Assembly (NCBI RefSeq): GCF_030317205.1
Contig: NZ_JASZYB010000001.1
Location: 2,232,001 to 2,296,000, forward strand
DNA from: Variovorax sp. J2L1-78
GTDB taxonomy: Bacteria > Pseudomonadota > Gammaproteobacteria > Burkholderiales > Burkholderiaceae_C
DNA length: 64,000 nt
Reading direction: 5' to 3'
Below the pieces are notes generated by a model. It was not told the origin of the DNA and made no database searches. It saw nothing but the letters and a program-made list of their open reading frames with translations. The number at the start of each line of letters is the position of its first letter. Within the stretch, counting starts at the first letter, position 1. The position numbers and the translations under genes are program-made. Below, piece by piece: positions 1 to 64,000 of the stretch.

Positions 1-1084
1 CCTCGGCGGTGTCGAGCACGCCGCGGCGGATCTGGTCGCGCTCGAGCGATTCGAACAGCGCCTTGAAGTTGCCCTCGCCGAAGCCGTCGCGGTAGTCGCC
101 GCGGCGCTCGATGAACTCGAAGAACACCGGCCCCAGCATCGGCGTGGAGAAGATCTGCAGCAAGAGGCGCGGCTGGCCGCCTTCGGTGGTGCCGTCCAGC
201 AGGATGCCGCGTGCCTGCAGTTCCGGCACGTTCTGGCCGTGGCCCGGCAGGCGGGTGTCGAGCATCTCGTAGTAGATGTCGTTGGGCGCGGTGGCCGTCT
301 GCACGCCGGCCAGGGCCAGCTTGTCCACGGCGTCCTTCAGGTTGTCGCAGATCAGCGCGATGTGCTGGATGCCTTCGCCGTTGAACTGCATCAGGAACTC
401 CTCGATCTGGCCGCCGCCCTTCTTGGATTCCTCGTTGAGCGGGATGCGGATCTTGCCGTCCGGTGCCGTCATGGCCTTCGAGGTGAGGCCGGTGTATTCG
501 CCGGAGATGTCGAAGTAGCGGATCTCGCGGAAGTTGAAGAGCTTCTCGTAGAAGTCGGCCCAGAAGGTCATGCGGCCGCGGTACACGTTGTGCGTGAGGT
601 GGTCGATGAGCTTGAGGCCGTGGCCGACCGGGTGGCGGTCCACGCCGTCGATGAACTCGAAGTCGATGTCGTAGATCGACTTGCCTTCTTCGTAGCGGTC
701 GATCAGGTACAGCGGCGCGCCGCCGATGCCCTTGATGGCCGGCAGGCGCAGCTCCATCGGGCCGGTGGCGATCTCGATCGGCTGGGCGCCCAGTTCGAGC
801 GCGCGGTTGTACGCCTTGTGCGCGTCCTTCACACGGAAGGCCAGGCCGCAGGCCGACGGACCGTGCTCCGCCGCGAAGTAGGCGGCCTGGCTCTTGGGCT
901 CGCGGTTCACGATGAAGTTGATGTCGCCCTGGCGGTACAACACCACGTCCTTGGAGCGGTGCTTGGCGACCAGCGTGAAGCCCAGCATCTCGAACACCGG
1001 CTCCAGCACGCCCGGCGTGGGCGAGGCGAACTCGACGAATTCGAAGCCTTGCAGGCCCATGGGGTTCTCGAAATGGTCAGCCAT
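1..1084 (-). CDS. hppD: 4-hydroxyphenylpyruvate dioxygenase (3' end cut by window edge)
   Basis: Converts 4-hydroxyphenylpyruvate to homogentisate in tyrosine breakdown, in the cytoplasm, using non-heme Fe(II) and O2. 361 codons are visible, close to the usual 360-375, so only the last few residues are missing. Two glyoxalase-fold halves can be read. The family iron ligands are present: His162 in DHLTHN, His241 in QHIALI and Glu323 in [10 protein letters not shown]. The start is ATG at 1084, beginning [10 protein letters not shown], as in bacterial homologues. It is divergent from an Lrp/AsnC regulator at 1206, and the space between them carries a repeated CTGCAA-type palindrome. Identity is strong. 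The 3' end and any following genes cannot be judged. Confidence 0.95.
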
Positions 1085-1143
1085 CGTGTGTCTCCAGAAA
1101 TTGCAGGTGGGGTTCTGGCTGATGCTAGGCGCTTGCGGCACAC

Positions 1144-1195
1144 GATTCCTGCAACTTGCAGCCCTGCGATGGCCGATCACGCAGGATTCCTGCAA
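1144..1195. promoter_or_regulatory. Repeated CCTGCAA sites and palindrome between hppD and lrp-type gene
   Basis: The 11-mer GATTCCTGCAA occurs at 1144-1154 and again at 1185-1195, 41 bp apart, about four helical turns. The first copy runs into a perfect palindrome, CTGCAA-C-TTGCAG, at 1149-1161. A further inverted half-site, TTGCAGG, lies at 1101-1107. Several evenly phased sites are typical of Lrp/AsnC-family binding. That the neighbouring regulator binds here is an inference. Confidence 0.5.
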
Positions 1196-1205
1196 AATCC
1201 CAGCC

Positions 1206-1688
1206 ATGAGCGCTCCAGTCGAACTCGACACCATCGATTTGCGCGTGCTTCGCGCGTTGCAGGCCAACGGCCGCGCCACCTACGACGAGCTGGCGGCCCA
1301 GGTCAGCCTGTCATCGTCGGCCACGCTGCGGCGTGTCAAGCGGCTGGAGGAATCGGGCGTGATCCAGGGCTACGTCGCCCTGCTGCATCCGGAGCGCGTC
1401 GGCCTGCCGCTGATGGCCTACATCAACGTTCGGCTCGAGAAGCACACCGAGAGCCACAAGCGCAGCCCGATGGACGCCTTCCGAGCCTCCATCCAGGGCT
1501 GGCCCGAGGTGATCGAGTGCCATTCGCTCACCGGCGACATGGACTACCTGCTGCGCGTGGTGGTCGCCGACATGGCCCACTACTCGCGCTTCGTGATGGA
1601 CACGCTGCTCAAGCACCCGAGCGTGCAGGACTGCAAGACCAGCTTCGTGCTCGACCGGGTGAAGAGCACGACGGCGCTGCCGATCTGA
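1206..1688 (+). CDS. Lrp/AsnC-family transcriptional regulator
   Basis: 160-residue DNA-binding protein of the feast/famine (Lrp/AsnC) family. An N-terminal winged helix covers roughly residues 8-60 ([17 protein letters not shown], then [19 protein letters not shown]). A C-terminal RAM/AsnC ligand-sensing domain follows, with the family pattern [18 protein letters not shown]. The ATG at 1206 is chosen over an in-frame upstream start at 894 because the family begins just before the helix-turn-helix and the upstream part overlaps hppD. It is divergent from hppD with about 120 bp between them, so it probably controls that gene in response to tyrosine, phenylalanine or a related acid. The ligand is not known from sequence. 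Confidence 0.92.
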
Positions 1689-1711
1689 GGCTGAAGCGCC
1701 AAGCGCGAGGC

Positions 1712-2131
1712 TCAAGACACCAGCTTCGAGACGACGACGGAGTCGTCCTCCGGTGGATCGATCTCGCCGGTCAGGATCTTCGAGGCCTGCGTGGCGCAGT
1801 GCCCGGCGGCGGTCGCCTGCGCGCCGATGGCGTGCAGCATGGCTTCACGCTCCGCGGTCGTCATTTCCATCGACACCTTGCCCAGGTCGAGCGCCGCCGC
1901 CATCGCGTTGCTCGCCGCGACCAGGAACAGGTGGGAAGCCGCCCGCATGCGGTTGGCCTGCTGCGTGTCTTCCCGCGCGACCACGGGGCTGCGCCGCGCG
2001 GCGTCGGGTAGACCCGGCAGGTCCGTCGGCTCGAAGTGCGTCACCGGCAGGCGGTCGAGATCGCTGGCAGCGATCACCATGGCCAATGCCTTGTGTGCGG
2101 CGGTCACGGTGGACCGATGGTTTTCTCTCAT
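1712..2131 (-). CDS. Hypothetical protein, 139 aa
   Basis: Not recognised. The protein is soluble, with no signal peptide or membrane segment. It is alanine-rich in the middle (AASNAMAAALDLG) and ends with an acidic stretch (EIDPPEDDSVVVSKLVS). Start at 2131 (MRENHRSTV) is supported by GGAGGGA about six bases upstream on the minus strand; longer in-frame versions would run into livF. It lies about 60 bp downstream of livF on the same strand and could be the last gene of that operon, but nothing in it suggests a transport role. The predicted helices in the second half resemble the small antitoxin-like or DUF3077-type proteins common in this group, only by general appearance. Confidence 0.6.
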   Translation of the reverse strand: MRENHRSTVTAAHKALAMVIAASDLDRLPVTHFEPTDLPGLPDAARRSPVVAREDTQQANRMRAASHLFLVAASNAMAAALDLGKVSMEMTTAEREAMLHAIGAQATAAGHCATQASKILTGEIDPPEDDSVVVSKLVS

Positions 2132-2189
2132 TGTGAATCCCTCCACGGCAGACAGTGGCGCATTCTCGCGCAACGACGTCGCCGTGGCG

Positions 2190-2889
2190 TCAACGCGCCA
2201 CGCCGAGCAGGCGGTCGAGCACCTCGGGCTGGGTGCGCAGCACGTCGGCACGCGCGGTGTGCACCAGCCGCCCCTGGTCAAGCACCGCCGCATCGTCGGA
2301 GATCGCCAGCACCGCCTGCGGATGCTGCTCGACGATGATGGCCGCCAGCCCGTCGTCCTGCGTGATGCGGCGGATGACGCGCAGCAGCTCTTCCACGATG
2401 ATCGGCGCCAGGCCCTCGAGCGGCTCGTCGAGCAGCAGCAGGCGCGGGTTGAGCACCAGGGCGCGCGCAACGGCCAGCATCTGCTGCTCGCCCCCCGACA
2501 GTTGCGTGCCCAGGTTGCCCTTGCGTTCGGCCAGGCGTGGGAACATCGCGTAGACGCGCTCGGGCGTCCAGTGGCCGGGGCGTGCCACGGCGGTCAGGTT
2601 CTCGTGCACCGTCAGCGACTTGAAGATGTTGCGCTCCTGCGGCACCCAGCCGATGCCCGCGGCGGCGCGGCGGTGCGATGCCTGCCGGCTCAGTTCGACG
2701 CCACCGAGCACGATGCGCCCGCCGTGCTGGCGCGTGGCGCCGGCCAGCGTGTTGATCAGCGTCGTCTTGCCGGTGCCGTTGCGGCCGAGCAGCGCCAGCG
2801 TGCGGCCTTCGGCCAGCGTGAGCGAGATACCGGTGAGCACCACCGCTTCGCCGTAGCCCGCGCTCAGGTCGTCGATCTGCAGCAACGCG

Positions 2890-2897
<8 letters not shown>
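2190..2897 (-). CDS. livF: Branched-chain amino acid-type ABC transporter ATPase LivF
   Basis: 235-residue ATPase of a Liv/HAAT importer, acting at the inner face of the membrane. Walker A GRNGTGKT, signature LSGGEQQ and Walker B LLLLDEP are all present, and the length is standard for LivF. It overlaps the end of livG by 8 bp, as in a translationally coupled operon. It works with LivG, the permeases LivH and LivM, and the binding protein at 5610-6788. Liv-type systems take branched-chain amino acids, but many paralogues in this family of bacteria carry aromatic acids, amides or urea. The substrate is therefore not fixed by sequence. Confidence 0.93.
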
Positions 2898-3644
<747 letters not shown>

Positions 3645-3648
<4 letters not shown>

Positions 3649-4616
3649 CGCCGCCCCCAGGTCCACGGTTTGAGCAGCCGGTCGCGGCCGACCAGCACCA
3701 GCAGCACCAGGATCAGGCCGATCCAGAACATCCAGTACTGCGGCGTGACGGACGACAGCGCGTCCTGCAGCAGCTTGAAGACGACCGCGCCCGCGATGCC
3801 GCCGTAGAGCCAGCCCACGCCGCCGATCACGAGCATCAGCAGCACGTCGGCCGAGCGGTCGAAGGCCAGCACGTCGAGCGACGCGAAGCCGGTGGTCTGC
3901 GCCAGCAATGCGCCGGCCGCACCGGCGATGGCCGCCGCCACCGTGTAGATCACGGCCATGCGCGAGACGACCGGAATGCCGATCGCCATCGCGCGCAGCC
4001 GGTTGTCGCGGATGGCCTTGAGCGTGGCGCCGAAGGGCGAGCGCACCAGACGCCGCATCAGCAGAAAGAGCAGCAGCACCACCGACAGCGAATACCACGC
4101 GGCCGTGCGGCCGTAGAGGTCGAAGTCGAACTGACCCAGCACCGGCCCCATGACCACCCCCTGCAGCCCGTCGGCGCCGCCGGTCAGCCCGTCGAGCTTG
4201 TTGGCCAGCTCGAGCAGCAGCAGCGCGGTGCCCAGCGTGACCATCAGCCGCGTGAGATCGCTGCCGCGCAGGATCGTCACGCTGGCCAGCGCACCGACGC
4301 CCGCCGACAGCGCCACGGCGACCAGCAGGCCGACCGTCGGGTCGGGCATGACGTGCTTGGCGAACAGCGCCGCGGCATAGGCGCCGAAGCCGAAGAACGC
4401 CGCATGGCCGAGCGAGACGATGCCGGTGTAGCCCAGGATCAGGTCGAGCGACATCGCGAACAGCGCGACGATGGCGATCTCGTTGACCATCAACGCATGC
4501 GACGGCATGGCCAAGGGCAGTGCAAAGGCCAGCGCCCACACGGCGAACTCCCACGGGCGCCAGCGCGCCGGGTCGAGCAGGCGCTTGCGCAGCGCATCGG
4601 TCCGAGCGTCGTCCAT
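3645..4616 (-). CDS. livM: Branched-chain amino acid-type ABC transporter permease LivM
   Basis: 323-residue inner-membrane permease with about ten hydrophobic segments. The LivM hallmark GYTGIVSLGHAAFFGFGAY occurs near residue 65, and AIRDNRLRAMAIGIPV in the cytoplasmic loop contacts the ATPases. Start at 4616 (MDDARTDAL) overlaps the last base of the livH stop (TGATG), so the two are translationally coupled. It pairs with LivH to form the transmembrane channel. Substrate unknown, as for the other genes of the operon. Confidence 0.93.
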
Positions 4617-5488
4617 CACTTGCCGCCTCGCCGCGTGAACAGGCCCTGCGGACGCCACATGAGGATCAGGATCATCAGCAGATAGACCGTGAAGGCGCCC
4701 ATCTTCGGGATGAAATACTTGCCCGCGACGTCGGCCACGCCGAGCAGCAGGGCCGCCAGCAGCGGCCCGGTGATCGACGAGGTACCGCCGACGGCCACCA
4801 CGATGAGGAAATAGATCATGTACTTGAGCGGAAAGCTCGGGTCCAGCCCCAGGATCTCCGCGCCCAGTGCGCCGCCCAGCCCGGCGAGCCCCGAGCCGAC
4901 GGCGAAGGTGAGCAGGAACACGCGGTTCACGTCGATGCCCAGCCCGGCCGCCACCCGCGCGTCGTCGACCGCCGCACGCAGCCGGCTGCCGAAGCGCGTC
5001 TTGGACAGAATCAGCTGCAAGACGATGGCCAGCACCGCGCACACAGCGATGATGAAGAGCCGGTAGTGCCCCATGCCGAGCATCAGCGCGCCGTCGCCGA
5101 CCTCGGTGCGCCCGCGCAGCCATTCGGGCAGCTGGATGTTCTGCTGCGACGAGCCGACGAAGTAGTCGATGGCGGCCACCGCCATGAAGGTCAGGCCGAT
5201 GGAGAACAGCACCTGGTCAAGATGCGACTTGCCGTACATCGGCCGATACAGCGTGCGTTCCAGCAACGCGCCGGCCGCCCCCACCACGACGAAGGCCAGC
5301 GGCAGGCACAGCAGGAACGGGATGCCCAGCTTCTGCATGGCGAACACCGTGAGGTAGCCACCGGCCATCGCGAAGGCGCCGTGCGCTAGGTTGATGAAGT
5401 TCATCAGCCCGAGCGTCACGGCGAGGCCGACCGCGAGCACGAACAGCAGCATGCCGTAGGCAATGCCGTCGAAGAGAATCGTTAACAA
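4616..5488 (-). CDS. livH: Branched-chain amino acid-type ABC transporter permease LivH
   Basis: Inner-membrane permease with the family core GLMNFINLAHGAFAM near the N-terminus and eight or so membrane segments. I place the start at a TTG codon at 5488, giving 290 residues beginning (M)LTILFDGIAYG, which is where LivH homologues begin. A GGGGG ribosome-binding tract lies seven bases upstream. An ATG at 5530 would add 14 residues (MGARHEVRAT) that fall inside a repeated intergenic element (5495-5583), so it is less likely. The upstream control region of this gene is thus supplied by that repeat. Confidence 0.9.
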   Translation of the reverse strand: MLTILFDGIAYGMLLFVLAVGLAVTLGLMNFINLAHGAFAMAGGYLTVFAMQKLGIPFLLCLPLAFVVVGAAGALLERTLYRPMYGKSHLDQVLFSIGLTFMAVAAIDYFVGSSQQNIQLPEWLRGRTEVGDGALMLGMGHYRLFIIAVCAVLAIVLQLILSKTRFGSRLRAAVDDARVAAGLGIDVNRVFLLTFAVGSGLAGLGGALGAEILGLDPSFPLKYMIYFLIVVAVGGTSSITGPLLAALLLGVADVAGKYFIPKMGAFTVYLLMILILMWRPQGLFTRRGGK

Positions 5489-5494
5489 GGCTCG

Positions 5495-5583
5495 CCCCCA
5501 GGTTGCCCGCACTTCGTGTCGGGCGCCCACCCCCTACCGGGGGCAACACCAGCGGCCCGGCAAAGCCGGTTCCGCGGTGTTTC
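5495..5583 (-). repeat. Intergenic repeat element, copy 1
   Basis: Read on the minus strand, this starts GAAACACCGCGGAACCGGCT and contains the stem CCGGC/GCCGG, then CCCCC-GGTA-GGGGG, then ACACGAAGTG. The first 45 or so bases match copy 2 (21826-21916) with a single difference. It lies between the Liv binding-protein gene and livH and reads in the same direction as transcription. It looks like a REP-like palindromic element. It may act as an mRNA hairpin that separates expression of the binding protein from the permeases. Confidence 0.75.
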
Positions 5584-5609
5584 ACGAAAAGACCTCGGCG
5601 TACTTGGCA

Positions 5610-6788
5610 TCACTGCTTGTTCTTGCCGGGGTCCTTCACCGCCTTGATCACGTCGAACTCGACGTTGTAGAGCTGGCCGTCTTTCTTCTCGACCTTGCGC
5701 AGGTACACGTCCTGCACGATGTCGCGGGTCTGCGCGTCGATCAGCACCTGGCCGCGCGGGCTCTCGAAGATCTGGCCCTTCATCTTCTCCAGCAGCGTGG
5801 TGCCGTCGCCCTTGCCGCCGGTGGCCTTGAGGGCTTCGTAGATGACGCGCATGCCGTCGTAGCCGCCCATGGCCATGAAGTTGGGGCGCATGTTCTTGTT
5901 GGCCTTCTGGAAGGCCTCGACGAACTTCTTGTTCGCCGCCGACGGGTGCGCCGCCGAGTAGTGGTGCGAGGTGACCACGCCGAGCGCGCCGTCGCCCATG
6001 TCGTTGAGCTGGTCGTCGTCGGTCACGTCGCCGGTGGCGATGAGCTTGATGCCGGCCTTGTCCATGCCGCGCTCCAGGAACTGTTTCATGACGGCGGCAC
6101 CGGCGCCCGAGGGCACGAAGACGAAGAGCGCGTCGGGCTTGGCGTCGCGCACCTTCTGCAGGAAAGGCGCGAAGTCGGGGTTGCGCAGCGGCACGCGCAG
6201 CTTGTCGATCACCTTGCCGCCGTTGAGCTGGAAGCGCTCGGCAAAGAACTTTTCGGCGTCGTTGCCCGGGCCGTAGTCGGACACCAGCGTCACCACCGAC
6301 TTCACGCCGTTCTTCGGCGCCCAGTCGCCCATGGCCACCGACACCTGCGGCAGCGTGAAGCTGGTGCGCACGATGTACGACGAGGCCTCGGTGATGCTCG
6401 ACGTGGCCGCCGCCATCACGACCAGCGGCGTCTTCGACTGCGTGGCGATCGGGGCGGCGGCCAGCGCCGCCGGCGTCACGCCGAAACCGGCCAGCACATT
6501 GACCTTCTCGTTGACCACCAGCTCCTGCGCGAGGCGCTTGGTCACGTCGGGTGTGGCGACGTCGTCCTTGACGATCACCTCGATCTTGCGGCCGGCCACC
6601 GTGTCGCCGTTCTGCGCGATGTAGAGCTTGACCGCGGCCTCGATCTGCCGCCCGGTCGACGCCTGCTGGCCGGTCATCGGCAGGATCAGCCCGATCTTGA
6701 AGGGCGTCGTCTGCGCCTGGGCGGCGAGCGGCGCGGCCAGGGCGATGGCGGCCAGGCCGGCGGCCTGGACGAGGTGGCGTCGTTGCAT
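5610..6788 (-). CDS. Branched-chain amino acid-type ABC transporter substrate-binding protein
   Basis: 392-residue periplasmic binding protein of the LivK/Peripla_BP_6 family. The signal peptide is MQRRHLVQAAGLAAIALAAP with cleavage near AAQAQ. The mature domain begins TPFKIGLILPMTGQQASTGR, the standard Liv pattern. Start at 6788 is supported by GGAGAC seven bases upstream; an in-frame ATG at 6863 lacks that and would bury the signal peptide. It is the first gene of the operon that continues with livH, livM, livG and livF. About 120 bp including a repeat element separate it from livH. The ligand pocket cannot be read from sequence alone. Confidence 0.93.
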   Translation of the reverse strand: MQRRHLVQAAGLAAIALAAPLAAQAQTTPFKIGLILPMTGQQASTGRQIEAAVKLYIAQNGDTVAGRKIEVIVKDDVATPDVTKRLAQELVVNEKVNVLAGFGVTPAALAAAPIATQSKTPLVVMAAATSSITEASSYIVRTSFTLPQVSVAMGDWAPKNGVKSVVTLVSDYGPGNDAEKFFAERFQLNGGKVIDKLRVPLRNPDFAPFLQKVRDAKPDALFVFVPSGAGAAVMKQFLERGMDKAGIKLIATGDVTDDDQLNDMGDGALGVVTSHHYSAAHPSAANKKFVEAFQKANKNMRPNFMAMGGYDGMRVIYEALKATGGKGDGTTLLEKMKGQIFESPRGQVLIDAQTRDIVQDVYLRKVEKKDGQLYNVEFDVIKAVKDPGKNKQ

Positions 6789-7038
6789 GTCTTTGTCTCC
6801 GGTTGGTGGAATGCCGTTTCCCATCATTGTGGCCAGATGAAACGCCACCGCGTGCTCCGGCAATCACCTAGGCGCGCGTCGCGGACGGGGCATTCTGCGC
6901 GATCTTCACACCGCGTGCGCGGTCATCGCGCAGCCGCGCAGCGCGCCCGGCGGCGCCTGGCGATCGAGACGGCACGCAAGGTCTGGGGCGACGCCCGACC
7001 CGCCCGCGCTGGTAAAACACGGGGTTGGAGGAGACCCC

Positions 7039-7707
7039 ATGCAACTGTTTACCGGCCCCCTCAGCATGTTCGGCGCCAAGGCCGAGATCGCGGTGCGCGA
7101 GAAAGGTCTGAGCTTCGAGCAGGTGATGGTGCCCTTCGACCGGGACGACCGCTACCAGCCGCGGCACCCCGAGGTGCTGCGCATCAACCCGAAGCAGCAG
7201 GTGCCGGTACTGATCGACGGTGCGGTCGAGCTCTTCGACTCGACCCAGATCTTCGAGTACCTCGAGGACCTGAAACCGCAACCCGCCCTGTGGCCGACCG
7301 GGGGGGCGGCGCGGGCGCAGGCGCGCCAGCTCGAGCACCTGGCCGACGAGGTGTTCTTCCCGAACGTCGTCCGGCTCTTCGGTTTGCAGGACGCCATGCA
7401 GAGCGCCCCGGCCGTCGCCGCGTGTGCGGCCTGCGCCCGGCACTACGAGGCGATGGACGCCTTGCTGGCCGATCGTGAGCACCTCGCCGGCAGCTACTCC
7501 TACGCCGACATCGCCCTGTACATGGCGCACGTGTTCGCGGACCGCAAGGGTGCCGGAATGACCGACGCCACGCCGCGCCTCGTGGCCTGGCGCGAACGCG
7601 TCGGACAGCGCCCGGCGGTGCGGGCGGTGGTCGGGCCGATGATGGCGTTCCTGGCCTCGCAGGGCCGACCGGTGCCGCGCTTCCTCCAATCGCACCGCGC
7701 CCCGTGA
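7039..7707 (+). CDS. Glutathione S-transferase family protein
   Basis: 222-residue soluble protein with a thioredoxin-fold N-terminal half (MQLFTGPLSMFGAKAEIAVR, then KQQVPVLIDG with the cis-proline, then ELFDSTQIFEYLED with the glutathione gamma-glutamyl contact DS/T). A helical C-terminal half carries the SYSYADIALYM motif. Such enzymes conjugate or isomerise electrophiles with glutathione, substrate unknown. An ATG at 7039 follows GGAGGAGACCCC, a good ribosome-binding site. Its stop overlaps the GTG start of the next gene by four bases (GTGA), so the two are co-translated. Confidence 0.92.
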   Translation: MQLFTGPLSMFGAKAEIAVREKGLSFEQVMVPFDRDDRYQPRHPEVLRINPKQQVPVLIDGAVELFDSTQIFEYLEDLKPQPALWPTGGAARAQARQLEHLADEVFFPNVVRLFGLQDAMQSAPAVAACAACARHYEAMDALLADREHLAGSYSYADIALYMAHVFADRKGAGMTDATPRLVAWRERVGQRPAVRAVVGPMMAFLASQGRPVPRFLQSHRAP

Positions 7708-9086
7708 ACCGCATCGACGACTGGCTCGACTGGCTGCCCTCGCCCTCGCAGCACTTCCTGGTGGTCGCGGTCGGCCTGCTGGTCTACGTGCTCACCACGC
7801 GCACGCGGCGCGAGCAGCGCGCGCCCACCACCGCGATCGCCTGGGTCATGGGCATGCTGCTGCTGCCCTACTTCACGCTGCCGGTCTACCTTCTGTTCGG
7901 CCAGCGCAAGCTGCGCCCGGTGGGCCCGCCGCGCTCGCCGCGCAGCCTGCCGGCCGGCCACTGGGCGGCCGAGCTGATCGAAAGCTTCGGCCTGCCCGCC
8001 CCCGGGCGCTGCGCGCCGCGCTTCCATGCCGACGGCGCTGCCGCGCGGGACGCCCTGTGGCAGGTGATCGACGCCGCCCGCGTGCGCCTGGACATCTGCA
8101 CCTTCATCATCGGCGACGACGCGCTCGGCCATGAAGTCGTGGTGCGCCTGGCGCGACGCGCGCGCGAAGGCGTGCGGGTGCGCGTGCTGCTCGACGGCTT
8201 CGGCGCGCTGACGCTGCCGCCGCATCACTTCGACGCGCTGCGCGCGGCCGGCGGCCAGGTCGCGGTGTTCCGCCCCTTCTTCGGCCTGCGCCGCAGCGGG
8301 CCGCGCAACCTGCGCAACCACCGCAAGCTCGTGATCGCCGACGACACGCGGCTGTGGTCCGGCGGGCGCAACCTGGCGGGCGAGTACTTCACCGGCAACG
8401 ATGCCTACCCGGTGCCGTGGCGCGACCTCTCCTTCGACCTGACCGGCAGCGTGGCCGAAGCGGCGGCGCGGCAGTTCGAGCACGACTGGTGCTCGGTGCG
8501 CGACGACACGCCGCGCGAGATCGCGCCGATACACGACACCCCCGATGACGGCGCGCTCGCGCAGTTCCTGCCGAGTGGCCCCGACCAGACCGAGGACACG
8601 GCGCACGCCCTGCTCATCGACGCGTGCTTTCGCGCCGAGCACCGCATCCTCGCGGTCACGCCCTACTTCGTGCCCGACGACGGGCTGCGCAATGCGCTGC
8701 GGCTGGCGGCGCGGCGCGGCGTGCAGGTGACCATCGCGATCCCCTCGCGCTCGAACCACCGGCTCACCGACTTCGTGCGTGCGCGGGCCATGCGCGACCT
8801 GGCCGGCGCCGGCGTGACCTTCCGCATGCTGCCCTTCATGGCGCATGCCAAGGCTGTGGTGGTCGACGAAGAGCTGGCGATGTGCGGCTCGATCAACCTC
8901 GACCTGCGCAGCCTGCTGCTGAACCACGAAGCCGCGGTGGTGTTCTACGGCCGCACCGCCATCGACTGGCTGGCGCAGTGGATCGAGACCACCGCGTCGG
9001 CCGGCGAGCCCTACCGCGCGCGGCGGCCCGGCCTGCTGCGCGACCTGGCCGAAGGGCTGCTACTGACCGTCGCCTTCCAGCTGTAA
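7704..9086 (+). CDS. cls: Cardiolipin synthase (phospholipase D family)
   Basis: 460-residue membrane enzyme that joins phosphatidyl groups to make cardiolipin. Two N-terminal membrane helices (about residues 17-33 and 45-66) are followed by two PLD domains. Both HKD motifs are intact: His206-Lys208-Asp213 (NHRKLVIADD) and His381-Lys383-Asp388 (HAKAVVVDEE). The GTG start at 7704 overlaps the preceding stop. The gene ends three bases before the convergent kinase-like gene. Length and domain order match ClsA/ClsB-type synthases; which paralogue it is cannot be told here. Confidence 0.92.
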   Translation: MNRIDDWLDWLPSPSQHFLVVAVGLLVYVLTTRTRREQRAPTTAIAWVMGMLLLPYFTLPVYLLFGQRKLRPVGPPRSPRSLPAGHWAAELIESFGLPAPGRCAPRFHADGAAARDALWQVIDAARVRLDICTFIIGDDALGHEVVVRLARRAREGVRVRVLLDGFGALTLPPHHFDALRAAGGQVAVFRPFFGLRRSGPRNLRNHRKLVIADDTRLWSGGRNLAGEYFTGNDAYPVPWRDLSFDLTGSVAEAAARQFEHDWCSVRDDTPREIAPIHDTPDDGALAQFLPSGPDQTEDTAHALLIDACFRAEHRILAVTPYFVPDDGLRNALRLAARRGVQVTIAIPSRSNHRLTDFVRARAMRDLAGAGVTFRMLPFMAHAKAVVVDEELAMCGSINLDLRSLLLNHEAAVVFYGRTAIDWLAQWIETTASAGEPYRARRPGLLRDLAEGLLLTVAFQL

Positions 9087-9089
9087 GGC

Positions 9090-10340
9090 TCAACGCTTCA
9101 GGCCCTGCGTGCCCTTCACGGTCTTCGCGGCCTTCACCGCCTTCACGGCCTTTCCGACGTTCGCAGTCCTTGCCGCCTTGGCGGCCTTGGCCGCTTTCGC
9201 TTCCCGCTCGGCCTGCTCCGCCTTGACGGCCTTGGCGGCCCGCTCGGCGGCCTCCTGCTTCTGCAGGCGCGCCAGCCGGCCGGGCGTGTTGGTGTAGCTC
9301 GCGTTACCCAGGCCGGTGCCGATGGTGAGCACGGCCCAGTGGTTCACGTCCTGCATGAAAGGCAGTTCGCTCAAGCCCTGCACCACGGCGTCGTTGTGCA
9401 GCCGCACCGTGGTCGGCGCCCCGCCGATGGTCGGCAGCTTCTTGCTCAGCTCGCTGGGCAGGTGAAAGGTGTCGCTTTCCCAGTCGCCCGGCAGGTTCTG
9501 GGTGCCGCGTGCGATGGAGCCGTCGTCGCGGATGCGTCCCGGGCAGGCGATGCCGACGAAGGGCGCCAGGCGGATCTCCTTGCGTTCGCATTCGTCGATG
9601 AGCACCTGCAGCATTTCCGACAGCCGCTCGAGCAAGCCGCGCCGGCTGGGCTTGTCGTCGGCGTGGCGCCACTTCATGCGCTTGACCACCTTGGCCAGCG
9701 ACAGGTCCTCGGCCTTCTTGCGCCGCGTCTTCACGATGCCGCAGCGCAGGTTGGTGCCGCCGATGTCGACCGCGAGGATCGCGTCGTGCGCCGCCAGCAT
9801 GTCCGGCGGCACCAGGTGCACCCAGCCGATCAGGCCGCCGTCGTCGACCTCGTGCGACAGGCGCGCGATCGGCACCTTGACCTTCATGTGCTGCAGGATC
9901 ATCGCGGCCTGCAGGATGGCGCGCTCGCCCACGTCGCTCTCGGGAAAGCCGCCACCGATCACGATGCGCTGGACCTTGTCCCAGGAGGGCTCGCGCAGGA
10001 AGCGTCGCACCACATGGGCCAGTTCCTCGGCGAACTCCTCGATCGCGCCTTCCAGCAAGTCGGCACCTTCGGACGCGCGCTTGCGGCTGAGCACGCGGTC
10101 GAGCGCCTTCTTGCTGAGGTCGCGCGATGCGACATCGCCGAAGGGGTCGTCCTCGCCCTTCTGGCGCCGGCGCTTGCGCCACTGCGCCAGCAGCGCGCGA
10201 AAGGCGGTCTGGCTGGCGGCATCGCCGGCGAAGCCGGTCTTGTCGCGCAACTGCAGGCTGTAGCCGTCGACGATCACGGCAGGAAGTTCACGGGCGCCGT
10301 GGGCATCGGCAAGATGGGGCGGCACGGTCTTGGGGGCCAT
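9090..10340 (-). CDS. ROK-like sugar kinase with permuted halves and a Lys/Ala-rich tail
   Basis: 416 residues with the ATPase fold of ROK kinases: DIGGTN at 192-197, GIACPG at 263-268, LHND at 314-317, GTGLGN at 341-346. The order is odd. The segment that normally ends a ROK protein (an IVIGGG loop, here 127-131, followed by HEVDDGGLIGWVHL at 163-176) comes before DIGGTN instead of after GTGLGN. This looks like a natural circular permutation. The zinc-binding CxCGxxGC segment of many ROK proteins is absent. Residues 363-416 are a basic Ala/Lys-rich tail resembling bacterial histone-H1-like proteins. Start at 10340 (MAPKTVPPH) is chosen over a longer frame that would run into the divergent gene. 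Sugar or polyphosphate substrate unknown. Confidence 0.75.
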   Translation of the reverse strand: MAPKTVPPHLADAHGARELPAVIVDGYSLQLRDKTGFAGDAASQTAFRALLAQWRKRRRQKGEDDPFGDVASRDLSKKALDRVLSRKRASEGADLLEGAIEEFAEELAHVVRRFLREPSWDKVQRIVIGGGFPESDVGERAILQAAMILQHMKVKVPIARLSHEVDDGGLIGWVHLVPPDMLAAHDAILAVDIGGTNLRCGIVKTRRKKAEDLSLAKVVKRMKWRHADDKPSRRGLLERLSEMLQVLIDECERKEIRLAPFVGIACPGRIRDDGSIARGTQNLPGDWESDTFHLPSELSKKLPTIGGAPTTVRLHNDAVVQGLSELPFMQDVNHWAVLTIGTGLGNASYTNTPGRLARLQKQEAAERAAKAVKAEQAEREAKAAKAAKAARTANVGKAVKAVKAAKTVKGTQGLKR

Positions 10341-10484
10341 GGGCTCTTTCGAAAAAAGTGGGAAAGGGTCGAGGTCGCCTGTCGGCGTCGCCGTCCATCG
10401 ACTGTCGCCGCGCACGCGGGGCCGGCCCATCGGCGCTGCGCACGACCGGCTGTAGGAAGGCGGCCTGACCGATACACTGACCGC

Positions 10485-12008
10485 ATGCTGCTGCCGCACC
10501 CGCTCCAGCGCGCCTGGCGGTCGGCGCTGCTCCCCTTGCTCTTCCTGGCGATGCTCGTGGGCACAGGCGCTGCACGCGCGCAGGACGAGCCACTGCGCAT
10601 CGGGTCGAAGCGCTTCACCGAGTCGTACATCCTGGCCGAGGTGCTGGCGAAGACAGCCGCACCCCATACAAGCGTCGCACCCGTGGTCCGCCAAGGCCTG
10701 GGCAACACGGCCATCGTGTACGAGGCGTTGCGCTCCGGCGCCATCGACGTGTACGCGGAATACACCGGCACCATCGCGCTCGAGATCCTGCAGGGCAGCG
10801 CCACGATGACGCCCGCCGAGATGAATGCGCGGCTCGCGCCGCTGGGCCTCGGCGTGGCCGTGCCGCTCGGCTTCAACGACGGCTATGCGCTCGCGATGCG
10901 CAACGCCGACGCCGACCGCCTGAAGCTCGCCACGCTCAGCGACCTAGCCCGGCACCCCGAACTGACGCTGGGACTGTCGAACGAATTCCTCGGCCGTGCC
11001 GACGGCTGGCAGGGCCTGGCCGCGCGCTACGGCTTCACGCAGAAGCCCACCGGCCTCGACCACGGCCTGGCCTACGACGCCATCGCGGCCCAGCAGGTCG
11101 ACGTGATCGACATCTACACGACCGACGCGAAGATCGACCACCTCGGCCTGCGCGTGCTGCAGGACGACCGCGGCTACTTCCCGCGCTACGACGCGGTGCT
11201 GCTGTACCGCCTGGACCTGCCGACAAAGCAGCCGGCCGCCTGGGCCGCGCTGCAGACGCTCGAAGGCCGCATCGACGAGCGCGCCATGATCGCGATGAAC
11301 GCGCGTGCCGAACTGCAAGGCACGGCCTTCGACACCATCGCCCGCGACTTCCTCGCCGGCGGCAAAGCCTCGGCGGGCCAACGCGGCTTCCTGGCGAAGC
11401 TGCTCGGCAGCGACCTGGGGCGGCTCACGCGCCAGCACCTGCTGCTGGTGGCGGTGTCGGTCGGCCTGGCGATTCTGGTCGGCGTGCCGCTGGCCGTGTG
11501 GGTGTCCTCGCATGCACGCACCCGCGCCGTGGTGCTGGGCATCGCCGGCCTGATGCAGACCGTGCCCTCGCTCGCCTTGCTGGCGGTGCTGATCTCGCTG
11601 ATCGGCCGCATCGGCACGCTGCCCGCACTCATCGCGCTCACGCTCTACGCGCTGCTGCCCATCATGCGCAACACCGTCACCGGCCTGGCCGAGGTGCCGC
11701 AGGGGCTGCGGCAGGCCGGCACGGCGCTCGGCATGACATCGGCGCAACGCATGCGACTGGTGCAACTGCCGCTCGCCATGCCGACGCTGCTGGCGGGCGT
11801 GCGGACCGCCACGACGATCGCGATCGGCACCGCGACCATCGCCGCCTTCGTCGGCGCGGGCGGCTTCGGTGAACGCATCGTCACCGGGCTGGCGCTGAAC
11901 GACCGGCAACTGCTGCTGGCCGGTGCGCTGCCGGCGGCGGCACTGGCCTTGCTGAGTGAACTGGTGTTCGAGGCGGTGGACCGCCTGTGGCTGCGACGGC
12001 CGCGTTAG
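10485..12008 (+). CDS. OpuB/osmoprotectant-type ABC fusion: binding protein plus permease
   Basis: 507-residue fusion. A signal sequence (residues 1-30, ending GAARAQ) leads into a periplasmic OpuAC/OsmX-type domain (IGSKRFTESYILAEVLAK, DVYAEYTGTIALEIL, QQVDVIDIYTTDAKI). From about residue 310 follow five or so membrane helices of a BPD permease, with the loop EVPQGLRQAGTALGM that contacts the ATPase. Related systems import choline, betaine, carnitine or ergothioneine. The domain order here is binding protein first, the reverse of the permease-first EgtU-type fusions. No cognate ATPase gene is near. It is divergent from the ROK-like gene, and its last four bases overlap the convergent gene at 12005. 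Confidence 0.88.
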   Translation: MLLPHPLQRAWRSALLPLLFLAMLVGTGAARAQDEPLRIGSKRFTESYILAEVLAKTAAPHTSVAPVVRQGLGNTAIVYEALRSGAIDVYAEYTGTIALEILQGSATMTPAEMNARLAPLGLGVAVPLGFNDGYALAMRNADADRLKLATLSDLARHPELTLGLSNEFLGRADGWQGLAARYGFTQKPTGLDHGLAYDAIAAQQVDVIDIYTTDAKIDHLGLRVLQDDRGYFPRYDAVLLYRLDLPTKQPAAWAALQTLEGRIDERAMIAMNARAELQGTAFDTIARDFLAGGKASAGQRGFLAKLLGSDLGRLTRQHLLLVAVSVGLAILVGVPLAVWVSSHARTRAVVLGIAGLMQTVPSLALLAVLISLIGRIGTLPALIALTLYALLPIMRNTVTGLAEVPQGLRQAGTALGMTSAQRMRLVQLPLAMPTLLAGVRTATTIAIGTATIAAFVGAGGFGERIVTGLALNDRQLLLAGALPAAALALLSELVFEAVDRLWLRRPR

Positions 12009-12337
12009 CGCGGCGGCGTCTCCGACTTCGAACTGCGGATGCCGGCGATCTGGCCGCGCACGACCTTCCAGAAGTTCTTGCTGTCGTCGAGCAGGCGCCA
12101 GGCGTTGGAACGGTGCGCCAACACGCCGACTTCGGGCAGGGCTTCGCGGAGGTTCTTGAGGCCCAGGAGCTTGGTGTATTTGCGCACCGTGGCCGGGCTG
12201 TGGATGAGCAGCAGCACGCGCCAGCCGTAGTGGCGCCCGATGATCAGCATCCCGATCGCGCTCTCGAGATCGTTCAACTCACCCTGGAATCCGTCGACCG
12301 CCCGGTCGACCAAAGACATGATCTGCTCGTCGGTCAT
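12005..12337 (-). CDS. Hypothetical protein, 110 aa
   Basis: Not recognised. A small soluble protein, helical in appearance (MTDEQIMSLVDRAVDGFQGE, then a hydrophobic core YGWRVLLLIHS and LGLKNLREALPEVG). No signal peptide or membrane helix. I start it at 12337; an in-frame ATG at 12370 would add MCAPKRGYFVA and cannot be excluded, though neither start has a strong ribosome-binding site. It is convergent with the ABC fusion gene, and the stop codons overlap on opposite strands (TTAG). It could be transcribed with the cytochrome b561 pair upstream. Confidence 0.65.
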   Translation of the reverse strand: MTDEQIMSLVDRAVDGFQGELNDLESAIGMLIIGRHYGWRVLLLIHSPATVRKYTKLLGLKNLREALPEVGVLAHRSNAWRLLDDSKNFWKVVRGQIAGIRSSKSETPPR

Positions 12338-12371
12338 CGCCACGAAATACCCCCGCTTCGGCGCACACATC

Positions 12372-12911
12372 TTAGCGTTCGGTCGAACGCTTCCTTCCGC
12401 TCCACATGGCGGCGACGAGATTTTCGCGGTGGCGCCAGCTCATGAAGGCCACGCCGAACAGGTGAATAGCCACCAGGCCCACGAGGGTCCAGGCCGAGAT
12501 GCGGTGCGTGAGTTCGAGCCATCCGAGGCCCCAGAAACGGTCGGTCGTGTACAGGATGCCGGAGACGCAGACGATGCCCACGCAGAGCAGCAACAGCACG
12601 ATCATCCAGCCGCCGAGCGGGTTGTGGCCCAGCACGCGCGGTGCGTTCCCGCGCAGGAGCCTGCCGGCGTAGCCGAACACGACGCGCGGGCCGCACACGA
12701 AGCTGGCGAAGCGCGCGTGGCGGCTGCCCGCCAGGCCCCAGACGCCGCGCGCGAGCATCACGCCCAGGGCGGTGTAGCCGGCCCACAGATGCAGCGCCAG
12801 GCGCGACTCGCCCGCCCACCAGGCCAGCGCTACCGAGGCCGCGAGGCCCCAGTGCATCAGGCGCTGCGCGAGGTCCCAGACGCGGACCGTGCCGGGCGGG
12901 GGCAGGCTCAC
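12372..12911 (-). CDS. Cytochrome b561-type membrane protein
   Basis: 179-residue inner-membrane diheme cytochrome b of the bacterial Ni-hydrogenase/cytochrome b561 type. Four membrane segments carry candidate heme histidines in LMHWGLAAS, LALHLWAGY, LTHRISAW and AIHLFGVAF. The GTG start at 12911 (VSLPPPGTVRVWD) overlaps the stop of the upstream PepSY gene by four bases (GTGA), the reason for rejecting the longer frame. Such proteins pass electrons between quinol and periplasmic partners. Coupling to a secreted PepSY protein is a common arrangement; the acceptor is unknown. Confidence 0.85.
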   Translation of the reverse strand: MSLPPPGTVRVWDLAQRLMHWGLAASVALAWWAGESRLALHLWAGYTALGVMLARGVWGLAGSRHARFASFVCGPRVVFGYAGRLLRGNAPRVLGHNPLGGWMIVLLLLCVGIVCVSGILYTTDRFWGLGWLELTHRISAWTLVGLVAIHLFGVAFMSWRHRENLVAAMWSGRKRSTER

Positions 12912-13216
12912 TCGGGCTGCTTGATCTCGCCGACCTTGGCGAAGGTCTTCGGGTCGAAAAAGGCCTCGACGCGGCGGCCGCTGGTGTCGAAGCCGTACAC
13001 CTCGTAGCAGCCGTTGAAGTTCTTGACCTGGCGGACCTTCCAGCCCTCCGAGACCAGCTTCTTCTGCAGCTCCATCTGCGGCTTCATTTCTTCCTTGGCC
13101 ACGGCTTCGCATTTGACGGCGTTGTGGTCAACGTACTGCGCGGCCGCAACGCCGGCGAACGACAGCGGAACGATGGCGCCGACGACGATGCGCAGGAGCC
13201 GGGAGACAACGGTCAT
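12908..13216 (-). CDS. Secreted PepSY-like protein
   Basis: 102 residues with a signal peptide (MTVVSRLLRIVVGAIVPLSF, cleaved near GVAAAQ) and a PepSY-like fold in the mature part: VSEGWKVRQVKNFNGCYEVY followed by FDTSGRRVEAFFDPKT. Two cysteines remain in the mature protein. Start at 13216 follows GAGG by seven bases. Co-translated with the cytochrome b561 gene, so it probably acts beside it in the periplasm. No enzymatic function can be stated. Confidence 0.8.
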   Translation of the reverse strand: MTVVSRLLRIVVGAIVPLSFAGVAAAQYVDHNAVKCEAVAKEEMKPQMELQKKLVSEGWKVRQVKNFNGCYEVYGFDTSGRRVEAFFDPKTFAKVGEIKQPE

Positions 13217-13251
13217 GGATGAACCTCGATGCAGGGAAGGCCGCGCAGCGC

Positions 13252-13938
13252 TCAGACGTCGAGCCACATGCGCAGCAGGTTGTGGTACGTGCTGGTGAGG
13301 CCGATCACGCCCGGATCGGTCTCGCCATAGGAACTGCGCAGGTGACGCAGATGGTTGTCCATGTCGAACAACAGGCGGCGCTGTTCGTCGCTGCGGACCA
13401 TGCTCTGGATCCAGAAGTAACTCGCGACGCGAAAGCCCCGCGTGACCGGTGTCACCCGGTGCACGCTGGTGCCGGGGTACATCACCATGTCACCCGCGGC
13501 CAGCTTCACGCGTTGCTCGCCGTAGGTGTCTTCAATGACCAGTTCGCCGCCGTCGTAGTCGGCCGGGTCGCTCAGGAAGAGCGTGCACGAGATGTCCGTA
13601 CGGACCCGGCCCGAACCGTCGCGCAGGAAGCGCACGGAACTGTCGACGTGGTTGCCGAACGCATTGGACGCGCCGCCATAGCGGTTGAAGAGCGGTGGCG
13701 AAATCTGCTTGGGCAGTGCTGCCGAGAAGAACACCTGGTGCCGCTCCAGCCCCCGCAGCAACAGGCGCTGCACCGCACGGGTTTCGTCGCAATCCTCCTG
13801 CAACTGCTCGTTGTTCTTGGCCAGCGCGGACTGGCTGCCCGCGGTGATCCGGCCGTCACCCCAGGGGGCGTCGGCCAGGATCGCCCGGGCCTCTCGCAGC
13901 TCCTCGGGTGTGAGCACCTGTTTGACGTGCAGCAGCAT
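13252..13938 (-). CDS. Fe(II)/2-oxoglutarate PKHD-type hydroxylase, PiuC/YbiX family
   Basis: 228-residue cytoplasmic oxygenase. The iron-binding triad is visible as His97-x-Asp99 ([11 protein letters not shown]) and His160 ([13 protein letters not shown]), with Arg170 as the likely 2-oxoglutarate contact. The C-terminal extension is typical of the family. The gene sits 18 bp downstream of a TonB-dependent siderophore receptor on the same strand, the classic piuA-piuC arrangement seen with iron-starvation genes, and the two are likely one transcript. The substrate of PiuC is not established in general; a role in siderophore or receptor-linked iron use is inferred from context. Confidence 0.9.
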
Positions 13939-13956
13939 GGTTGCAGGATAGCCCGA

Positions 13957-16263
13957 TCAGAAGCGAACGCCGACCGTGGCGAGCACCTGGCGTTTGGCAC
14001 CGAGGATGGTGAAGCCCGGGTACAGCTGATCGCCGTAGGCCTTGTTGCTCAGGTTGTTGACGTTGATCTGCGCATACACATCCGGGGTGAACTTGTACTC
14101 GAACATCGCATCGGCCACCATGTAGCCCGGCACGCGGGCGGTTGCAGAGGCGGCGCCGGTGTTACCCGTCAGCGGGCGGTTTTCGGTGGCGCCATGCGCG
14201 CCCAGCGCCACGCGCATCTTCGAGGTTGCCTGGTAGCTGATCCAGACGGCACCCGACTGCTTGGGCGTGAGACCGACGCGCTGCCCCACCGAGGCCTGTG
14301 CGGCAGCAGCGCTGCCGGCCTGGTCGATCTTCGCGACCGGCACCCAGGTGTAGGAGAAATAGACCTCCCATTGCGGCCCCAGGCGGCCGACCACGTCGAG
14401 CTCGAGGCCGGCGGTGTGCCGCTTGCCCGACAGCGTGTAGGCCGAGCCGGCGAAGTCGGAATCGGTGGTGCGCTCGTTGTACTTCTCGGTGCGGAAGATC
14501 GCGCCGCGTGTCGACAGCGCGCCGCCCAGCCAGTCGAGCTTGGCGCCCAGTTCGAGGTTGCGGCTCTTCTCCGGCGGCGTGTTGGCGTTCTGCGGCGTGA
14601 CGTATTGGTAGGTGTCGGCCGAGGTGTTGAACGAGGTGCCGTACGACAGGTGATAGGACTGCGTGTCGGTCGGCTGGAACAGCACGCCGCCGCGATAGCT
14701 CCACGGTGAATTCGACAGGTGCGTGCTGGTGGTGCTGATCAGCCGGCCGTTGGCGCCCGTGGCATAGCCCAACTGCTCGAAGTCGCCAGAGAAGTGGTCG
14801 TAGCGCACGCCGCCGAGCAGCTTCCATTGCGGTGCCACCTGGACCAAGTCCTGCAGGTACACGCCATAGGCCTTGGCGTCGTAGTTGCTCGAATGGCGCC
14901 ATTGCGGTGACAGGCCGGTGCCGGTCAGGCCGGCGCCGTCGTCGGGCGTGCCGACCTGCGTGAACGGACGCGTGCCGAGCGTGCTGCCGTTGTTCTGGAA
15001 GCGATTCGCCTCTTCCTTCGAGGCGTCGATGCCGGTCAGCAGCTCGTGCTTCATGCCGAGGGCGTTGAAGGCCTGGCTGTAGTCGCTTTGCGCATAGGTC
15101 GCCTTGTAGCGGTCCTTGCGCGGTGTCAGGCCGCTGCGCGTGAGGAAGGTCGCCGGGTCAAGCGAGGTGACGGCAGGCGTGTTGGGCGGGCAGGCACCCG
15201 CCGCGGTCGGACGCGCGCCGCAGGCACCGACCGCCGTGCTCCATTGCGCCCGGTCGAACACGCCGCTGCGCACCTGCGTACGCAACTCGCCACCATTGGC
15301 GAAGGCGTGCTTCCACGCCCCGTGCACATAGTTGGCCTCGCCGTCGACGAAGTCTGCCGAGGTGCCGTAATACTTGCCCGGCTTGACCGGCGCCAGGCTG
15401 CCGTTGACGTAACGAACGGCCGACATCGGCACATTGTTGTTCTTCAGATGGAACAAACCGACGGTGAACTCGTCCGCCGTACCCAGTCCCCAGCTGTAGC
15501 TCGGCGCGATGCCGTTCTTGTCGATGTTCGCGCCGCCGTTGTCCGCCTTGTTGTACATCGCGTTGATGCGCAGCGCCGAGGTTTCGCCGGTACGGATGTT
15601 GAAGTCGGCGGTGGTGCGGTAGTAGCCGCCGGTGCCCACGGTGCCGACGACGTCGGTCTGGTCGGCCAGCAGCGGCTTCTTGCTCACCTGGTTCACCACG
15701 CCGCCGGTCGAGCCGCGGCCGAACAGCATCGAGGCGGAACCACGCATCACCTCGATGCGGTCGAGATTGAAGGTGTCACGGTCGTACTGGGACGGGTCGC
15801 GCATGCCATCGATCATCAGGTCGCCGGTGCTGGCGATCGGGAAGCCGCGCAGCCGGATGTCCTGGTCGGTGCCGTTCTCGGTGGCGGCGAAGGTGATGCC
15901 GGCCGTGTAGTGCAGTGCGTCGCGCAGTGTGTCGAGCTTCACGTCGTCGATCAGCTTCTCGGTCACCACGGTGATCGACTGGGGCACGTCGCGAATGTCC
16001 TGCACGCCTTTGCCGATGCTGGTCTTCTTGGTCTGAATCTGGTCCTTGCCCTGCGTTTCGGCTTCCCCGGTCACGGTCACCGTGCCGAGTGTCCCACCCG
16101 TCGCAGGCGGCGTCTGCGCCCAACTGCTGACGGAGGCCGCCAGCATGAGCGCGCCAAGCGGAAATGCGGTGGCTGCGTCGACCGATCGTGCAGCGAGGGA
16201 GCGGAAAGCGGGAGCGGCGGGCGCAGGCGCGCGGCGGGATTTTCGAGCCAAGGGGGCCTCCAT
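13957..16263 (-). CDS. TonB-dependent catecholate-siderophore receptor (Fiu/PiuA-like)
   Basis: 768-residue outer-membrane receptor. A long basic N-terminus leads into a signal sequence (residues about 25-50, ending SSWAQ). A plug domain with QSITVVTEKLIDD and MLFGRGSTGGVVNQVSKKP follows, then a 22-strand barrel ending in the terminal aromatic motif VGVRF. The plug and barrel pattern matches Fiu/PiuA-type receptors for iron-catecholates. Start at 16263 (MEAPLARKS) was chosen because the longer frame adds a non-signal-like, cysteine-rich leader overlapping the promoter. Divergent from a small Fur-like regulator at 16517. Confidence 0.92.
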   Translation of the reverse strand: MEAPLARKSRRAPAPAAPAFRSLAARSVDAATAFPLGALMLAASVSSWAQTPPATGGTLGTVTVTGEAETQGKDQIQTKKTSIGKGVQDIRDVPQSITVVTEKLIDDVKLDTLRDALHYTAGITFAATENGTDQDIRLRGFPIASTGDLMIDGMRDPSQYDRDTFNLDRIEVMRGSASMLFGRGSTGGVVNQVSKKPLLADQTDVVGTVGTGGYYRTTADFNIRTGETSALRINAMYNKADNGGANIDKNGIAPSYSWGLGTADEFTVGLFHLKNNNVPMSAVRYVNGSLAPVKPGKYYGTSADFVDGEANYVHGAWKHAFANGGELRTQVRSGVFDRAQWSTAVGACGARPTAAGACPPNTPAVTSLDPATFLTRSGLTPRKDRYKATYAQSDYSQAFNALGMKHELLTGIDASKEEANRFQNNGSTLGTRPFTQVGTPDDGAGLTGTGLSPQWRHSSNYDAKAYGVYLQDLVQVAPQWKLLGGVRYDHFSGDFEQLGYATGANGRLISTTSTHLSNSPWSYRGGVLFQPTDTQSYHLSYGTSFNTSADTYQYVTPQNANTPPEKSRNLELGAKLDWLGGALSTRGAIFRTEKYNERTTDSDFAGSAYTLSGKRHTAGLELDVVGRLGPQWEVYFSYTWVPVAKIDQAGSAAAAQASVGQRVGLTPKQSGAVWISYQATSKMRVALGAHGATENRPLTGNTGAASATARVPGYMVADAMFEYKFTPDVYAQINVNNLSNKAYGDQLYPGFTILGAKRQVLATVGVRF

Positions 16264-16369
16264 GAAAACGCGAACGCCAAAAGCGTCGCGGTGGGTGGAA
16301 GGCTGGCTACGCGCTGGAGCGCAAATGGCTTGCCGGGAATGCGGAACGCAGTATAGGGTTTGGCGACAA

Positions 16370-16428
16370 AAGTAGCACTTGATAACCCACTCTTCTTTGC
16401 TACTTGTATTGGACATACAACTGTCCAA
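16370..16428. promoter_or_regulatory. Inverted repeats in the divergent promoter of receptor and Fur-like gene
   Basis: Two separate perfect inverted repeats lie in this 253-bp AT-richer gap: AAGTAGCA (16370-16377) with TGCTACTT (16398-16405), and TTGGACA (16409-16415) with TGTCCAA (16422-16428) around a 6-bp centre. A weaker CTAC/GTAG pair follows near 16440. None is a canonical Fur box. They are candidate operators for the adjacent Fur-like protein and would lie over the receptor promoter. Confidence 0.5.
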
Positions 16429-16516
16429 CCAAGATTTCCCTACTTTGCAGTAGTACGCTGTCGTCCTACTCTATGCATTTTTTCATCCGCCCTGCACTTT
16501 GGATGCCCGCCGCCTC

Positions 16517-16852
16517 ATGTCCCCACGCAGCCATTCCCCAACCACCGGACGGCTCGGCGCGCAACACGACGCCGTGCTGTCGACGCTGCGCGCCATGCCC
16601 ACCCCCGAGCCCGACGCGCACACGATCTACCGGGCCCTCCTCACCCAAGGCCAGGACATGCCCTTGTCGACGCTCTATCGCGCGCTCAAGGCACTCGAGA
16701 GCGCCGGCCTGGTGCGACGTCAATGGGCGCCGCACCACGGACGTCCACGCGGTGTCTACAGCGCGACCGGGGACAGTTCAGCCGCCGCGCAAGCCGGTGC
16801 CGTGTGCGCGCACTGCGGGGCGCATCTCGCGACGACCGGCACCTCGTCGTAG
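16517..16852 (+). CDS. Small Fur-family-like transcriptional regulator
   Basis: 111 residues that fit the DNA-binding half of a Fur-family protein: DAVLSTLRAMPTPEPDAHTIYRALL, then the recognition region MPLSTLYRALKALESAGLVR, then GRPRGVY and a single CxxC pair (Cys97, Cys100, CAHCG). It is shorter than Fur (about 140-150) and lacks the histidine-rich metal-sensing and dimer strands after the CxxC. It lies between a siderophore receptor and an FTR1 iron permease and so probably controls iron uptake. ATG at 16517 is preferred over TTG at 16499; neither has a good ribosome-binding site. It could also be a degenerate Fur copy. Confidence 0.75.
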   Translation: MSPRSHSPTTGRLGAQHDAVLSTLRAMPTPEPDAHTIYRALLTQGQDMPLSTLYRALKALESAGLVRRQWAPHHGRPRGVYSATGDSSAAAQAGAVCAHCGAHLATTGTSS

Positions 16853-16964
16853 TCGCGGCCGCCCCGACACGCTGCGCCGGCTCAACGCCGGACCCGCATG
16901 ACGGCCGCATTCCGGCACGGGCAGAATCGGGCCGTCCTTCTTTTCCGTCGCCGCGCTCTGCCCC

Positions 16965-17723
16965 ATGTTCCAGGCCTTCGTGATCGTCAGCCGTGAGGCG
17001 ATCGAACTGCTGCTGATCCTCATTGCCCTGCGGGAATGGGCACGCCAGGCACAACGACCCGGGCTGGGGCCCTGGATCGCCATCGGCGTGATCGCAGGCT
17101 TCGCTGCTGCGGCCGCCATCGTGGCCACGCTGCCGGAGACCGGCATGAACGAATGGCTGGACATCGCCCTGACCTGCGGCTTCGGCCTGTCGGTCGCGCT
17201 GCTGTCCTGCGGCACGATGGCGTCGATGGCGGGCATCGGGGCCCATGCGAGTTCGGTCTTCGACAACTGGTTCGCACGGCGCGCCACGGCCATCCCGGTG
17301 CTGGGTTTCGTCGCGTTCAGCGCGCTGCGCGAAGCGCTGGAGGCCTTCCTGCTCATCCGTTTCGTGGCAGCGGCGAACACGGTGCACGACGTGGCCTGGG
17401 GCGTCGCGCTGGGCCTGGCCGCCTGCGCATTGCTGGCGGCCGCCTGGCAAGCGCTGGCGACCAGCCGGCGCACGCACATCGTGTTCCGTCTGACCGCCGT
17501 GCTCCTGTTCATCATCGGCATCCAGATGATGCTGGAGGCCGTCGTCGAGGTGCTGCTGCGCGGCGTCGCCGGCCCGCACCTCACGCAGGTGGGCCGCGCC
17601 ATGCAGCCGTACCTGGAAAACGGCGACCGCTACTGGTTGCTGTGCGCCGGCCTGGCCGTGATCCCGCTGGTGCTGTGGATGCGCGCCTGGTGGCGGCGCG
17701 CCGGGACGGTGCAGCGGCGCTGA
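16965..17723 (+). CDS. FTR1-family iron permease
   Basis: 252-residue inner-membrane protein with about seven helices. Both REXXE iron-binding motifs of the FTR1/EfeU family are present: Arg10-Glu14 (REAIE) and Arg122-Glu126 (REALE). It imports iron, usually with an oxidase or a periplasmic partner; no EfeO/EfeB-like gene is nearby, so it resembles the stand-alone or FtrC-type permeases. The ATG at 16965 follows the Fur-like gene by about 110 bp. Probable product of the same iron-regulated locus as the receptor at 13957-16263. Confidence 0.9.
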   Translation: MFQAFVIVSREAIELLLILIALREWARQAQRPGLGPWIAIGVIAGFAAAAAIVATLPETGMNEWLDIALTCGFGLSVALLSCGTMASMAGIGAHASSVFDNWFARRATAIPVLGFVAFSALREALEAFLLIRFVAAANTVHDVAWGVALGLAACALLAAAWQALATSRRTHIVFRLTAVLLFIIGIQMMLEAVVEVLLRGVAGPHLTQVGRAMQPYLENGDRYWLLCAGLAVIPLVLWMRAWWRRAGTVQRR

Positions 17724-17747
17724 CCCGCAGGGCGCGAAGTCGACCGA

Positions 17748-18398
17748 TCAGGCGTCCGCAGCAAAGACCACCACGGCATCGCCCGGCCGCCAGGGCCCGT
17801 ACTTCGACATGATCGCGCCCCACATCGGCGACCCGGTCAGTGCGGACAGCCAGGCCCGCAGCAGGGGCCATGGCGTTGTCGCGAACCACACGGGATCAAC
17901 CTGCGCGAACTGCCGCACGAAGGGCGCGATGGCCATGTCGGCCAGGGCGGGCGCGCCACCGAACAGGTGGCGCGACCCGCGCAACCGCGCCTCCAGCCGA
18001 TCGAGGAAGACGCCGGCTTCGGTCCGGTGCTGCAACGCGTCGGCCCCTTCGAAACGGTTGGGGTATTTGTAGCGATCCAGATGCTGCTTGAAATCGCCGT
18101 CGCACTGCGCGACGAGGGCAAGCATGTCATCGAGCGTGCCGGCCGACGGCGTGAGCCAGCCCTGCGGATCGCGCTGCGCCAGCGCCCACTGCATGATCTC
18201 CAGGCTCTCGTCGATCACCGTGCCGTCGACATCGACCAGCACCGGTACCGTGGCCTTGGGCGAGGCTTCACGCAAGGCAGCGGGCTTGTCGCGCAGCACC
18301 ACCTCGCGCAACTCGCAGGCCGTGCCACTGACCAGCAGCGCGAAGCGGGCACGCATGGCGAAGGGACAGCGGCGGAAGGAATAAAGGATGGGCAGCAT
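17748..18398 (-). CDS. Glutathione S-transferase family protein with CPFA motif
   Basis: 216-residue soluble protein. The N-terminal thioredoxin fold begins LYSFRRCPFAMRARFAL with an omega/GrxB-like active-site cysteine, and has ATVPVLVDVDG (cis-proline) and IDESLEIMQW. An all-helical C-terminal domain carries APALADMAIAPF. A cysteine-type active site suggests thiol transfer or deglutathionylation rather than conjugation. Start at 18398 (MLPILYSFR); an upstream in-frame start would add an unlikely leader. Convergent with the FTR1 gene, 24 bp apart. Substrate unknown. Confidence 0.88.
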   Translation of the reverse strand: MLPILYSFRRCPFAMRARFALLVSGTACELREVVLRDKPAALREASPKATVPVLVDVDGTVIDESLEIMQWALAQRDPQGWLTPSAGTLDDMLALVAQCDGDFKQHLDRYKYPNRFEGADALQHRTEAGVFLDRLEARLRGSRHLFGGAPALADMAIAPFVRQFAQVDPVWFATTPWPLLRAWLSALTGSPMWGAIMSKYGPWRPGDAVVVFAADA

Positions 18399-18430
18399 GG
18401 GGTCGCTGCGATGGTAGACCCACGCCCATG

Positions 18431-18462
18431 AAAAATGCCCGCGGCGCAAGCGCAGCGGGCAT
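18431..18462 (-). terminator. Likely intrinsic terminator after the aldehyde dehydrogenase gene
   Basis: ATGCCCGC (18435-18442) and GCGGGCAT (18455-18462) form an 8-bp stem. On the minus strand it is followed by a run of T (the plus-strand AAAAA at 18431-18435). It lies about 30 bp past the stop of the gene at 18494 and would end the aldarate operon. Confidence 0.7.
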
Positions 18463-18493
18463 GGCGTTCAACGCGGAACGTTCTGTCCAGTGA

Positions 18494-19930
18494 TCAGGCC
18501 AGCGTGTACGCCGTTTTCACGACCGTGAAGAATTCCTGCGCGTACTTGCCCTGCTCGCGCGGGCCGTAGCTCGAGCCCTTGCGGCCGCCGAAGGGCACGT
18601 GGTAGTCCACGCCCGCCGTCGGCAGGTTGACCATCACCATGCCGGCCTGGCTGTGGCGCTTGAAATGGGTGGCGTATTTCAGGCTGGTCGTCGCGATGCC
18701 CGCCGACAGGCCGAACTCGGTGTCGTTGGCCGTGGCCAGCGCTTCTTCGTAGTCCTTCACGCGGATCACGCTCGCCACCGGGCCGAACACCTCTTCCCGG
18801 TTGATGCGCGCGGTCTTCTCGGTGTCCACCAGCAGCGCCGGCGACATGTAGAAGCCTTCGGTGTCCAGCTTCAGGCGCTGGCCGCCGGCCGCCAACGTGC
18901 CACCTTCGTCCTGGCCGATCTTCACGTACTCCAGGTCCTGGTCGAGCTGGCTCTGACTGGACACCGGGCCGATGTCCGTGCCCTGCGCGAGCGCGTCGCC
19001 CACCTTGATCTTTTCCATGCGCGCCTTCATCGCCTCGATGAACTTCGGGTAGATGGCCTGGGTGACGATCAGGCGGCTCGACGCGGTGCAACGCTGGCCG
19101 GTGGAATAGAAGGCGCTCTGCACGCTGAGCTCGACGGCCTGGGCCAGGTCGGCGTCGTCCAGGATGACTTGCGGGTTCTTGCCGCCCATCTCCAGCTGCA
19201 CCTTCTTGTGGCTCTTGACGCACTGCACGGCGATGTTGCGGCCGACGCCGACCGAGCCGGTGAAGCTGATCGCGTGGATGCCGGGGTGCTCGACCAGCGC
19301 ATTGCCGATCACGCTGCCGCGGCCCATCACCAGGTTGAACACGCCCGCCGGAATGCCCGAGCGGCTGATGATCTCGGCCAGCGCCCAGGCGGAGCCCGGC
19401 ACCAGGTCGGCGGGCTTGAGCACCACGCAGTTGCCGAAGGCCAGCGCCGGCGCGATCTTCCATGCCGGGATGGCGATCGGGAAGTTCCAGGGCGTGATCA
19501 GGCCGACGACGCCGACCGGCTCGCGCGTGATCTCGACGCCGATGTTCGGGCGCACCGACGGGATGATCTCGCCGGCCAGGCGAAGGCATTCGCCGGCGAA
19601 GAACTTGAAGATCTGGCCGGCGCGCGTGGCTTCGCCGATGCCTTCAGCCTTGGTCTTGCCTTCCTCGCGCGCGAGCAGCGTGCCCAGCTCTTCCTTGCGC
19701 GCCAGGATCTCGGTGCCGATCTTGTCGAGCGCGTCGGAACGCATCTGGATGCCGCTGGTCGACCAGGCCGGGAAAGCGGCGGTGGCCGCGGCCACGGCGG
19801 CGTCGACCTGGCTGGCGTCGCCCTGCGTGTACTCGGCGATGGTGTCGCCCAGGTTGGACGGGTTCAGGTTCGGGCTGTAGCTGTTGCCCTTCTTCCATTC
19901 GCCGCCGATCAGGTTGTCGTGTTGTTGCAT
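18494..19930 (-). CDS. 2-oxoglutarate semialdehyde dehydrogenase
   Basis: 478-residue NAD(P)-dependent aldehyde dehydrogenase. Catalytic Cys281 (GQRCTASS), general base Glu247 (LEMGGKNP) and Asn149 (TPWNFPIAIP) are in place, with the cofactor loop FTGSVGVG. The sequence resembles KGSADH-type enzymes. Context supports this: the operon also encodes glucarate dehydratase and 5-keto-4-deoxyglucarate dehydratase, whose product is 2-oxoglutarate semialdehyde. It therefore yields 2-oxoglutarate, the entry to the TCA cycle. A hairpin at 19958-19983 separates it from gudD. Confidence 0.9.
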   Translation of the reverse strand: MQQHDNLIGGEWKKGNSYSPNLNPSNLGDTIAEYTQGDASQVDAAVAAATAAFPAWSTSGIQMRSDALDKIGTEILARKEELGTLLAREEGKTKAEGIGEATRAGQIFKFFAGECLRLAGEIIPSVRPNIGVEITREPVGVVGLITPWNFPIAIPAWKIAPALAFGNCVVLKPADLVPGSAWALAEIISRSGIPAGVFNLVMGRGSVIGNALVEHPGIHAISFTGSVGVGRNIAVQCVKSHKKVQLEMGGKNPQVILDDADLAQAVELSVQSAFYSTGQRCTASSRLIVTQAIYPKFIEAMKARMEKIKVGDALAQGTDIGPVSSQSQLDQDLEYVKIGQDEGGTLAAGGQRLKLDTEGFYMSPALLVDTEKTARINREEVFGPVASVIRVKDYEEALATANDTEFGLSAGIATTSLKYATHFKRHSQAGMVMVNLPTAGVDYHVPFGGRKGSSYGPREQGKYAQEFFTVVKTAYTLA

Positions 19931-19957
19931 GTCGGATCCTTGTGGTGAAAAGTGAGA

Positions 19958-19983
19958 AAGCCGAAGCGACCGCGCTTCGGCTT
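19958..19983 (-). terminator. Terminator-like hairpin between gudD and the aldehyde dehydrogenase gene
   Basis: AAGCCGAAGCG (19958-19968) and CGCTTCGGCTT (19973-19983) form a perfect 11-bp stem with a 4-base loop. On the minus-strand transcript it is followed by UUUCUCACUUUUC. It could be a partial terminator or an mRNA end-protecting stem within the operon, only about 30 bp before the next start codon. Confidence 0.6.
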
Positions 19984-20015
19984 GGGAAGAAACGGTGGGT
20001 GCCGAGATTAACGCG

Positions 20016-21341
20016 TCAGCGCACCATGCAGGGCCGCTTGTTGTCGAATTGCCAGCCGGGGATCAGGTACTGCATGGCCTGCGCGTCGTTGCGCGCACCG
20101 AGGCCGTGCTTCAGGTACAGCTGGTGCGCCTTCTCGACCTCGTCCATGTCCAGTTCCACGCCCAGCCCGCCCTGTTGGGGCACCTGCACGTAGCCGCCTT
20201 CGATCTGCAGCGGGTTCTTCGTCAGGCGCTGGCCGTCCTGCCAGATCCAGTGCGTGTCGATGGCCGTGACCTTGCCGGGCGCCGCCGCGGCCACGTGCGT
20301 GAACATCGCGAGCGACACGTCGAAGTGGTTGTTCGAATGCGAGCCCCAGGTCAGGCCCCAGGCCTGGCACAGCTGCGCCACGCGCACCGAGCCGGCCATG
20401 GTCCAGAAGTGCGGGTCGGCCAGCGGGATGTCGACCGACTGCAGCGACAGGCTGTGCACCATCTCGCGCCAGTCGGTGGCGACCATGTTGGTGGCGGTCG
20501 GCAGGCCGGTGGCGCGGCGGAATTCGGCCATCACCTCGCGGCCGGAAAACACGCCTTCGGCACCGCATGGGTCTTCGGCATAGGCCATCACGCCGTGCAG
20601 GTCGCGCGTGAGGCGGATCGCGTCCTTGAGCAGCCAGCCGCCGTTGGGGTCGAGCGTGACGCGCGCCTCGGGGAAGCGCTCGTGCAGCGCACGGATCGCC
20701 TCGACTTCCTCCTCGCCACGCAGCACGCCGCCCTTGAGCTTGAAGTCGGTGAAGCCGTAGCGCGCGTGGCTGGCCTCGGCCAGGCGCACGATGGCCTCGG
20801 GCGTCATGGCTTCTTCGTGACGCAGGCGGAACCAGTCGTTGTCCGCCTCGGGCTCGCTGCGGTACGGCAGGTCGGTCTTCTTCCGGTCGCCGACGTAGAA
20901 GAGATAGCCGAGCATCTGCACCGCATCGCGCTGCTGGCCTTCGCCGAGCAGTGCGGCAACGGGCACGTTCAGGTGCTGGCCCAGCAGGTCGAGCAATGCG
21001 GCCTCGGCGGCCGTGACCGCGTGGATGGCGATGCGCAGGTCGAAGGTCTGCGTGCCGCGGCCACCGCTGTCGCGGTCGGCGAACTGCGCGCGCATGGCGT
21101 TGAGCACCGCGTTGTGCCGGCCGATGGGCTGGCCGACGATCAGGTCGCGGGCGTCTTCCAGCGTCTGGCGGATCTTCTCGCCGCCGGGCACCTCGCCCAC
21201 GCCGGTGTGGCCGGCGCTGTCCTTGAGGATCAGCAGGTTGCGCGTGAAGAACGGCCCGTGCGCGCCGCTCAGGTTCATCAGCATGCCGTCGTGGCCCGCG
21301 ACCGGGACCACGCGCAGTTCGGTGACGACGGGTGTTGTCAT
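20016..21341 (-). CDS. gudD: Glucarate dehydratase
   Basis: 441-residue enolase-superfamily enzyme converting D-glucarate to 5-keto-4-deoxyglucarate. The GlucD residues can be read: Lys201-x-Lys203 (FKLKGG), Asp231 (LDPNGGW), Glu256 (AEDPCG), Asn285 (ATNMV) and His335 (GSHSNNH). The N-terminal capping domain and length are standard. It overlaps the upstream lipoprotein gene by four bases (ATGA). It acts after uronate oxidation on the gluco branch; the galacto branch has its own dehydratase at 30651. Confidence 0.95.
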
Positions 21342-21787
21342 TGCGGAGGGCGGACCGCCTGGCGGGCCAGCAGCTTCCAGTCGCCGCCCTGCTTCTGCCA
21401 GACGCCGAGGATCTTGATGCTGACCTTGCCCGGCTTACCCGAGTCGTTGGTGTCGGCCGTGAGCGTGTGGCGCACGATCGCGACGTTGTCGACCAGCTTG
21501 ATGGTCTGGTCGGTGATGGCGATGGTGACGAAGTCCGACTTGCGGTCCATCAGGTCGGCGATGAAGCTGGTCTTGGTGTCGACCTTGCCGCCCGAATGGC
21601 CGTAGCTCAGGTCGTCGGCCACCAGCGCGTTGAGCGCGGCCGGCGTCGGGTCGATCATGGCGACGCGCAGTCGTTCGGCCGCAGCCGCCACGGCCTGTTC
21701 ATCGGCTGCGCCGCTGCCGCGGGACATGCCGGCGCAGCCGGCAAGGGCCGTTGCAGCGGCGGCAATAAGGATCAGTTTCTTCAGCAT
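21338..21787 (-). CDS. NTF2/DUF4440-like lipoprotein in the aldarate operon
   Basis: 149 residues. A lipoprotein signal ([18 protein letters not shown]) has a clear lipobox, LAGC, at residues 15-18. The mature part looks like a SnoaL/NTF2 cone fold of the DUF4440 type ([51 protein letters not shown]). A longer start at 21832 would spoil the signal. It is translationally coupled to gudD, which suggests a shared task, for example handling an aldarate or its lactone in the periplasm, but no catalytic residues can be assigned. A secreted binding or stress role is equally possible. Confidence 0.8.
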
Positions 21788-21825
21788 TTTTTGTCTCTCT
21801 TTCTGGGTTGGAACTGCATTCACCA

Positions 21826-21916
21826 GAAACACCGCGGAACCGGCTTCGCCGGGCCGCTGGTGTTGCCCCCTTGAGGGGGATTCGGCTACACGAAGTGAGC
21901 CGCTCCGGGGGTGGGC
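21826..21916 (+). repeat. Intergenic repeat element, copy 2
   Basis: Starts GAAACACCGCGGAACCGGCT and continues with CCGGC/GCCGG and CCCCC-TTGA-GGGGG stems, then ACACGAAGTG. About 45 bases match copy 1 (5495-5583) with a single change. It lies between kdgD and the lipoprotein gene and points against their transcription, unlike copy 1. Its stems could fold in RNA from either strand. Confidence 0.75.
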
Positions 21917-21920
21917 ATAT

Positions 21921-22832
21921 TCACTGCGGGCCGAGCTTGTCGATGAGTGCCTTGAGCATCTCCATCTCGTTCGGCTTCAGGTCGGTCAGCGGTGCGCGCA
22001 CCGGGCCACCGTCGTGGCCCACGAGTCGGGCGCCGGCCTTGATGATGCTCACGCCATAGCCTTCGACGCGGTTGCGGATTTCCAGGTAGGGCATGAAGAA
22101 ATCCTTCAGCAGACGATGCTGCGTCGGCAGGTCGTCGGAAGCCACCGCCTTGTAGAAATCCATCGCAGTCTTCGGGATGAAGTTGAACACCGCCGACGAA
22201 TACACCGGCGTGCCCAGTGCCTTGTAGGCGGCCGCATAGACCTCGGCCGTAGGCAACCCACCCAGGTAGGCGAAGCGGTCGCCCATCTTCATGAAGATGG
22301 AGGACATCGTTTCGATGTTGCCCACGCCGTCCTTGAAGCCGACCAGATTGGGGCAGCGCTCAGCCAGGATGGCCAGCGAGTTGGGGGTGAGCCGGGTGCG
22401 GTCGCGGTTGTAGACGATGACGCCGAACTTCACGCTCTTGCAGACGGCTTCGACATGCGCGATCAGGCCTTCCTGGCCGGCTTCGGTCAGGTAGTGCGGC
22501 AGCAGCAGGATGCCGTGGGCGCCCAACCGTTCGGCTTCCTGCGCATGCGCGATGGCGGTGCGGGTCGGGCCGCCGGCGCCGGCGATGATCGGCACCTTGC
22601 CGCGGCAGGTATCCACCGCCGTCTTGATGACGCGACCGTACTCCTCGCCAGCGAGCGAGAAGTATTCGCCCGTGCCGCCGGCTGCGAACAGCGCGCTCGC
22701 GCCGTAAGGCGCCAACCACTCCAGGCGCTCGACATAGGTCTTCGGCCGGAATTCGCCTTGTTCGTCGAAGTCCGTGATCGGGAAGGACAACAGGCCGGAG
22801 CCCATGATGGATTTGAGTTCTTGCGGATTCAT
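21921..22832 (-). CDS. kdgD: 5-keto-4-deoxyglucarate dehydratase (decarboxylating)
   Basis: 303-residue member of the DHDPS/NAL class I aldolase family. It dehydrates and decarboxylates 5-keto-4-deoxyglucarate to 2-oxoglutarate semialdehyde. The Schiff-base Lys167 (VGFKDGVGN) and the proton-relay Tyr141 (GVIVYNRD) are visible; the N-terminal GTGEYFSL loop is typical for KdgD. It stands between the Bug-type binding protein and the lipoprotein-gudD pair, all on one strand, and links both sugar-acid dehydratases to the final dehydrogenase. Confidence 0.94.
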
Positions 22833-22869
22833 CGCATTTCCTGTGATGGGAGAAAAAGAGAGGGACCGG

Positions 22870-23853
22870 TCAGTCCAGCTTGATGTTGGCGTCGGCCACG
22901 ACCTTGGCCCAGCGCGCGCGTTCCTTGTTGAAGAACTGCTCTTCCTCGGCCGGTGCCATGGTCACGACCTCGGCGCCCTGCCCGGCCAGGCGCGAGCGGA
23001 TGTCGGCGGCACGAATGACCGTGATGAGTTCCTTGTTCAGGCGCTGCACCACGGCGTCGGGCGTGCCCTTGGCCACGCGCACGCCCTGCCAGGTGCCGGA
23101 CTCGAAGCCCGGAACACCTTGCTCTGCGATGGTCGGCACGTCGCCGATCAGCGGCATGCGGGTGCCCTTGGAAACGGCCAGCACCTTCAGCTTGCCGCCC
23201 TGCACCTGCGGCAGCGTGGCGAGCATGCCGTTCATCAGCACCTGCGTCTGGCCGGCCACCGTGTCCTGGATGGCCTGGACGCCTCCCTTGTACGGCACGT
23301 AGGTCCACTTGGCGCCGCTGGCGCGCTCCAGCGCCACGCCGGCCAAGTGCGGCGCGCTGCCGGTGGCGGTCACGGCGAAGTTCAGGTCGCCGGTCTTCGA
23401 CAGGGCGATGAGTTCCTTGAGGTTGTTCGCCTTCACCGACGGATGCACCACCAGCAGGTGGGGCGAATAGGCCAGCATGGTCACGCCGCGCAGGTCCTTC
23501 GACGGGTCGAAGGGCAGCTTGGTGTAGACCGACGGGCTGATGGCCAGCGCACCCACGTCGCACAGCAGCAGCGTGTAGCCATCGGGGGCCGACTTGGCGA
23601 CGAAGTCGGCGCCGAGATTGCCGTTGGCACCGGGCCGGTTCTCGACGATCACCGGCTGCTTGAGCGCTTCGGACAGCGGCTGGCTGATGGCGCGGGCGAT
23701 GATGTCCGAGGAACCACCCGGCGGGTACGGCACGATGAGCTTGATGGGCCTGGTCGGCTGCCAAGCAGCCTGGGCCATCGCGGCAAGAGGTGCGGCCAGC
23801 GCGAGCGTGGCGAGGCAGGCGGAGCCGACGAGGCGGCGGCGAGCAATAGACAT
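22870..23853 (-). CDS. Bug/TctC-family periplasmic binding protein
   Basis: 327-residue secreted binding protein of the tripartite tricarboxylate family. Signal peptide [20 protein letters not shown], cleavage near AAMAQA, followed by the family start [20 protein letters not shown] and the pocket motifs [11 protein letters not shown] and APDGYTLLL. The start at 23853 has GGAG six bases upstream; an earlier ATG at 23859 overlaps that site. It lies 37 bp before kdgD and so may bind an aldarate or uronate. No TctA/TctB membrane genes occur in the window, so it may borrow a transporter or act as a sensor. Confidence 0.9.
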
Positions 23854-23910
23854 GGACATCTCCGTTGTTTTGAAAAGCGATACCACCCGCTTCACAGCGA
23901 AGTGATCAGT

Positions 23911-23923
23911 CATCGTACAACTC
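23911..23923. promoter_or_regulatory. Half-matching operator before the Bug-kdgD operon
   Basis: Reading the minus strand, GAGTTGTACGATG shares TTGTACGA with the palindrome at 24797-24809. It lies about 60 bp upstream of the first gene of the minus arm. A likely second site for the GntR regulator encoded at 23960-24772. Confidence 0.5.
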
Positions 23924-23959
23924 AAGGAATGACTTGTCCAGGGGTTGACCGATAGAAAT

Positions 23960-24772
23960 TCAGCCCCGCGCGGCCTCGTCGGCCGCCTGGTCTGCGCGGC
24001 GAGCCGCCTCCTGCGCGAGCCGCAGGCGTTCGCGGCTGTTGGTCAGGTGGATGCGCATCGCCGCACGGGCCGACTCGGCATCGCGCCGGGCGATCGCTGC
24101 GTAGATCTCCTCGTGCTCGCGGTTGACGCGGCTGAGGTAGGCGCCACTTCGGTCGGCCGTGCGGATGGCGTTGATGCGGGTGCGCGGAATGATCGTGGTG
24201 CCGAGGTGGCTCATGATGTCCGCGAAGTACGGATTGCCAGTCGACTGGGCGATCGCCAGATGGAAACGGAAGTCGGGCGCGACCGTGTCGCCGGCCACGG
24301 CGACGTTGCTTTCGAAATCGTCCAGCGCCTGGCGCATGGCCTGCAGTTGGTCGTCGGTGCGACGGGTGGCGGCCAGCCCGGCCGATTCGGTCTCCAGGCT
24401 GATGCGCAGCTCGAGCACGGCCAGCACGTCGACCGAGGTGGCGATGTCGCCGGCGTCCAGCCGGAACACCCCGCTGGCGCGCTGTTGCAGCACGAAGGTG
24501 CCGATGCCGTGGTGCGTCTCGACCAGACCGGCCGCCTGCAGCTTCGACAGCGCCTCGCGCACCACGGTGCGGCTGACACCGAAGGCCTGCATGATTTCCG
24601 ACTCGGTCGGCAGCTTGTCACCGGGGCGCAGCACGCCGTCGCGGATGCGCGCCCCGAAATCGTCGACCAGGCTGTGGGCCAGTCCCCGCCCACGCGGCCG
24701 TGGCCGGGCCATGTACGGCGCCGACGCCGGGACATCGGGCATGGTGGGAACTTCTGTTGACAGGCGAGCCAT
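23960..24772 (-). CDS. GntR/FadR-subfamily transcriptional regulator of the hexuronate genes
   Basis: 270 residues. The N-terminal winged helix reads DGVLRPGDKLPTESEIMQAF, GVSRTVVREALSKLQAAGLV, then THHGIGTFV. The C-terminal FCD helical domain has the acid/metal ligand pattern (DFRFHLAIAQSTGNPYF, REHEEIYAAIARRDAE). It is the central gene between the two arms of the uronate/aldarate cluster. The start at 24772 (MARLSTEVPT) is chosen over a longer frame crossing into udh. It probably represses both arms by binding TTGTACGACAA-like sites and is released by a uronate, aldarate or 5-keto-4-deoxyglucarate. The ligand is inferred. Confidence 0.9.
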   Translation of the reverse strand: MARLSTEVPTMPDVPASAPYMARPRPRGRGLAHSLVDDFGARIRDGVLRPGDKLPTESEIMQAFGVSRTVVREALSKLQAAGLVETHHGIGTFVLQQRASGVFRLDAGDIATSVDVLAVLELRISLETESAGLAATRRTDDQLQAMRQALDDFESNVAVAGDTVAPDFRFHLAIAQSTGNPYFADIMSHLGTTIIPRTRINAIRTADRSGAYLSRVNREHEEIYAAIARRDAESARAAMRIHLTNSRERLRLAQEAARRADQAADEAARG

Positions 24773-24796
24773 GCGCTGATGATAATCTTCCGAGAA

Positions 24797-24809
24797 GTTG
24801 TACGACAAC
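24797..24809. promoter_or_regulatory. Palindrome upstream of udh, candidate GntR operator
   Basis: GTTGT-ACG-ACAAC, perfect 5-bp arms, centred between the divergent GntR and udh genes (24773-24835). FadR-type regulators bind short palindromes of this kind. A related sequence occurs at 23911-23923 before the other arm. Confidence 0.65.
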
Positions 24810-24835
24810 AGATAACTTAATAGAGACAGATCCCG

Positions 24836-25693
24836 ATGAGTGCTTCCGCTCCTGCCGCCACCCCTTCGCCAGCCGCGCCCGCTTCGGCCGGCACGCGACT
24901 GCACCGCCTCCTGCTGACCGGTGCCGCCGGCGGCCTGGGCAAGGTGCTGCGCGAACGGCTGCAGCCCTATGCCGACGTCATCCGCCTGTCGGACATCGGC
25001 ACCATGGCCCCTGCGGCGAGCGCTGCCGAAGAAGTCGTTCCCTGCGACCTGGCCGACAAGCAGGCCGTCGATGCGCTGGTGGCAGGCTGCGACGCCATCG
25101 TCCACCTGGGCGGCGTCTCAGTCGAGCGGCCCTTCGAGGAAATCCTCGAGGCCAACATCAAGGGCATCTTTCATCTCTACGAAGCCGCCCGCCGCCATGG
25201 CGTGAAGCGCGTGGTGTTCGCCAGTTCCAACCACGTGATCGGCTTCTACAAGCAGGACGAGCACATCGACGCCAGCGCCGCGCGCCGGCCCGACGGCTAC
25301 TACGGCCTGTCGAAGTCCTTCGGCGAAGACGTGGCGCAGTTCTACTTCGACCGCTACGGCATCGAGACGGTCAGCATCCGCATCGGCTCGTCCTTCCCCG
25401 AGCCGCTCAACCGCCGCATGATGAGCACCTGGCTGAGCTACCGCGACCTCACGACGCTGATCGAGAAGTCGCTGTTCACCCCGGGCGTGAAGCACACGGT
25501 GGTCTACGGCATGTCGGCCAACCGCGACGTCTGGTGGGACAACAGCGCCGCTGCGCACCTGGGCTTCGTGCCGCAGGACAGCTCGGAGGTGTTCCGCGAC
25601 AAGGTCGAGGCACAGCCTTCGGTCGCGCCGACCGACCCCAACGCGATCTACCAGGGCGGGGCCTTCACCGCTCAGGGCCCTTTCGGCGACTGA
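24836..25693 (+). CDS. udh: Uronate dehydrogenase
   Basis: 285-residue NAD-dependent enzyme of the extended SDR family. It oxidises galacturonate or glucuronate to the aldarate lactone. The cofactor loop TGAAGGLG is at residues 28-35 and the catalytic YGLSK at 156-160. The stretch SFPEPLNRRMMSTWLSY resembles Udh enzymes. The N-terminal 20 residues are Ala/Pro-rich and probably disordered. First gene of the plus arm, next to a lactonase, which fits the lactone product. Alternative: another sugar epimerase, less likely given the pathway. Confidence 0.88.
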   Translation: MSASAPAATPSPAAPASAGTRLHRLLLTGAAGGLGKVLRERLQPYADVIRLSDIGTMAPAASAAEEVVPCDLADKQAVDALVAGCDAIVHLGGVSVERPFEEILEANIKGIFHLYEAARRHGVKRVVFASSNHVIGFYKQDEHIDASAARRPDGYYGLSKSFGEDVAQFYFDRYGIETVSIRIGSSFPEPLNRRMMSTWLSYRDLTTLIEKSLFTPGVKHTVVYGMSANRDVWWDNSAAAHLGFVPQDSSEVFRDKVEAQPSVAPTDPNAIYQGGAFTAQGPFGD

Positions 25694-25711
25694 CCCCGCG
25701 GCGCGCACACC

Positions 25712-26611
25712 ATGCAAGCCGAACTCGTCCTCGACGCCCGCAACGCGACCGGCGAAAGCCCGGTCTGGCACGCCGCCGAACAAGCCCTGTACTGGGTCGA
25801 CATCCCGGCGCGGCAGCTCCACCGCCTCGTCCCGGCCACCGGCGCCCACAGCACCTGGACAGGCGACGAGATGCTCGCGTGCATCGCGCCGCGCGCCGAC
25901 CATCCGGGGCAATGGATCGCCGGCATGGAAAGCGGCCTCTTCGCCATCGCCACGCAGGACGACGGCACGCTGGCGGCCACCCCCATCGCACGCGCGGCCC
26001 ACGCCGCCCACGGCATGCGCTTCAACGATGGCCGCTGCGACCGCCAGGGCCGCTTCTGGGCCGGCACGATGCTCATGGACATGGCGGCTGCCCGCCCCGT
26101 CGGCCGCGTCTACCGCTACCAGAGCGACGTGAACGAAGAGGCCGCGCTGCGCGTGCAGTTCGACGAGATGATCGTGCCCAACGGCATGGCGTTCAGCCCC
26201 GATGGCCGCACGATGTACCTGTCGGACTCGCACCCGACCGTGCAGGCCATCTGGGCCTTCGACTACGACACGGCCACCGGCACGCCGCACAACCGGCGCC
26301 TCTTCGTCGACATGACACCGCTGCCGGGCCGGCCCGATGGCGCGGCGGTCGACGCCGACGGCTGCTACTGGATCTGCGGCAACGACGCCGGGCTGGTGCA
26401 TCGCTTCACGCCCGACGGCCGGCTGGACCGCTCGCTGGAAGTGCCGGTGAAGAAGCCGGCGATGTGCGCCTTCGGCGGCGCGCAGCTCGACACGCTCTAC
26501 GTCACTTCGATCCGCCCCGGCGGCGACCTGTCGGACCAGCCGCTGGCCGGCGGCGTGTTCGCGCTGCGCCCCGGCGTGCAGGGGCTGCCCGAGCCGGCCT
26601 GCCAGTTCTGA
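25712..26611 (+). CDS. SMP-30/gluconolactonase-type lactonase (aldarolactone hydrolase)
   Basis: 299-residue six-bladed beta-propeller of the SMP-30/RgN family. Metal-site elements are visible: Glu in ATGESPVWH, Asn in [15 protein letters not shown], Asn in [10 protein letters not shown] and Asp in YLSDSHP. No signal peptide, so cytoplasmic. Sits 18 bp after udh; its probable job is to open the galactaro- or glucaro-lactone made by Udh to the free aldarate. A second lactonase of another fold, with a signal peptide, lies at 29491. Confidence 0.88.
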
Positions 26612-26654
26612 CTTCAAAAGTATTTCGACAACCACCACCCGTAGAGGAAGACAA

Positions 26655-27632
26655 ATGAGACTGCAACGCACACTGATCGCCCTGGCCGCCTGCGCCACCG
26701 CCGCGCTGGCGAGCTTCGGCGCGCAAGCGACCGAGTTCCGCTCGGCCGACATCCACCCCGACGACTACCCGACCGTCACCGCGGTCAAGTTCATGGGCGA
26801 GCGCCTGAAGGAACTCTCCGGTGGCAAGCACACCATCAAGGTGTTCAACAACAGCTCGCTGGGCAACGAGAAGGACACCATCGAACAGACCAAGATCGGC
26901 GCCCTGTCGATGGTCCGCGTGAACATCGCACCGATGAACAACATCTGCGCCGAGACGCAGGTGCCGACCATGCCCTTCCTGTTCCGCTCGGTCGACCACC
27001 TGCACAAGGTGCTCGACGGCCCGATCGGCGAAGAGATCCTGAAGTCGTGCGAGAAGCAGGGCTTCATCGGCCTGGCCTACTACGACAGCGGCGCGCGTTC
27101 GATGTTCACCGCCAAGAAGCCGGTGCGCAGCTTCGCCGACATGAAGGGCCTGAAGGTCCGCGTGCAGCAGTCCGACCTGTGGGTGTCGATGCTCGAAGCC
27201 ATGGGCGCCAACGCCACGCCGATGCCCATGGGCGAGGTCTACACCGGCCTCAAGACCGGCCTGATCGACGCCGCCGAGAACAACTACCCCACCTACGAGA
27301 GCGCCCGCGCTTTCGAAGTGGCGAAGTACTACAGCAAGACCGAGCACTCGATGGCACCGGAAATGTTGCTGTTCTCCAAGCGCGTGTGGGACAAGCTCAC
27401 GCCGCAGGAACAAGGCTGGGTCCGCCAGGCGGCCAAGGAGTCGGTGCCCTACATGCGCAAGCAGTGGGAAGCGCGCGAGATCAAGTCGCTCGCCACGGTG
27501 AAGGCCGGCGGCGCCGAGATCATCGAGGTCGACAAGGCTCCCTTCCAGGCCGCGATGAAGCCGGTGTACGACAAGTTCATCACCGACGCCAAGCTCAAGG
27601 ACCTCGTCAAGCGGGTTCAGGACACGAAGTAA
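26655..27632 (+). CDS. dctP: TRAP transporter substrate-binding protein DctP
   Basis: 325 residues. The signal peptide ([20 protein letters not shown], cleavage near GAQA) is followed by a DctP-fold periplasmic protein. The ligand-binding Arg lies in [12 protein letters not shown] and the family signature in [20 protein letters not shown]. It binds an organic acid and delivers it to the DctQM pair downstream. Because it follows udh and a lactonase in the same operon, galacturonate or glucuronate is the likely ligand. GAGGAAGA lies just before the ATG. Confidence 0.93.
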
Positions 27633-27643
27633 TCGGCAAGGAA

Positions 27644-27667
27644 GCTTCCCCCCGCTGCGGGGGAAGC
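27644..27667 (+). other. Intercistronic hairpin between dctP and dctQ
   Basis: GCTTCCCCC (27644-27652) and GGGGGAAGC (27659-27667) make a perfect 9-bp, GC-rich stem with a 6-base loop, with no T-run after it. It begins 11 bases past the dctP stop and ends 11 bases before dctQ. Likely an mRNA stem that protects the dctP message, giving more binding protein than membrane protein. Confidence 0.6.
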
Positions 27668-27678
27668 GGAAGAACAAC

Positions 27679-28167
27679 ATGTACACCAAACTCTGCCGCA
27701 CGCTCGCGCGTGCCTGCATGTGGCTGGGCATCTTCGGACTCGTCGCAGTGATCTGCGCCGTGAGCTGGCAGGTGTTCGGCCGCTACGTCATGAACAACAC
27801 GCCCACCTGGGCCGAAAGCCTGGCACTGCTGCTGGTGCTCTACGTCACGATGTTCGGCGTTGCCGTCGGCGTGCGCGACGCGGGCCACATCGGGCTCGAA
27901 TCCTTCCTGGTGCTGGCACCCGACTGGCTGCGCCTGAAGATGGAATACCTCATCCATTTCCTGATCCTGATCTTCGGCGCCACCATGGCGTGGAACTGCG
28001 CATCGCTCGCCGAATCGGTGTGGGACTACCGCCTGCCCACGCTGTGGATCTCCGAAGGCTGGAAGTACGTGCCGGCCGCCATCGCCGGCGTGCTGATCGT
28101 CATGTTCTCGATCGAACACATCATCGCTTTGGCCCAAGGCCGCGAAGTCGAACCCGCCTGGGGCTGA
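27679..28167 (+). CDS. dctQ: TRAP transporter small permease DctQ
   Basis: 162-residue inner-membrane protein with four hydrophobic segments and the DctQ core motif WQVFGRYVMNNTPTWAESLAL followed by LYVTMFGVAVGVRDAGHIG. Forms the membrane complex with the large permease DctM four bases downstream. Sodium- or proton-driven uptake of an organic acid, probably a uronate. Confidence 0.92.
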   Translation: MYTKLCRTLARACMWLGIFGLVAVICAVSWQVFGRYVMNNTPTWAESLALLLVLYVTMFGVAVGVRDAGHIGLESFLVLAPDWLRLKMEYLIHFLILIFGATMAWNCASLAESVWDYRLPTLWISEGWKYVPAAIAGVLIVMFSIEHIIALAQGREVEPAWG

Positions 28168-28171
28168 GCCA

Positions 28172-29467
28172 ATGACCATTCCTCTGTTGATACTTTGCGT
28201 GTCGTTCACGCTGTTCCTGCTGCTGGGCGTTCCGGTGGCTTTCTCGATCGGTCTCTCGGCGTTGGCCACCCTCGCCTACGAAGGCCTGCCGCTCGCAGTG
28301 GGCTTCCAGCAGATGACGTCCGGCATGGGCATCTTCTCGTTCCTGGCGATTCCCTTCTTCATCTTCGCGGGCGAGCTGATGCTCTACGGCGGCATCGCCG
28401 ACCGCATCGTCGACTTCGCGCGCAACCTGGTCGGCCACGTGCGAGGCGGCCTGGGCATGTCGAACGTGGTGGCCTGCACGCTGTTCGGCGGCGTCTCGGG
28501 CTCGCCGGTGGCCGACGTCTCGGCCATGGGCGCCGTGATGATCCCGATGATGAAGAAAGAGGGTTACCACGCGGACTACGCCGTCAACGTGACGACGCAT
28601 GCCGCCCTCGTCGGCGCGCTGATGCCGACCAGCCACAACCTGATCATCTATTCGCTCGCCGCCGGCGGCAAGGTGTCGATCGCCGCGCTGATCCTGGCGG
28701 CCCTGCTGCCGGCCGCCATCCTGACCATCAGCAACCTCGCGGCCGCCTACGGGGTGGCCGTCAAGCGCGGCTACCCGGCCGGCACCTTCCCGGGCTGGGC
28801 GATCGTGGCGCGCTCCTTTGCAGCGGCGCTGCCGGGCCTGTTCATCGTCATCCTGATCCTCGGCGGGATTCTCTCGGGCATCTTCACCGCGACCGAATCG
28901 GCGGCCGTGGCCGTCCTCTATGCGCTGGCATTGACGATCTTCCTGTACCGCACGCTGAAGTGGGAACACTTCGTGAAGGCGGCCTCGAAGGCGGTGCGCA
29001 CCACCGGCGTGATCCTGCTGCTGATCGGCATCTCGAGCACCTTCGGCTATCTCATCAGCCTCTACGGCGTGGCCGAACTCACGGGCCAGATGCTGTCGCA
29101 GATCACCAGCACGCCCTGGATGATCTTCCTGATGATCAACATCATCCTGTTCGTGCTGGGCACCTTCCTGGACATGGCCGCGACGATCCTGCTGTGCACG
29201 CCGATCTTCCTGCCGATCGCGCAGCAGTACGGCATGACCTCGGTGCAGTTCGGCATCGTGATGCTGATCAACTGCGCGCTGGGCCTGAACACGCCGCCGG
29301 TGGGCACCACGCAGTTCGTCGGTTGCGCGATCGGTGGTGTGTCGGTCGGCACGGTGATGAAGACCATCTGGCCCTTCTACGGCGCGCTCATCTTCGCGCT
29401 GGGCCTGGTGACCTTCGTGCCGGCCTTCTCGACCTGGCTGCCCAGCCTGTTCATGGTGGTGAAGTAA
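28172..29467 (+). CDS. dctM: TRAP transporter large permease DctM
   Basis: 431-residue inner-membrane protein with about 12 helices and the DctM motifs [32 protein letters not shown] and [19 protein letters not shown]. It is the transport channel partner of DctQ and of the binding protein at 26655. The operon runs on into a lactonase 23 bp later. Standard length and topology. Confidence 0.94.
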
Positions 29468-29490
29468 ACAAGCAACGAAGGAGTGCGGAC

Positions 29491-30606
29491 ATGGCGTCTT
29501 CCCCCAGGAGTTCTATGCATCGACATTCTTCGCCGCGAGGCATCGCCGCCAGCATCGGTGCGGCGCTGCTGCTCCTGAACGGCGCGGCATCGGCGGCCAC
29601 GTGGGTCTACGTGTCCAATGCCGACAGTCAGGACGTCTCGGTGTTCGCGCTCGACCGCACGGCCGCCACGCTGACGCCGGTGGAGACCGTGCCCCTCGGC
29701 GGGATGGCCATGCCCATGGCCTTCTCGCCCGACAAGCGCGTGCTCTACGTCGCCCTGCGCTCGCAACCCTTCCGCGTCGTGAGCCTGGCTGTCGATCCGG
29801 CGAGCGGCAAGCTGCGCAAGCTGGGCGAGGCGCCGCTGGCCGACAGCATGGCCAACATCGACACCGACGCCACCGGGCGCTGGCTGTTCGCGGCCTCGTA
29901 TGGCGGGCACAAGATCACGGTCAACAGCATCGGCAAGGACGGTGCCGTGGGCGCGGTGCAGCAGCTCATTCCGACGGCGCCGAACGCCCATGCGATCCAT
30001 GCCGACGCCGCCAACCGCTACGTCTTCGCCACCAGCCTGGGCGGCGACAACCTCTCGAGCTGGCGCTTCGACGCCGAAACCGGACGGCTCAGCGCCAACG
30101 AGCCGGCGCTGACCACGATCACCCCCGAGAAGTCCGGCCCGCGCCACTTCGTCTGGGACAAGGCCCAGCGCCACATGTACGTGCTCGACGAGCTCGATGC
30201 CGGCCTGCACGTGATGGCCTACGACGCCGCGCGCGGCACGCTGCGCGCGGTGCAGCGCACCACCACGCTGCCCGCCGGCTTCACCGGAAAACCCTGGGCG
30301 GCCGACCTGCACTTGTCGCCCGACGGCCGCACGCTGTATGCGTCGGAACGCACGTCCAGCACGCTGTCAGCCTTCCGCGTCGACCCGGCCACCGGCCAGC
30401 TCGACGCCCTGGGCCAGGTCCCGACCGAGAAGACGCCGCGCGGCTTCGCCATCGATGCCTCGGGCCGCTTCCTGATTGCCGCGGGGCAGGATTCGCACAG
30501 CGTGTCGCTGCACCCGATCGATCCCGCGACCGGGCTGCCCGGCACACCCACGCGCGTGCCGGCCGGCAAGAACCCGAACTGGGTCGAGATCGTCGACCTG
30601 CCCTGA
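29491..30606 (+). CDS. Exported seven-bladed lactonase-family protein
   Basis: 371 residues of the Lactonase/6-phosphogluconolactonase-like beta-propeller family (PF10282 type): repeated blades such as [50 protein letters not shown] signal sequence (about residues 15-37, ending GAASAA) predicts a periplasmic protein. AAGGAG lies seven bases before the ATG at 29491; an ATG at 29515 is possible. In hexuronate pathways both SMP-30-type and this type of lactonase are found. Here one is cytoplasmic and this one probably periplasmic. Substrate lactone inferred from context. Confidence 0.85.
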
Positions 30607-30650
30607 CCTGCCTGAACAGCCCGCATGCCGACTCCCGAATCGCCAAGACC

Positions 30651-32240
30651 ATGAACGCGCCCCACGCTCTCGCGCCCCTCACCATCCGCATGCATGCGGC
30701 CGACAACGTCGCCATCGTCGCCAACGACGGGGGCCTGCCGGCGGGCACCGTGCTGGCGTCCGGGCTGACGCTGGTCGACAAGGTGCCGCAGGCGCACAAG
30801 GTGGCGCTCGAGGACATCGCCGAGGGCGGTGTGGTGCGGCGCTACAACGTGCCGATCGGCTATGCGCTCAAGCCTATTCCCGCCGGCAGCTGGGTGCACG
30901 AGCGCCTGCTGCAGATGCCCGCGGCGCGCGAGCTGACCGGCCTGCCCATTGCCACCGTCAAGCCGCCCGAGATGCCACCGCTGGAGGGCTACACCTTCGA
31001 GGGCTACCGCAACTTGGACGGCTCGGTGGGCACCCGCAACATCCTGGCGATCACGCAGACGGTGCAGTGCGTGGCCGGCGTGGTCGACTTCGCGGTGCAG
31101 CGCATCAAGGCCGAGCTGCTGCCCAGGTACCCGAACGTCGACGACGTGGTGGGCCTGTCGCACAGCTACGGCTGCGGCGTGGCCATCGACGCGCCCGACG
31201 CCGTCATCCCGATCCGCACGCTGCGCAACATCAGCCTCAACCCGAACTTCGGCGGTGAGGTCATGGTCATCAGTCTGGGCTGCGAAAAGCTGCAGCCCGA
31301 GCGCCTGCTGCCGCCAGGCTCGATCCCCCTGGTCGACGAACGCAACGTGGCCGATGTCGGCGTCAGCGCCGAGAGCCCGCTCGACGTGGTCTGCCTGCAG
31401 GACGATGCGCACGTCGGCTTCATGTCGATGATCGATTCGATCCTGCGGCAGGCCGAGGAACACCTCGAACGCCTGAACGCGCGCCGCCGTGAAACCGTGC
31501 CCGCCAGCGAGCTGGTGGTCGGCGTGCAGTGCGGCGGCAGCGATGCCTTCTCGGGCGTGACCGCCAACCCGGCCGTGGGCTTCTGCACCGACCTGCTGGT
31601 GCGCGCCGGGGCTACCGTGATGTTCTCGGAAGTGACCGAGGTGCGCGACGGCATCGACCAGCTCACCTCGCGCGCCACCACGCCGGCCGTGGCCGACGCC
31701 ATGATCCGCGAGATGGCCTGGTACGACGCCTACCTCGACAAGGGCCGCGTCGACCGCAGCGCCAACACCACGCCCGGCAACAAGAAGGGCGGGCTCTCGA
31801 ACATCGTCGAGAAGGCGATGGGCTCGATCGTCAAGAGCGGCAGCGCGCCGATCTCGGGCGTGGTGTCGCCGGGCGACAAGGCGAAGCAGAAGGGCCTGCT
31901 CTACGCCGCCACGCCAGCCAGCGACTTCATCTGCGGCACGCTGCAGTTGGCCGCCGGCATGAATCTGCACGTGTTCACCACCGGCCGCGGCACGCCCTAC
32001 GGCCTGGCCGAGGTGCCGGTCATCAAGGTGGCGACGCGCAGCGACCTCGCACGGCGCTGGCACGACCTGATGGACATCAACGCCGGGCGCATCGCCGACG
32101 GCGAGGCAAGCATCGAGGACGTGGGATGGGAGATGTTCCGGCTCATGCTCGAGGTGGCCAGCGGCCGCAAGAAGACCTGGGCCGAGCACTGGAAGCTGCA
32201 CAACGCGCTGGTGCTGTTCAACCCCGCCCCCGTGACCTGA
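30651..32240 (+). CDS. garD: Galactarate dehydratase (UxaA/GarD family)
   Basis: 529-residue Fe-dependent dehydratase. An N-terminal SAF-like domain (residues about 10-95) is joined to the main UxaA/GarD domain, with [47 protein letters not shown] and [10 protein letters not shown]. Galactarate, altronate and related dehydratases share this architecture. Galactarate is favoured because udh, lactonases and KdgD in the cluster need that step and no altronate-pathway genes are present. It gives 5-keto-4-deoxyglucarate, which the enzyme at 21921 uses. Confidence 0.87.
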
Positions 32241-32256
32241 ACCAAGGAACATAACG

Positions 32257-33021
32257 ATGGAAGACCTTCAAGGAAAAACCGCACTCGTGACCGGTGCCAG
32301 CACCGGCATCGGGGCCGCCGTCGCCATCGCCTTCGGCGCGCGCGGCATGCGCGTGGCGGTGCACTACAACCAGTCGGCCGGGCCGGCACAGGCGGTGGTC
32401 GACACCATCGTGAAGGCCGGCGGCGACGCCTTCGCCCTCCAGGGCGACGTGCGCGACACCACGGCCATCACCCGCATCGTGCGCGAGACGCGCGCACGGC
32501 TGGGCGGCATCGATGTGCTGGTCAACAACGCGGGCAGCCTGGTCAAGCGCGCGCCGATCGCCGAGTTCGACGACGCGCTGTTCGACGAGGTGATGCACAT
32601 CAATGCCCGCTCGACGCTGGCCTTCTGCCGCGAGGTGGTGCCGCTCATGCGCGAGCGCGGCAACGGCGGCTGCATCATCAACGTGTCATCGGTCGCCGCA
32701 CGAACCGGCGGCGGTCCTGGCGCCTACCTGTATGCCGGCTCGAAGGGCTTCGTCAGCACAGCGACCCACGGCCTTGCGAAGGAACTCGCCGCCGACGGCA
32801 TCCGCGTGAATGCGGTGGCACCCGGTGTGATCCTGACACCGTTCCAGGACCGTTTCTCGACACCGGCCCTGCTCGAATCCTTCAGGGCCTCGATTCCGAT
32901 GGGCCGCATCGGCCACCCGGACGACTGCACCGGTGCCTTTCTCTATCTCGCCTCGAAGCAACTGTCGGGCTACGTCACCGGGCAGGTGCTCGAGGTGAAC
33001 GGGGGCCAGTACATGCCCTGA
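32257..33021 (+). CDS. Short-chain dehydrogenase/reductase
   Basis: 254-residue classical SDR with TGASTGIG cofactor loop at 12-19, NNAG, and catalytic YAGSK following the serine of INVSSVA. The C-terminus (TGQVLEVNGGQYMP) is typical. It lies 16 bp after garD in the sugar-acid operon, so a sugar-acid or sugar oxidoreductase is likely, but SDR substrates cannot be read from sequence. It may extend the pathway to a further uronate or keto-acid. Confidence 0.85.
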   Translation: MEDLQGKTALVTGASTGIGAAVAIAFGARGMRVAVHYNQSAGPAQAVVDTIVKAGGDAFALQGDVRDTTAITRIVRETRARLGGIDVLVNNAGSLVKRAPIAEFDDALFDEVMHINARSTLAFCREVVPLMRERGNGGCIINVSSVAARTGGGPGAYLYAGSKGFVSTATHGLAKELAADGIRVNAVAPGVILTPFQDRFSTPALLESFRASIPMGRIGHPDDCTGAFLYLASKQLSGYVTGQVLEVNGGQYMP

Positions 33022-33083
33022 CCCGACGCTGGGGATCGATCGCCCTTCACCCTGTTCAAGACCTATAAAAGAGACAAAGATTC

Positions 33084-34058
33084 ATGAGAAAAGCATTCCT
33101 GCGCAGCGTGGCGACCCTGTCGGTCGCCGCCACCCTGGCGATGGGCCTCGCACCTGCCGCTTCGGCCCAGACCAGCTTCCCGAACCGCACGATCGAACTG
33201 CTGGTGCCCTACCAGCCGGGCGGCGGCACCGACGGCCTGGCACGTGCCTTTGCCGAAGCCAGCCGCAAGCACATCGACCAGAGCATCGTGATCATCAACC
33301 GGCCGGGGGCCGGTGGCGCCATCGGCTGGACCGAGGTCATCAATGCGAAGCCCGACGGCTACAGGCTGGCGGTGCTCACGGTCGAATTGCTCACGCTCCC
33401 GCACCTGGGCCTGGCGAAGTTCAATTACGACGATTTCCAGCCGATCGCCCAACTCAACGCAGACCCGGCCGCGATCACGGTGAAGGCCGATGCGCCCTGG
33501 AACACGGTCGAGGAATTCCTCGCCGCGGCGAAGAAGTCGCCCGAGAGCGTGCGGGTGGGCAATTCCGGCAACGGCTCGATCTGGCACCTGGCCGCCGCCG
33601 CACTGGAAGACAAGACCGGCACCAAGTTCAGCCATATCCCGTTCCAGGGCGCAGCGCCGGCGGTGCTCGCACTGCTCGGCGGCCACATCGAAGCGGTGGC
33701 CGTCAGCCCCGCCGAAGTGACGACCCATGTGCAGGGCGGCAAGCTCAAGGTGCTGATGGTGATGGCCGACAAACGCGTCAAGGGCTTCGAGCAGGTGCCC
33801 ACCGCCAAGGAGCGCGGCATCGACCTGTCGATCGGCACCTGGCGCGGGCTGGGGGCACCGAAGAACACGCCACCCGAGGTGATGGCACGCCTGCGCGAGA
33901 TCACGGCCAAGACGGCCGCCGAGCCGCTCATGCACGAGGTGATGGACAAGCAGAACCTCGGCTACGTCTACACCGACGGCGCCGTCTTCAAGGAGACGCT
34001 GGCCAAGGACAACGCCTACTTCAAGGCGCTGATCACCAAGCTCAACCTGAAGCCCTGA
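33084..34058 (+). CDS. Bug/TctC-family periplasmic binding protein
   Basis: 324 residues with a signal peptide (MRKAFLRSVATLSVAATLAM, cleavage at ASAQT), then RTIELLVPYQPGGGTDGLAR and the pocket loops NRPGAGGAIG and KPDGYRLAVL. Binds a carboxylated solute in the periplasm. It follows the SDR on the same strand. No tctA/tctB genes are near. Its neighbour at 34099 is a diverged relative, not an exact duplicate. Confidence 0.9.
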   Translation: MRKAFLRSVATLSVAATLAMGLAPAASAQTSFPNRTIELLVPYQPGGGTDGLARAFAEASRKHIDQSIVIINRPGAGGAIGWTEVINAKPDGYRLAVLTVELLTLPHLGLAKFNYDDFQPIAQLNADPAAITVKADAPWNTVEEFLAAAKKSPESVRVGNSGNGSIWHLAAAALEDKTGTKFSHIPFQGAAPAVLALLGGHIEAVAVSPAEVTTHVQGGKLKVLMVMADKRVKGFEQVPTAKERGIDLSIGTWRGLGAPKNTPPEVMARLREITAKTAAEPLMHEVMDKQNLGYVYTDGAVFKETLAKDNAYFKALITKLNLKP

Positions 34059-34098
34059 GCCGGCTTCGCATCCCGACCACACACCCAAGGAGACCACC

Positions 34099-35085
34099 AT
34101 GCAACGCCGCACCCTGATCCAGACCGCCATCGCCGGCCTCGCCGCCAGCGCCCTGCCCACCTTCGCACAGGGCACGTGGCCCACGGGCAAGGCCATCACC
34201 TACCTGGTGCCCTTCCCGGCCGGCGGCACGACCGACACGCTGGGCCGCCTCATCAGCCAGAAGCTGGGCACGGCGCTCGGCACCAGCGTGGTCATCGACA
34301 ACCGCGGCGGAGCCGGCGGCAGCGTGGGCTCGGAAGTCGCGTCGCGCGCGGCACCCGACGGCTACACGATGCTGGGCGGCACGATCAGCTCGCACGCCAT
34401 CAACGTGAGCCTGTACCCCAAGATCGGCTACGACCCGATCAAGTCCTTCGCGCCAGTGACGCTGATCGGCACCAACCCGGTCGTGCTGGTGGTGAATGCC
34501 GCGAGCCCCTACAAGACGCTCAAGGACGTGCTCGAGGCGAGCAAGACCAAGCCGGGCGGCCTGTCGTCGGCCTCGGCCGGCACCGGCACGTCCCAACACC
34601 TGTCGCTCGAACTGCTGGCCTACAAATCGGGCGTGAAGTTCACCCACGTGCCGTACAAGGGCAGCGGCCCGGCGATCCAGGACGTGATCGGCGGCCAGGT
34701 CGACATGATGTTCGACACCACGGTGGTCGCCGCGCCCCACATCCAGAGCGGCAAGCTGCGCGCCATCGCCGTGACCTCGGCCAAGCGCCTGGCCTCGATG
34801 CCCGACGTGCCGACGGTGGCCGAGTCCGGCATCAAGGGCCTGGGCGATTTCGAGGTGGTGTCGTGGCAGGCGATCTTCGTGCCGGCCGGCACGCCCGCGC
34901 CGATTGTCGAGCGTCTGCACAAGGAGATCCGCACGATCCTCGCGCAGCCGGACATGCAGGAGAAGATGAAGGGCTTCGGCATGGAGCCGGCCGACATGAC
35001 GACGGCACAGATCGCCGCCTTCCAGAAGGCCGAGGTCGACAAGTGGGCCCAGGTGATCAAGGCCGCCAACATCAAGGTCGAGTAA
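34099..35085 (+). CDS. Bug/TctC-family periplasmic binding protein
   Basis: 328 residues. The signal peptide MQRRTLIQTAIAGLAASALP is cleaved near TFAQG. The start of the mature domain (ITYLVPFPAGGTTDTLGRLI) and the loops NRGGAGGSVG and APDGYTMLGG fit the Bug family. AAGGAG precedes the ATG by six bases. It is the last gene of the plus-strand sugar-acid arm, and like the two other Bug proteins here it has no membrane partner in the window. Confidence 0.9.
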   Translation: MQRRTLIQTAIAGLAASALPTFAQGTWPTGKAITYLVPFPAGGTTDTLGRLISQKLGTALGTSVVIDNRGGAGGSVGSEVASRAAPDGYTMLGGTISSHAINVSLYPKIGYDPIKSFAPVTLIGTNPVVLVVNAASPYKTLKDVLEASKTKPGGLSSASAGTGTSQHLSLELLAYKSGVKFTHVPYKGSGPAIQDVIGGQVDMMFDTTVVAAPHIQSGKLRAIAVTSAKRLASMPDVPTVAESGIKGLGDFEVVSWQAIFVPAGTPAPIVERLHKEIRTILAQPDMQEKMKGFGMEPADMTTAQIAAFQKAEVDKWAQVIKAANIKVE

Positions 35086-35104
35086 GACTTCCGCGCCGGG
35101 CCGG

Positions 35105-35290
35105 CTAGCGCGGCGAACGCCGCCAGCCGAACCAGGCGCACACCGCGACGGGGATGCCGAGCGTGACCCACGCCAGCATGTCCCCGGCGCCGCCGTCGCT
35201 GAACAGGGCGGAGATCAGGCCCACGGTGGTGAGCACGCCCATCACCAGGGGCCAGCCCCACAGACGCCAGAAGGCATGACGCGGCTTCAC
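35105..35290 (-). CDS. Small membrane protein of the PepSY/TonB iron operon
   Basis: 61 residues with two hydrophobic helices (about 10-28 and 36-54) and a basic C-terminus (FGWRRSPR). It overlaps the preceding PepSY gene by four bases (ATGA), so it is translated with it. Small two-helix proteins occur in this position beside PepSY membrane proteins in siderophore operons. Function not known. Confidence 0.75.
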   Translation of the reverse strand: MKPRHAFWRLWGWPLVMGVLTTVGLISALFSDGGAGDMLAWVTLGIPVAVCAWFGWRRSPR

Positions 35291-36471
35291 GGGCGGGCCT
35301 CCTTCATCACGGCGACCGGTTGCGCGCCGCCCCCATTCGACTCACCGGCCTCGGTCTTCGCCTTCGGCACCGGCACGCTGTTGCTGCGCTTGAGCCACAG
35401 GTACAGGCCGCTGCCCAGCACGATGATGGTGGCGATGTCGAGCAGCGCCCACAGGATCTGCATCGGCATGCCGCCGTAATCGCCGAAGTGCAGCGGCTGG
35501 GACACCAGCAGGGCCGTCAGGTACCAGGGCAGCTTGGGCGCGGCCGTGACCGCGGTGGTCTTGGCATCGACCAGCACCGGTTGCAGCAGCTTCGAGGTGA
35601 ACGGCTCGTTGCCCTTCAAGAACACCGTGGTGTGGTGCGGGCTCGAGAACGCCGTGCCGGGGAAGGCGATGAACGACAGCTTGCTGTGGGGCGACTGCGC
35701 GTAGGCCGCGTCGAGCGACTTCTGCACCGAGCCGCGCTCGGCCACCGGCGTGACCGGCTGGCCCTGGTACGGCGCCAGCAGCGCGCTGAGCTGGTCGTAC
35801 TGCCAGTACTTGATCACCAGGTCGGCCCAGGTGTTGATCATCCCGGTGCCGCCGACCACGAAGGCCCACACCAGCGTCACGACGCCCAGCAGGTTGTGCA
35901 GGTCGAGCCACTTCAAGCGGGGCCGCTTGTCGCGGCGCACCGTGCCGAAGTCGAGCTTGCGCATGAAGGGCGAATACAGCACCACGCCCGAGACGATGGC
36001 CACCAGCAGCAGCAGGCCCATGAAGCCGAGGAAGAGCTTGCCCGGCAGGCCGGCGAACAGGTCGACGTGCAGCTTGAACATCACGTACATGAAGCCCTCG
36101 TCGAACTTGGGCTGCGCCAGCACCTCGGCCGTGCGGGCATCGACCGCGACCGACTTGAAGTCGTCGGTGGGCGCGGGCGTCGGCGTGAGCGTGACGAACC
36201 ACAGGCCGTCGTCGTCCTCGGGCTGCGAGACGAACTGCACCACGCGATCGGGGTGCTTGGCCTTCGCGACCTCGAGCACGCGGTCGAGGCTGGCGCGCGG
36301 TGTGTTCGCCGGCATCTTGGGTGCCTCGACCTCGGTCCCGAGCAGGTGGCCGATCTCGTGATGGAAGATCAGCGGCAGCCCCGTGATGCACAGCAGCAGC
36401 ATGAACACGGTGCAGACCAGGCTGCTCCATTTGTGAACCCAGGCCCAGGTCTTGATCTTTCGGCTGTTCAT
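35287..36471 (-). CDS. PepSY-associated membrane protein (possible siderophore-iron reductase)
   Basis: 394-residue inner-membrane protein with an N-terminal helix (WSSLVCTVFMLLLCITGLPL), periplasmic PepSY-like parts and three more helices, including a final one near 350-375. Histidines in KWSSL/HHEIGHLLG, KLHVDLFAG and WLDLHNLLGVV are placed to bind heme. Such proteins, found next to TonB siderophore receptors, are proposed to reduce or release iron in the periplasm. It follows the receptor by about 35 bp and is co-transcribed with it. Confidence 0.88.
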   Translation of the reverse strand: MNSRKIKTWAWVHKWSSLVCTVFMLLLCITGLPLIFHHEIGHLLGTEVEAPKMPANTPRASLDRVLEVAKAKHPDRVVQFVSQPEDDDGLWFVTLTPTPAPTDDFKSVAVDARTAEVLAQPKFDEGFMYVMFKLHVDLFAGLPGKLFLGFMGLLLLVAIVSGVVLYSPFMRKLDFGTVRRDKRPRLKWLDLHNLLGVVTLVWAFVVGGTGMINTWADLVIKYWQYDQLSALLAPYQGQPVTPVAERGSVQKSLDAAYAQSPHSKLSFIAFPGTAFSSPHHTTVFLKGNEPFTSKLLQPVLVDAKTTAVTAAPKLPWYLTALLVSQPLHFGDYGGMPMQILWALLDIATIIVLGSGLYLWLKRSNSVPVPKAKTEAGESNGGGAQPVAVMKEARP

Positions 36472-36508
36472 CGTGGTGTTCGTCTTGTTGATGCTTCAGG
36501 GCGCGCGG

Positions 36509-38593
36509 TCAGAAGCGGTACGTCGCGCTGGCGACCACTTCACGGCCCTTGCCATACCAGCAGTCGCCGCGCGCCAGGCAGGTGCTGAAGTACACCTTGT
36601 CGGTGGCGTTGTTGATGTTCAGGGCGTAGCGCCACTGGGCGGTATCGTACGCAAGCACGAAGTCGAGCAGCGCCACGCTCGGGATGCGAGGCCCGTAACC
36701 GCCGTAGGAGGTGTCGCGGAAATTGCCCATGTAGCGCACACCCGCGCCGACCGAGAAGCCCGGGAGGCCCGCGATAGCAAAGCGGTACTTGGTCCACAGG
36801 CTGGCCTGGTGCTTCGGCATGCCTTCGATCTGCGCGTCGAGGTCGATGTAGTTGTAGTGCGCGATGACGTCTAGGTCGTGGCTGATCGAACCCTTGGCTT
36901 CGAGTTCGACGCCCTTGTTCCGCGTCTCGCCCAGTTGGTTGAAGGTGTTGGGCTCCGGCTCGACGATCTGGTTCTTCTCGCGCAGGTCGTAGACCGCCGC
37001 ACTGAAGGCCATGGCGCGCGCCTTGGGCTCGTACTTGATGCCGGCCTCCCACTGCTCGCCGCGCAGCGGCTTGAAGCTCTGGCCCATGCGGGCCGACTGC
37101 GGCGTGAAGGACTCGGTGTAGCTCACGTAGGGCGACCAGCCCGAAGACATCGCATACATCACGGCCAAGCGCTTGGTGTTGGCGCTGGTCTTCTCGTCCT
37201 CGCTGCCCTCCACGCCCGACACGGCGCGGTCGTGGCGCAGCCCGGCCAGGAAGATCCATTGGTTCCACTTGATCTGGTCCTGCACGTACAGGCCGCTGTT
37301 GCGCTGCGTGGTGCGCGGCAGCGCAAAGCGCTCGGGGTCGACGAGGCTGCCGTACACCGGCGCGTAGGCGTCGATCACGCTGTAGTCGAAGCCGCTCGAC
37401 ACGTTCTCGCGCTGATGCGAGAAATCGGCGCCGACCAGCAGGGTGTGCTTGACGTCGCCCGTGGCGAAGTGGCCTTCGAGGTGGTTGTCGATGGTGGCGA
37501 TGCGGTTGCGTGTGAGCGAGCTGTCGGTGATGCGGCCGAGCAGGCGCTTGTTCACCGGGTCCTCGCCCCAACCGCCCGTGATCCTGAAGAAGTCGCCGTA
37601 GGCGTAGCGGTTGTCGTTCTCGTTGTGCGCCACGCGGAAGTTCTGGCGCACGGTCCAGGCGTCGTTGAACTTGTGTTCGAACAGCCAGCCGAAGCTCTTG
37701 CGCTCGCTGTCGTAGTAGTCGCTGGGCTCACCGATGAAACGGCTCGCGGGAATGCGGCCGTTCGGGTTCGACAGGATCGTGCCTTCCCAGGGCAGGAACT
37801 GCGAGCTCGTCCCGCTCTTGTCCTTCTGGTACATGGCCTGCAAAGTCAGCGAGGTGGCGGCGCTCGGGCGCCAGGTGAGTGACGGTGCGAGCAGGCTGCG
37901 GTCGTCGGGCACATAGTCGACCTGCGTGTCGGACTTGCGCTGCAGCGCAACGAGTCGGTAGGACCACTCGCCGTCGGCCGTCAGCGCACCGGTCAAGTCG
38001 GCCTGGATCTGCTTGCGGCCCCAGTTGCCGAACTGCACGCCGACCTCACGCTGCGTCTCGGTCAAGGGTCGCTTGCTCACCATGTTGAGCACGCCGGCGG
38101 CCGTGCCCGAACCGAAGAGCATGCCGGCCGGGCCGCGCAGGACTTCCAGGCGCTCGAGGGCGTAGGGCTCGGTGCGGGTCGTGCTGGTGTAGTAGCCGTA
38201 GGCCTGACGCAAGCCGTCGAGGTAGACGCTCGGCTCGCTGCCGCGAATGCGCACGGAGTCGGTCCGCGCGTCGAGCCCGTAGGCATCGGAGCGCACGCCC
38301 GCGGCATAGCCCAGCGCATCCTGCAGGCTGGTGGCGCCCTGGTCCACGAGCTGGTCGCGCGTGACCACGGTGACGGCCTGCGGCGTCTCGGCCAACGGCG
38401 TGTCGGTCTTGGTCGCGGTCACGGCGTTCTTCGCGCGGTAGCCCACCACCGGGGAGGTCGCGGATTCGTTTTCCGCGCTCGCGTCGACACGCACTTCGGG
38501 AAGGGTCTGGGCGGCTGCCTGCAGGGCCAGAAGGCCGAAGGCAAGGGAAACGGCCGAGCGGTGACCGAACGGCGAAGTGGTGGGCATCGTCAT
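36509..38593 (-). CDS. TonB-dependent siderophore receptor
   Basis: 694-residue outer-membrane receptor of the ferrichrome/coprogen/pyoverdine type. Signal peptide (residues 1-28, ending LQAAAQ), plug with TPQAVTVVTRDQLVDQ and GMLFGSGTAAGVLNMVSKRP, barrel ending in the terminal aromatic ASATYRF. First gene of a three-gene iron operon with the PepSY protein and the small membrane protein. A Fur-box-like palindrome overlaps its promoter. The start at 38593 (MTMPTTS) could also be at 38587. Confidence 0.93.
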   Translation of the reverse strand: MTMPTTSPFGHRSAVSLAFGLLALQAAAQTLPEVRVDASAENESATSPVVGYRAKNAVTATKTDTPLAETPQAVTVVTRDQLVDQGATSLQDALGYAAGVRSDAYGLDARTDSVRIRGSEPSVYLDGLRQAYGYYTSTTRTEPYALERLEVLRGPAGMLFGSGTAAGVLNMVSKRPLTETQREVGVQFGNWGRKQIQADLTGALTADGEWSYRLVALQRKSDTQVDYVPDDRSLLAPSLTWRPSAATSLTLQAMYQKDKSGTSSQFLPWEGTILSNPNGRIPASRFIGEPSDYYDSERKSFGWLFEHKFNDAWTVRQNFRVAHNENDNRYAYGDFFRITGGWGEDPVNKRLLGRITDSSLTRNRIATIDNHLEGHFATGDVKHTLLVGADFSHQRENVSSGFDYSVIDAYAPVYGSLVDPERFALPRTTQRNSGLYVQDQIKWNQWIFLAGLRHDRAVSGVEGSEDEKTSANTKRLAVMYAMSSGWSPYVSYTESFTPQSARMGQSFKPLRGEQWEAGIKYEPKARAMAFSAAVYDLREKNQIVEPEPNTFNQLGETRNKGVELEAKGSISHDLDVIAHYNYIDLDAQIEGMPKHQASLWTKYRFAIAGLPGFSVGAGVRYMGNFRDTSYGGYGPRIPSVALLDFVLAYDTAQWRYALNINNATDKVYFSTCLARGDCWYGKGREVVASATYRF

Positions 38594-38603
38594 TAAGATT
38601 TGA

Positions 38604-38622
38604 AATGAGAAGGATTCTCATT
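38604..38622. promoter_or_regulatory. Fur-box-like palindrome before the receptor gene
   Basis: AATGAGAA-GGA-TTCTCATT, perfect 8-bp arms, 11 bp upstream of the receptor start. It agrees with the arms of the Fur consensus (GATAATGATAATCATTATC) over AATGA/TCATT, which predicts repression under iron sufficiency. Confidence 0.75.
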
Positions 38623-38684
38623 CTATTCAACCTCACGGTGCCATTGTCAACGCCACTCCCACGGCGCGTGGGGACACTCGACCC

Positions 38685-39512
38685 TCAGTCCAGGGCGCGA
38701 TCAAGCAGCAGGTCGACCTGCTGGCCCAGCGCACTGCGTGGCGCCACCAGGCGCTGCAGCAGGCTGAAATGGTCCGCATCCGGCTCGTAGTGCAGCACCG
38801 AGGGGTTGCCCATCGCCAGCCACACCTCGTGCATGCGGCGGCTCTGTTCGCGCATGGCGGGCGTCTCGTCGGCGCCGGCGGCCAGCAGCAGCGGCGGGCC
38901 ATCGGGCGCGGCGCGGTACAGCGGCGACGCCGCGGCCGCGCTGTGTGCGTCGAGCCGCAGGTTCTCGTTGAGCGAGGTCTGTGCCAGCGGCGCCAGGTCG
39001 TAGAGGCCGCTCAGCGCGACCACGCCGGCCACCGTGGCCATCGGCAGCCCGCGCGCGGTCCAATCGGTGAGCGCCATTTCCATCGCCAGATGCCCACCGG
39101 CCGAATGCCCCATCGCGACCAGGGGAAGCGCGGCATCGACCCGGCCGAGCACGGCCGGCACGGCGGTGCGCACGGTCTCGGTCAGGTCGGCCAGCGACAC
39201 CGTGGGGCACAGCGGGTAGTTCACCATCGCAACGTGCAGGCCGCGCCGCACGAGGGCCGGCGCAATGAAACGGAAGCCTGCCTTGTCGCGCCACTGCCAG
39301 TAGCCGGCGTGCAGGTAGATCAACACGCCGCGCGCGGCCGGGCCGGCATCGAAGAAGTCGAAGGTGCAGCGTTCGGCCATGCCGTAACGCAGATCGAGCT
39401 CGCAGGCGCCGCCCCGGACCGCCTCGGCGCTGTGTCGCTCGAACTCCTCGAAGAGCGCCGGAAACCCGGGCCGCGCCTGCCCCGTCAGGTACTGGAACTC
39501 GGCATCACTCAT
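38685..39512 (-). CDS. Alpha/beta hydrolase, kynurenine formamidase-like
   Basis: 275-residue soluble hydrolase. The oxyanion segment YLHAGYWQWRDK matches the HGGYW motif of BNA7/kynurenine-formamidase-like enzymes. The nucleophile is Ser137 in GHSAGG, with Asp in AGADETPAM and His in DADHFSLL near the end. The family also includes carbamate and arylformamide hydrolases, so kynurenine use is only a possibility; no kynureninase or tryptophan dioxygenase gene is near. Its start overlaps the end of the CNNM gene by 8 bases. Confidence 0.82.
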   Translation of the reverse strand: MSDAEFQYLTGQARPGFPALFEEFERHSAEAVRGGACELDLRYGMAERCTFDFFDAGPAARGVLIYLHAGYWQWRDKAGFRFIAPALVRRGLHVAMVNYPLCPTVSLADLTETVRTAVPAVLGRVDAALPLVAMGHSAGGHLAMEMALTDWTARGLPMATVAGVVALSGLYDLAPLAQTSLNENLRLDAHSAAAASPLYRAAPDGPPLLLAAGADETPAMREQSRRMHEVWLAMGNPSVLHYEPDADHFSLLQRLVAPRSALGQQVDLLLDRALD

Positions 39513-40812
39513 GGCCCGGCCCGGTGCCCGCGTGGGCCACCACGCGGTCGATGCGGCGGCCGTCGAGCGCGACCACCTCGAAGACCCAGCCCGCGCATTC
39601 GATGCGCTCGCCCACGACGGGCAGCTGGCCCGACACCGACATCAAGAGACCGGCGACGGTGTTGTAGCGCCCCCGCTCCTCCTCGGGCAGCTCGCGAATC
39701 GCGAGGCGCGCGCGCAGCTCCGACACGGGCATGAGGCCGTCGAGCTCCCAGGCGCCGTCCTCGCGCTGGCGTGCCCAGGCGTCGGTCGTGGTGTTGGGCT
39801 GCAACTCGCCGGTGATGGCTTCGAGCATGTCGCGCGGCGTCATCAGGCCCTGCACCACACCGTACTCGTCGACCACGAACACCAGACGCCCGCCGCGCAC
39901 GCGGAACTGCTCCAGCAGCTCCATGCCGGTCAATGTCTCGGGCACGAACAGCGCGGGCTGGACCACGCTGTCGATCGTGCCCTCGTGCTGCGGGCCGAGC
40001 CGCAGCAGATGCGCGACGCTGATCACGCCCAGCACGTCGTCGAGCGAGTTGCGGCACACGGGGTACCACGAGTGCACCAGGTTGAGGGCACCGGCGTCCG
40101 CCACCTTCTGCAGGCTCGACGCCACCGTGTCGGTGGCGTCGAGCCACTCGATGTCGGCCCGCGGCACCATCAGCGAGCTGAGCCGGCGGTCGTCCAGGTG
40201 GAACACGTTGCGCACCATCTGGTGCTCGTGCATCTCGATCACGCCGGCATCGACGCCCTCTTCCAGGCTCGCGGAAATTTCCTCTTCGGTCACCGTGCGC
40301 GCCGCGTTGGAGTCGATGCGCAGCAGCTTGAGCGTCATCGCGGTCGCGCCCGACAGCATCAGCACGAAGGGCTTGGCGCCGGTGGCCAGCGCGCGCATCG
40401 GCCGCGACACGAAACGCGCGACCGGCTCGGGGTAGAGCTGGCCGATGCGCTTGGGCACCAGCTCGCCGAAGATGATCGTGAAGAAGGTGATGCAGGTCAC
40501 CACCACCGCGGTCGACGCGATGCTGGCCGTGCCGGCGCCCATGCCCGCGCCTTCCATCCACACCGCCAGCGGCGCCGCGAAGGCGGCTTCGCCGACGATG
40601 CCGCTGAGCATGCCGATGGAGGTGATGCCGATCTGCACGCTCGAGAGGAACTGGGTCGGGTCCTCCATCAGCTTGAGGGCGGCGGCCGCGCCGGCGTCCC
40701 CGGTTTCGGCCAGCGCCGCGAGCCGTGCACGACGGCTGGTGGAAAGGGCCATTTCGGACATTGCGAACAACGCGTTGAGCGTGGTCAGCAAGGCCAGTAA
40801 GAAGACATCCAT
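39505..40812 (-). CDS. CNNM/CBS-domain transporter-type protein (CorC/HlyC family)
   Basis: 435 residues: an N-terminal CNNM membrane domain (about 1-190, four helices, with GITSIGMLSGIVGEAAFA and FGELVPKRI), a CBS pair (about 200-330, with MVPRADIEWLD and FVVDEYGVVQGLMTPRDML) and a C-terminal CorC_HlyC domain. The family is linked to magnesium efflux or homeostasis. I use the ATG at 40812; one at 40836 would overlap the divergent apaH start. Downstream it overlaps the hydrolase gene. Confidence 0.9.
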   Translation of the reverse strand: MDVFLLALLTTLNALFAMSEMALSTSRRARLAALAETGDAGAAAALKLMEDPTQFLSSVQIGITSIGMLSGIVGEAAFAAPLAVWMEGAGMGAGTASIASTAVVVTCITFFTIIFGELVPKRIGQLYPEPVARFVSRPMRALATGAKPFVLMLSGATAMTLKLLRIDSNAARTVTEEEISASLEEGVDAGVIEMHEHQMVRNVFHLDDRRLSSLMVPRADIEWLDATDTVASSLQKVADAGALNLVHSWYPVCRNSLDDVLGVISVAHLLRLGPQHEGTIDSVVQPALFVPETLTGMELLEQFRVRGGRLVFVVDEYGVVQGLMTPRDMLEAITGELQPNTTTDAWARQREDGAWELDGLMPVSELRARLAIRELPEEERGRYNTVAGLLMSVSGQLPVVGERIECAGWVFEVVALDGRRIDRVVAHAGTGPGHE

Positions 40813-40834
40813 GAACGGGGGAGAGAATGGGGAC

Positions 40835-41677
40835 ATGGCACTTTACTTGATCGGTGACGTGCAGGGCTGCGACGACGCGCTGCAGCGCCTGCTCGACCAC
40901 ATCGACTTCTCCCCGAGCCGCGACACGCTCGTGCTGCTGGGCGACCTGGTCAACCGCGGGCCCGATTCGGCCGGCGTGCTGCGGCGCGTGCAGCGGCTGG
41001 GCGGCGCGGCGCGCAGCCTGCTGGGCAACCACGACCTGCACCTGCTGGGCGTGGCGCACGGGGCGCGCAAGTCCGGGCGCAAGGACACGCTCGACGGCAT
41101 CCTCGACGCGCCCGACCGCGACGCGCTGATCGACTGGCTGCGCCAGCAGTCGATGGCGCTGCACCAGACCGTCGGCGGGCGCGACCTGCTGATGGTGCAT
41201 GCCGGCGTGCTGCCGCAATGGAGCATCGGCCAGACGCTGGTGCTGGCGGCGGAGGTCGAGTCGGTGCTGCGCGGCCCGGCACTGGGCGAGTTCGTGCGCA
41301 CCATGTACGGCAACGAGCCGGCGCAGTGGAACGACGCGCTCACCGGCCACGCCCGGTTGCGCGCCATCGTCAACGGCCTGACGCGGCTGCGCTTCTGCAC
41401 CGCCGACGGCGTGATGGACTTCGACACCAAGGACAGCGCCGACGCGCCGCCCGCCGGCTACATGCCGTGGTTCGATGTGCCGGGGCGCCGCGCGGCCGCC
41501 GCGACCATCGCCTTCGGCCACTGGTCGACGCTGGGCTGGATCGCGCGGCCCGGCCTGATCTCGACCGACACCGGCTGCGTCTGGGGCGGCTGCCTCAGCG
41601 CGGCGCGCATCGGCGACACGCTCGACGCCATCGCGCATGTCGAGGTGCGCTGCGACCCCGCGCAGAAACCGGGTTGA
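40835..41677 (+). CDS. apaH: Symmetrical diadenosine tetraphosphatase
   Basis: 280-residue metallophosphatase that cleaves Ap4A into two ADP and removes alarmone or NpnN caps. The metal-site motifs GDVQGCDDAL, GDLVNRGPDS and GNHDLHLLG are intact, with further histidines in LMVHAGVLPQW and FGHWSTLGW. Length matches E. coli ApaH (280). GGGGAC precedes the ATG. Divergent from the CNNM gene with only 22 bp between starts, and convergent with the sulfonate binding-protein gene, 3 bp apart. Confidence 0.95.
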   Translation: MALYLIGDVQGCDDALQRLLDHIDFSPSRDTLVLLGDLVNRGPDSAGVLRRVQRLGGAARSLLGNHDLHLLGVAHGARKSGRKDTLDGILDAPDRDALIDWLRQQSMALHQTVGGRDLLMVHAGVLPQWSIGQTLVLAAEVESVLRGPALGEFVRTMYGNEPAQWNDALTGHARLRAIVNGLTRLRFCTADGVMDFDTKDSADAPPAGYMPWFDVPGRRAAAATIAFGHWSTLGWIARPGLISTDTGCVWGGCLSAARIGDTLDAIAHVEVRCDPAQKPG

Positions 41678-41680
41678 CCG

Positions 41681-42637
41681 TCAGCCTGCAGCGAGCGCGA
41701 AGCCGGTGTCGAAGGTGCCCTTCACGTCGAGCGGCTGCTTGATCAGCCCGACCTGCCGGTAGAAGTCGGCCGTGCCCTGCTGGTCGGCGACCACCTGCGC
41801 GTCGATCGGCACCCACTTCTGTTGGCGCCGTTCGAACTGCAGCTTCGCGGCCTCGGGCGGGATGCCGATGATGCGGGCCAGCGCGGCCGAGTAGGCATCG
41901 ACGTTGCGGTACGACCATTGCTGGGCACGCGCCACGCGTTGCAGGTAGTCCTGCAGCACAGCGCGCTTGGACGCGATCGCTGCGTCGGTGGCCGCCAGGT
42001 AGCTCAGGCCCGGCAGCAGGTCGCGCCCGCTCACTAGCACGCGCGCATGGCCGCTCACCTCGGCCAGCGCGGTGTACGGCTCCCACGTGGCCCACGCATC
42101 GACCGAGCCCTGCGTGAGCGCGAGCTTGGCGTCGGCCGGCGCGAGGAAGCGCAGGTTCACGTCCTCCGGCTTCAGGCCGGCACGCGTGATCGCCTTGAGC
42201 GTGACGTAGTGGCCGATCGACCCGCGGTTGGTCGCGATGCTTCGGCCCTTCAGATCGGCCGCGGTCTTCAGCGTCGAGTCGGGCCGCACCAGCACCGCCG
42301 TGCCGTAGGCGTCGGAGCGGTTGGCGCCGATCGCCTTCACGCGCGTGCCGGCCGCCAGCGCGAAGATCAGCGGCGCATCGCCGATCGGGCCCGAGTCGAC
42401 CGCGCCCGCGTTGAGCGCTTCGGCCAGCGGCGCCGCCGCCGGAAATTCCGACCACTGGATGTCGTAGCCGACGCCCTCGAGCGCGCCCGCGGCTTCGAGC
42501 AGCGCGCGCAGGCCGCCCTTCTGGTCGCCGGCCTTCAGGACGGGGCGCGCCTGCGTGCGGCCGATGGCGGGGAGCGCTAGCGCCGCACCGGCGCCGAGCG
42601 TGCGGGCGACGAACTGGCGACGCGAAGGATGGGTCAT
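41681..42637 (-). CDS. SsuA-type aliphatic sulfonate binding protein
   Basis: 318-residue periplasmic binding protein. Signal peptide of the Tat-like SRRQFVA type (MTHPSRRQFVARTLGAGAAL). The mature start (LKAGDQKGGLRALLEAAGAL, then EFPAAAPLAEALNAGAVDSGPIGDAP) closely follows SsuA. Last gene of the minus-strand organosulfur operon, 25 bp after the cytochrome gene; AAGGAG precedes the ATG. One of three different binding proteins in the operon, so the ABC transporter may accept several sulfur compounds. Confidence 0.88.
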   Translation of the reverse strand: MTHPSRRQFVARTLGAGAALALPAIGRTQARPVLKAGDQKGGLRALLEAAGALEGVGYDIQWSEFPAAAPLAEALNAGAVDSGPIGDAPLIFALAAGTRVKAIGANRSDAYGTAVLVRPDSTLKTAADLKGRSIATNRGSIGHYVTLKAITRAGLKPEDVNLRFLAPADAKLALTQGSVDAWATWEPYTALAEVSGHARVLVSGRDLLPGLSYLAATDAAIASKRAVLQDYLQRVARAQQWSYRNVDAYSAALARIIGIPPEAAKLQFERRQQKWVPIDAQVVADQQGTADFYRQVGLIKQPLDVKGTFDTGFALAAG

Positions 42638-42662
42638 GGTCTTCTCCTTGGGAACAAATGAT

Positions 42663-43841
42663 TCAGTGAACGAAGCCGCCCTTGACGTAGCGCACCGGTT
42701 GCGCGTCCATGCGGGCGATGAGCGCGCCGAGGCCGTCGGCGACGACGGCGGTCTGTACTGCACGCGGCGCGGTGTCGGTGCGGCACAGCAGGTCGTCGTC
42801 CGACCAACCGGCCTGGCCGGGCTGGCTGCGCGCACGCAGCCAGCCGTCGCGGTCGGCGATCAGCGTGGTGCCGGCCGGCGAGGGCGTGCCGCTGACAAGC
42901 GCGAAGACGGACCACGCATCGGCCGCCTCGGACGCATCGACCACGCAGCCGGCGCCATCGCGAGACACCGCCTGCGCGCTCGGCGCGAGCCGCACGGTCA
43001 CGAGCCGCGGGTCTTCGAGCGGCGCCTGCGGCTCGACCGGTGCGTCGTCCTGCGCCACGATGCGCACGCGCTGCCCGCGCCAGCTGGCCAAGCGGCGTGG
43101 CGACTGACCGTCGCAGCGCACCGCGACATCGGGCAAGGCGGCGGGCAGTGCCCAGATGCCTGTGACGCGCAGGGTCTCGCCCGCCGCCTGCGCCTTCATG
43201 AAATCGATCAACGCCCAGGCTTCGTCGTCGCGCAGGCGTTCGCCGAAGGCCGGCATTGTCAGGGCACCGTCACGCGCGCGCATGCCGCGCATCACGTGCC
43301 ACAGCAGATCGCCATCGGCCCGTCGCCACAACAACGGCCCCGCGAGGTTCGGCGGCGACATCGATCGGGCATCGGCCCATGCGCCCTGCCCGCGTCCGTC
43401 GGCGCCATGGCAACCCACGCAATGCTGCGCATAGAGCGTGCGGCCCTGCGCGATCGACTGCACCGTGAAGCCGGTCGGTGAACGGTGAAAACTCGCGGGC
43501 GTCGCCGCGACCCAGACCACCCGTGCGTCCGGCCAGGGGGCGGCCAGCAGCATCAAAGGCACGGCAACAAGCGCTCCAACACGTGCTCGCCTCCAGACGC
43601 CCGCCAGCAGCAACAGGACGACGACCAGCGCGACGACGGCCAGGCTACCGACCAGCCGCCGCGCCTGCCCGAGATCGATCAGCAGGTTCTCGCCGGACAG
43701 CTTCAGCGCCCAGGGCCACGCGGGCTGCCCATGGCTCGTACCGGCCAGCCCCAGCGCCGCGAGCGCCTGCAACAACGCAACCTGCGCGCCCTGCAGCAAG
43801 CCGATCAGCGCGTTGAGCCAGCCGTCGTCGGCACCGGTCAC
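42663..43841 (-). CDS. Membrane-anchored c-type cytochrome with redoxin-like tail
   Basis: 392 residues with a GTG start at 43841 that overlaps the upstream ATPase stop (GTGA). Two or three N-terminal helices (the clearest at about residues 62-82 and 88-100) resemble the end of CopD-type proteins. A cytochrome c domain follows with one heme site, CVGCH near residue 144, and a Met ligand in LTMPAFGERL. After about residue 230 the chain looks like a thioredoxin/SCO-type domain (RLASWRGQRVRIVAQ, TTLIADRDGWLRARS) but lacks a CxxC. Electron transfer in the periplasm is likely. Why it lies in an ABC operon is unclear. Confidence 0.78.
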   Translation of the reverse strand: MTGADDGWLNALIGLLQGAQVALLQALAALGLAGTSHGQPAWPWALKLSGENLLIDLGQARRLVGSLAVVALVVVLLLLAGVWRRARVGALVAVPLMLLAAPWPDARVVWVAATPASFHRSPTGFTVQSIAQGRTLYAQHCVGCHGADGRGQGAWADARSMSPPNLAGPLLWRRADGDLLWHVMRGMRARDGALTMPAFGERLRDDEAWALIDFMKAQAAGETLRVTGIWALPAALPDVAVRCDGQSPRRLASWRGQRVRIVAQDDAPVEPQAPLEDPRLVTVRLAPSAQAVSRDGAGCVVDASEAADAWSVFALVSGTPSPAGTTLIADRDGWLRARSQPGQAGWSDDDLLCRTDTAPRAVQTAVVADGLGALIARMDAQPVRYVKGGFVH

Positions 43842-44644
43842 CAGGTCGCGTCCAGCCCGAGATGGCGCAGCGCCTCGTGCCGCAACTCCGCCAGCCGTGG
43901 ATGGCCGCGATGCCGCGGGTACGGCAGGTCGACGACCAGCTCCGCCGCGATGCGCGCCGGCCGGTCGCTCAGCACGATCACGCGGTTGGCGAGGAACAGC
44001 GCCTCCTCCACGTCGTGCGTCACCAGCAGCGCGGAGAAGCCGGCGCGCTGCCACAGGTTAACGAGTTCGCTCTGCATCGCGAGGCGCGTGAGCGAGTCGA
44101 GCTTGCCCAGCGGCTCGTCGAGCACCAGCAACTGCGGGTCGTTGACCAGCGCACGCGCCAGCGCCACCCGTTGGGCCATGCCGCCCGAGAGTTGGTGCGG
44201 AAAGCTCTTGGCGAAGTCGGTGAGGCCGACCAGCGCCAGCGCATCGTCGACCCGCGTGCGCTGCGTCTTCAGCAACCCGCGCGCCTGCAGGCCCAGCGCC
44301 ACGTTGTCCCAGACCGTGCGCCAGGGGTACAGCGTCGGGTCCTGGAACACGACGATGCGCGACGGGTCGGGCCGCGTGATGGATTCGCCATCCTGCGCGA
44401 TGCGGCCGGTGGTGGCCGGCTCGAGGCCGGCGACCAGCCGCAGCAGCGTCGACTTGCCGCAACCGCTCGGGCCGAGCAGCGCGACGAACTCGCCGGGCTG
44501 CACCTGCAGGTCGATGTCGTCGAGCACCTGCAGCACGCCGCCCTGCTGTTTGAACCAGTGGCTGACACCTTCGATGTCGATGCGCGCGCCGCCGGGCGAC
44601 AGCGTCGCCTCGGCAGCGGCGGGGGCGGAAGCGACGCTCACCAT
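43838..44644 (-). CDS. SsuB-type ABC transporter ATPase
   Basis: 268-residue ATPase for a nitrate/sulfonate/taurine-type importer. Walker A GPSGCGKST, signature LSGGMAQRVALARAL and Walker B LLVLDEPLGKLD are present, with the switch histidine in LLVTHDVEEAL. The ATG at 44644 overlaps the permease stop by seven bases. Works with the permease at 44638-45711. The ssuB-like family also serves taurine (TauB) and nitrate systems, so no symbol is given. Confidence 0.92.
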   Translation of the reverse strand: MVSVASAPAAAEATLSPGGARIDIEGVSHWFKQQGGVLQVLDDIDLQVQPGEFVALLGPSGCGKSTLLRLVAGLEPATTGRIAQDGESITRPDPSRIVVFQDPTLYPWRTVWDNVALGLQARGLLKTQRTRVDDALALVGLTDFAKSFPHQLSGGMAQRVALARALVNDPQLLVLDEPLGKLDSLTRLAMQSELVNLWQRAGFSALLVTHDVEEALFLANRVIVLSDRPARIAAELVVDLPYPRHRGHPRLAELRHEALRHLGLDATW

Positions 44645-45711
44645 TTGACGGTCCCCTTCTGCCACGACAGCGCACGGTCGCGCACCGTGAAGAGCAGCGT
44701 GATCAGTCCCGAGCACAGCACCGCCATCACCAGCAGCGCCGCGTACATGTTGGCGTAGGCGGCCCATCCCTGCGCCCACTGCAGGTACCAGCCGAGGCCG
44801 GCCTTGACGCCCATCATCTCGGCCGTGACCAGCACCGAGAACGAGGCGCCCAGGCCCATGAAGAGACCGACGAAGACCTGCGGCAGCGCCGCGGGAACGG
44901 CCACGCGCAGCACCAGGAACCACTCCGATGCGCCGAGCGTGCGCGCCACGTCGTAGTAGCTCTTGTGGACCGAGGCCACGCCCGACCAGGTGAGCACCGC
45001 CACCGGGAAGAAAGTCGCCAGGCCGACGAGGAACACGGCTGCGGCATAGCTCGACGGCGCGAAGAAGAAGGCCAGCGGCAGCAACGCCGACGCGGGCACC
45101 GGGCCGAGGAAGCGCAGCACCGGGTGCACCCAGTAGCCGGCGATGCGCGACCATCCGATCCACACGCCGGTGCCGAATCCCACCAGCGCACCGAGTACGA
45201 AGCCGTGTGCCAGCAGGCGCAGCGAATGCGCCGTCGACAAACCGAGCCGTGCCCAGTCTTCGTAGGCCACGTCGATCAGGCTCTGTGGTGGTGCGAAGAA
45301 GGGCGGCGGCAGCGCGCCGAGCTTGGCGGTCAGCGTCTCCCACAGCGCGAGCAGCAGCGGTGCGGCGATCAGCCAGTGCCCTGCCGGCCGCAGCGTGCGG
45401 CCGACGCGGCCGGCATGGGCGCCCAGCAGCGCGACACCCAGCAGGACCAGGCCCACCGCGAGTCCGGCTGCGCCGAGCTCGCTCGTGAAGGTCCAGTCGC
45501 TGAAGCCGACTTCCTTGTTCGGCCAGTAGAGCGTGAGCGCGCCGAAAGCGAACCACGCCAGCGCCGCGACGACGCCGGTGCGCCAGACGCCGGTGGCGAC
45601 GGTGTCCTGCAGCGACGCCGGGATGGCTGTGGCATGGGGTGCAGCGGCGCGCGCCGGCGCGGCTGCCGACCGCTCGATGCGGCTCCCCAGAACCTGGTCG
45701 GCGGTGGTCAT
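44638..45711 (-). CDS. SsuC-type ABC transporter permease
   Basis: 357-residue inner-membrane permease. It is about 90 residues longer than SsuC because of an extra N-terminal region with two added hydrophobic segments (about 42-66 and 78-98). The standard BPD permease part follows, with HSLRLLAHGFVLGALVGF and the EAA-loop SYYDVARTLGASEWFLVLRV. The last bases of the upstream binding-protein gene overlap it by four. Forms the channel with the ATPase at 43838. Confidence 0.9.
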   Translation of the reverse strand: MTTADQVLGSRIERSAAAPARAAAPHATAIPASLQDTVATGVWRTGVVAALAWFAFGALTLYWPNKEVGFSDWTFTSELGAAGLAVGLVLLGVALLGAHAGRVGRTLRPAGHWLIAAPLLLALWETLTAKLGALPPPFFAPPQSLIDVAYEDWARLGLSTAHSLRLLAHGFVLGALVGFGTGVWIGWSRIAGYWVHPVLRFLGPVPASALLPLAFFFAPSSYAAAVFLVGLATFFPVAVLTWSGVASVHKSYYDVARTLGASEWFLVLRVAVPAALPQVFVGLFMGLGASFSVLVTAEMMGVKAGLGWYLQWAQGWAAYANMYAALLVMAVLCSGLITLLFTVRDRALSWQKGTVKW

Positions 45712-46706
45712 GCGAGCACGTCCACCGACACATGGTTGGCGAGCTTCACCGGATCGGTCGATGCCTTGAGCACGCCCACCGAGCGGAAGTCTCGCGCATA
45801 GAACTCGACCTCGTCGCGCAGGTTCTTGCCCACGGGATGATGCCCGTGCGTGAGCGTGCCCAGCAGCGCCTGCAGGTCTTCCACCGCCACCTTGGGCGAG
45901 TACTTGGCGAAGAGCTTGGCCGACTCGTTGGGGTTCTCCGCGACGAAGTCGGAGGCCTGCACGATCGAGCGCACCAACGCCGCCACGGTCGGCTTGTCCT
46001 TGCGCACCAGCTCGCCGCGGGCGCCGACGATGCAGCAGACCTTGTCCTTGTACTCGCCCGACAGGTTGGTCGCGAGCTCGACGAAGCGGCCCTTGTTGCG
46101 CTTCTCGATCAGGTAGAGCGTCGGGTCGCCATCGGCGATCGCCTGGATCTCGCCCTTGTTCACGGCGATGTCGAGCAGGTCGGCCGGGTACTGGCGCCAG
46201 GTCACGTCCTTGTCGGCGTCGATGCCGTTCTTCTTCAAGAGGATCGAGAAGAAGTTCTTCCCCGGGCTCGCGATGTCCGACACGCCGATGGTCGTGCCCT
46301 TGAGCTTCTGCAGGTTGGTGATGCCCGCCTCCTTCACGCCCACCAGGCGCACGCAGCCGCCGTGCGAGCTGCCGACGATCTTCACGTCGAAGCCCGACTC
46401 CAGCGGCTTGAGCCAGCGGTGGATCATGCCCACGGCGGCGTCGGCCTTGGCGGTCGCGAGCGACTCCAGCAGCTGGTCGGTCGAGCCGGTGTAGTTGATC
46501 AGGTCGACCTGCAGGCCGTTCTTCTCGAAGTAGCCGCGCTCCTGCGCGACCACCACGGGCGACAGGCAGAAGGCCGACGCGTTCCAGGCGAAGGTCAGCT
46601 TGCGTTGCTGCGACCAGGCGCGCGAGGCGATGAGGCTGCTCGAAGCGACGATGGCAGCCGCGCTGCCGGCGCGCAGCACGCTGCGGCGGGACGGGGAATG
46701 GGTCAT
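45708..46706 (-). CDS. NMT1/SsuA-like ABC transporter binding protein
   Basis: 332-residue periplasmic binding protein. Signal peptide MTHSPSRRSVLRAGSAAAIV, cleavage near SRAWSQ. The mature domain begins LTFAWNASAFCLSPVVVAQE and GYFEKNGLQVDLINYTGSTD, which is the NMT1/nitrate-sulfonate pattern. Lies directly upstream of the permease gene and overlaps it by four bases, so it is the best candidate for the main binding protein of this transporter. Ligand unknown. Confidence 0.9.
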   Translation of the reverse strand: MTHSPSRRSVLRAGSAAAIVASSSLIASRAWSQQRKLTFAWNASAFCLSPVVVAQERGYFEKNGLQVDLINYTGSTDQLLESLATAKADAAVGMIHRWLKPLESGFDVKIVGSSHGGCVRLVGVKEAGITNLQKLKGTTIGVSDIASPGKNFFSILLKKNGIDADKDVTWRQYPADLLDIAVNKGEIQAIADGDPTLYLIEKRNKGRFVELATNLSGEYKDKVCCIVGARGELVRKDKPTVAALVRSIVQASDFVAENPNESAKLFAKYSPKVAVEDLQALLGTLTHGHHPVGKNLRDEVEFYARDFRSVGVLKASTDPVKLANHVSVDVLA

Positions 46707-46726
46707 GGGTTCTCCGCAGGTCGTGG

Positions 46727-47545
46727 TCAATCGAGCAATTCGGGTTCGGCTTCGACGAGGCCTTCGTACAGGCTCTCGAAGGAATGCAGCGCGCCTTCGG
46801 GGCCGCCGATCTGGCCGTGCGTGTGCTGCGCGGTCGCCTCGTCGATGGGTTGCGGCGTGCCGGCGGCTTCGGCCAGCAACTGCGTGTGGCAGGCGTTGTC
46901 GAGCGCGATGTACCACCAGGCGGCGGCCTCGACCGTCGGGCCGGCGGTCAGGATGCCGTGGTTCTTCAGGATCGCGCCCTTGCCGTCGCCCAGCGCCTGT
47001 GCGATGCGCTGGCCCTCGCTGCCGTCGACCACCATGCCAGTGAAGTCGTCGAACAGCGCCACGTCGCCGTGGAACACGCAAGCGTCCTGCGTCAGCGTGT
47101 CGAGTTGGCGGCCGAGTGTCGACCAGGCCTTGCCGTAGGTCGAGTGCGTGTGGGCCGCCGCGATGATCTTCGGGTTGTGCTCGTGAATGGCCGCATGGAT
47201 CGCGAAGGCCGCCTTGTTGAGCGGCCGGTCGCCGATCACCGTCTCGCCCTTTGCATTGACCAGCAGCAGGTCCGACACCTTGATGCGCGAGAAGTGCACG
47301 CCCAGCGGATTGACCCAGAAGTGGTCGGTCAACTCGGGATCGCGCGCCGTGATGTGGCCGGCCAAGCCCTGCGCGAAGCCGAAGCGCGCGAACAGGCGGA
47401 AGGCGCCTGCCAGGCGTTCCTGGCGGTGGCGCCGCTCGGCCTCGACACTGGTGCGCCGCGGCGGCGGGTCGAACCAGAACTTCTGCTTCGGGTTCGGGTT
47501 GAGCGCGAGTGGCGACTTCCGGTCGATCGACAGAACGGCGCTCAT
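46727..47545 (-). CDS. Class II aldolase/adducin family protein
   Basis: 272-residue Zn-dependent aldolase-fold protein. The metal histidines are in AAAHTHSTYGKAW and ILKNHGILTAG; the N-terminal part has RLFARFGFAQGLAGHITAR. It overlaps the monooxygenase gene by four bases, so the two are co-translated. Members of the family cleave or decarboxylate hydroxy-acids and sugar phosphates. In this operon a carbon fragment released from a sulfonate is a possible substrate, by context only. Confidence 0.88.
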   Translation of the reverse strand: MSAVLSIDRKSPLALNPNPKQKFWFDPPPRRTSVEAERRHRQERLAGAFRLFARFGFAQGLAGHITARDPELTDHFWVNPLGVHFSRIKVSDLLLVNAKGETVIGDRPLNKAAFAIHAAIHEHNPKIIAAAHTHSTYGKAWSTLGRQLDTLTQDACVFHGDVALFDDFTGMVVDGSEGQRIAQALGDGKGAILKNHGILTAGPTVEAAAWWYIALDNACHTQLLAEAAGTPQPIDEATAQHTHGQIGGPEGALHSFESLYEGLVEAEPELLD

Positions 47546-48654
47546 GCCGTCTTCCTTTGCGCAGCGAGGCGCTCGGCCACCAGCGCGTGCGTGCGCGGGA
47601 TCAGTTCGCGGCCGTAGTCGAGGGCGTCTTCCAGCGGGTCGAAGCCGCGGATAAGGAAGGTGGTCACGCCCAGGTCGTAGTAGTCGAGCAGCGCGTCGGC
47701 CACCTGCTCGGGCGTGCCGACCAGCGCGGTGCTGTTGGAGCGTCCGCCGATCTCCTGCGCGACGGCCGTCCACAGCAACTTGTCGAGCCGCGTTCCCTTT
47801 TCCGCCGCGGCCAGCAGGCGCTTGGCGCCTTCGCTCTGCTGCGGCCCGCCGCGGCCGAAGCCCTGCACCACGCGCAGGCGCTTGGTCTCGGCGAGGATCG
47901 CGTCGGCGCGGGCCCAGGCCTTCTCCTCGGTCTCGGCCAGGATCGGCCGGAACGACACCGAGAAGCGAACGCTGCGGCCATGCTTGGCCGCCTCGGCCCG
48001 CACACGGCCGGTGAGCTCGCGCACCTGGTCGAGCGACTCGCCCCACAGCGCATACACGTCCGCATGCTTGCCGGCCACGGGAATCGCGGCCGCCGACGCA
48101 CCGCCGAAGTACACGGGCACGTGCGGCTTGCCGTTCAATGTCTGCACCGGCTTGACTTCCGAGAAGGCCTTCTCGGCGTGGTAATGCGCGCCCTGATGGT
48201 CGAAGGGCTTGTCGGCCGTCCACACCTTGCGCAGCACCTCGAGGTATTCGTCGGTGCGCGCGTAGCGCTGGTCGTGGTCCAGCCAGTCGCCGTCGCGCCG
48301 CTGCTCCTCATCGGAGCCGCCCGAGATGTAATGCACCGCCAGCCGCCCGCCGCTGAACTGATCGAGCGATGCGAACTGCCGCGCCGCCAGCGTGGGCGAC
48401 ACGAAGCCTGGCCGGTGCGCCAGCATGAACTGGATGCGCTCGGTGACCGATGCGGCGTACGCGACGGTCAGCGTCGCGTCGGGGCCGGTCGAATGGTGCG
48501 GCACCAGGATGCGGTCGAAGCCGGCCTTCTCATGGGCCTGCGCGAAGGCGCGCACGTAGTCGCGGTCGATCGCCGGGCCTTTGGCCGCGTGGATCTCCGA
48601 GACCTTCTGGGTCTGGATCATGCCGATGAATTCGATGGGGCTGTCGTGGCTCAT
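47542..48654 (-). CDS. SsuD-like FMNH2-dependent sulfonate monooxygenase (LLM family)
   Basis: 370-residue TIM-barrel flavin monooxygenase. It matches SsuD over LAHRPGFVSPTLAARQFASL, DQFSGGRLAVHYISGGSDEE and GDWLDHDQRYARTDEYLEV. Such enzymes use reduced FMN and O2 to split the C-S bond of alkanesulfonates, giving an aldehyde and sulfite. No FMN reductase of the SsuE type is seen in the window, so FMNH2 must come from elsewhere. It is followed by the class II aldolase. Confidence 0.88.
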   Translation of the reverse strand: MSHDSPIEFIGMIQTQKVSEIHAAKGPAIDRDYVRAFAQAHEKAGFDRILVPHHSTGPDATLTVAYAASVTERIQFMLAHRPGFVSPTLAARQFASLDQFSGGRLAVHYISGGSDEEQRRDGDWLDHDQRYARTDEYLEVLRKVWTADKPFDHQGAHYHAEKAFSEVKPVQTLNGKPHVPVYFGGASAAAIPVAGKHADVYALWGESLDQVRELTGRVRAEAAKHGRSVRFSVSFRPILAETEEKAWARADAILAETKRLRVVQGFGRGGPQQSEGAKRLLAAAEKGTRLDKLLWTAVAQEIGGRSNSTALVGTPEQVADALLDYYDLGVTTFLIRGFDPLEDALDYGRELIPRTHALVAERLAAQRKTA

Positions 48655-48687
48655 GGGGCGTCCTTGGACGATGGTTTCAAAAGTAGG

Positions 48688-49713
48688 TCAGGCGGCCGAC
48701 AGGCCGCGCGCGCCGGCGGCCAGTGCGCGGTCGAAGCTGCGGTCCCAGAAGGGCGCGACGTTGGCGGGCCCGTCGAGCACGCCCAGGCGCTGGAAGGTGT
48801 CGGCCACCTCCTGATGGCTGCGCACGATGGCTTCGGTCACCGGGCCGAGCGCGTAGTCGTCGCTGCGGCCGTTGAAGAGTTCGACCAGGTCACCCACCGG
48901 CACGCGGGTCTCGGCCGACTGCGCCTTGGCATACGCCAGGTAGTTGCGGTTGGCCCAGGCGTAGGCGCGCTGCACGCGCAGCAGGTAGTCGGTGATGGCC
49001 GCGTGGCGGCGCGGGTCGTCGATGGCCCGCGGGTTGGCGTAGACGGGGAAGTTGCCCGACAGGTAGCCCTTGCCGGTCTTGATGGTGCGGGCGCCGTACT
49101 GGGTGCGCGCGATCTGGCCGTTGTAGCCATAGATGGCCCAGGCATCGAGGTCGCCCCGCGCGAAGGCCGACAGGCCGTCGGCCGGCGTGAGGTTCACCGC
49201 CTGGATGTCGTCGAAGCCCAGGCCCGCTTCGGCCAGCTGCTTGCTCAGGAAGTAATGCGCCGTGGTGGCACGCACGTAGCCCACGCGCTTGCCCTTGAGG
49301 TCGGCGATCTTCTGGATGGGCGCGTCCTTGCGCGCCAGCGTGACCTGGTTGTTCAGGTCCTCGTGCGAGGCGGCGATGAAGCGCACGTTGGCCTTCTGCC
49401 GTGCGGCGAAGGTCGCCGGGATCTCGCTGCCCGAGCCGATGTCCAGCGCATCGCCGTTGATCGCCTCGATGTGCAGCACGCCATTGTTGAGCTCGCGCCA
49501 GTCGATCTTGTAGGGCGTGTTCGCCTCACCCGCCGCCTGCAGCAGAGGGCGCCACACGCCCTTGTAGACGGCAACGCGCAAGGTCAGGCCCGAGAGGTCG
49601 GTGGCAGGCGGTGCGGCGTGCGCGGCGAACGGCAGGCTGGCGCCGATCGCGGTGGCAGCAGCACCCTGCAGCCAGGTGCGGCGCGACCAGGCGTCGGACG
49701 GGTGGGAAGGCAT
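48688..49713 (-). CDS. SsuA-like sulfonate binding protein
   Basis: 341-residue periplasmic binding protein. A Tat-like leader (MPSHPSDAWSRRTWLQGAAA) carries an arginine pair. The mature part reads LRVAVYKGVWRPLLQAAGEA, then HIEAINGDALDIGSGSEIPA, which is SsuA-like. It is the first gene of the minus arm of the organosulfur region, 33 bp before the monooxygenase. Divergent from the flavoprotein gene at 49852. The third binding protein in this operon after those at 41681 and 45708. Confidence 0.88.
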   Translation of the reverse strand: MPSHPSDAWSRRTWLQGAAATAIGASLPFAAHAAPPATDLSGLTLRVAVYKGVWRPLLQAAGEANTPYKIDWRELNNGVLHIEAINGDALDIGSGSEIPATFAARQKANVRFIAASHEDLNNQVTLARKDAPIQKIADLKGKRVGYVRATTAHYFLSKQLAEAGLGFDDIQAVNLTPADGLSAFARGDLDAWAIYGYNGQIARTQYGARTIKTGKGYLSGNFPVYANPRAIDDPRRHAAITDYLLRVQRAYAWANRNYLAYAKAQSAETRVPVGDLVELFNGRSDDYALGPVTEAIVRSHQEVADTFQRLGVLDGPANVAPFWDRSFDRALAAGARGLSAA

Positions 49714-49778
49714 GGGGCAGGTTCCTCGGACGATGGATGACAGGAACGAGACCGTAAGCCCCGGGCGGCCGAAACCCA

Positions 49779-49796
49779 ACGCAGAAAAACGCAGAT
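49779..49796. promoter_or_regulatory. Direct repeat in the divergent organosulfur promoter
   Basis: AACGCAGA occurs at 49779-49786 and 49789-49796, exactly 10 bp apart (one helical turn), inside the 138-bp space between the two arms (49714-49851). It is a candidate activator site, for example for a LysR-type sulfur regulator, but no regulator gene is adjacent. Confidence 0.35.
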
Positions 49797-49851
49797 CGAT
49801 AGGCGAGAAACTTTGTTGGCCGGCAAGCTGCGCGGGTCTACCGTCGCGGCC

Positions 49852-51090
49852 ATGAGTTCCATCGCTCCGCCCAGGCCTGCGCCCTCGCCCCTTGCCACGG
49901 CCCTCTCTTCGTCGTCCCCCGCCAGGCGACCCCTCGACGACGCCCTGCTGGCCTCGCTGAGCGCGCAGTTCGCCGCCACCGCGGCCGACCACGACCGCGC
50001 GGGCCGCTTTCCGCACGACAACTTCGCGACGCTGCAACGCCACGGCCTGGTCGGGCTCACGGTGCCGACGGCCCACGGCGGGCGCGGCGCCACCCTGGCC
50101 GAGGCGCGCCGCGTGATCGGCGCCGTGGCGCGCGGCGAGCCGGCGACGGCACTGATCCTCACGATGACCTACCTGCAGCACCAGGCCATCGCCCGTGCCG
50201 ACAGCCGCTGGCCACGCCACCTGCGCGAGCGCGTGGCGCGCGACACGGCAGCGCACGGTGCGCTCATCAATGCCCTGCGCGTGGAACCCGCGTTGGGCTC
50301 GCCCGCGCGCGGCGGCCTGCCGGGCACCGTGGGCACGCGCACCGCGGACGGCTGGATCATCAACGGCCACAAGCTCTACACGACCGGCATCGAGGGGCTG
50401 CGTTGGCTGTCGGTGTGGGGCCGCACCGACGACCCGGCGCCGCAGGTCGGCGTCTTCCTGGTGCCGCGCGATGCACCCGGCCTCCGCGTGATCGAGAGCT
50501 GGGACCACCTGGGCCTGCGCGCCTCGGGCAGCCACGAAGTGGTGTTCGAGGATGTGAAGGTGCCGCTCGATCACGCCGTCGACTTGCGTGCGCCAGAGGC
50601 CTGGATTCCCGGCAACGGCAGCGCGGCGGACATCGAGGCACACGCCCAGCAGCAGGCCTGGATGGTCGTGCTGCTCGGGTCGCTCTACGACGCCGTCGCG
50701 CAGGCGGCCGAGGCCTGGCTGCGCGGCTTCCTGCAGGCGCGCGCGCCGGGCAGCCTCGGCGCGCCGCTGGCGACCCTGCCCCGGGTGCAGGAACAGGTGG
50801 GCGAGATCCAGGCGCTGCTGCGCACCAACCGCGTGCTGCTGGACCACGCCGCCGCCGAGGTCGACGCCGGCCGCCTGCCGGCCGCCACCGACAGCGGCAT
50901 GCTGAAATACAGCGTGACGGCGAACGCGATCCGCGCCGTGGAGATCGCCCTGCAGCTGAGCGGCAACCACGGCCTGTCGCGCCAGAACCCGCTGGAGCGC
51001 CACCACCGCGACGTGCTGTGCAGCCGCATCCACACGCCGCAGAACGACGCGATCCTGGTGGCGGCGGGCAAGGCGGCGCTGAAGCGATGA
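49852..51090 (+). CDS. Acyl-CoA dehydrogenase-family flavoprotein (SfnB/DszC-like)
   Basis: 412 residues with the acyl-CoA dehydrogenase fold: N-terminal helices (FPHDNFATLQRHGLVGLTVP), middle beta domain (TADGWIINGHKLYTTGIEGL, SWDHLGLRASGSHEVVFEDV) and C-terminal helices (ALQLSGNHGLSRQNPLERHH). In sulfur-scavenging loci, proteins of this kind (SfnB, DszC) act as flavin monooxygenases on sulfur or sulfone groups instead of as dehydrogenases, which suits this location. Start at 49852 (MSSIAPPRP) is chosen as a frame from 49813 would extend into the promoter. Stop lies 10 bp before the dioxygenase gene. Confidence 0.82.
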   Translation: MSSIAPPRPAPSPLATALSSSSPARRPLDDALLASLSAQFAATAADHDRAGRFPHDNFATLQRHGLVGLTVPTAHGGRGATLAEARRVIGAVARGEPATALILTMTYLQHQAIARADSRWPRHLRERVARDTAAHGALINALRVEPALGSPARGGLPGTVGTRTADGWIINGHKLYTTGIEGLRWLSVWGRTDDPAPQVGVFLVPRDAPGLRVIESWDHLGLRASGSHEVVFEDVKVPLDHAVDLRAPEAWIPGNGSAADIEAHAQQQAWMVVLLGSLYDAVAQAAEAWLRGFLQARAPGSLGAPLATLPRVQEQVGEIQALLRTNRVLLDHAAAEVDAGRLPAATDSGMLKYSVTANAIRAVEIALQLSGNHGLSRQNPLERHHRDVLCSRIHTPQNDAILVAAGKAALKR

Positions 51091-51100
51091 GAATCCGCGG

Positions 51101-51715
51101 ATGACGTCCACGATCGAGCGCTCCCCCATCACCCCGCTGCGCGATTTCGTCACCGGCTTCGGTCGGCTGCTCGACACGCGACCCGACGAGGCACGCATCC
51201 TCGCCGAAGGCGGTGCCTTGCTGCGCACGCTGGTGGCCCGCGACGACTGGCTGCCCGAGGCCTTCGCGCAGCCGCACCCCACCTACTACCAGCAGCACCT
51301 GCTGCACGCCGACTCGACCGAGCGCTTCTCGGTGGTCAGCTTCGTCTGGGGGCCGGGCCAGGCCACGCCGGTGCACGACCACACGGTGTGGGGCCTCATC
51401 GGCATGCTGCGCGGCGCGGAGGAAAGCCAGGCCTACGTCGAACGCGATGGCCGTGCGGTGCCGCAGGGCGCGTCGGTGCGGCTGGCGCCGGGCGACGTCG
51501 AGGCGGTGTCGCCCACCGTCGGCGACGTGCACCGGGTACGCAACCTCTACGATGACCGCGTGTCGGTCAGCATCCACGTCTACGGCGCCAACATCGGCGC
51601 GGTGCGACGCCACACCTACCCGGCCGAAGGCGGGCGCAAGCCCTTCGTCTCCGGCTATTCGAACACCCTGCTTCCCAACCTGTGGGACCGCTCCGCCGAA
51701 CTGCGCCACGCATGA
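51101..51715 (+). CDS. Cysteine dioxygenase-family thiol dioxygenase
   Basis: 204-residue cupin that adds O2 to a thiol to make a sulfinate. The Fe(II) ligands read His92-Asp-His94 (PVHDHTVWGLIG) and His144 (GDVHRVRNLYDD), all three present. The family includes cysteine dioxygenase, 3-mercaptopropionate dioxygenase and mercaptosuccinate dioxygenase, the last two known from related betaproteobacteria; I cannot tell which substrate is used here. Its stop overlaps the start of the rhodanese gene (ATGA), so sulfur released downstream is likely handled by that protein. Confidence 0.88.
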   Translation: MTSTIERSPITPLRDFVTGFGRLLDTRPDEARILAEGGALLRTLVARDDWLPEAFAQPHPTYYQQHLLHADSTERFSVVSFVWGPGQATPVHDHTVWGLIGMLRGAEESQAYVERDGRAVPQGASVRLAPGDVEAVSPTVGDVHRVRNLYDDRVSVSIHVYGANIGAVRRHTYPAEGGRKPFVSGYSNTLLPNLWDRSAELRHA

Positions 51716-52959
51716 CGCTCTCCACCCTGTCCTTCGCCGACATCCGCCAGCACCTGCTCGCCCGCGACGAGATCGCGCTCATCGACCTGCGCGAGGAACA
51801 CCCCTTCGCGCAGGCACATCCGCTGTGGGCGGCGAACCTGCCGCTCGACCTGATCGAACGCGACGCAGCGCGGCGCATCCCGCGGCGCGACACGCTGGTC
51901 GTGCTGTACGGCGAACAGGACGACGTCGACCGCGTACCCGCCGCCGCCGAGCGCTTCGCGGCGCTGGGCTACACGAACGTGCATGCGCTCGAAGGTGGAC
52001 TCGACGGCTGGCGCGCGGCCGGCGGCGAGCTGTTCCGCGATGTCAACGTGCCGAGCAAGTCCTTCGGCGAGCTGGTCGAGCACGAGCGGCAGACGCCCTC
52101 GCTGTCGGCGCAGGAAGTGAAGGCGTTGATCGACGCGAAGGCCGATGTGGTGGTGCTCGACGCCCGCCGCTTCGACGAATACCGCACGATGAGCATCCCG
52201 AGCGCCACCAGCGTGCCGGGCGCCGAGCTGGTGCTGCGGGCCCGCACGCTGGCACCCGACCCGAAGACGCGGGTCATCGTCAACTGCGCCGGCCGCACGC
52301 GCAGCATCATCGGCACCCAGTCGCTGGTGAACGCCGGCCTGCCGAACCCGGTGGCGGCGCTTCGCAACGGCACCATCGGCTGGAAACTGGCCGGCCAGGT
52401 GCTCGACACCGGCGCCGCGCGCCAGGCGCCGGCGGTCGACGCCGCCCACCGTGCCGAGGCGCAGGCCGGTGCCCGCGCCGTGGCCGAGCGCGCGGGCGTG
52501 CGCTGGATCGCGCTGGACGCCCTCGACACGCTCGAGGCGCCCACGCGCACCGTCTACCGCTTCGACGTGCGCACGCCCGAGGAATACGCCGCGGGCCACC
52601 TGCCCGGCTTCGCGAGCGCGCCCGGGGGTCAGTTGGTCCAGGAGACCGACCACCACGTGCCCGTGCGCGGCGCGCGCATCGTGCTGGCCGACGACGATGG
52701 CGTGCGCGCGCCGATGACGGCCTCGTGGCTCGCGCAGATGGGCTGGGAGGTGGTCGTCATCGATCCGCCGCCGCCCACCAGCGCGCTGCGCGAGACCGGC
52801 GCACCGACCATTGCGCATTCAGTGGGTGCGCAGCGCTATCGCCGCCCCTACGAAGGCACGGACGCGTCGCCGGAGGCCATGCAGGCCTACCTCGACTGGG
52901 AGTTCGGCCTGGTCGCGCAATTGGCGCGCGACGGCACGCACCATTTCAAGGTCGTGTAG
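51712..52959 (+). CDS. Multi-domain rhodanese sulfurtransferase
   Basis: 415 residues holding three rhodanese-like domains, at about 5-105, 125-225 and 265-370. Only the middle one has a catalytic cysteine, Cys192 in the active loop CAGRTRS; the first has LYGEQDD and the third LADDDGVRAP at that position. It moves sulfane sulfur between acceptors. Translationally coupled to the thiol dioxygenase, a pairing found in bacterial thiol-oxidation operons. Its end overlaps the convergent GGDEF-EAL gene by 14 bp. Confidence 0.88.
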   Translation: MTLSTLSFADIRQHLLARDEIALIDLREEHPFAQAHPLWAANLPLDLIERDAARRIPRRDTLVVLYGEQDDVDRVPAAAERFAALGYTNVHALEGGLDGWRAAGGELFRDVNVPSKSFGELVEHERQTPSLSAQEVKALIDAKADVVVLDARRFDEYRTMSIPSATSVPGAELVLRARTLAPDPKTRVIVNCAGRTRSIIGTQSLVNAGLPNPVAALRNGTIGWKLAGQVLDTGAARQAPAVDAAHRAEAQAGARAVAERAGVRWIALDALDTLEAPTRTVYRFDVRTPEEYAAGHLPGFASAPGGQLVQETDHHVPVRGARIVLADDDGVRAPMTASWLAQMGWEVVVIDPPPPTSALRETGAPTIAHSVGAQRYRRPYEGTDASPEAMQAYLDWEFGLVAQLARDGTHHFKVV

Positions 52960-55900
52960 AACCCCAGCCAGGCTGCAGAACGCCTGGTGCGTCGTGCGCA
53001 ACCTGCAGCCCCGAAGCCGCACCGACCCTGTAGTCGAATTCGGTGATCGGGCGAGGCCTGCTGAACAGATAGCCCTGGTAACGCAGGCAGCCGTTCTCCT
53101 GCAGGAACTGCAACTGCGCCTCGGTCTCGACGCCTTCGGCAATGAGTTCGACCTCGAGGTTGCGGGCCATGCCGATGATCGTCTGCACGATCATCTCGAT
53201 CTTCGGATCGCGTCCGATGTTGCCGACGAAGTACTTGTCGACCTTCACCTGGTCCAGCGGGAGCTGGGTCAGGTACGACAGGGACGAATAACCGGTGCCG
53301 AAGTCGTCCATGGAGAAGCGCACCCCGATGGCCTTCAGGCGGTGCATCTTCCGGATCGTTTCCTCCACCCGGCTTTGCAGCAGGCTCTCGGTGAGTTCGA
53401 GCGTCAGCATCGACGGGTCGGCACCCGTGGCCTCGAGGATCTGCTGCACCTGCTCGGCGAAGTCGTCGCGCCGGAACTGCCTGGCGCTCACGTTGACGGC
53501 CAGCTCCAGCGTCCTGCGGTCTTCCCGCAGGCGCCAGGCCGCCAGCTGCACGCACGCCATCTCGAGCACCTGGGTGCCGAGGGCGACGATGAGGTCCGAG
53601 TCCTCGGCCACCGCGATGAAGTCGCCAGGCAGCACCAGGCCCCGCCGCGGATGGTGCCAGCGCACCAGCGCTTCGGCGCCGATCACGACGCCGTCCCGAT
53701 CGACCTGGCTCTGGTAGTGCAGGACGAATTCACGGGCCGACAGCGCCTCGCGGATCTCGTTCTCGAGTGCGGAGCGGGCCGCGACGGCCGCCTGCATCTC
53801 GGGCTCGAAGAAGCGCAAGCCGTTGCCACCCGAGGTCTTGGCCACGTACATGGCGATGTCGGCCTGCTTGAGCAGTTCCTCGATCGATCGCTCGCGACCG
53901 TCGAACAGCGTGACGCCGATGCTGCAGGCCCGCTGGTAGGTGGTCTGCGTGTCCAGCGCGAAGGGCACGTCGAGCGCATCGATGATCTGCTCGCCCACTT
54001 CGCGTGCCTGTGTCGTCGCCTGTCGCGTCCCCGGCCCGAGGTTTTCGAGCACGACGACGAACTCGTCGCCACCGAGCCGCGCGACCACGCCACCCGGTGG
54101 CACGCTCTGCCCGATGCGGATGGCCACCTCCTTGAGGAAGGCGTCGCCGATCGCATGCCCGAGGGCATCGTTCAAGGTCTTGAAGTTGTCCAGGTCGAGG
54201 AAGAGCACGGCACCGCGGCGCCCGCTCTCGGGATCGATCCGGACGGCGCTGGCCATCAGGTCGAGCAGGTAGCGGCGGTTCGGCAGGCCGGTGAGCGCAT
54301 CGTAGAACGCCAGTTGCCGGATGTCGCGCGAGGCCTGCTCCGCCTGCGTGACGTCGCGCAGGATCACGACATAGCCGGGCCGTGTCGGTCCTTCGCCGAT
54401 CTTGCGTGACACCGAGATCTCGAAGTGCTTGCGTGCTCGGGTGGATTCGACCTCGAAGTGCCGCCCCCTGGAGATGCCGGCGGTCTCGGCGTCGCGCACC
54501 GCACGCATGACTTCGCTGACCGCGGCAGGCGGCAACAGGTCCTGCAGGCGCTGCGTCCTGGGCGCCGCCGCGTCCACGGCCGCCACCAGCCCCTGCGGCG
54601 AATGGATGCGACCGCACACGCCATCGCCACTCAGTTCGAACAGCGTGTCCGGCAGCGCATCGAGCGTCGCCTGCAGTTGCGCGCGACTGTCCAGGATCTC
54701 GGCCGTGCGCTGCTTCTTTTCGGTCACGTCCTCGTAGATGCAGACCAGACCGCCGTCCGGCGTGCGATTTTTCGTCGAGCGGACCACACGGCCGTCCGGC
54801 AGCGTCAGCTCGCTCTCGAACTGGCCGCCGGCGCGCTCGCCACCGCCGGACCGCCACGCCGTCCATGCGCCCTCGCCCACCGTGCGCCGGTAGCTGGCGG
54901 CGTAGTCCAGGATCGGGCCGAACGGCCGCAGCGGCCCGACAAATGCCTCGGCCCAGGGGAAGATCTCGAGGTAGGTCCGGTTCCAGACCAGGATGCGGTC
55001 CTGGGCATCGAGCAGCACGAAGCCGACCTGCATCGATTCCAGCGCCTGGTCGAGCGTGGCGCGCGAGCGCAGTTGCTCGGCGCGCGCGAGCCATTGGCGC
55101 TGGATGCGCAGGTGCAGGAAGGCGGCGCCCGCGAAGGTCGCCGCGATCAGAAGCAGCGCGAGGCCGAAGATGACCGTGCGTTCCCGCTGCGAATCCGCCA
55201 GGGCCCAGCCCAGTGGAATGCTGGCCGTTACCAGCACGCCCGTCTGCAGCGTTGCGCGCACGGCCACCAAGGCGGGCGTACCGGTCACGCGTGCGGCACT
55301 GGCCAACGGTCGGTGGCGGCCTTCCGGGGGGCGTGTGGCCGGCGCCAGACGCGCGACGGACCCTCGGGGCACGACCGACGTCGGGATGCTCGCCAACAAG
55401 GCGCCGTCGGCGCGCTCCAGCGTCACTTCCAGGCCTTCGATGTCCGCCCCCTGGACCAGGAGGTTCATCAACTGCCCCAGGTCGACCTCGGCCACGGCAG
55501 CGGCGCGGCCATCGTCGTGCAGCCGCAGCGCGCGGCCGAAATACAGAACCTGACTGGACGTGGTGGGGCTGAGGACCGGGTCGCTGATCACCAGGGACGC
55601 GACGGTCGGCGCAAGGACGGAGGGCAGGTAACCAGCCGGCAGCGGCCACCGGCGCACGTCGCCGCGGCCACGTTCCTCGGAAGAAACAAGAACCTCTCCT
55701 GCGGGCGACACCAGGACCATCTTGCGCACCAAAGGGTTCTGGGTCACGCCGATCTCCATCAGCCGTGCGGCGCGGGCTCGACCCTCCGCCGTCTGCAGCT
55801 CCTTGGGCTCGGGCACCAGTTCACCCACGCCGGCCAGCAGCACGTCGACCCCCAGCACCGACCGGTTGAATGCGGCCTGCGCGCCGGTGATGAATCGCCC

Positions 55901-56041
55901 GGCCTGTTGCTCACCCCCCAGCAGTGCACGCTGCGACAGCTCCCTGCTGGCGAGCACGGCCATCCCGGCGATCACGGCCGCCATGAACAGCGCCGCGCCG
56001 AAGATCGCGAGCGCGTAACGTGGCGAGGGCTTGATCGTCAC
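52946..56041 (-). CDS. Membrane PAS-GGDEF-EAL c-di-GMP enzyme
   Basis: 1031 residues. An N-terminal helix (about 9-31), a periplasmic dCache-like region (32-285) and a second helix (288-310) precede PAS domains (about 325-445 and 455-570). GGDEF (657-661, RLGGDEFVVVL) and EAL (790-792, GAEALVRWHHP) follow with all the usual catalytic landmarks (ELTES, DDFGTGYSSLSYL, AEGVETEAQL). Both synthesis and breakdown of c-di-GMP are possible. No RxxD inhibitory site stands five residues before GGDEF. The GTG start at 56041 overlaps the stop of the upstream binding-protein gene, which suggests a joint sensor. Confidence 0.9.
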   Translation of the reverse strand: MTIKPSPRYALAIFGAALFMAAVIAGMAVLASRELSQRALLGGEQQAGRFITGAQAAFNRSVLGVDVLLAGVGELVPEPKELQTAEGRARAARLMEIGVTQNPLVRKMVLVSPAGEVLVSSEERGRGDVRRWPLPAGYLPSVLAPTVASLVISDPVLSPTTSSQVLYFGRALRLHDDGRAAAVAEVDLGQLMNLLVQGADIEGLEVTLERADGALLASIPTSVVPRGSVARLAPATRPPEGRHRPLASAARVTGTPALVAVRATLQTGVLVTASIPLGWALADSQRERTVIFGLALLLIAATFAGAAFLHLRIQRQWLARAEQLRSRATLDQALESMQVGFVLLDAQDRILVWNRTYLEIFPWAEAFVGPLRPFGPILDYAASYRRTVGEGAWTAWRSGGGERAGGQFESELTLPDGRVVRSTKNRTPDGGLVCIYEDVTEKKQRTAEILDSRAQLQATLDALPDTLFELSGDGVCGRIHSPQGLVAAVDAAAPRTQRLQDLLPPAAVSEVMRAVRDAETAGISRGRHFEVESTRARKHFEISVSRKIGEGPTRPGYVVILRDVTQAEQASRDIRQLAFYDALTGLPNRRYLLDLMASAVRIDPESGRRGAVLFLDLDNFKTLNDALGHAIGDAFLKEVAIRIGQSVPPGGVVARLGGDEFVVVLENLGPGTRQATTQAREVGEQIIDALDVPFALDTQTTYQRACSIGVTLFDGRERSIEELLKQADIAMYVAKTSGGNGLRFFEPEMQAAVAARSALENEIREALSAREFVLHYQSQVDRDGVVIGAEALVRWHHPRRGLVLPGDFIAVAEDSDLIVALGTQVLEMACVQLAAWRLREDRRTLELAVNVSARQFRRDDFAEQVQQILEATGADPSMLTLELTESLLQSRVEETIRKMHRLKAIGVRFSMDDFGTGYSSLSYLTQLPLDQVKVDKYFVGNIGRDPKIEMIVQTIIGMARNLEVELIAEGVETEAQLQFLQENGCLRYQGYLFSRPRPITEFDYRVGAASGLQVAHDAPGVLQPGWGSTRP

Positions 56042-57138
56042 CGGGAGGTCGGCGCCTTGACACCGATGACGGGTGCGATGGTCGCGTCCCACAGGGAGGG
56101 ACATTTGGGCCCGCAGCGATCGATCCAACGCGGGAGCACCTCCTGCTCGAAGATCCGCCGCCGCAGGATCTGGTCGGCTTCCAGCGGCCGCACCTCGACC
56201 AACGCGTCCAGGGTGCCTGCCACGCAGGGCTGCGCGGCACTGCAGCTTCTGCGCGGCAGCGAATCGCGCTCTGCTTCGTCCCAGATCGCAGACTCGAGCC
56301 GGGGCATCTGCTCGAGCAGCAGCGTTTGCAGTTCGGCCGGCAGCGCGCGCCATGCCTCCCGGTTGGCGGCGAAGACCGCGAGCCCCCACGAGATCGGAAG
56401 CGTGTAGAGGGTCTTGGCCACCTTGGGCAGGCCCAGGGCGTTGCCCGACACCGCCCCCGTGATCGCGCAGTCGGTCTTGCCCGAGCGCATCGCGGCCCCG
56501 ACCTCGGAGAACGGGATCAGAACGGGCACCGCCCCGAGGGCACGGACAAAATCGGATTGTGTGGCGGAGGAGACCCGGACCCTGCGCGCAGCGAGATCCT
56601 CCGCGCCCTTCAGGGCCTCACGGCAGAACACCACCTGCGCGGGGTACATGTAGACCGCCAGCAGCTTGGCGCCGTGGCGTTCCGCCATGAGCCCCTCGAG
56701 CGCGGGACGAAACGCGTTGACCACCTTCCGGAGCGTCGGCACGTCCGGATTCAAACCCGCCAGATCCGGCGCACCGAGTTCGGGGTATTGGCCGGCCACC
56801 AGGCTCAGCAGGGCCGTGCCGAACGGCACCACGCCCAGCCGGAGAAGGGTCAGCATGTCGTGACCCGGCACGCCGGCGCGGTCGAACGGAACGATGTCCG
56901 CCGTGAATCGGCCGTCGCTCAGGCGGCTCAGTTCGCGTGTCCAGAAGGGTTCTTCGTGCTGCACGTACTGGCTGATGCCGGCCAGGCCGCCAACGACGCG
57001 CAACTTCAGTGCTTCGCGCGGCTGCGGCTGAGACCGCGCGGGCATGCCCGCGGCCACGGCGCAGAGGACGAGAAGCATGCATGTCCGCCATGCGCGCGCC
57101 GCTGTGCGGGCGGAACGAGCGGCGGGCCGGTGCACCAT
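56038..57138 (-). CDS. TRAP/DctP-like periplasmic binding protein coupled to the GGDEF-EAL gene
   Basis: 366 residues. Signal sequence after a basic n-region (residues about 17-36, ending MPARSQ), then a DctP-fold domain: LKLRVVGGLAGISQYVQHEE, FGTALLSLVAGQYPELGAPD and the region AARRVRVSSATQSDFVRALG. Four cysteines near the C-terminus (SCSAAQPC, RCGPKC) could form disulfides. No TRAP membrane genes follow; instead the GGDEF-EAL gene overlaps it (GTGA). A ligand-bound binding protein that signals to the membrane c-di-GMP enzyme is inferred. Start at 57138 is preferred over 57177. Confidence 0.82.
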   Translation of the reverse strand: MVHRPAARSARTAARAWRTCMLLVLCAVAAGMPARSQPQPREALKLRVVGGLAGISQYVQHEEPFWTRELSRLSDGRFTADIVPFDRAGVPGHDMLTLLRLGVVPFGTALLSLVAGQYPELGAPDLAGLNPDVPTLRKVVNAFRPALEGLMAERHGAKLLAVYMYPAQVVFCREALKGAEDLAARRVRVSSATQSDFVRALGAVPVLIPFSEVGAAMRSGKTDCAITGAVSGNALGLPKVAKTLYTLPISWGLAVFAANREAWRALPAELQTLLLEQMPRLESAIWDEAERDSLPRRSCSAAQPCVAGTLDALVEVRPLEADQILRRRIFEQEVLPRWIDRCGPKCPSLWDATIAPVIGVKAPTSR

Positions 57139-57294
57139 GCGTGTGTTTCCTTGTGTCGGGCCAGCACCGGCAAACAAGATCCGCGCTATCGCCGACCGTC
57201 AATGGTGTCGGCAGTGCCGCTTGCGGTCAACCAGCGATGCGCGCGGTGCAGGCGCCCTGTGGCGTCCACGCAGCGCGCGGCTCGCGCCGCCGGC

Positions 57295-58770
57295 TCAGCT
57301 CGGCTCGCTGCTCTTGAAGAGCGCGGCGACCTTGCGCTTGGGCTTGATGTTGCTCGAGATGCCCCGTGCGGGCGCACCCTTGGCGGTGGTTTCCCACGTC
57401 GGTGCCGCTTCGCGCGCCGGCGCCTCGTAGGGCTGCTCGAAGAACGGGTCGCGCGGGGCGGACGGCGCACGGTGCGGACGGCCACCGCCGCGCGGCGAGC
57501 GCGTGTCGGCCACGCGCTCGCGCGCCGGCGCTTGCAGCGTGTCCAGCACGTCGCGCTCGTCGCCGGCCTCGCCCTCTTCGCGCCAGTGGCGGCGACCGTC
57601 GTTGATACGGCCACGCGGGCGGTCTTCCTCGAACTCCATCGGCTCGAGCTCGATCTTGGTCTTGATCAGCTTCTCGATGTCCGCCACCAGGCGGGCGTCG
57701 TTGCCGCCGCTCGCGAAGCTCACCGCCAGGCCCGAGGCGCCGGCGCGGCCGGTGCGGCCGATGCGGTGCACGTAGTCTTCGGCGTTGAACGGGATGTCGA
57801 AGTTGAACACCGCCGGCACGTCCTTGATGTCCAGGCCACGGGCCGCGACGTCGGTGCACACCAGGAGGTCGACTTCGCCCTTCTTGAAGGCGTCGAGCGC
57901 CTTCAGGCGCTCGTCCTGGCTCTTGTCGCCGTGCAGTGCCGTGGTGCGCAGCCCTTCGCGTTCGAGCGAACGGGCCAGCCGGGCGCAGCCCAGCTTGCTG
58001 TTGACGAAGACGAAGGCCTGCGTGATGCCGCGCTGCTGGATGATCTGCTTGAGCGCGCGGCGCTTGTCGTCGTCGCTCACGCTGAAGAAACGCTGCTCGA
58101 CGGTCGACGCGGTTTCGTTCGGCCGCGCGACCTCGATCGTCACCGGGTTCTGCAGGTAGCTGGCCGACAGACGCTTGATTTCCGGCGAGAAGGTGGCCGA
58201 GAAGAGCAGCGTGGTGCGCTGCTTGGGCAGGTGGCTCAGGATGCGCTGCAGGTCGGGCAGGAAGCCGATGTCCAGCATGCGGTCGGCCTCGTCGAGCACC
58301 ACGTACTCGACCTGGTTGAGCACCGCGTTCTTGGCTTCGATGTGGTCGAGCAGGCGGCCGGGCGTGGCGACCAGCACCTCGACACCCTTCTTCAACTCGA
58401 GCGTCTGCGGCTTCATGTCCATGCCGCCGAACACCACCGCGCAACGCAGGTTGGTGTACTTGGCGTACAGCTTGACCTGCTGGGCGACCTGGTCGGCCAG
58501 CTCGCGCGTGGGCAGCAGCACCAGCGCGCGCACCGGGTGGCGCGCGGGCGAGGTCGAGCTGTTCTCGTGCTTGAGCATCCGCTGCAGCAGCGGCAGCGAG
58601 AAGGCGGCCGTCTTGCCGGTACCGGTCTGTGCGGCGCCCATGACGTCCTGCCCGGACAACACGACCGGAATGGCCTGTTCCTGGATCGGTGTCATGGTCT
58701 CGTAGCCCATTTCGGCCACGGCGCGCGCCAGCGGTTCTGCCAGCGAAAGATTGGAAAAGGAGCTTGTCAT
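57295..58770 (-). CDS. rhlE: DEAD-box RNA helicase RhlE
   Basis: 491 residues. The Q motif and Walker A (MTPIQEQAIP, AQTGTGKTAAFSLP), the DEAD box (VLDEADRMLD), SAT (FSATFSP), and the C-terminal motifs (LVCTDVAARGLDI, HRIGRTGRAG) are complete. A basic Arg/Pro-rich tail of about 90 residues follows, ending NIKPKRKVAALFKSSEPS, as in RhlE proteins. ATP-driven remodelling of RNA, including ribosome assembly and mRNA decay, in the cytoplasm. Stands alone between unrelated genes. Confidence 0.94.
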   Translation of the reverse strand: MTSSFSNLSLAEPLARAVAEMGYETMTPIQEQAIPVVLSGQDVMGAAQTGTGKTAAFSLPLLQRMLKHENSSTSPARHPVRALVLLPTRELADQVAQQVKLYAKYTNLRCAVVFGGMDMKPQTLELKKGVEVLVATPGRLLDHIEAKNAVLNQVEYVVLDEADRMLDIGFLPDLQRILSHLPKQRTTLLFSATFSPEIKRLSASYLQNPVTIEVARPNETASTVEQRFFSVSDDDKRRALKQIIQQRGITQAFVFVNSKLGCARLARSLEREGLRTTALHGDKSQDERLKALDAFKKGEVDLLVCTDVAARGLDIKDVPAVFNFDIPFNAEDYVHRIGRTGRAGASGLAVSFASGGNDARLVADIEKLIKTKIELEPMEFEEDRPRGRINDGRRHWREEGEAGDERDVLDTLQAPARERVADTRSPRGGGRPHRAPSAPRDPFFEQPYEAPAREAAPTWETTAKGAPARGISSNIKPKRKVAALFKSSEPS

Positions 58771-58873
58771 GAAGCCCGCTATTGTCGCACTGCGGCAAAA
58801 AACGGCAATGACAGTGCGGTGACTCGCCGATCCGCTATCGAATGAGGAGCAGCCCGAGGCCGCTCCCGTGGCG

Positions 58874-59752
58874 TTACAACTGCTTGGCGGCGAAGGTGTC
58901 GCAGGCCTGCATGCTGCCGGTCTTGTAGCCGTTGCCGAACCAGCGCTGGCGCTGCGCGCTGGTGCCGTGGGTGAAGCTGTCGGGCACCACGGCCCGGCCG
59001 GCCGAGCGCTGGAGCGCGTCGTCGCCGATCTTCTGCGCGGCGTTCATCGCTGCCTCGATGTCGCCCGGGTCCAGCCACTGCTTGGACTGCTGCGAGTGGT
59101 GTGCCCACACGCCGGCGAAGCAGTCGGCCTGCAGCTCGACGCGCACGCTGACCGCATTGTTCTGGGTGGGGCTGAGCCGGCCGCGCATGCCGTCGACCTT
59201 GGCGGTGATGCCGAGCTCGTCCTGCACATGGTGGCCGACCTCGTGTGCGATCACATAGGCCTGGGCAAACTCGCCCGGCGCACCGAGATCGCGCTTGAGC
59301 GTGTCGAAGAAGCCGAGATCGATGTAGACCTTCTTGTCGCCGGGGCAGTAGAACGGCCCCATGGCCGACTGGCCGGTGCCGCAGGCGGTCGGCGTGGCGC
59401 CGCGAAACAGCACGAGGCGCGGCGGCTGGTAGGTGCCGCCGTTCTGCTGAAACGCCTGCGTCCACACGACCTCGGTGTTCTTGAGCACGGTGGACACGAA
59501 CGCCGCCTCGCGGTCGTCGGGCGGCGGCTTGTGCGCGGGCCCCTGCTGCTGTTGCACCTGGGGGGCGCCGCCGCCGCTGAGCAGCCCGAGCACGGTCAGG
59601 GGATTGATGCCGAAGATCCAGCCGGCGATGAGCGCCACGGCCACCGTGCCGATGCCGACACTGCGGCCGCCGATGGGGAAGCCCCCACCACCGCCGCCAT
59701 CGCTGCGGCGGTCCTCCACGTTGTCCGACTGTTCGTTGCCTTCCCACCGCAT
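58874..59752 (-). CDS. Neutral zinc metallopeptidase, YpfJ family
   Basis: 292-residue membrane-anchored protein. N-terminal region RWEGNEQSDNVEDRRSDGGG with a Gly-rich linker, one helix (about 33-50, VAVALIAGWIFGINPLTVLG), then a peptidase domain with the zinc motif HEVGHHVQDELG and a downstream ELQADCFAGVWAH segment that supplies the third ligand. Typical length for the YpfJ/KPN_02809 family. Physiological substrate unknown. Confidence 0.9.
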   Translation of the reverse strand: MRWEGNEQSDNVEDRRSDGGGGGGFPIGGRSVGIGTVAVALIAGWIFGINPLTVLGLLSGGGAPQVQQQQGPAHKPPPDDREAAFVSTVLKNTEVVWTQAFQQNGGTYQPPRLVLFRGATPTACGTGQSAMGPFYCPGDKKVYIDLGFFDTLKRDLGAPGEFAQAYVIAHEVGHHVQDELGITAKVDGMRGRLSPTQNNAVSVRVELQADCFAGVWAHHSQQSKQWLDPGDIEAAMNAAQKIGDDALQRSAGRAVVPDSFTHGTSAQRQRWFGNGYKTGSMQACDTFAAKQL

Positions 59753-59806
59753 GACGCTCTCCTTGACAGCCGCCTACAGGGCGGGCTTTGGCGCGATCCT
59801 ACGCGC

Positions 59807-60067
59807 TCAACGCGTGGCGGAAAGCCCGACCGTGATCAAACCGTTACGGGAGGCATCGACCGTCCGCGCATTCGACGACGCCACCGAAGTCGTTCGTGCC
59901 TGCGTGCGTTCCGCCGCTTCCCGCACCTCGGCCCGCAGCACCTGCGAGCGGGTGACGAGCACCATCGCGACCATCTGCGCCAGCATGAGGGACAACAACG
60001 CCGCGGCCAGCAGCCAGCGGTACGGCGTCATGGGGCGCTCAGGGCGCAGTTGTTCTGTGTGATTCAT
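59807..60067 (-). CDS. Hypothetical small membrane protein, 86 aa
   Basis: A single membrane helix (about 15-36, WLLAAALLSLMLAQMVAMVL) precedes a polar, possibly coiled, C-terminal part (RAEVREAAERTQARTTSVAS). GAGGAG lies seven bases before the ATG at 60067, so it is likely translated. Not recognised; it may be a small accessory membrane factor. Separated by about 50 bp from the metallopeptidase start and by 150 bp from dcd. Confidence 0.65.
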   Translation of the reverse strand: MNHTEQLRPERPMTPYRWLLAAALLSLMLAQMVAMVLVTRSQVLRAEVREAAERTQARTTSVASSNARTVDASRNGLITVGLSATR

Positions 60068-60218
60068 CGTCGGCTCCTCGACTCCGTACAGCGTGTACGT
60101 CCAGTTACCGATGGTGCCGTGCACCCCGATGGGCAGACCATGCCGGAGAGCGCGAGGCGTTGTAGGACCACAGCCGGGCCGCGACTCGGACGCCGCCGGG
60201 CATCCGCCACTCGACCGA

Positions 60219-60785
60219 TCAGGCCTTCGGCAGCGTCACGCCGTGCTGCCCCTGGTACTTGCCGCCGCGGTCCTTGTAGCTCACCTCGCAGACCTCGTCG
60301 CTCTCGAAGAACAGCACCTGCGCGCAGCCTTCGCCCGCGTAGATCTTGGCCGGCAGCGGCGTGGTGTTGCTGAACTCCAGCGTCACGTAGCCTTCCCATT
60401 CGGGCTCGAAGGGCGTGACGTTGACGATGATGCCGCAGCGGGCGTAGGTGCTCTTGCCCAGGCAGATGGTCAGCACGTTGCGCGGGATGCGGAAGTACTC
60501 GACCGTGCGGGCCAGCGCGAAGCTGTTGGGCGGGATGATGCAGTAGTCGCCCTGCATGTCGACGAAGCTCTTCTCGTCGAAGTTCTTCGGGTCGACCACC
60601 GTGCTGTGGATGTTGGTGAAGACCTTGAATTCGGGCGCGCAACGGATGTCGTAGCCGTAGCTCGACGTGCCGTAGCTGATGATCTTGTGGCCCTCGCGCT
60701 CGCGGATCTGGCCGGACTCGAAGGGCTCGATCATGCCGGTCTGCTCGGCCATGCGCCGGATCCACTTGTCGCTCTTGATGGTCAT
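60219..60785 (-). CDS. dcd: dCTP deaminase
   Basis: 188-residue enzyme converting dCTP to dUTP in pyrimidine nucleotide synthesis. The family motifs [32 protein letters not shown] and [19 protein letters not shown] (catalytic Glu) are intact, and the length is typical. Start [14 protein letters not shown] at 60785. About 50 bp upstream is the end of guaD on the same strand. Confidence 0.95.
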
Positions 60786-60838
60786 GTCAGGGTCCTTCCT
60801 CGGGCCGCCATTCTAGGCAGCCGGCGTGGACGGCCGGG

Positions 60839-62131
60839 TCAGGCCGGCAGTGCCTGCGAGATCACCGTCCGCTCGATCAGCCGGTCGTCGCCCAGCACGA
60901 TCATCGCGAACAGCAGTTCTTCCAGGTTGGCCGCCAGCCCGGTCTTGCGCGCCAGCAGCGGCGTGGCCTTCGGGTCGATCACCACGAAGTCGGCCTCGCA
61001 GCCCGGCTGCAGGTTGCCGATCACGCCCGCCAGGCCCAGCGCCTCGGCTGCGCCGCCGGTGTGGCGCCACCAGAGTTCGGACGGTGCGATGCTGATGCCC
61101 GGCTTGGTCTGGCCTTCGCGGCCGACGTAGTACGCGGCCATCATGGTCGCGAAGGGGCTGAAGCTGGTGCCGCCGCCCACGTCGCTCGCCAGGCCATAGC
61201 GGTAGCCGATGCGGTCGGCGCCCTCGAAGTCGAAGAAGCCGCTGCCCAGGAACAGGTTGCTGGTCGGGCTCACGGCCGTGGCCGTTTTTGTCGAACGCAT
61301 GAGGCGGCGGTCCTCGTCGTCGAAGTGGATGCAATGCGCGTACACGGCGCGCTCGCGCATCAGGCCGAAGCCGTTGTAGACCTCGAGGTAGGAGCGCGCA
61401 TGCGGAAACAGCTCGCGCGCCCATTTCACTTCGTCCTTGTTCTCGGCGACGTGCGAATGGATCCAGGTGTCGGGGTACTTGGCCGCCAGCTCGCCGGCAC
61501 CGCGCAGCTGTGCGTCGGTGCTGGTCGGCGCAAAGCGCGGCGTGATGGCGTAGCCCAGGCGGTCCACGCCGTGCCATTGCCGGATCAGCGACTCGGTGTC
61601 GGCCAGGCTCTGCGCGGTCTCGTCGCGCACGCCGTCGGGCGAATGGCGGTCTTGCAGCACCTTGCCGGTGATCATGCGCAGACCGCGGCGCTGGGCCGAT
61701 GCGAAGAAGGCCTGCACCGATGCGACGTGCGAGGTCGCGAAGGTCAGCGACGTGGTCACGCCGTTGCGCAGCAGTTCGTCGAAGAAGACCTCGGCCACAG
61801 CCGCCGAATGGGCCGGCTCGGCGAAGCGGCTCTCGGCCGGAAAGGTGTAGTTCTCGAGCCAGGGCAGCAGGCCGTCGGCCGGCGCGCCGATGATGTCGGT
61901 CTGCGGAAAGTGGATGTGCATGTCCACGAAGCCCGGCGCTAGGATGCGCCCCGGCCAGTGCGTGACGGACGCATCAGGATGGCGCGGCGCCACGGCGGCG
62001 TGGGGGCCGGCATCGACCACCCGCTGGCGGCCGGTGGCATCGGGCGCGACGACCAGCAGGCCGTCTTCGTCGAACTGGGGACGACCGGCATCGTCGAATC
62101 GCAGGAGGGAGGCGCGGTAGGATTTTTTCAT
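60839..62131 (-). CDS. guaD: Guanine deaminase
   Basis: 430-residue amidohydrolase that turns guanine into xanthine. Metal ligands appear in APGFVDMHIHFPQTDI, IHSHVAENKDEV, YAHCIHF and GLASDVGGGTSFS; the C-terminal part follows the guanine-deaminase pattern (PGCEADFVVIDPKATPLL). The start at 62131 (MKKSYRASL) is preferred over a longer frame from 62170. Other purine-salvage genes are not in view. Confidence 0.93.
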   Translation of the reverse strand: MKKSYRASLLRFDDAGRPQFDEDGLLVVAPDATGRQRVVDAGPHAAVAPRHPDASVTHWPGRILAPGFVDMHIHFPQTDIIGAPADGLLPWLENYTFPAESRFAEPAHSAAVAEVFFDELLRNGVTTSLTFATSHVASVQAFFASAQRRGLRMITGKVLQDRHSPDGVRDETAQSLADTESLIRQWHGVDRLGYAITPRFAPTSTDAQLRGAGELAAKYPDTWIHSHVAENKDEVKWARELFPHARSYLEVYNGFGLMRERAVYAHCIHFDDEDRRLMRSTKTATAVSPTSNLFLGSGFFDFEGADRIGYRYGLASDVGGGTSFSPFATMMAAYYVGREGQTKPGISIAPSELWWRHTGGAAEALGLAGVIGNLQPGCEADFVVIDPKATPLLARKTGLAANLEELLFAMIVLGDDRLIERTVISQALPA

Positions 62132-62207
62132 CGTGGCTGCGGAGGGTAATCCAGCCTCGCGCCGCCGCAATTTTCATGCACATATGAGTGCTATAGGCGG
62201 AATGCAC

Positions 62208-63194
62208 TCACGGCGGCGGCAGCAGCACCCGCGACTGAATGTCGAAGGGCACACCGGCCGGCACGGGCGGGTCGCCGTCCTTGCGACGGGTCAGCAGCCC
62301 GTACTTCGACTCGATGAAATAGACGCGGTCGCCCAGCACAGCACCAGACGATGGGTCGTTCAGCCCCGTCACCACGGTCTGCAAACCGAGCTTCGTGCCG
62401 TCGATGCGGGCCACGGTGATCTGTCCACCATACGGCCCGTCACCGAAGGCATTGCTCTCGAACAACACCAGTCGGCCGGGCTTCCAGGCACGGATCGCAT
62501 CGACGTTCTTCATCGTGCGCGGTGCCTCGATGCGCGAGATCTCGCCAGCCTGCCCATCAGCGCCGAGACCGATGCGCAGCAGGTGCGGCGCCGCGGCCAC
62601 CAGGCTCACGTAGACATCGCGCCCACCATCGATGGCGATGCCGTTCAGGCCCTTGTACGGCCCGTCTCCGGCCAGCGCCGGGTCTTCCTTCCAGACCGTG
62701 AGCGCGGCGGCGCCAGGCGCAAGCCGCAGCACGCGCGGATGAAAGGAATCCGTCACATAGAGATTTCCCCGTGCGTCCTGCACCAGATCGTTGCAATAGC
62801 CCTCGTCGGGCATCGCATAGCTCGCGCGCGGCGCACCGGTGGCCAGGTCGTAGCGCTTGAGCGCGCTCGGCGTCTGCGGCACGGTGGTGAAGCCGCTGTT
62901 GCCTGAGCAGACCCACAGGGCCTGGTGTCGGGCGTCCACCAACACGCCCTGCCCGTTCGCCAGTCCGTTGCTGCCTGGCTTCACCAGCACCTCGGCCTTT
63001 GGCGCCACACCGCGCTTCAGCCGTGCAACCGCGCCCTGGCGCCAGCTGCCGACGTAGAACGTGCCGTCCGAGCCGATGGCCACGCTCTCCGGGTACCAGT
63101 CTTCGGGCAGCGCCTGCACGACAGGCGGTGCGGCGATGGCCGCTGTCGTGACGAGCGCAAGCAGCGCGCCGGCCAGCCGTGTGCGCCTGCTCAT
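62208..63194 (-). CDS. Exported SMP-30/NHL-type beta-propeller protein
   Basis: 328 residues. Signal peptide (MSRRTRLAGALLALVTTAAI, cleavage near AAPPVV), then repeated propeller blades such as YPESVAIGSDGTFYVGSWRQ, NDLVQDARGNLYVTDSFHPR and GLNGIAIDGGRDVYVSL. Resembles the SMP-30/strictosidine-synthase-like fold, but the metal-binding residues cannot be assigned with confidence. ATG at 63194 overlaps the stop of the upstream SDR (ATGA); a GTG at 63200 is possible. Function unknown, perhaps a periplasmic lactonase. Confidence 0.78.
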   Translation of the reverse strand: MSRRTRLAGALLALVTTAAIAAPPVVQALPEDWYPESVAIGSDGTFYVGSWRQGAVARLKRGVAPKAEVLVKPGSNGLANGQGVLVDARHQALWVCSGNSGFTTVPQTPSALKRYDLATGAPRASYAMPDEGYCNDLVQDARGNLYVTDSFHPRVLRLAPGAAALTVWKEDPALAGDGPYKGLNGIAIDGGRDVYVSLVAAAPHLLRIGLGADGQAGEISRIEAPRTMKNVDAIRAWKPGRLVLFESNAFGDGPYGGQITVARIDGTKLGLQTVVTGLNDPSSGAVLGDRVYFIESKYGLLTRRKDGDPPVPAGVPFDIQSRVLLPPP

Positions 63195-63796
63195 TGCCAC
63201 ACGCGAAACACGCGCCCCGTCAGCGGTCCTTCGACGCTGCGCACGTAAGCCAGCGCCACGCGCGCGGCCGGTACGGTTTCAACGCCAGGAAAGAGCGCAC
63301 CATACGCCGCCGACGATTCGGTCAGCAGCGTCGGACTCACCGCATTGATGCGCAGGCCGCGCGGCAGCTCGATCGCTGCGCCCAGCACGAATCCCTCGAC
63401 CGCCGCATTCACGGCAGCCGCATTGCTCCCACCGCGAACCGGGTCATCGGCGGCGACGCCCGTGGTCAAGGTGATCGAGCCACCGTCATTCAACACGTGC
63501 TGGCCGAGCAACGCGAGCCGCACCTGGCCCAGCAGCTTGTCCTGCAGGCCGACATTGAAGTTCGCCGGCGTCATCTCGACCAGCGGGCCGAAGAACAGGC
63601 CACCCGCCGCCGAGACGATCGCATCGACACGCCCGACCGCCGCATACAGCGCATCGACGCTGGCGTCGCTCGTGATGTCGACCTGCAGCTCGCCGCGCGT
63701 ACGGCCCACACGCACCACCTCGTGCCCGCGTGCGGCCAGTGCTTGTGCCGCCGCGCTGCCCACAGCGCCCGTCGCGCCCACAACAAGAACCTTCAT
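63191..63796 (-). CDS. Short-chain dehydrogenase-like protein
   Basis: 201 residues with a Rossmann cofactor loop GATGAVGSAAAQAL at the N-terminus (after MKVLVV) and the SDR order AAGGLFFG, LTTGVAADD, GGSNAAAVNAAVEGF. The usual YxxxK tyrosine is replaced by an asparagine/alanine stretch (SNAAAVNAA), so it may be a non-catalytic or altered SDR; this variant is seen in short-chain proteins next to LysR genes. Start at 63796 follows GAGG. Divergent from a LysR gene. Confidence 0.8.
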   Translation of the reverse strand: MKVLVVGATGAVGSAAAQALAARGHEVVRVGRTRGELQVDITSDASVDALYAAVGRVDAIVSAAGGLFFGPLVEMTPANFNVGLQDKLLGQVRLALLGQHVLNDGGSITLTTGVAADDPVRGGSNAAAVNAAVEGFVLGAAIELPRGLRINAVSPTLLTESSAAYGALFPGVETVPAARVALAYVRSVEGPLTGRVFRVWQ

Positions 63797-63836
63797 GGAG
63801 AACCTCGCCAAAGTGAATCAGGAAGCGGCGATTGTT

Positions 63837-63899
63837 TTGCGAACCATCGATTTGATAAATTGCCATCCGGTTCGCTCATTCGAAACTCGAGGTTCGCAA
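63837..63899. promoter_or_regulatory. GCGAACC/GGTTCGC repeats before the LysR gene
   Basis: TTGCGAACC at 63837-63845 and its inverse GGTTCGCAA at 63891-63899 flank a third inverted half-site GGTTCGC at 63869-63875. All lie in the 104-bp space between the SDR and LysR start codons. LysR-type regulators bind such spaced dyads, so this is the probable operator. Confidence 0.55.
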
Positions 63900-63900
63900 T

Positions 63901-64000
63901 ATGGACAAGCTACGCGCCATGGAGGTCTTTGCCGCCACGGTCGACGCGGGCAGCTTCGCCGCTGCAGCGGAGGCGCTCGACCTGTCGGCGGTGATGGTCG
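63901..64000 (+). CDS. LysR-family transcriptional regulator (5' end only)
   Basis: Only the first 33 codons are in the window: MDKLRAMEVFAATVDAGSFA followed by AAAEALDLSAVMV, the start of a LysR winged helix. Divergent from the SDR, so it probably controls the SDR and beta-propeller pair. The inducer-binding domain lies beyond the right edge. Confidence 0.9.
   Translation, partial: MDKLRAMEVFAATVDAGSFAAAAEALDLSAVMV

Follow-up and report, generated by a model that had tools for sequence, protein, structure and literature searches.

A conserved Fur-like protein without the metal-sensing half, encoded beside a siderophore receptor and a rare palindrome in Variovorax, suggests a local iron-uptake switch

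The window analysed here, a stretch of 64,000 nucleotides from Variovorax sp. J2L1-78, carries a short Fur-like gene, hereafter mini-Fur, within a cluster of iron-related genes (Table 1). An earlier note on this DNA had placed the gene between a siderophore receptor and an FTR1 permease; domain matches confirmed both neighbours, the receptor being on the minus and the permease on the plus strand. The same note gave the gap between receptor and mini-Fur as 253 bp, which holds for a receptor start at ATG 16263; because GGAGG together with TTG 16251 recurs in relatives, TTG 16251 is probably the start, and the gap then measures 265 bp. In several relatives the position of ATG 16263 reads CTG or TTG, and GGAGG precedes TTG 16251. 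As for the other genes of the cluster, the 120-aa protein has no Pfam or NCBIfam match and its gene adjoins FTR1 in other genera, and a second piuC paralogue, 52% identical, is found in the same genome outside the window (G000:C1:2169913-2170587).

Table 1. Genes and sequence elements around the mini-Fur gene (positions in the window)
Feature	Position	Strand	Remarks
Uncharacterised 120-aa protein	12005..12370	-	travels with the cluster
Cytochrome b561-type membrane protein	12372..13112	-	start uncertain; overlaps the PepSY frame
PepSY_2-domain protein	12908..13267	-	start uncertain
PiuC/YbiX-type Fe2+-dependent dioxygenase	13252..13938	-	
TonB-dependent siderophore receptor	13957..16251	-	preferred TTG start; best NCBIfam match TIGR01783, over cut-off; Fiu-like by score
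Receptor -10 hexamer TATACT (AGTATA on + strand)	16350..16355	-	putative assignment
First inverted repeat, AAGTAGCA / TGCTACTT	16370-16377 / 16398-16405		perfect; not conserved as a repeat
Conserved GTAGCA half-site	16372..16377		16 nt from receptor -10; proposed second, weaker site
Second inverted repeat, TTGGACA / TGTCCAA	16409-16415 / 16422-16428		perfect; not conserved
Conserved palindrome GTAGTACGCTGTCGTCCTAC (GTAGNAC-N6-GTNCTAC)	16450..16469		47 nt before mini-Fur ATG; proposed operator
Mini-Fur gene	16517..16852	+	111 aa; FUR-type winged helix, residues 12-70; one CxxC (C97-C100); no C-terminal domain
FTR1-family iron permease	16965..17723	+	

In Fur, a textbook regulator, metal in the C-terminal half switches the binding of DNA; the motif HHDH marks its regulatory metal site and two CxxC motifs its structural zinc site. 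The open reading frame and a partial match to the Pfam FUR family (PF01475) bear out the earlier description of mini-Fur as a 111-residue protein with a Fur-like winged helix, one CxxC and nothing further of the sensing domain: it scores 32.1 bits against a cut-off of 23.1, and the match is limited to profile positions 5-63 of 121, which is the winged helix. The cut-off was also passed by four of six other mini proteins tested. Two FUR-domain genes exceed it in the Variovorax genome itself, mini-Fur and one Fur, the latter a 156-aa open frame (139 aa counted from the first Met) in which HHDH is present. Mini-Fur shares with Fur the winged-helix DNA-binding domain, including the YR of the recognition helix, and a gene position beside siderophore receptor genes. 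However, the dimerisation and sensor domain that forms the C-terminal part of Fur is absent in all 12 mini genes aligned (11 from the genus and one from another genus); HHDH is absent in the mini proteins, an HDH just before the CxxC being found only in the L049-L051 group; and at most one CxxC is present. Seven of the 12 genes have it, in alignment with the first of the two in Fur, and five have none (L052, the minus-strand copy of L055, L056, L057 and L058), the two-CxxC site occurring in no mini protein. Homologues of full Fur length, which the earlier note took as the sign of a truncated copy, were not found among these 12 genes, each of which ends before the C-terminal domain of Fur; with all relatives short, a one-off truncation of a full-length gene is ruled out.

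The recognition helix and wing are conserved throughout the 12-gene alignment, and the C-terminal tails are variable, the L056 and L058 proteins stopping soon after the wing; the N-terminal helix of the homologues is missing from the window mini-Fur. Among three close homologues dN/dS was 0.17, 0.22 and 0.18, which indicates that the gene is maintained by selection. When the 12-gene profile was compared with solved chains, Fur was the best match (5.6e-12), whereas PadR-type chains reached 9.2e-5 at best. PadR proteins (PF03551) are likewise small winged-helix regulators, a family with a C-terminal dimerisation helix; their Pfam cut-off of 27 was narrowly passed by the mini protein P0001 (28.3) but by none of six others. 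An AF2 model of mini-Fur (single sequence, mean pLDDT 62, weak) found its best fold matches in Fur and Zur, none reaching E 0.001, and its helix 88-107 has a pLDDT of about 50, the model being too weak to judge dimerisation. Judged from its sequence, mini-Fur is by descent a member of the Fur superfamily and is not Fur proper, the C-terminal domain, HHDH, a second CxxC and a Fur box having each been looked for and not found.

A profile built from three homologues gave 15 matches in 14 of the 101 genomes of the genus, of which 11, in 10 genomes and at E 1.2e-20 or better, were counted as mini-Fur; those in G046, G137, G016 and G010 (E about 1e-8 to 7e-8) were set aside as weaker. Mini-Fur is accordingly counted with 11 close homologues, the window's own gene included, G138 carrying two of them. 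Family-wide, with 10 candidates scored per genome, it was detected in at least 2 of 399 genomes, its own and one of another genus, a figure which is a lower bound. Among named genomes a search of contigs gave one distant locus, and a plasmid search for mini-Fur relatives gave none.

When the promoter regions were aligned, a single strongly conserved block appeared upstream of the mini-Fur gene, the palindrome GTAGTACGCTGTCGTCCTAC. With start codons chosen by hand and two 19-bp variants allowed, it lies within 250 bp upstream of nine of the 12 mini genes without mismatch and of two more with one mismatch, P being at most 0.005 for each of these 11 genes (200 shuffles each); it was not found within 250 bp upstream of the remaining one, L057 of G131. 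Both mini copies that have no adjoining receptor (L056 and the minus strand of L055) are also preceded by it. A conserved peptide was considered in place of a DNA site and rejected: the mini gene's open frame extends over the palindrome both in the window and in L053, but not in the same reading frame, which argues that it is kept as DNA.

This block is not one of the two inverted repeats to which the earlier note had drawn attention. Those repeats are present and perfect, but as meaningful elements they fail, being barely above chance (for the 253-bp gap, 7% of 1000 shuffles contained an 8-bp repeat and 4% equalled the observed number of 7-bp repeats) and not conserved. The 11 other mini genes all show at least 5 mismatches in 14 positions to the second repeat and at least 5 in 16 to the first, apart from L053, which differs from the first at 2 positions; only GTAGCA in the left arm of the first (16372-16377) is conserved. 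Both were rejected as operators for this lack of conservation, which the earlier note had itself named as evidence against its reading. The wider suggestion of a shortened regulator with its own recognition sequence probably holds as a family trait, with a different palindrome in place of the repeats that had been named. In the literature searched (open-licence only), we found neither a Fur protein without its C-terminal half nor this palindrome, which is weak evidence of novelty.

The palindrome is rare and specific to its cluster. The Variovorax genome has one site when up to one mismatch is allowed, whereas a reversed control pattern gives 23; on the strength of this single site a wide regulon was rejected. 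Exact copies occur in 10 of the 101 genus genomes, one in each, seven at mini-Fur promoters and three at receptor promoters, and all 10 lie in clusters of this kind, with mini-Fur or a longer Fur-like gene. The naive chance of 10 exact sites falling among the 13 genomes that carry one of these genes is 1.5e-11, a value that ignores kinship and rests on a set of 13 defined post hoc. Exact sites were found in eight further genomes of the 399 searched family-wide; in four of these (three of genus g59 and one of genus g129) genes for FTR1, the 120-aa protein, a receptor and piuC lie next to the site. The other four look like chance: the sites in G285, G355 and G485 fall inside ORFs, and tblastn found no cluster genes in the 14.5 kb around the sites of G285, G436, G355 and G485. 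Order-wide, four further genomes of 340, of other families, have an exact site, none convincingly in such a cluster (L119-L122, 3 kb each), a weak match in L122 being judged a composition artefact. As background sites are nearly absent, the palindrome can be used in practice to locate such clusters.

On its receptor side the window has only the half-site, not the full palindrome. A receptor -10 was recognised at nine mini loci, of which seven have GTAG[CA] at a distance of 16-17 nt; in L058 the half-site takes the form ATAGCA, 19 nt from the -10, and in L057 it is absent. The sequence of L091, a locus without mini-Fur, tracks the mini loci as far as the half-site and then diverges. A search of 16200-17000 gave no consensus sigma-70 promoter. 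The N6 spacer of the palindrome reads TTGACA, a promoter -35, in seven loci from three genera (L094-L096, L111-L114), and is followed by a -10 which is TACATT 17 nt on (L094-L096, L114) or CATAAT 16 nt on (L111-L113); a protein sitting on the palindrome would cover that -35.

The earlier statement that the gap has no standard Fur box was upheld, the best score being 7.8 of 14 and equalled by all 300 shuffles (P 1.0), and none was seen in L049-L053 either. In this the mini-Fur locus differs from those of Fur: it has a GTAG palindrome and no Fur box, and its site is confined to one cluster. Good Fur boxes are present in L055 and L057 (12 and 13 of 14). Fur-box-like sequences lie beside the palindrome in L094, L095 and L113 (P 0.003 or less), are borderline in L111 (0.07) and L112 (0.05), and are not significant in L114. 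The mini-less L091 has no Fur box too, so control by Fur and by mini-Fur is not simply complementary.

The palindrome and the cluster type are shared by longer Fur-like genes in G007, G016 and G118 (L095, L094 and L096). Unlike mini-Fur, these genes have retained a C-terminal domain, in which two CxxC but no HHDH are present, and their palindrome stands at the receptor promoter rather than at their own gene; two score 20.8 and 20.1 bits against FUR, below the cut-off, and the third gives no match at E 0.001. Each of their sites is upstream of a receptor that is only distantly related to that of the window (29-31% identical); a distant FTR1 (33-36%) is found to one side and the longer Fur-like gene to the other. 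In L095 and L096 a second inverted repeat, with GTAGCC/GGCTAC arms, lies between the receptor and the 120-aa gene and is possibly a terminator or another site, and in L094 a second Fur-like frame (3729-4085) is divergent to the longer Fur-like gene. Cys-free Fur-like genes of g59 (L111-L113) also have the palindrome just upstream and FTR1, the 120-aa protein, receptor and piuC nearby; they differ from mini-Fur in keeping a C-terminal domain without Cys pairs, and they pass the FUR cut-off with 29.7-34.4 bits. A second Fur, of the DNA-binding domain only, follows piuC in two of the three g59 loci (Fur-like frames at 7550 and 14312 in L111 and at 7560 and 11642 in L112), the third locus ending inside piuC.

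Other genes of the cluster come and go with mini-Fur. A close FTR1 (at least 58%) is present in eight of the 101 genus genomes, all eight of which carry mini-Fur, the two being on different contigs in G120. The 120-aa protein was found in 13 of the 101, namely nine of the 10 mini-Fur genomes, three with a longer Fur-like gene and G041 (at 48%). From the 24 mini-less genomes with a piuC of at least 81% identity, 20 loci were fetched, and neither mini-Fur nor FTR1 was found within the 6.7-6.8 kb fetched for each. The mini label requires four changes on the piuC tree, in which few branches are well supported, and the mini-less L078, L091 and L092, without the GTAG half-site, nest among the mini loci. 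G131 has retained its mini gene, and the palindrome, FTR1 and 120-aa protein are gone; it is sister to the mini-less G028 (100/96) and looks like a loss under way.

A conserved mini-Fur beside a siderophore receptor and a rare palindrome suggest, at the level of sequence comparison, a local iron-uptake switch that dropped the metal sensor of Fur. In our main reading, to which we assign a probability of about 0.6, mini-Fur is a local, Fur-derived repressor that acts on its own gene via the palindrome and on the receptor via the half-site. This reading draws directly on the shortness of the protein, its conservation under selection, the cluster-specific palindrome, the co-occurrence of the genes and their shared loss. 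A Fur-family regulator would have shed its C-terminal metal-sensing and dimerisation domain, and its remaining half, we infer, binds GTAGNAC-N6-GTNCTAC. From the strong site at 16450-16469 mini-Fur would repress its own promoter, and through the weaker GTAG site at 16372 it may act at the divergent receptor promoter, where no Fur box is visible. In clusters with longer Fur-like genes, the palindrome is centred on the -35 TTGACA of the promoter of the receptor or of the Fur-like gene, and binding over that -35 would block RNA polymerase. Since the mini proteins have no Fur-type regulatory metal site, the signal is presumably not classical Fe-Fur sensing; control is likeliest to come from an autorepression set-point, from iron input through another factor, or from some ligand or partner.

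Several observations count against repression by mini-Fur through the palindrome. The receptor side of the window offers just a half-site, and 16200-17000 no consensus sigma-70 promoter; the window protein is missing both the N-terminal helix seen in homologues and any known dimerisation part, though a palindrome implies a dimer; the mini gene of G131 (L057) persists without the palindrome; and L114 has the palindrome with receptor, FTR1 and 120-aa gene, yet no Fur-like gene was found in its 15 kb. The last two, and the great diversity of the Fur-like genes that accompany the palindrome, would be expected if it were the site of another regulator of these iron clusters, with mini-Fur as a passenger or only a target. 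We consider this rather unlikely, for the 10 exact sites of the genus occur only in genomes with mini-Fur or a longer Fur-like gene, and the palindrome stays with the mini-Fur copies that have no adjoining receptor. It is less probable still that mini-Fur senses metal or redox state through its CxxC, for example as a dimer linked through Zn or Fe. The seven genes whose CxxC aligns with the first of Fur, and the HDH added before it in the L049-L051 group, would fit such a sensor, but its absence in five of the 12 genes makes a central role for CxxC in the mechanism unlikely; four of those five have the palindrome, and the Fur-like proteins of g59, with their gene behind the palindrome, are also without Cys pairs.

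Perhaps mini-Fur has no operator of its own and modulates Fur, by competing for its sites or by forming mixed dimers. The fold matches the DNA-binding domain of Fur and the genome has one full Fur, but a palindrome unlike the Fur box, the missing boxes in the window gap and in L049-L053 and the loss of the part by which Fur dimerises make this highly improbable. Scarcely credible, finally, is a decaying Fur fragment without function: the variable C-terminal tails and the resemblance of G131 to a stage of loss could be read in this way, against which stand the low dN/dS and the conservation of recognition helix, wing and palindrome.

Beyond repression by mini-Fur itself, a longer history may be proposed tentatively, at odds which we put somewhat below even. 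A Fur-paralogue lineage within one bacterial family would have had its metal sensor dismantled to different degrees (Cys pairs without HHDH, Cys-free, and the DNA-binding domain alone) while retaining a palindromic operator of its own, often with a -35 as spacer. The sensor-less form would then have taken the siderophore receptor from direct Fur control, leaving command of the cluster to a self-limiting DNA-binding domain or to a partner, for example the 120-aa protein. A conserved and selected Fur subfamily reduced to its DNA-binding half, with its own palindrome limited to a single iron cluster, would show how a metalloregulator can become a local, metal-blind switch, and mini-Fur would offer a compact natural system for Fur-fold DNA specificity apart from sensing.

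An Rfam search of 16000-17000 found no RNA family, even with E allowed up to 1. The 5' leader of the receptor (16264-16345, minus strand) contains the blocks GGAAGGCTGGCT and TGGCTYGCC (plus-strand reading), conserved in loci with or without mini-Fur, and the stretch between them varies and is hairpin-like in some loci; the leader may act as an RNA element that controls the receptor. Upstream of the receptor in most mini-less loci (L073-L077, L079-L090) a different gene starts divergently, reading MIVCVCRRVSDREIARHVRAG in L088 and others, which we take to be bacterioferritin-associated ferredoxin.
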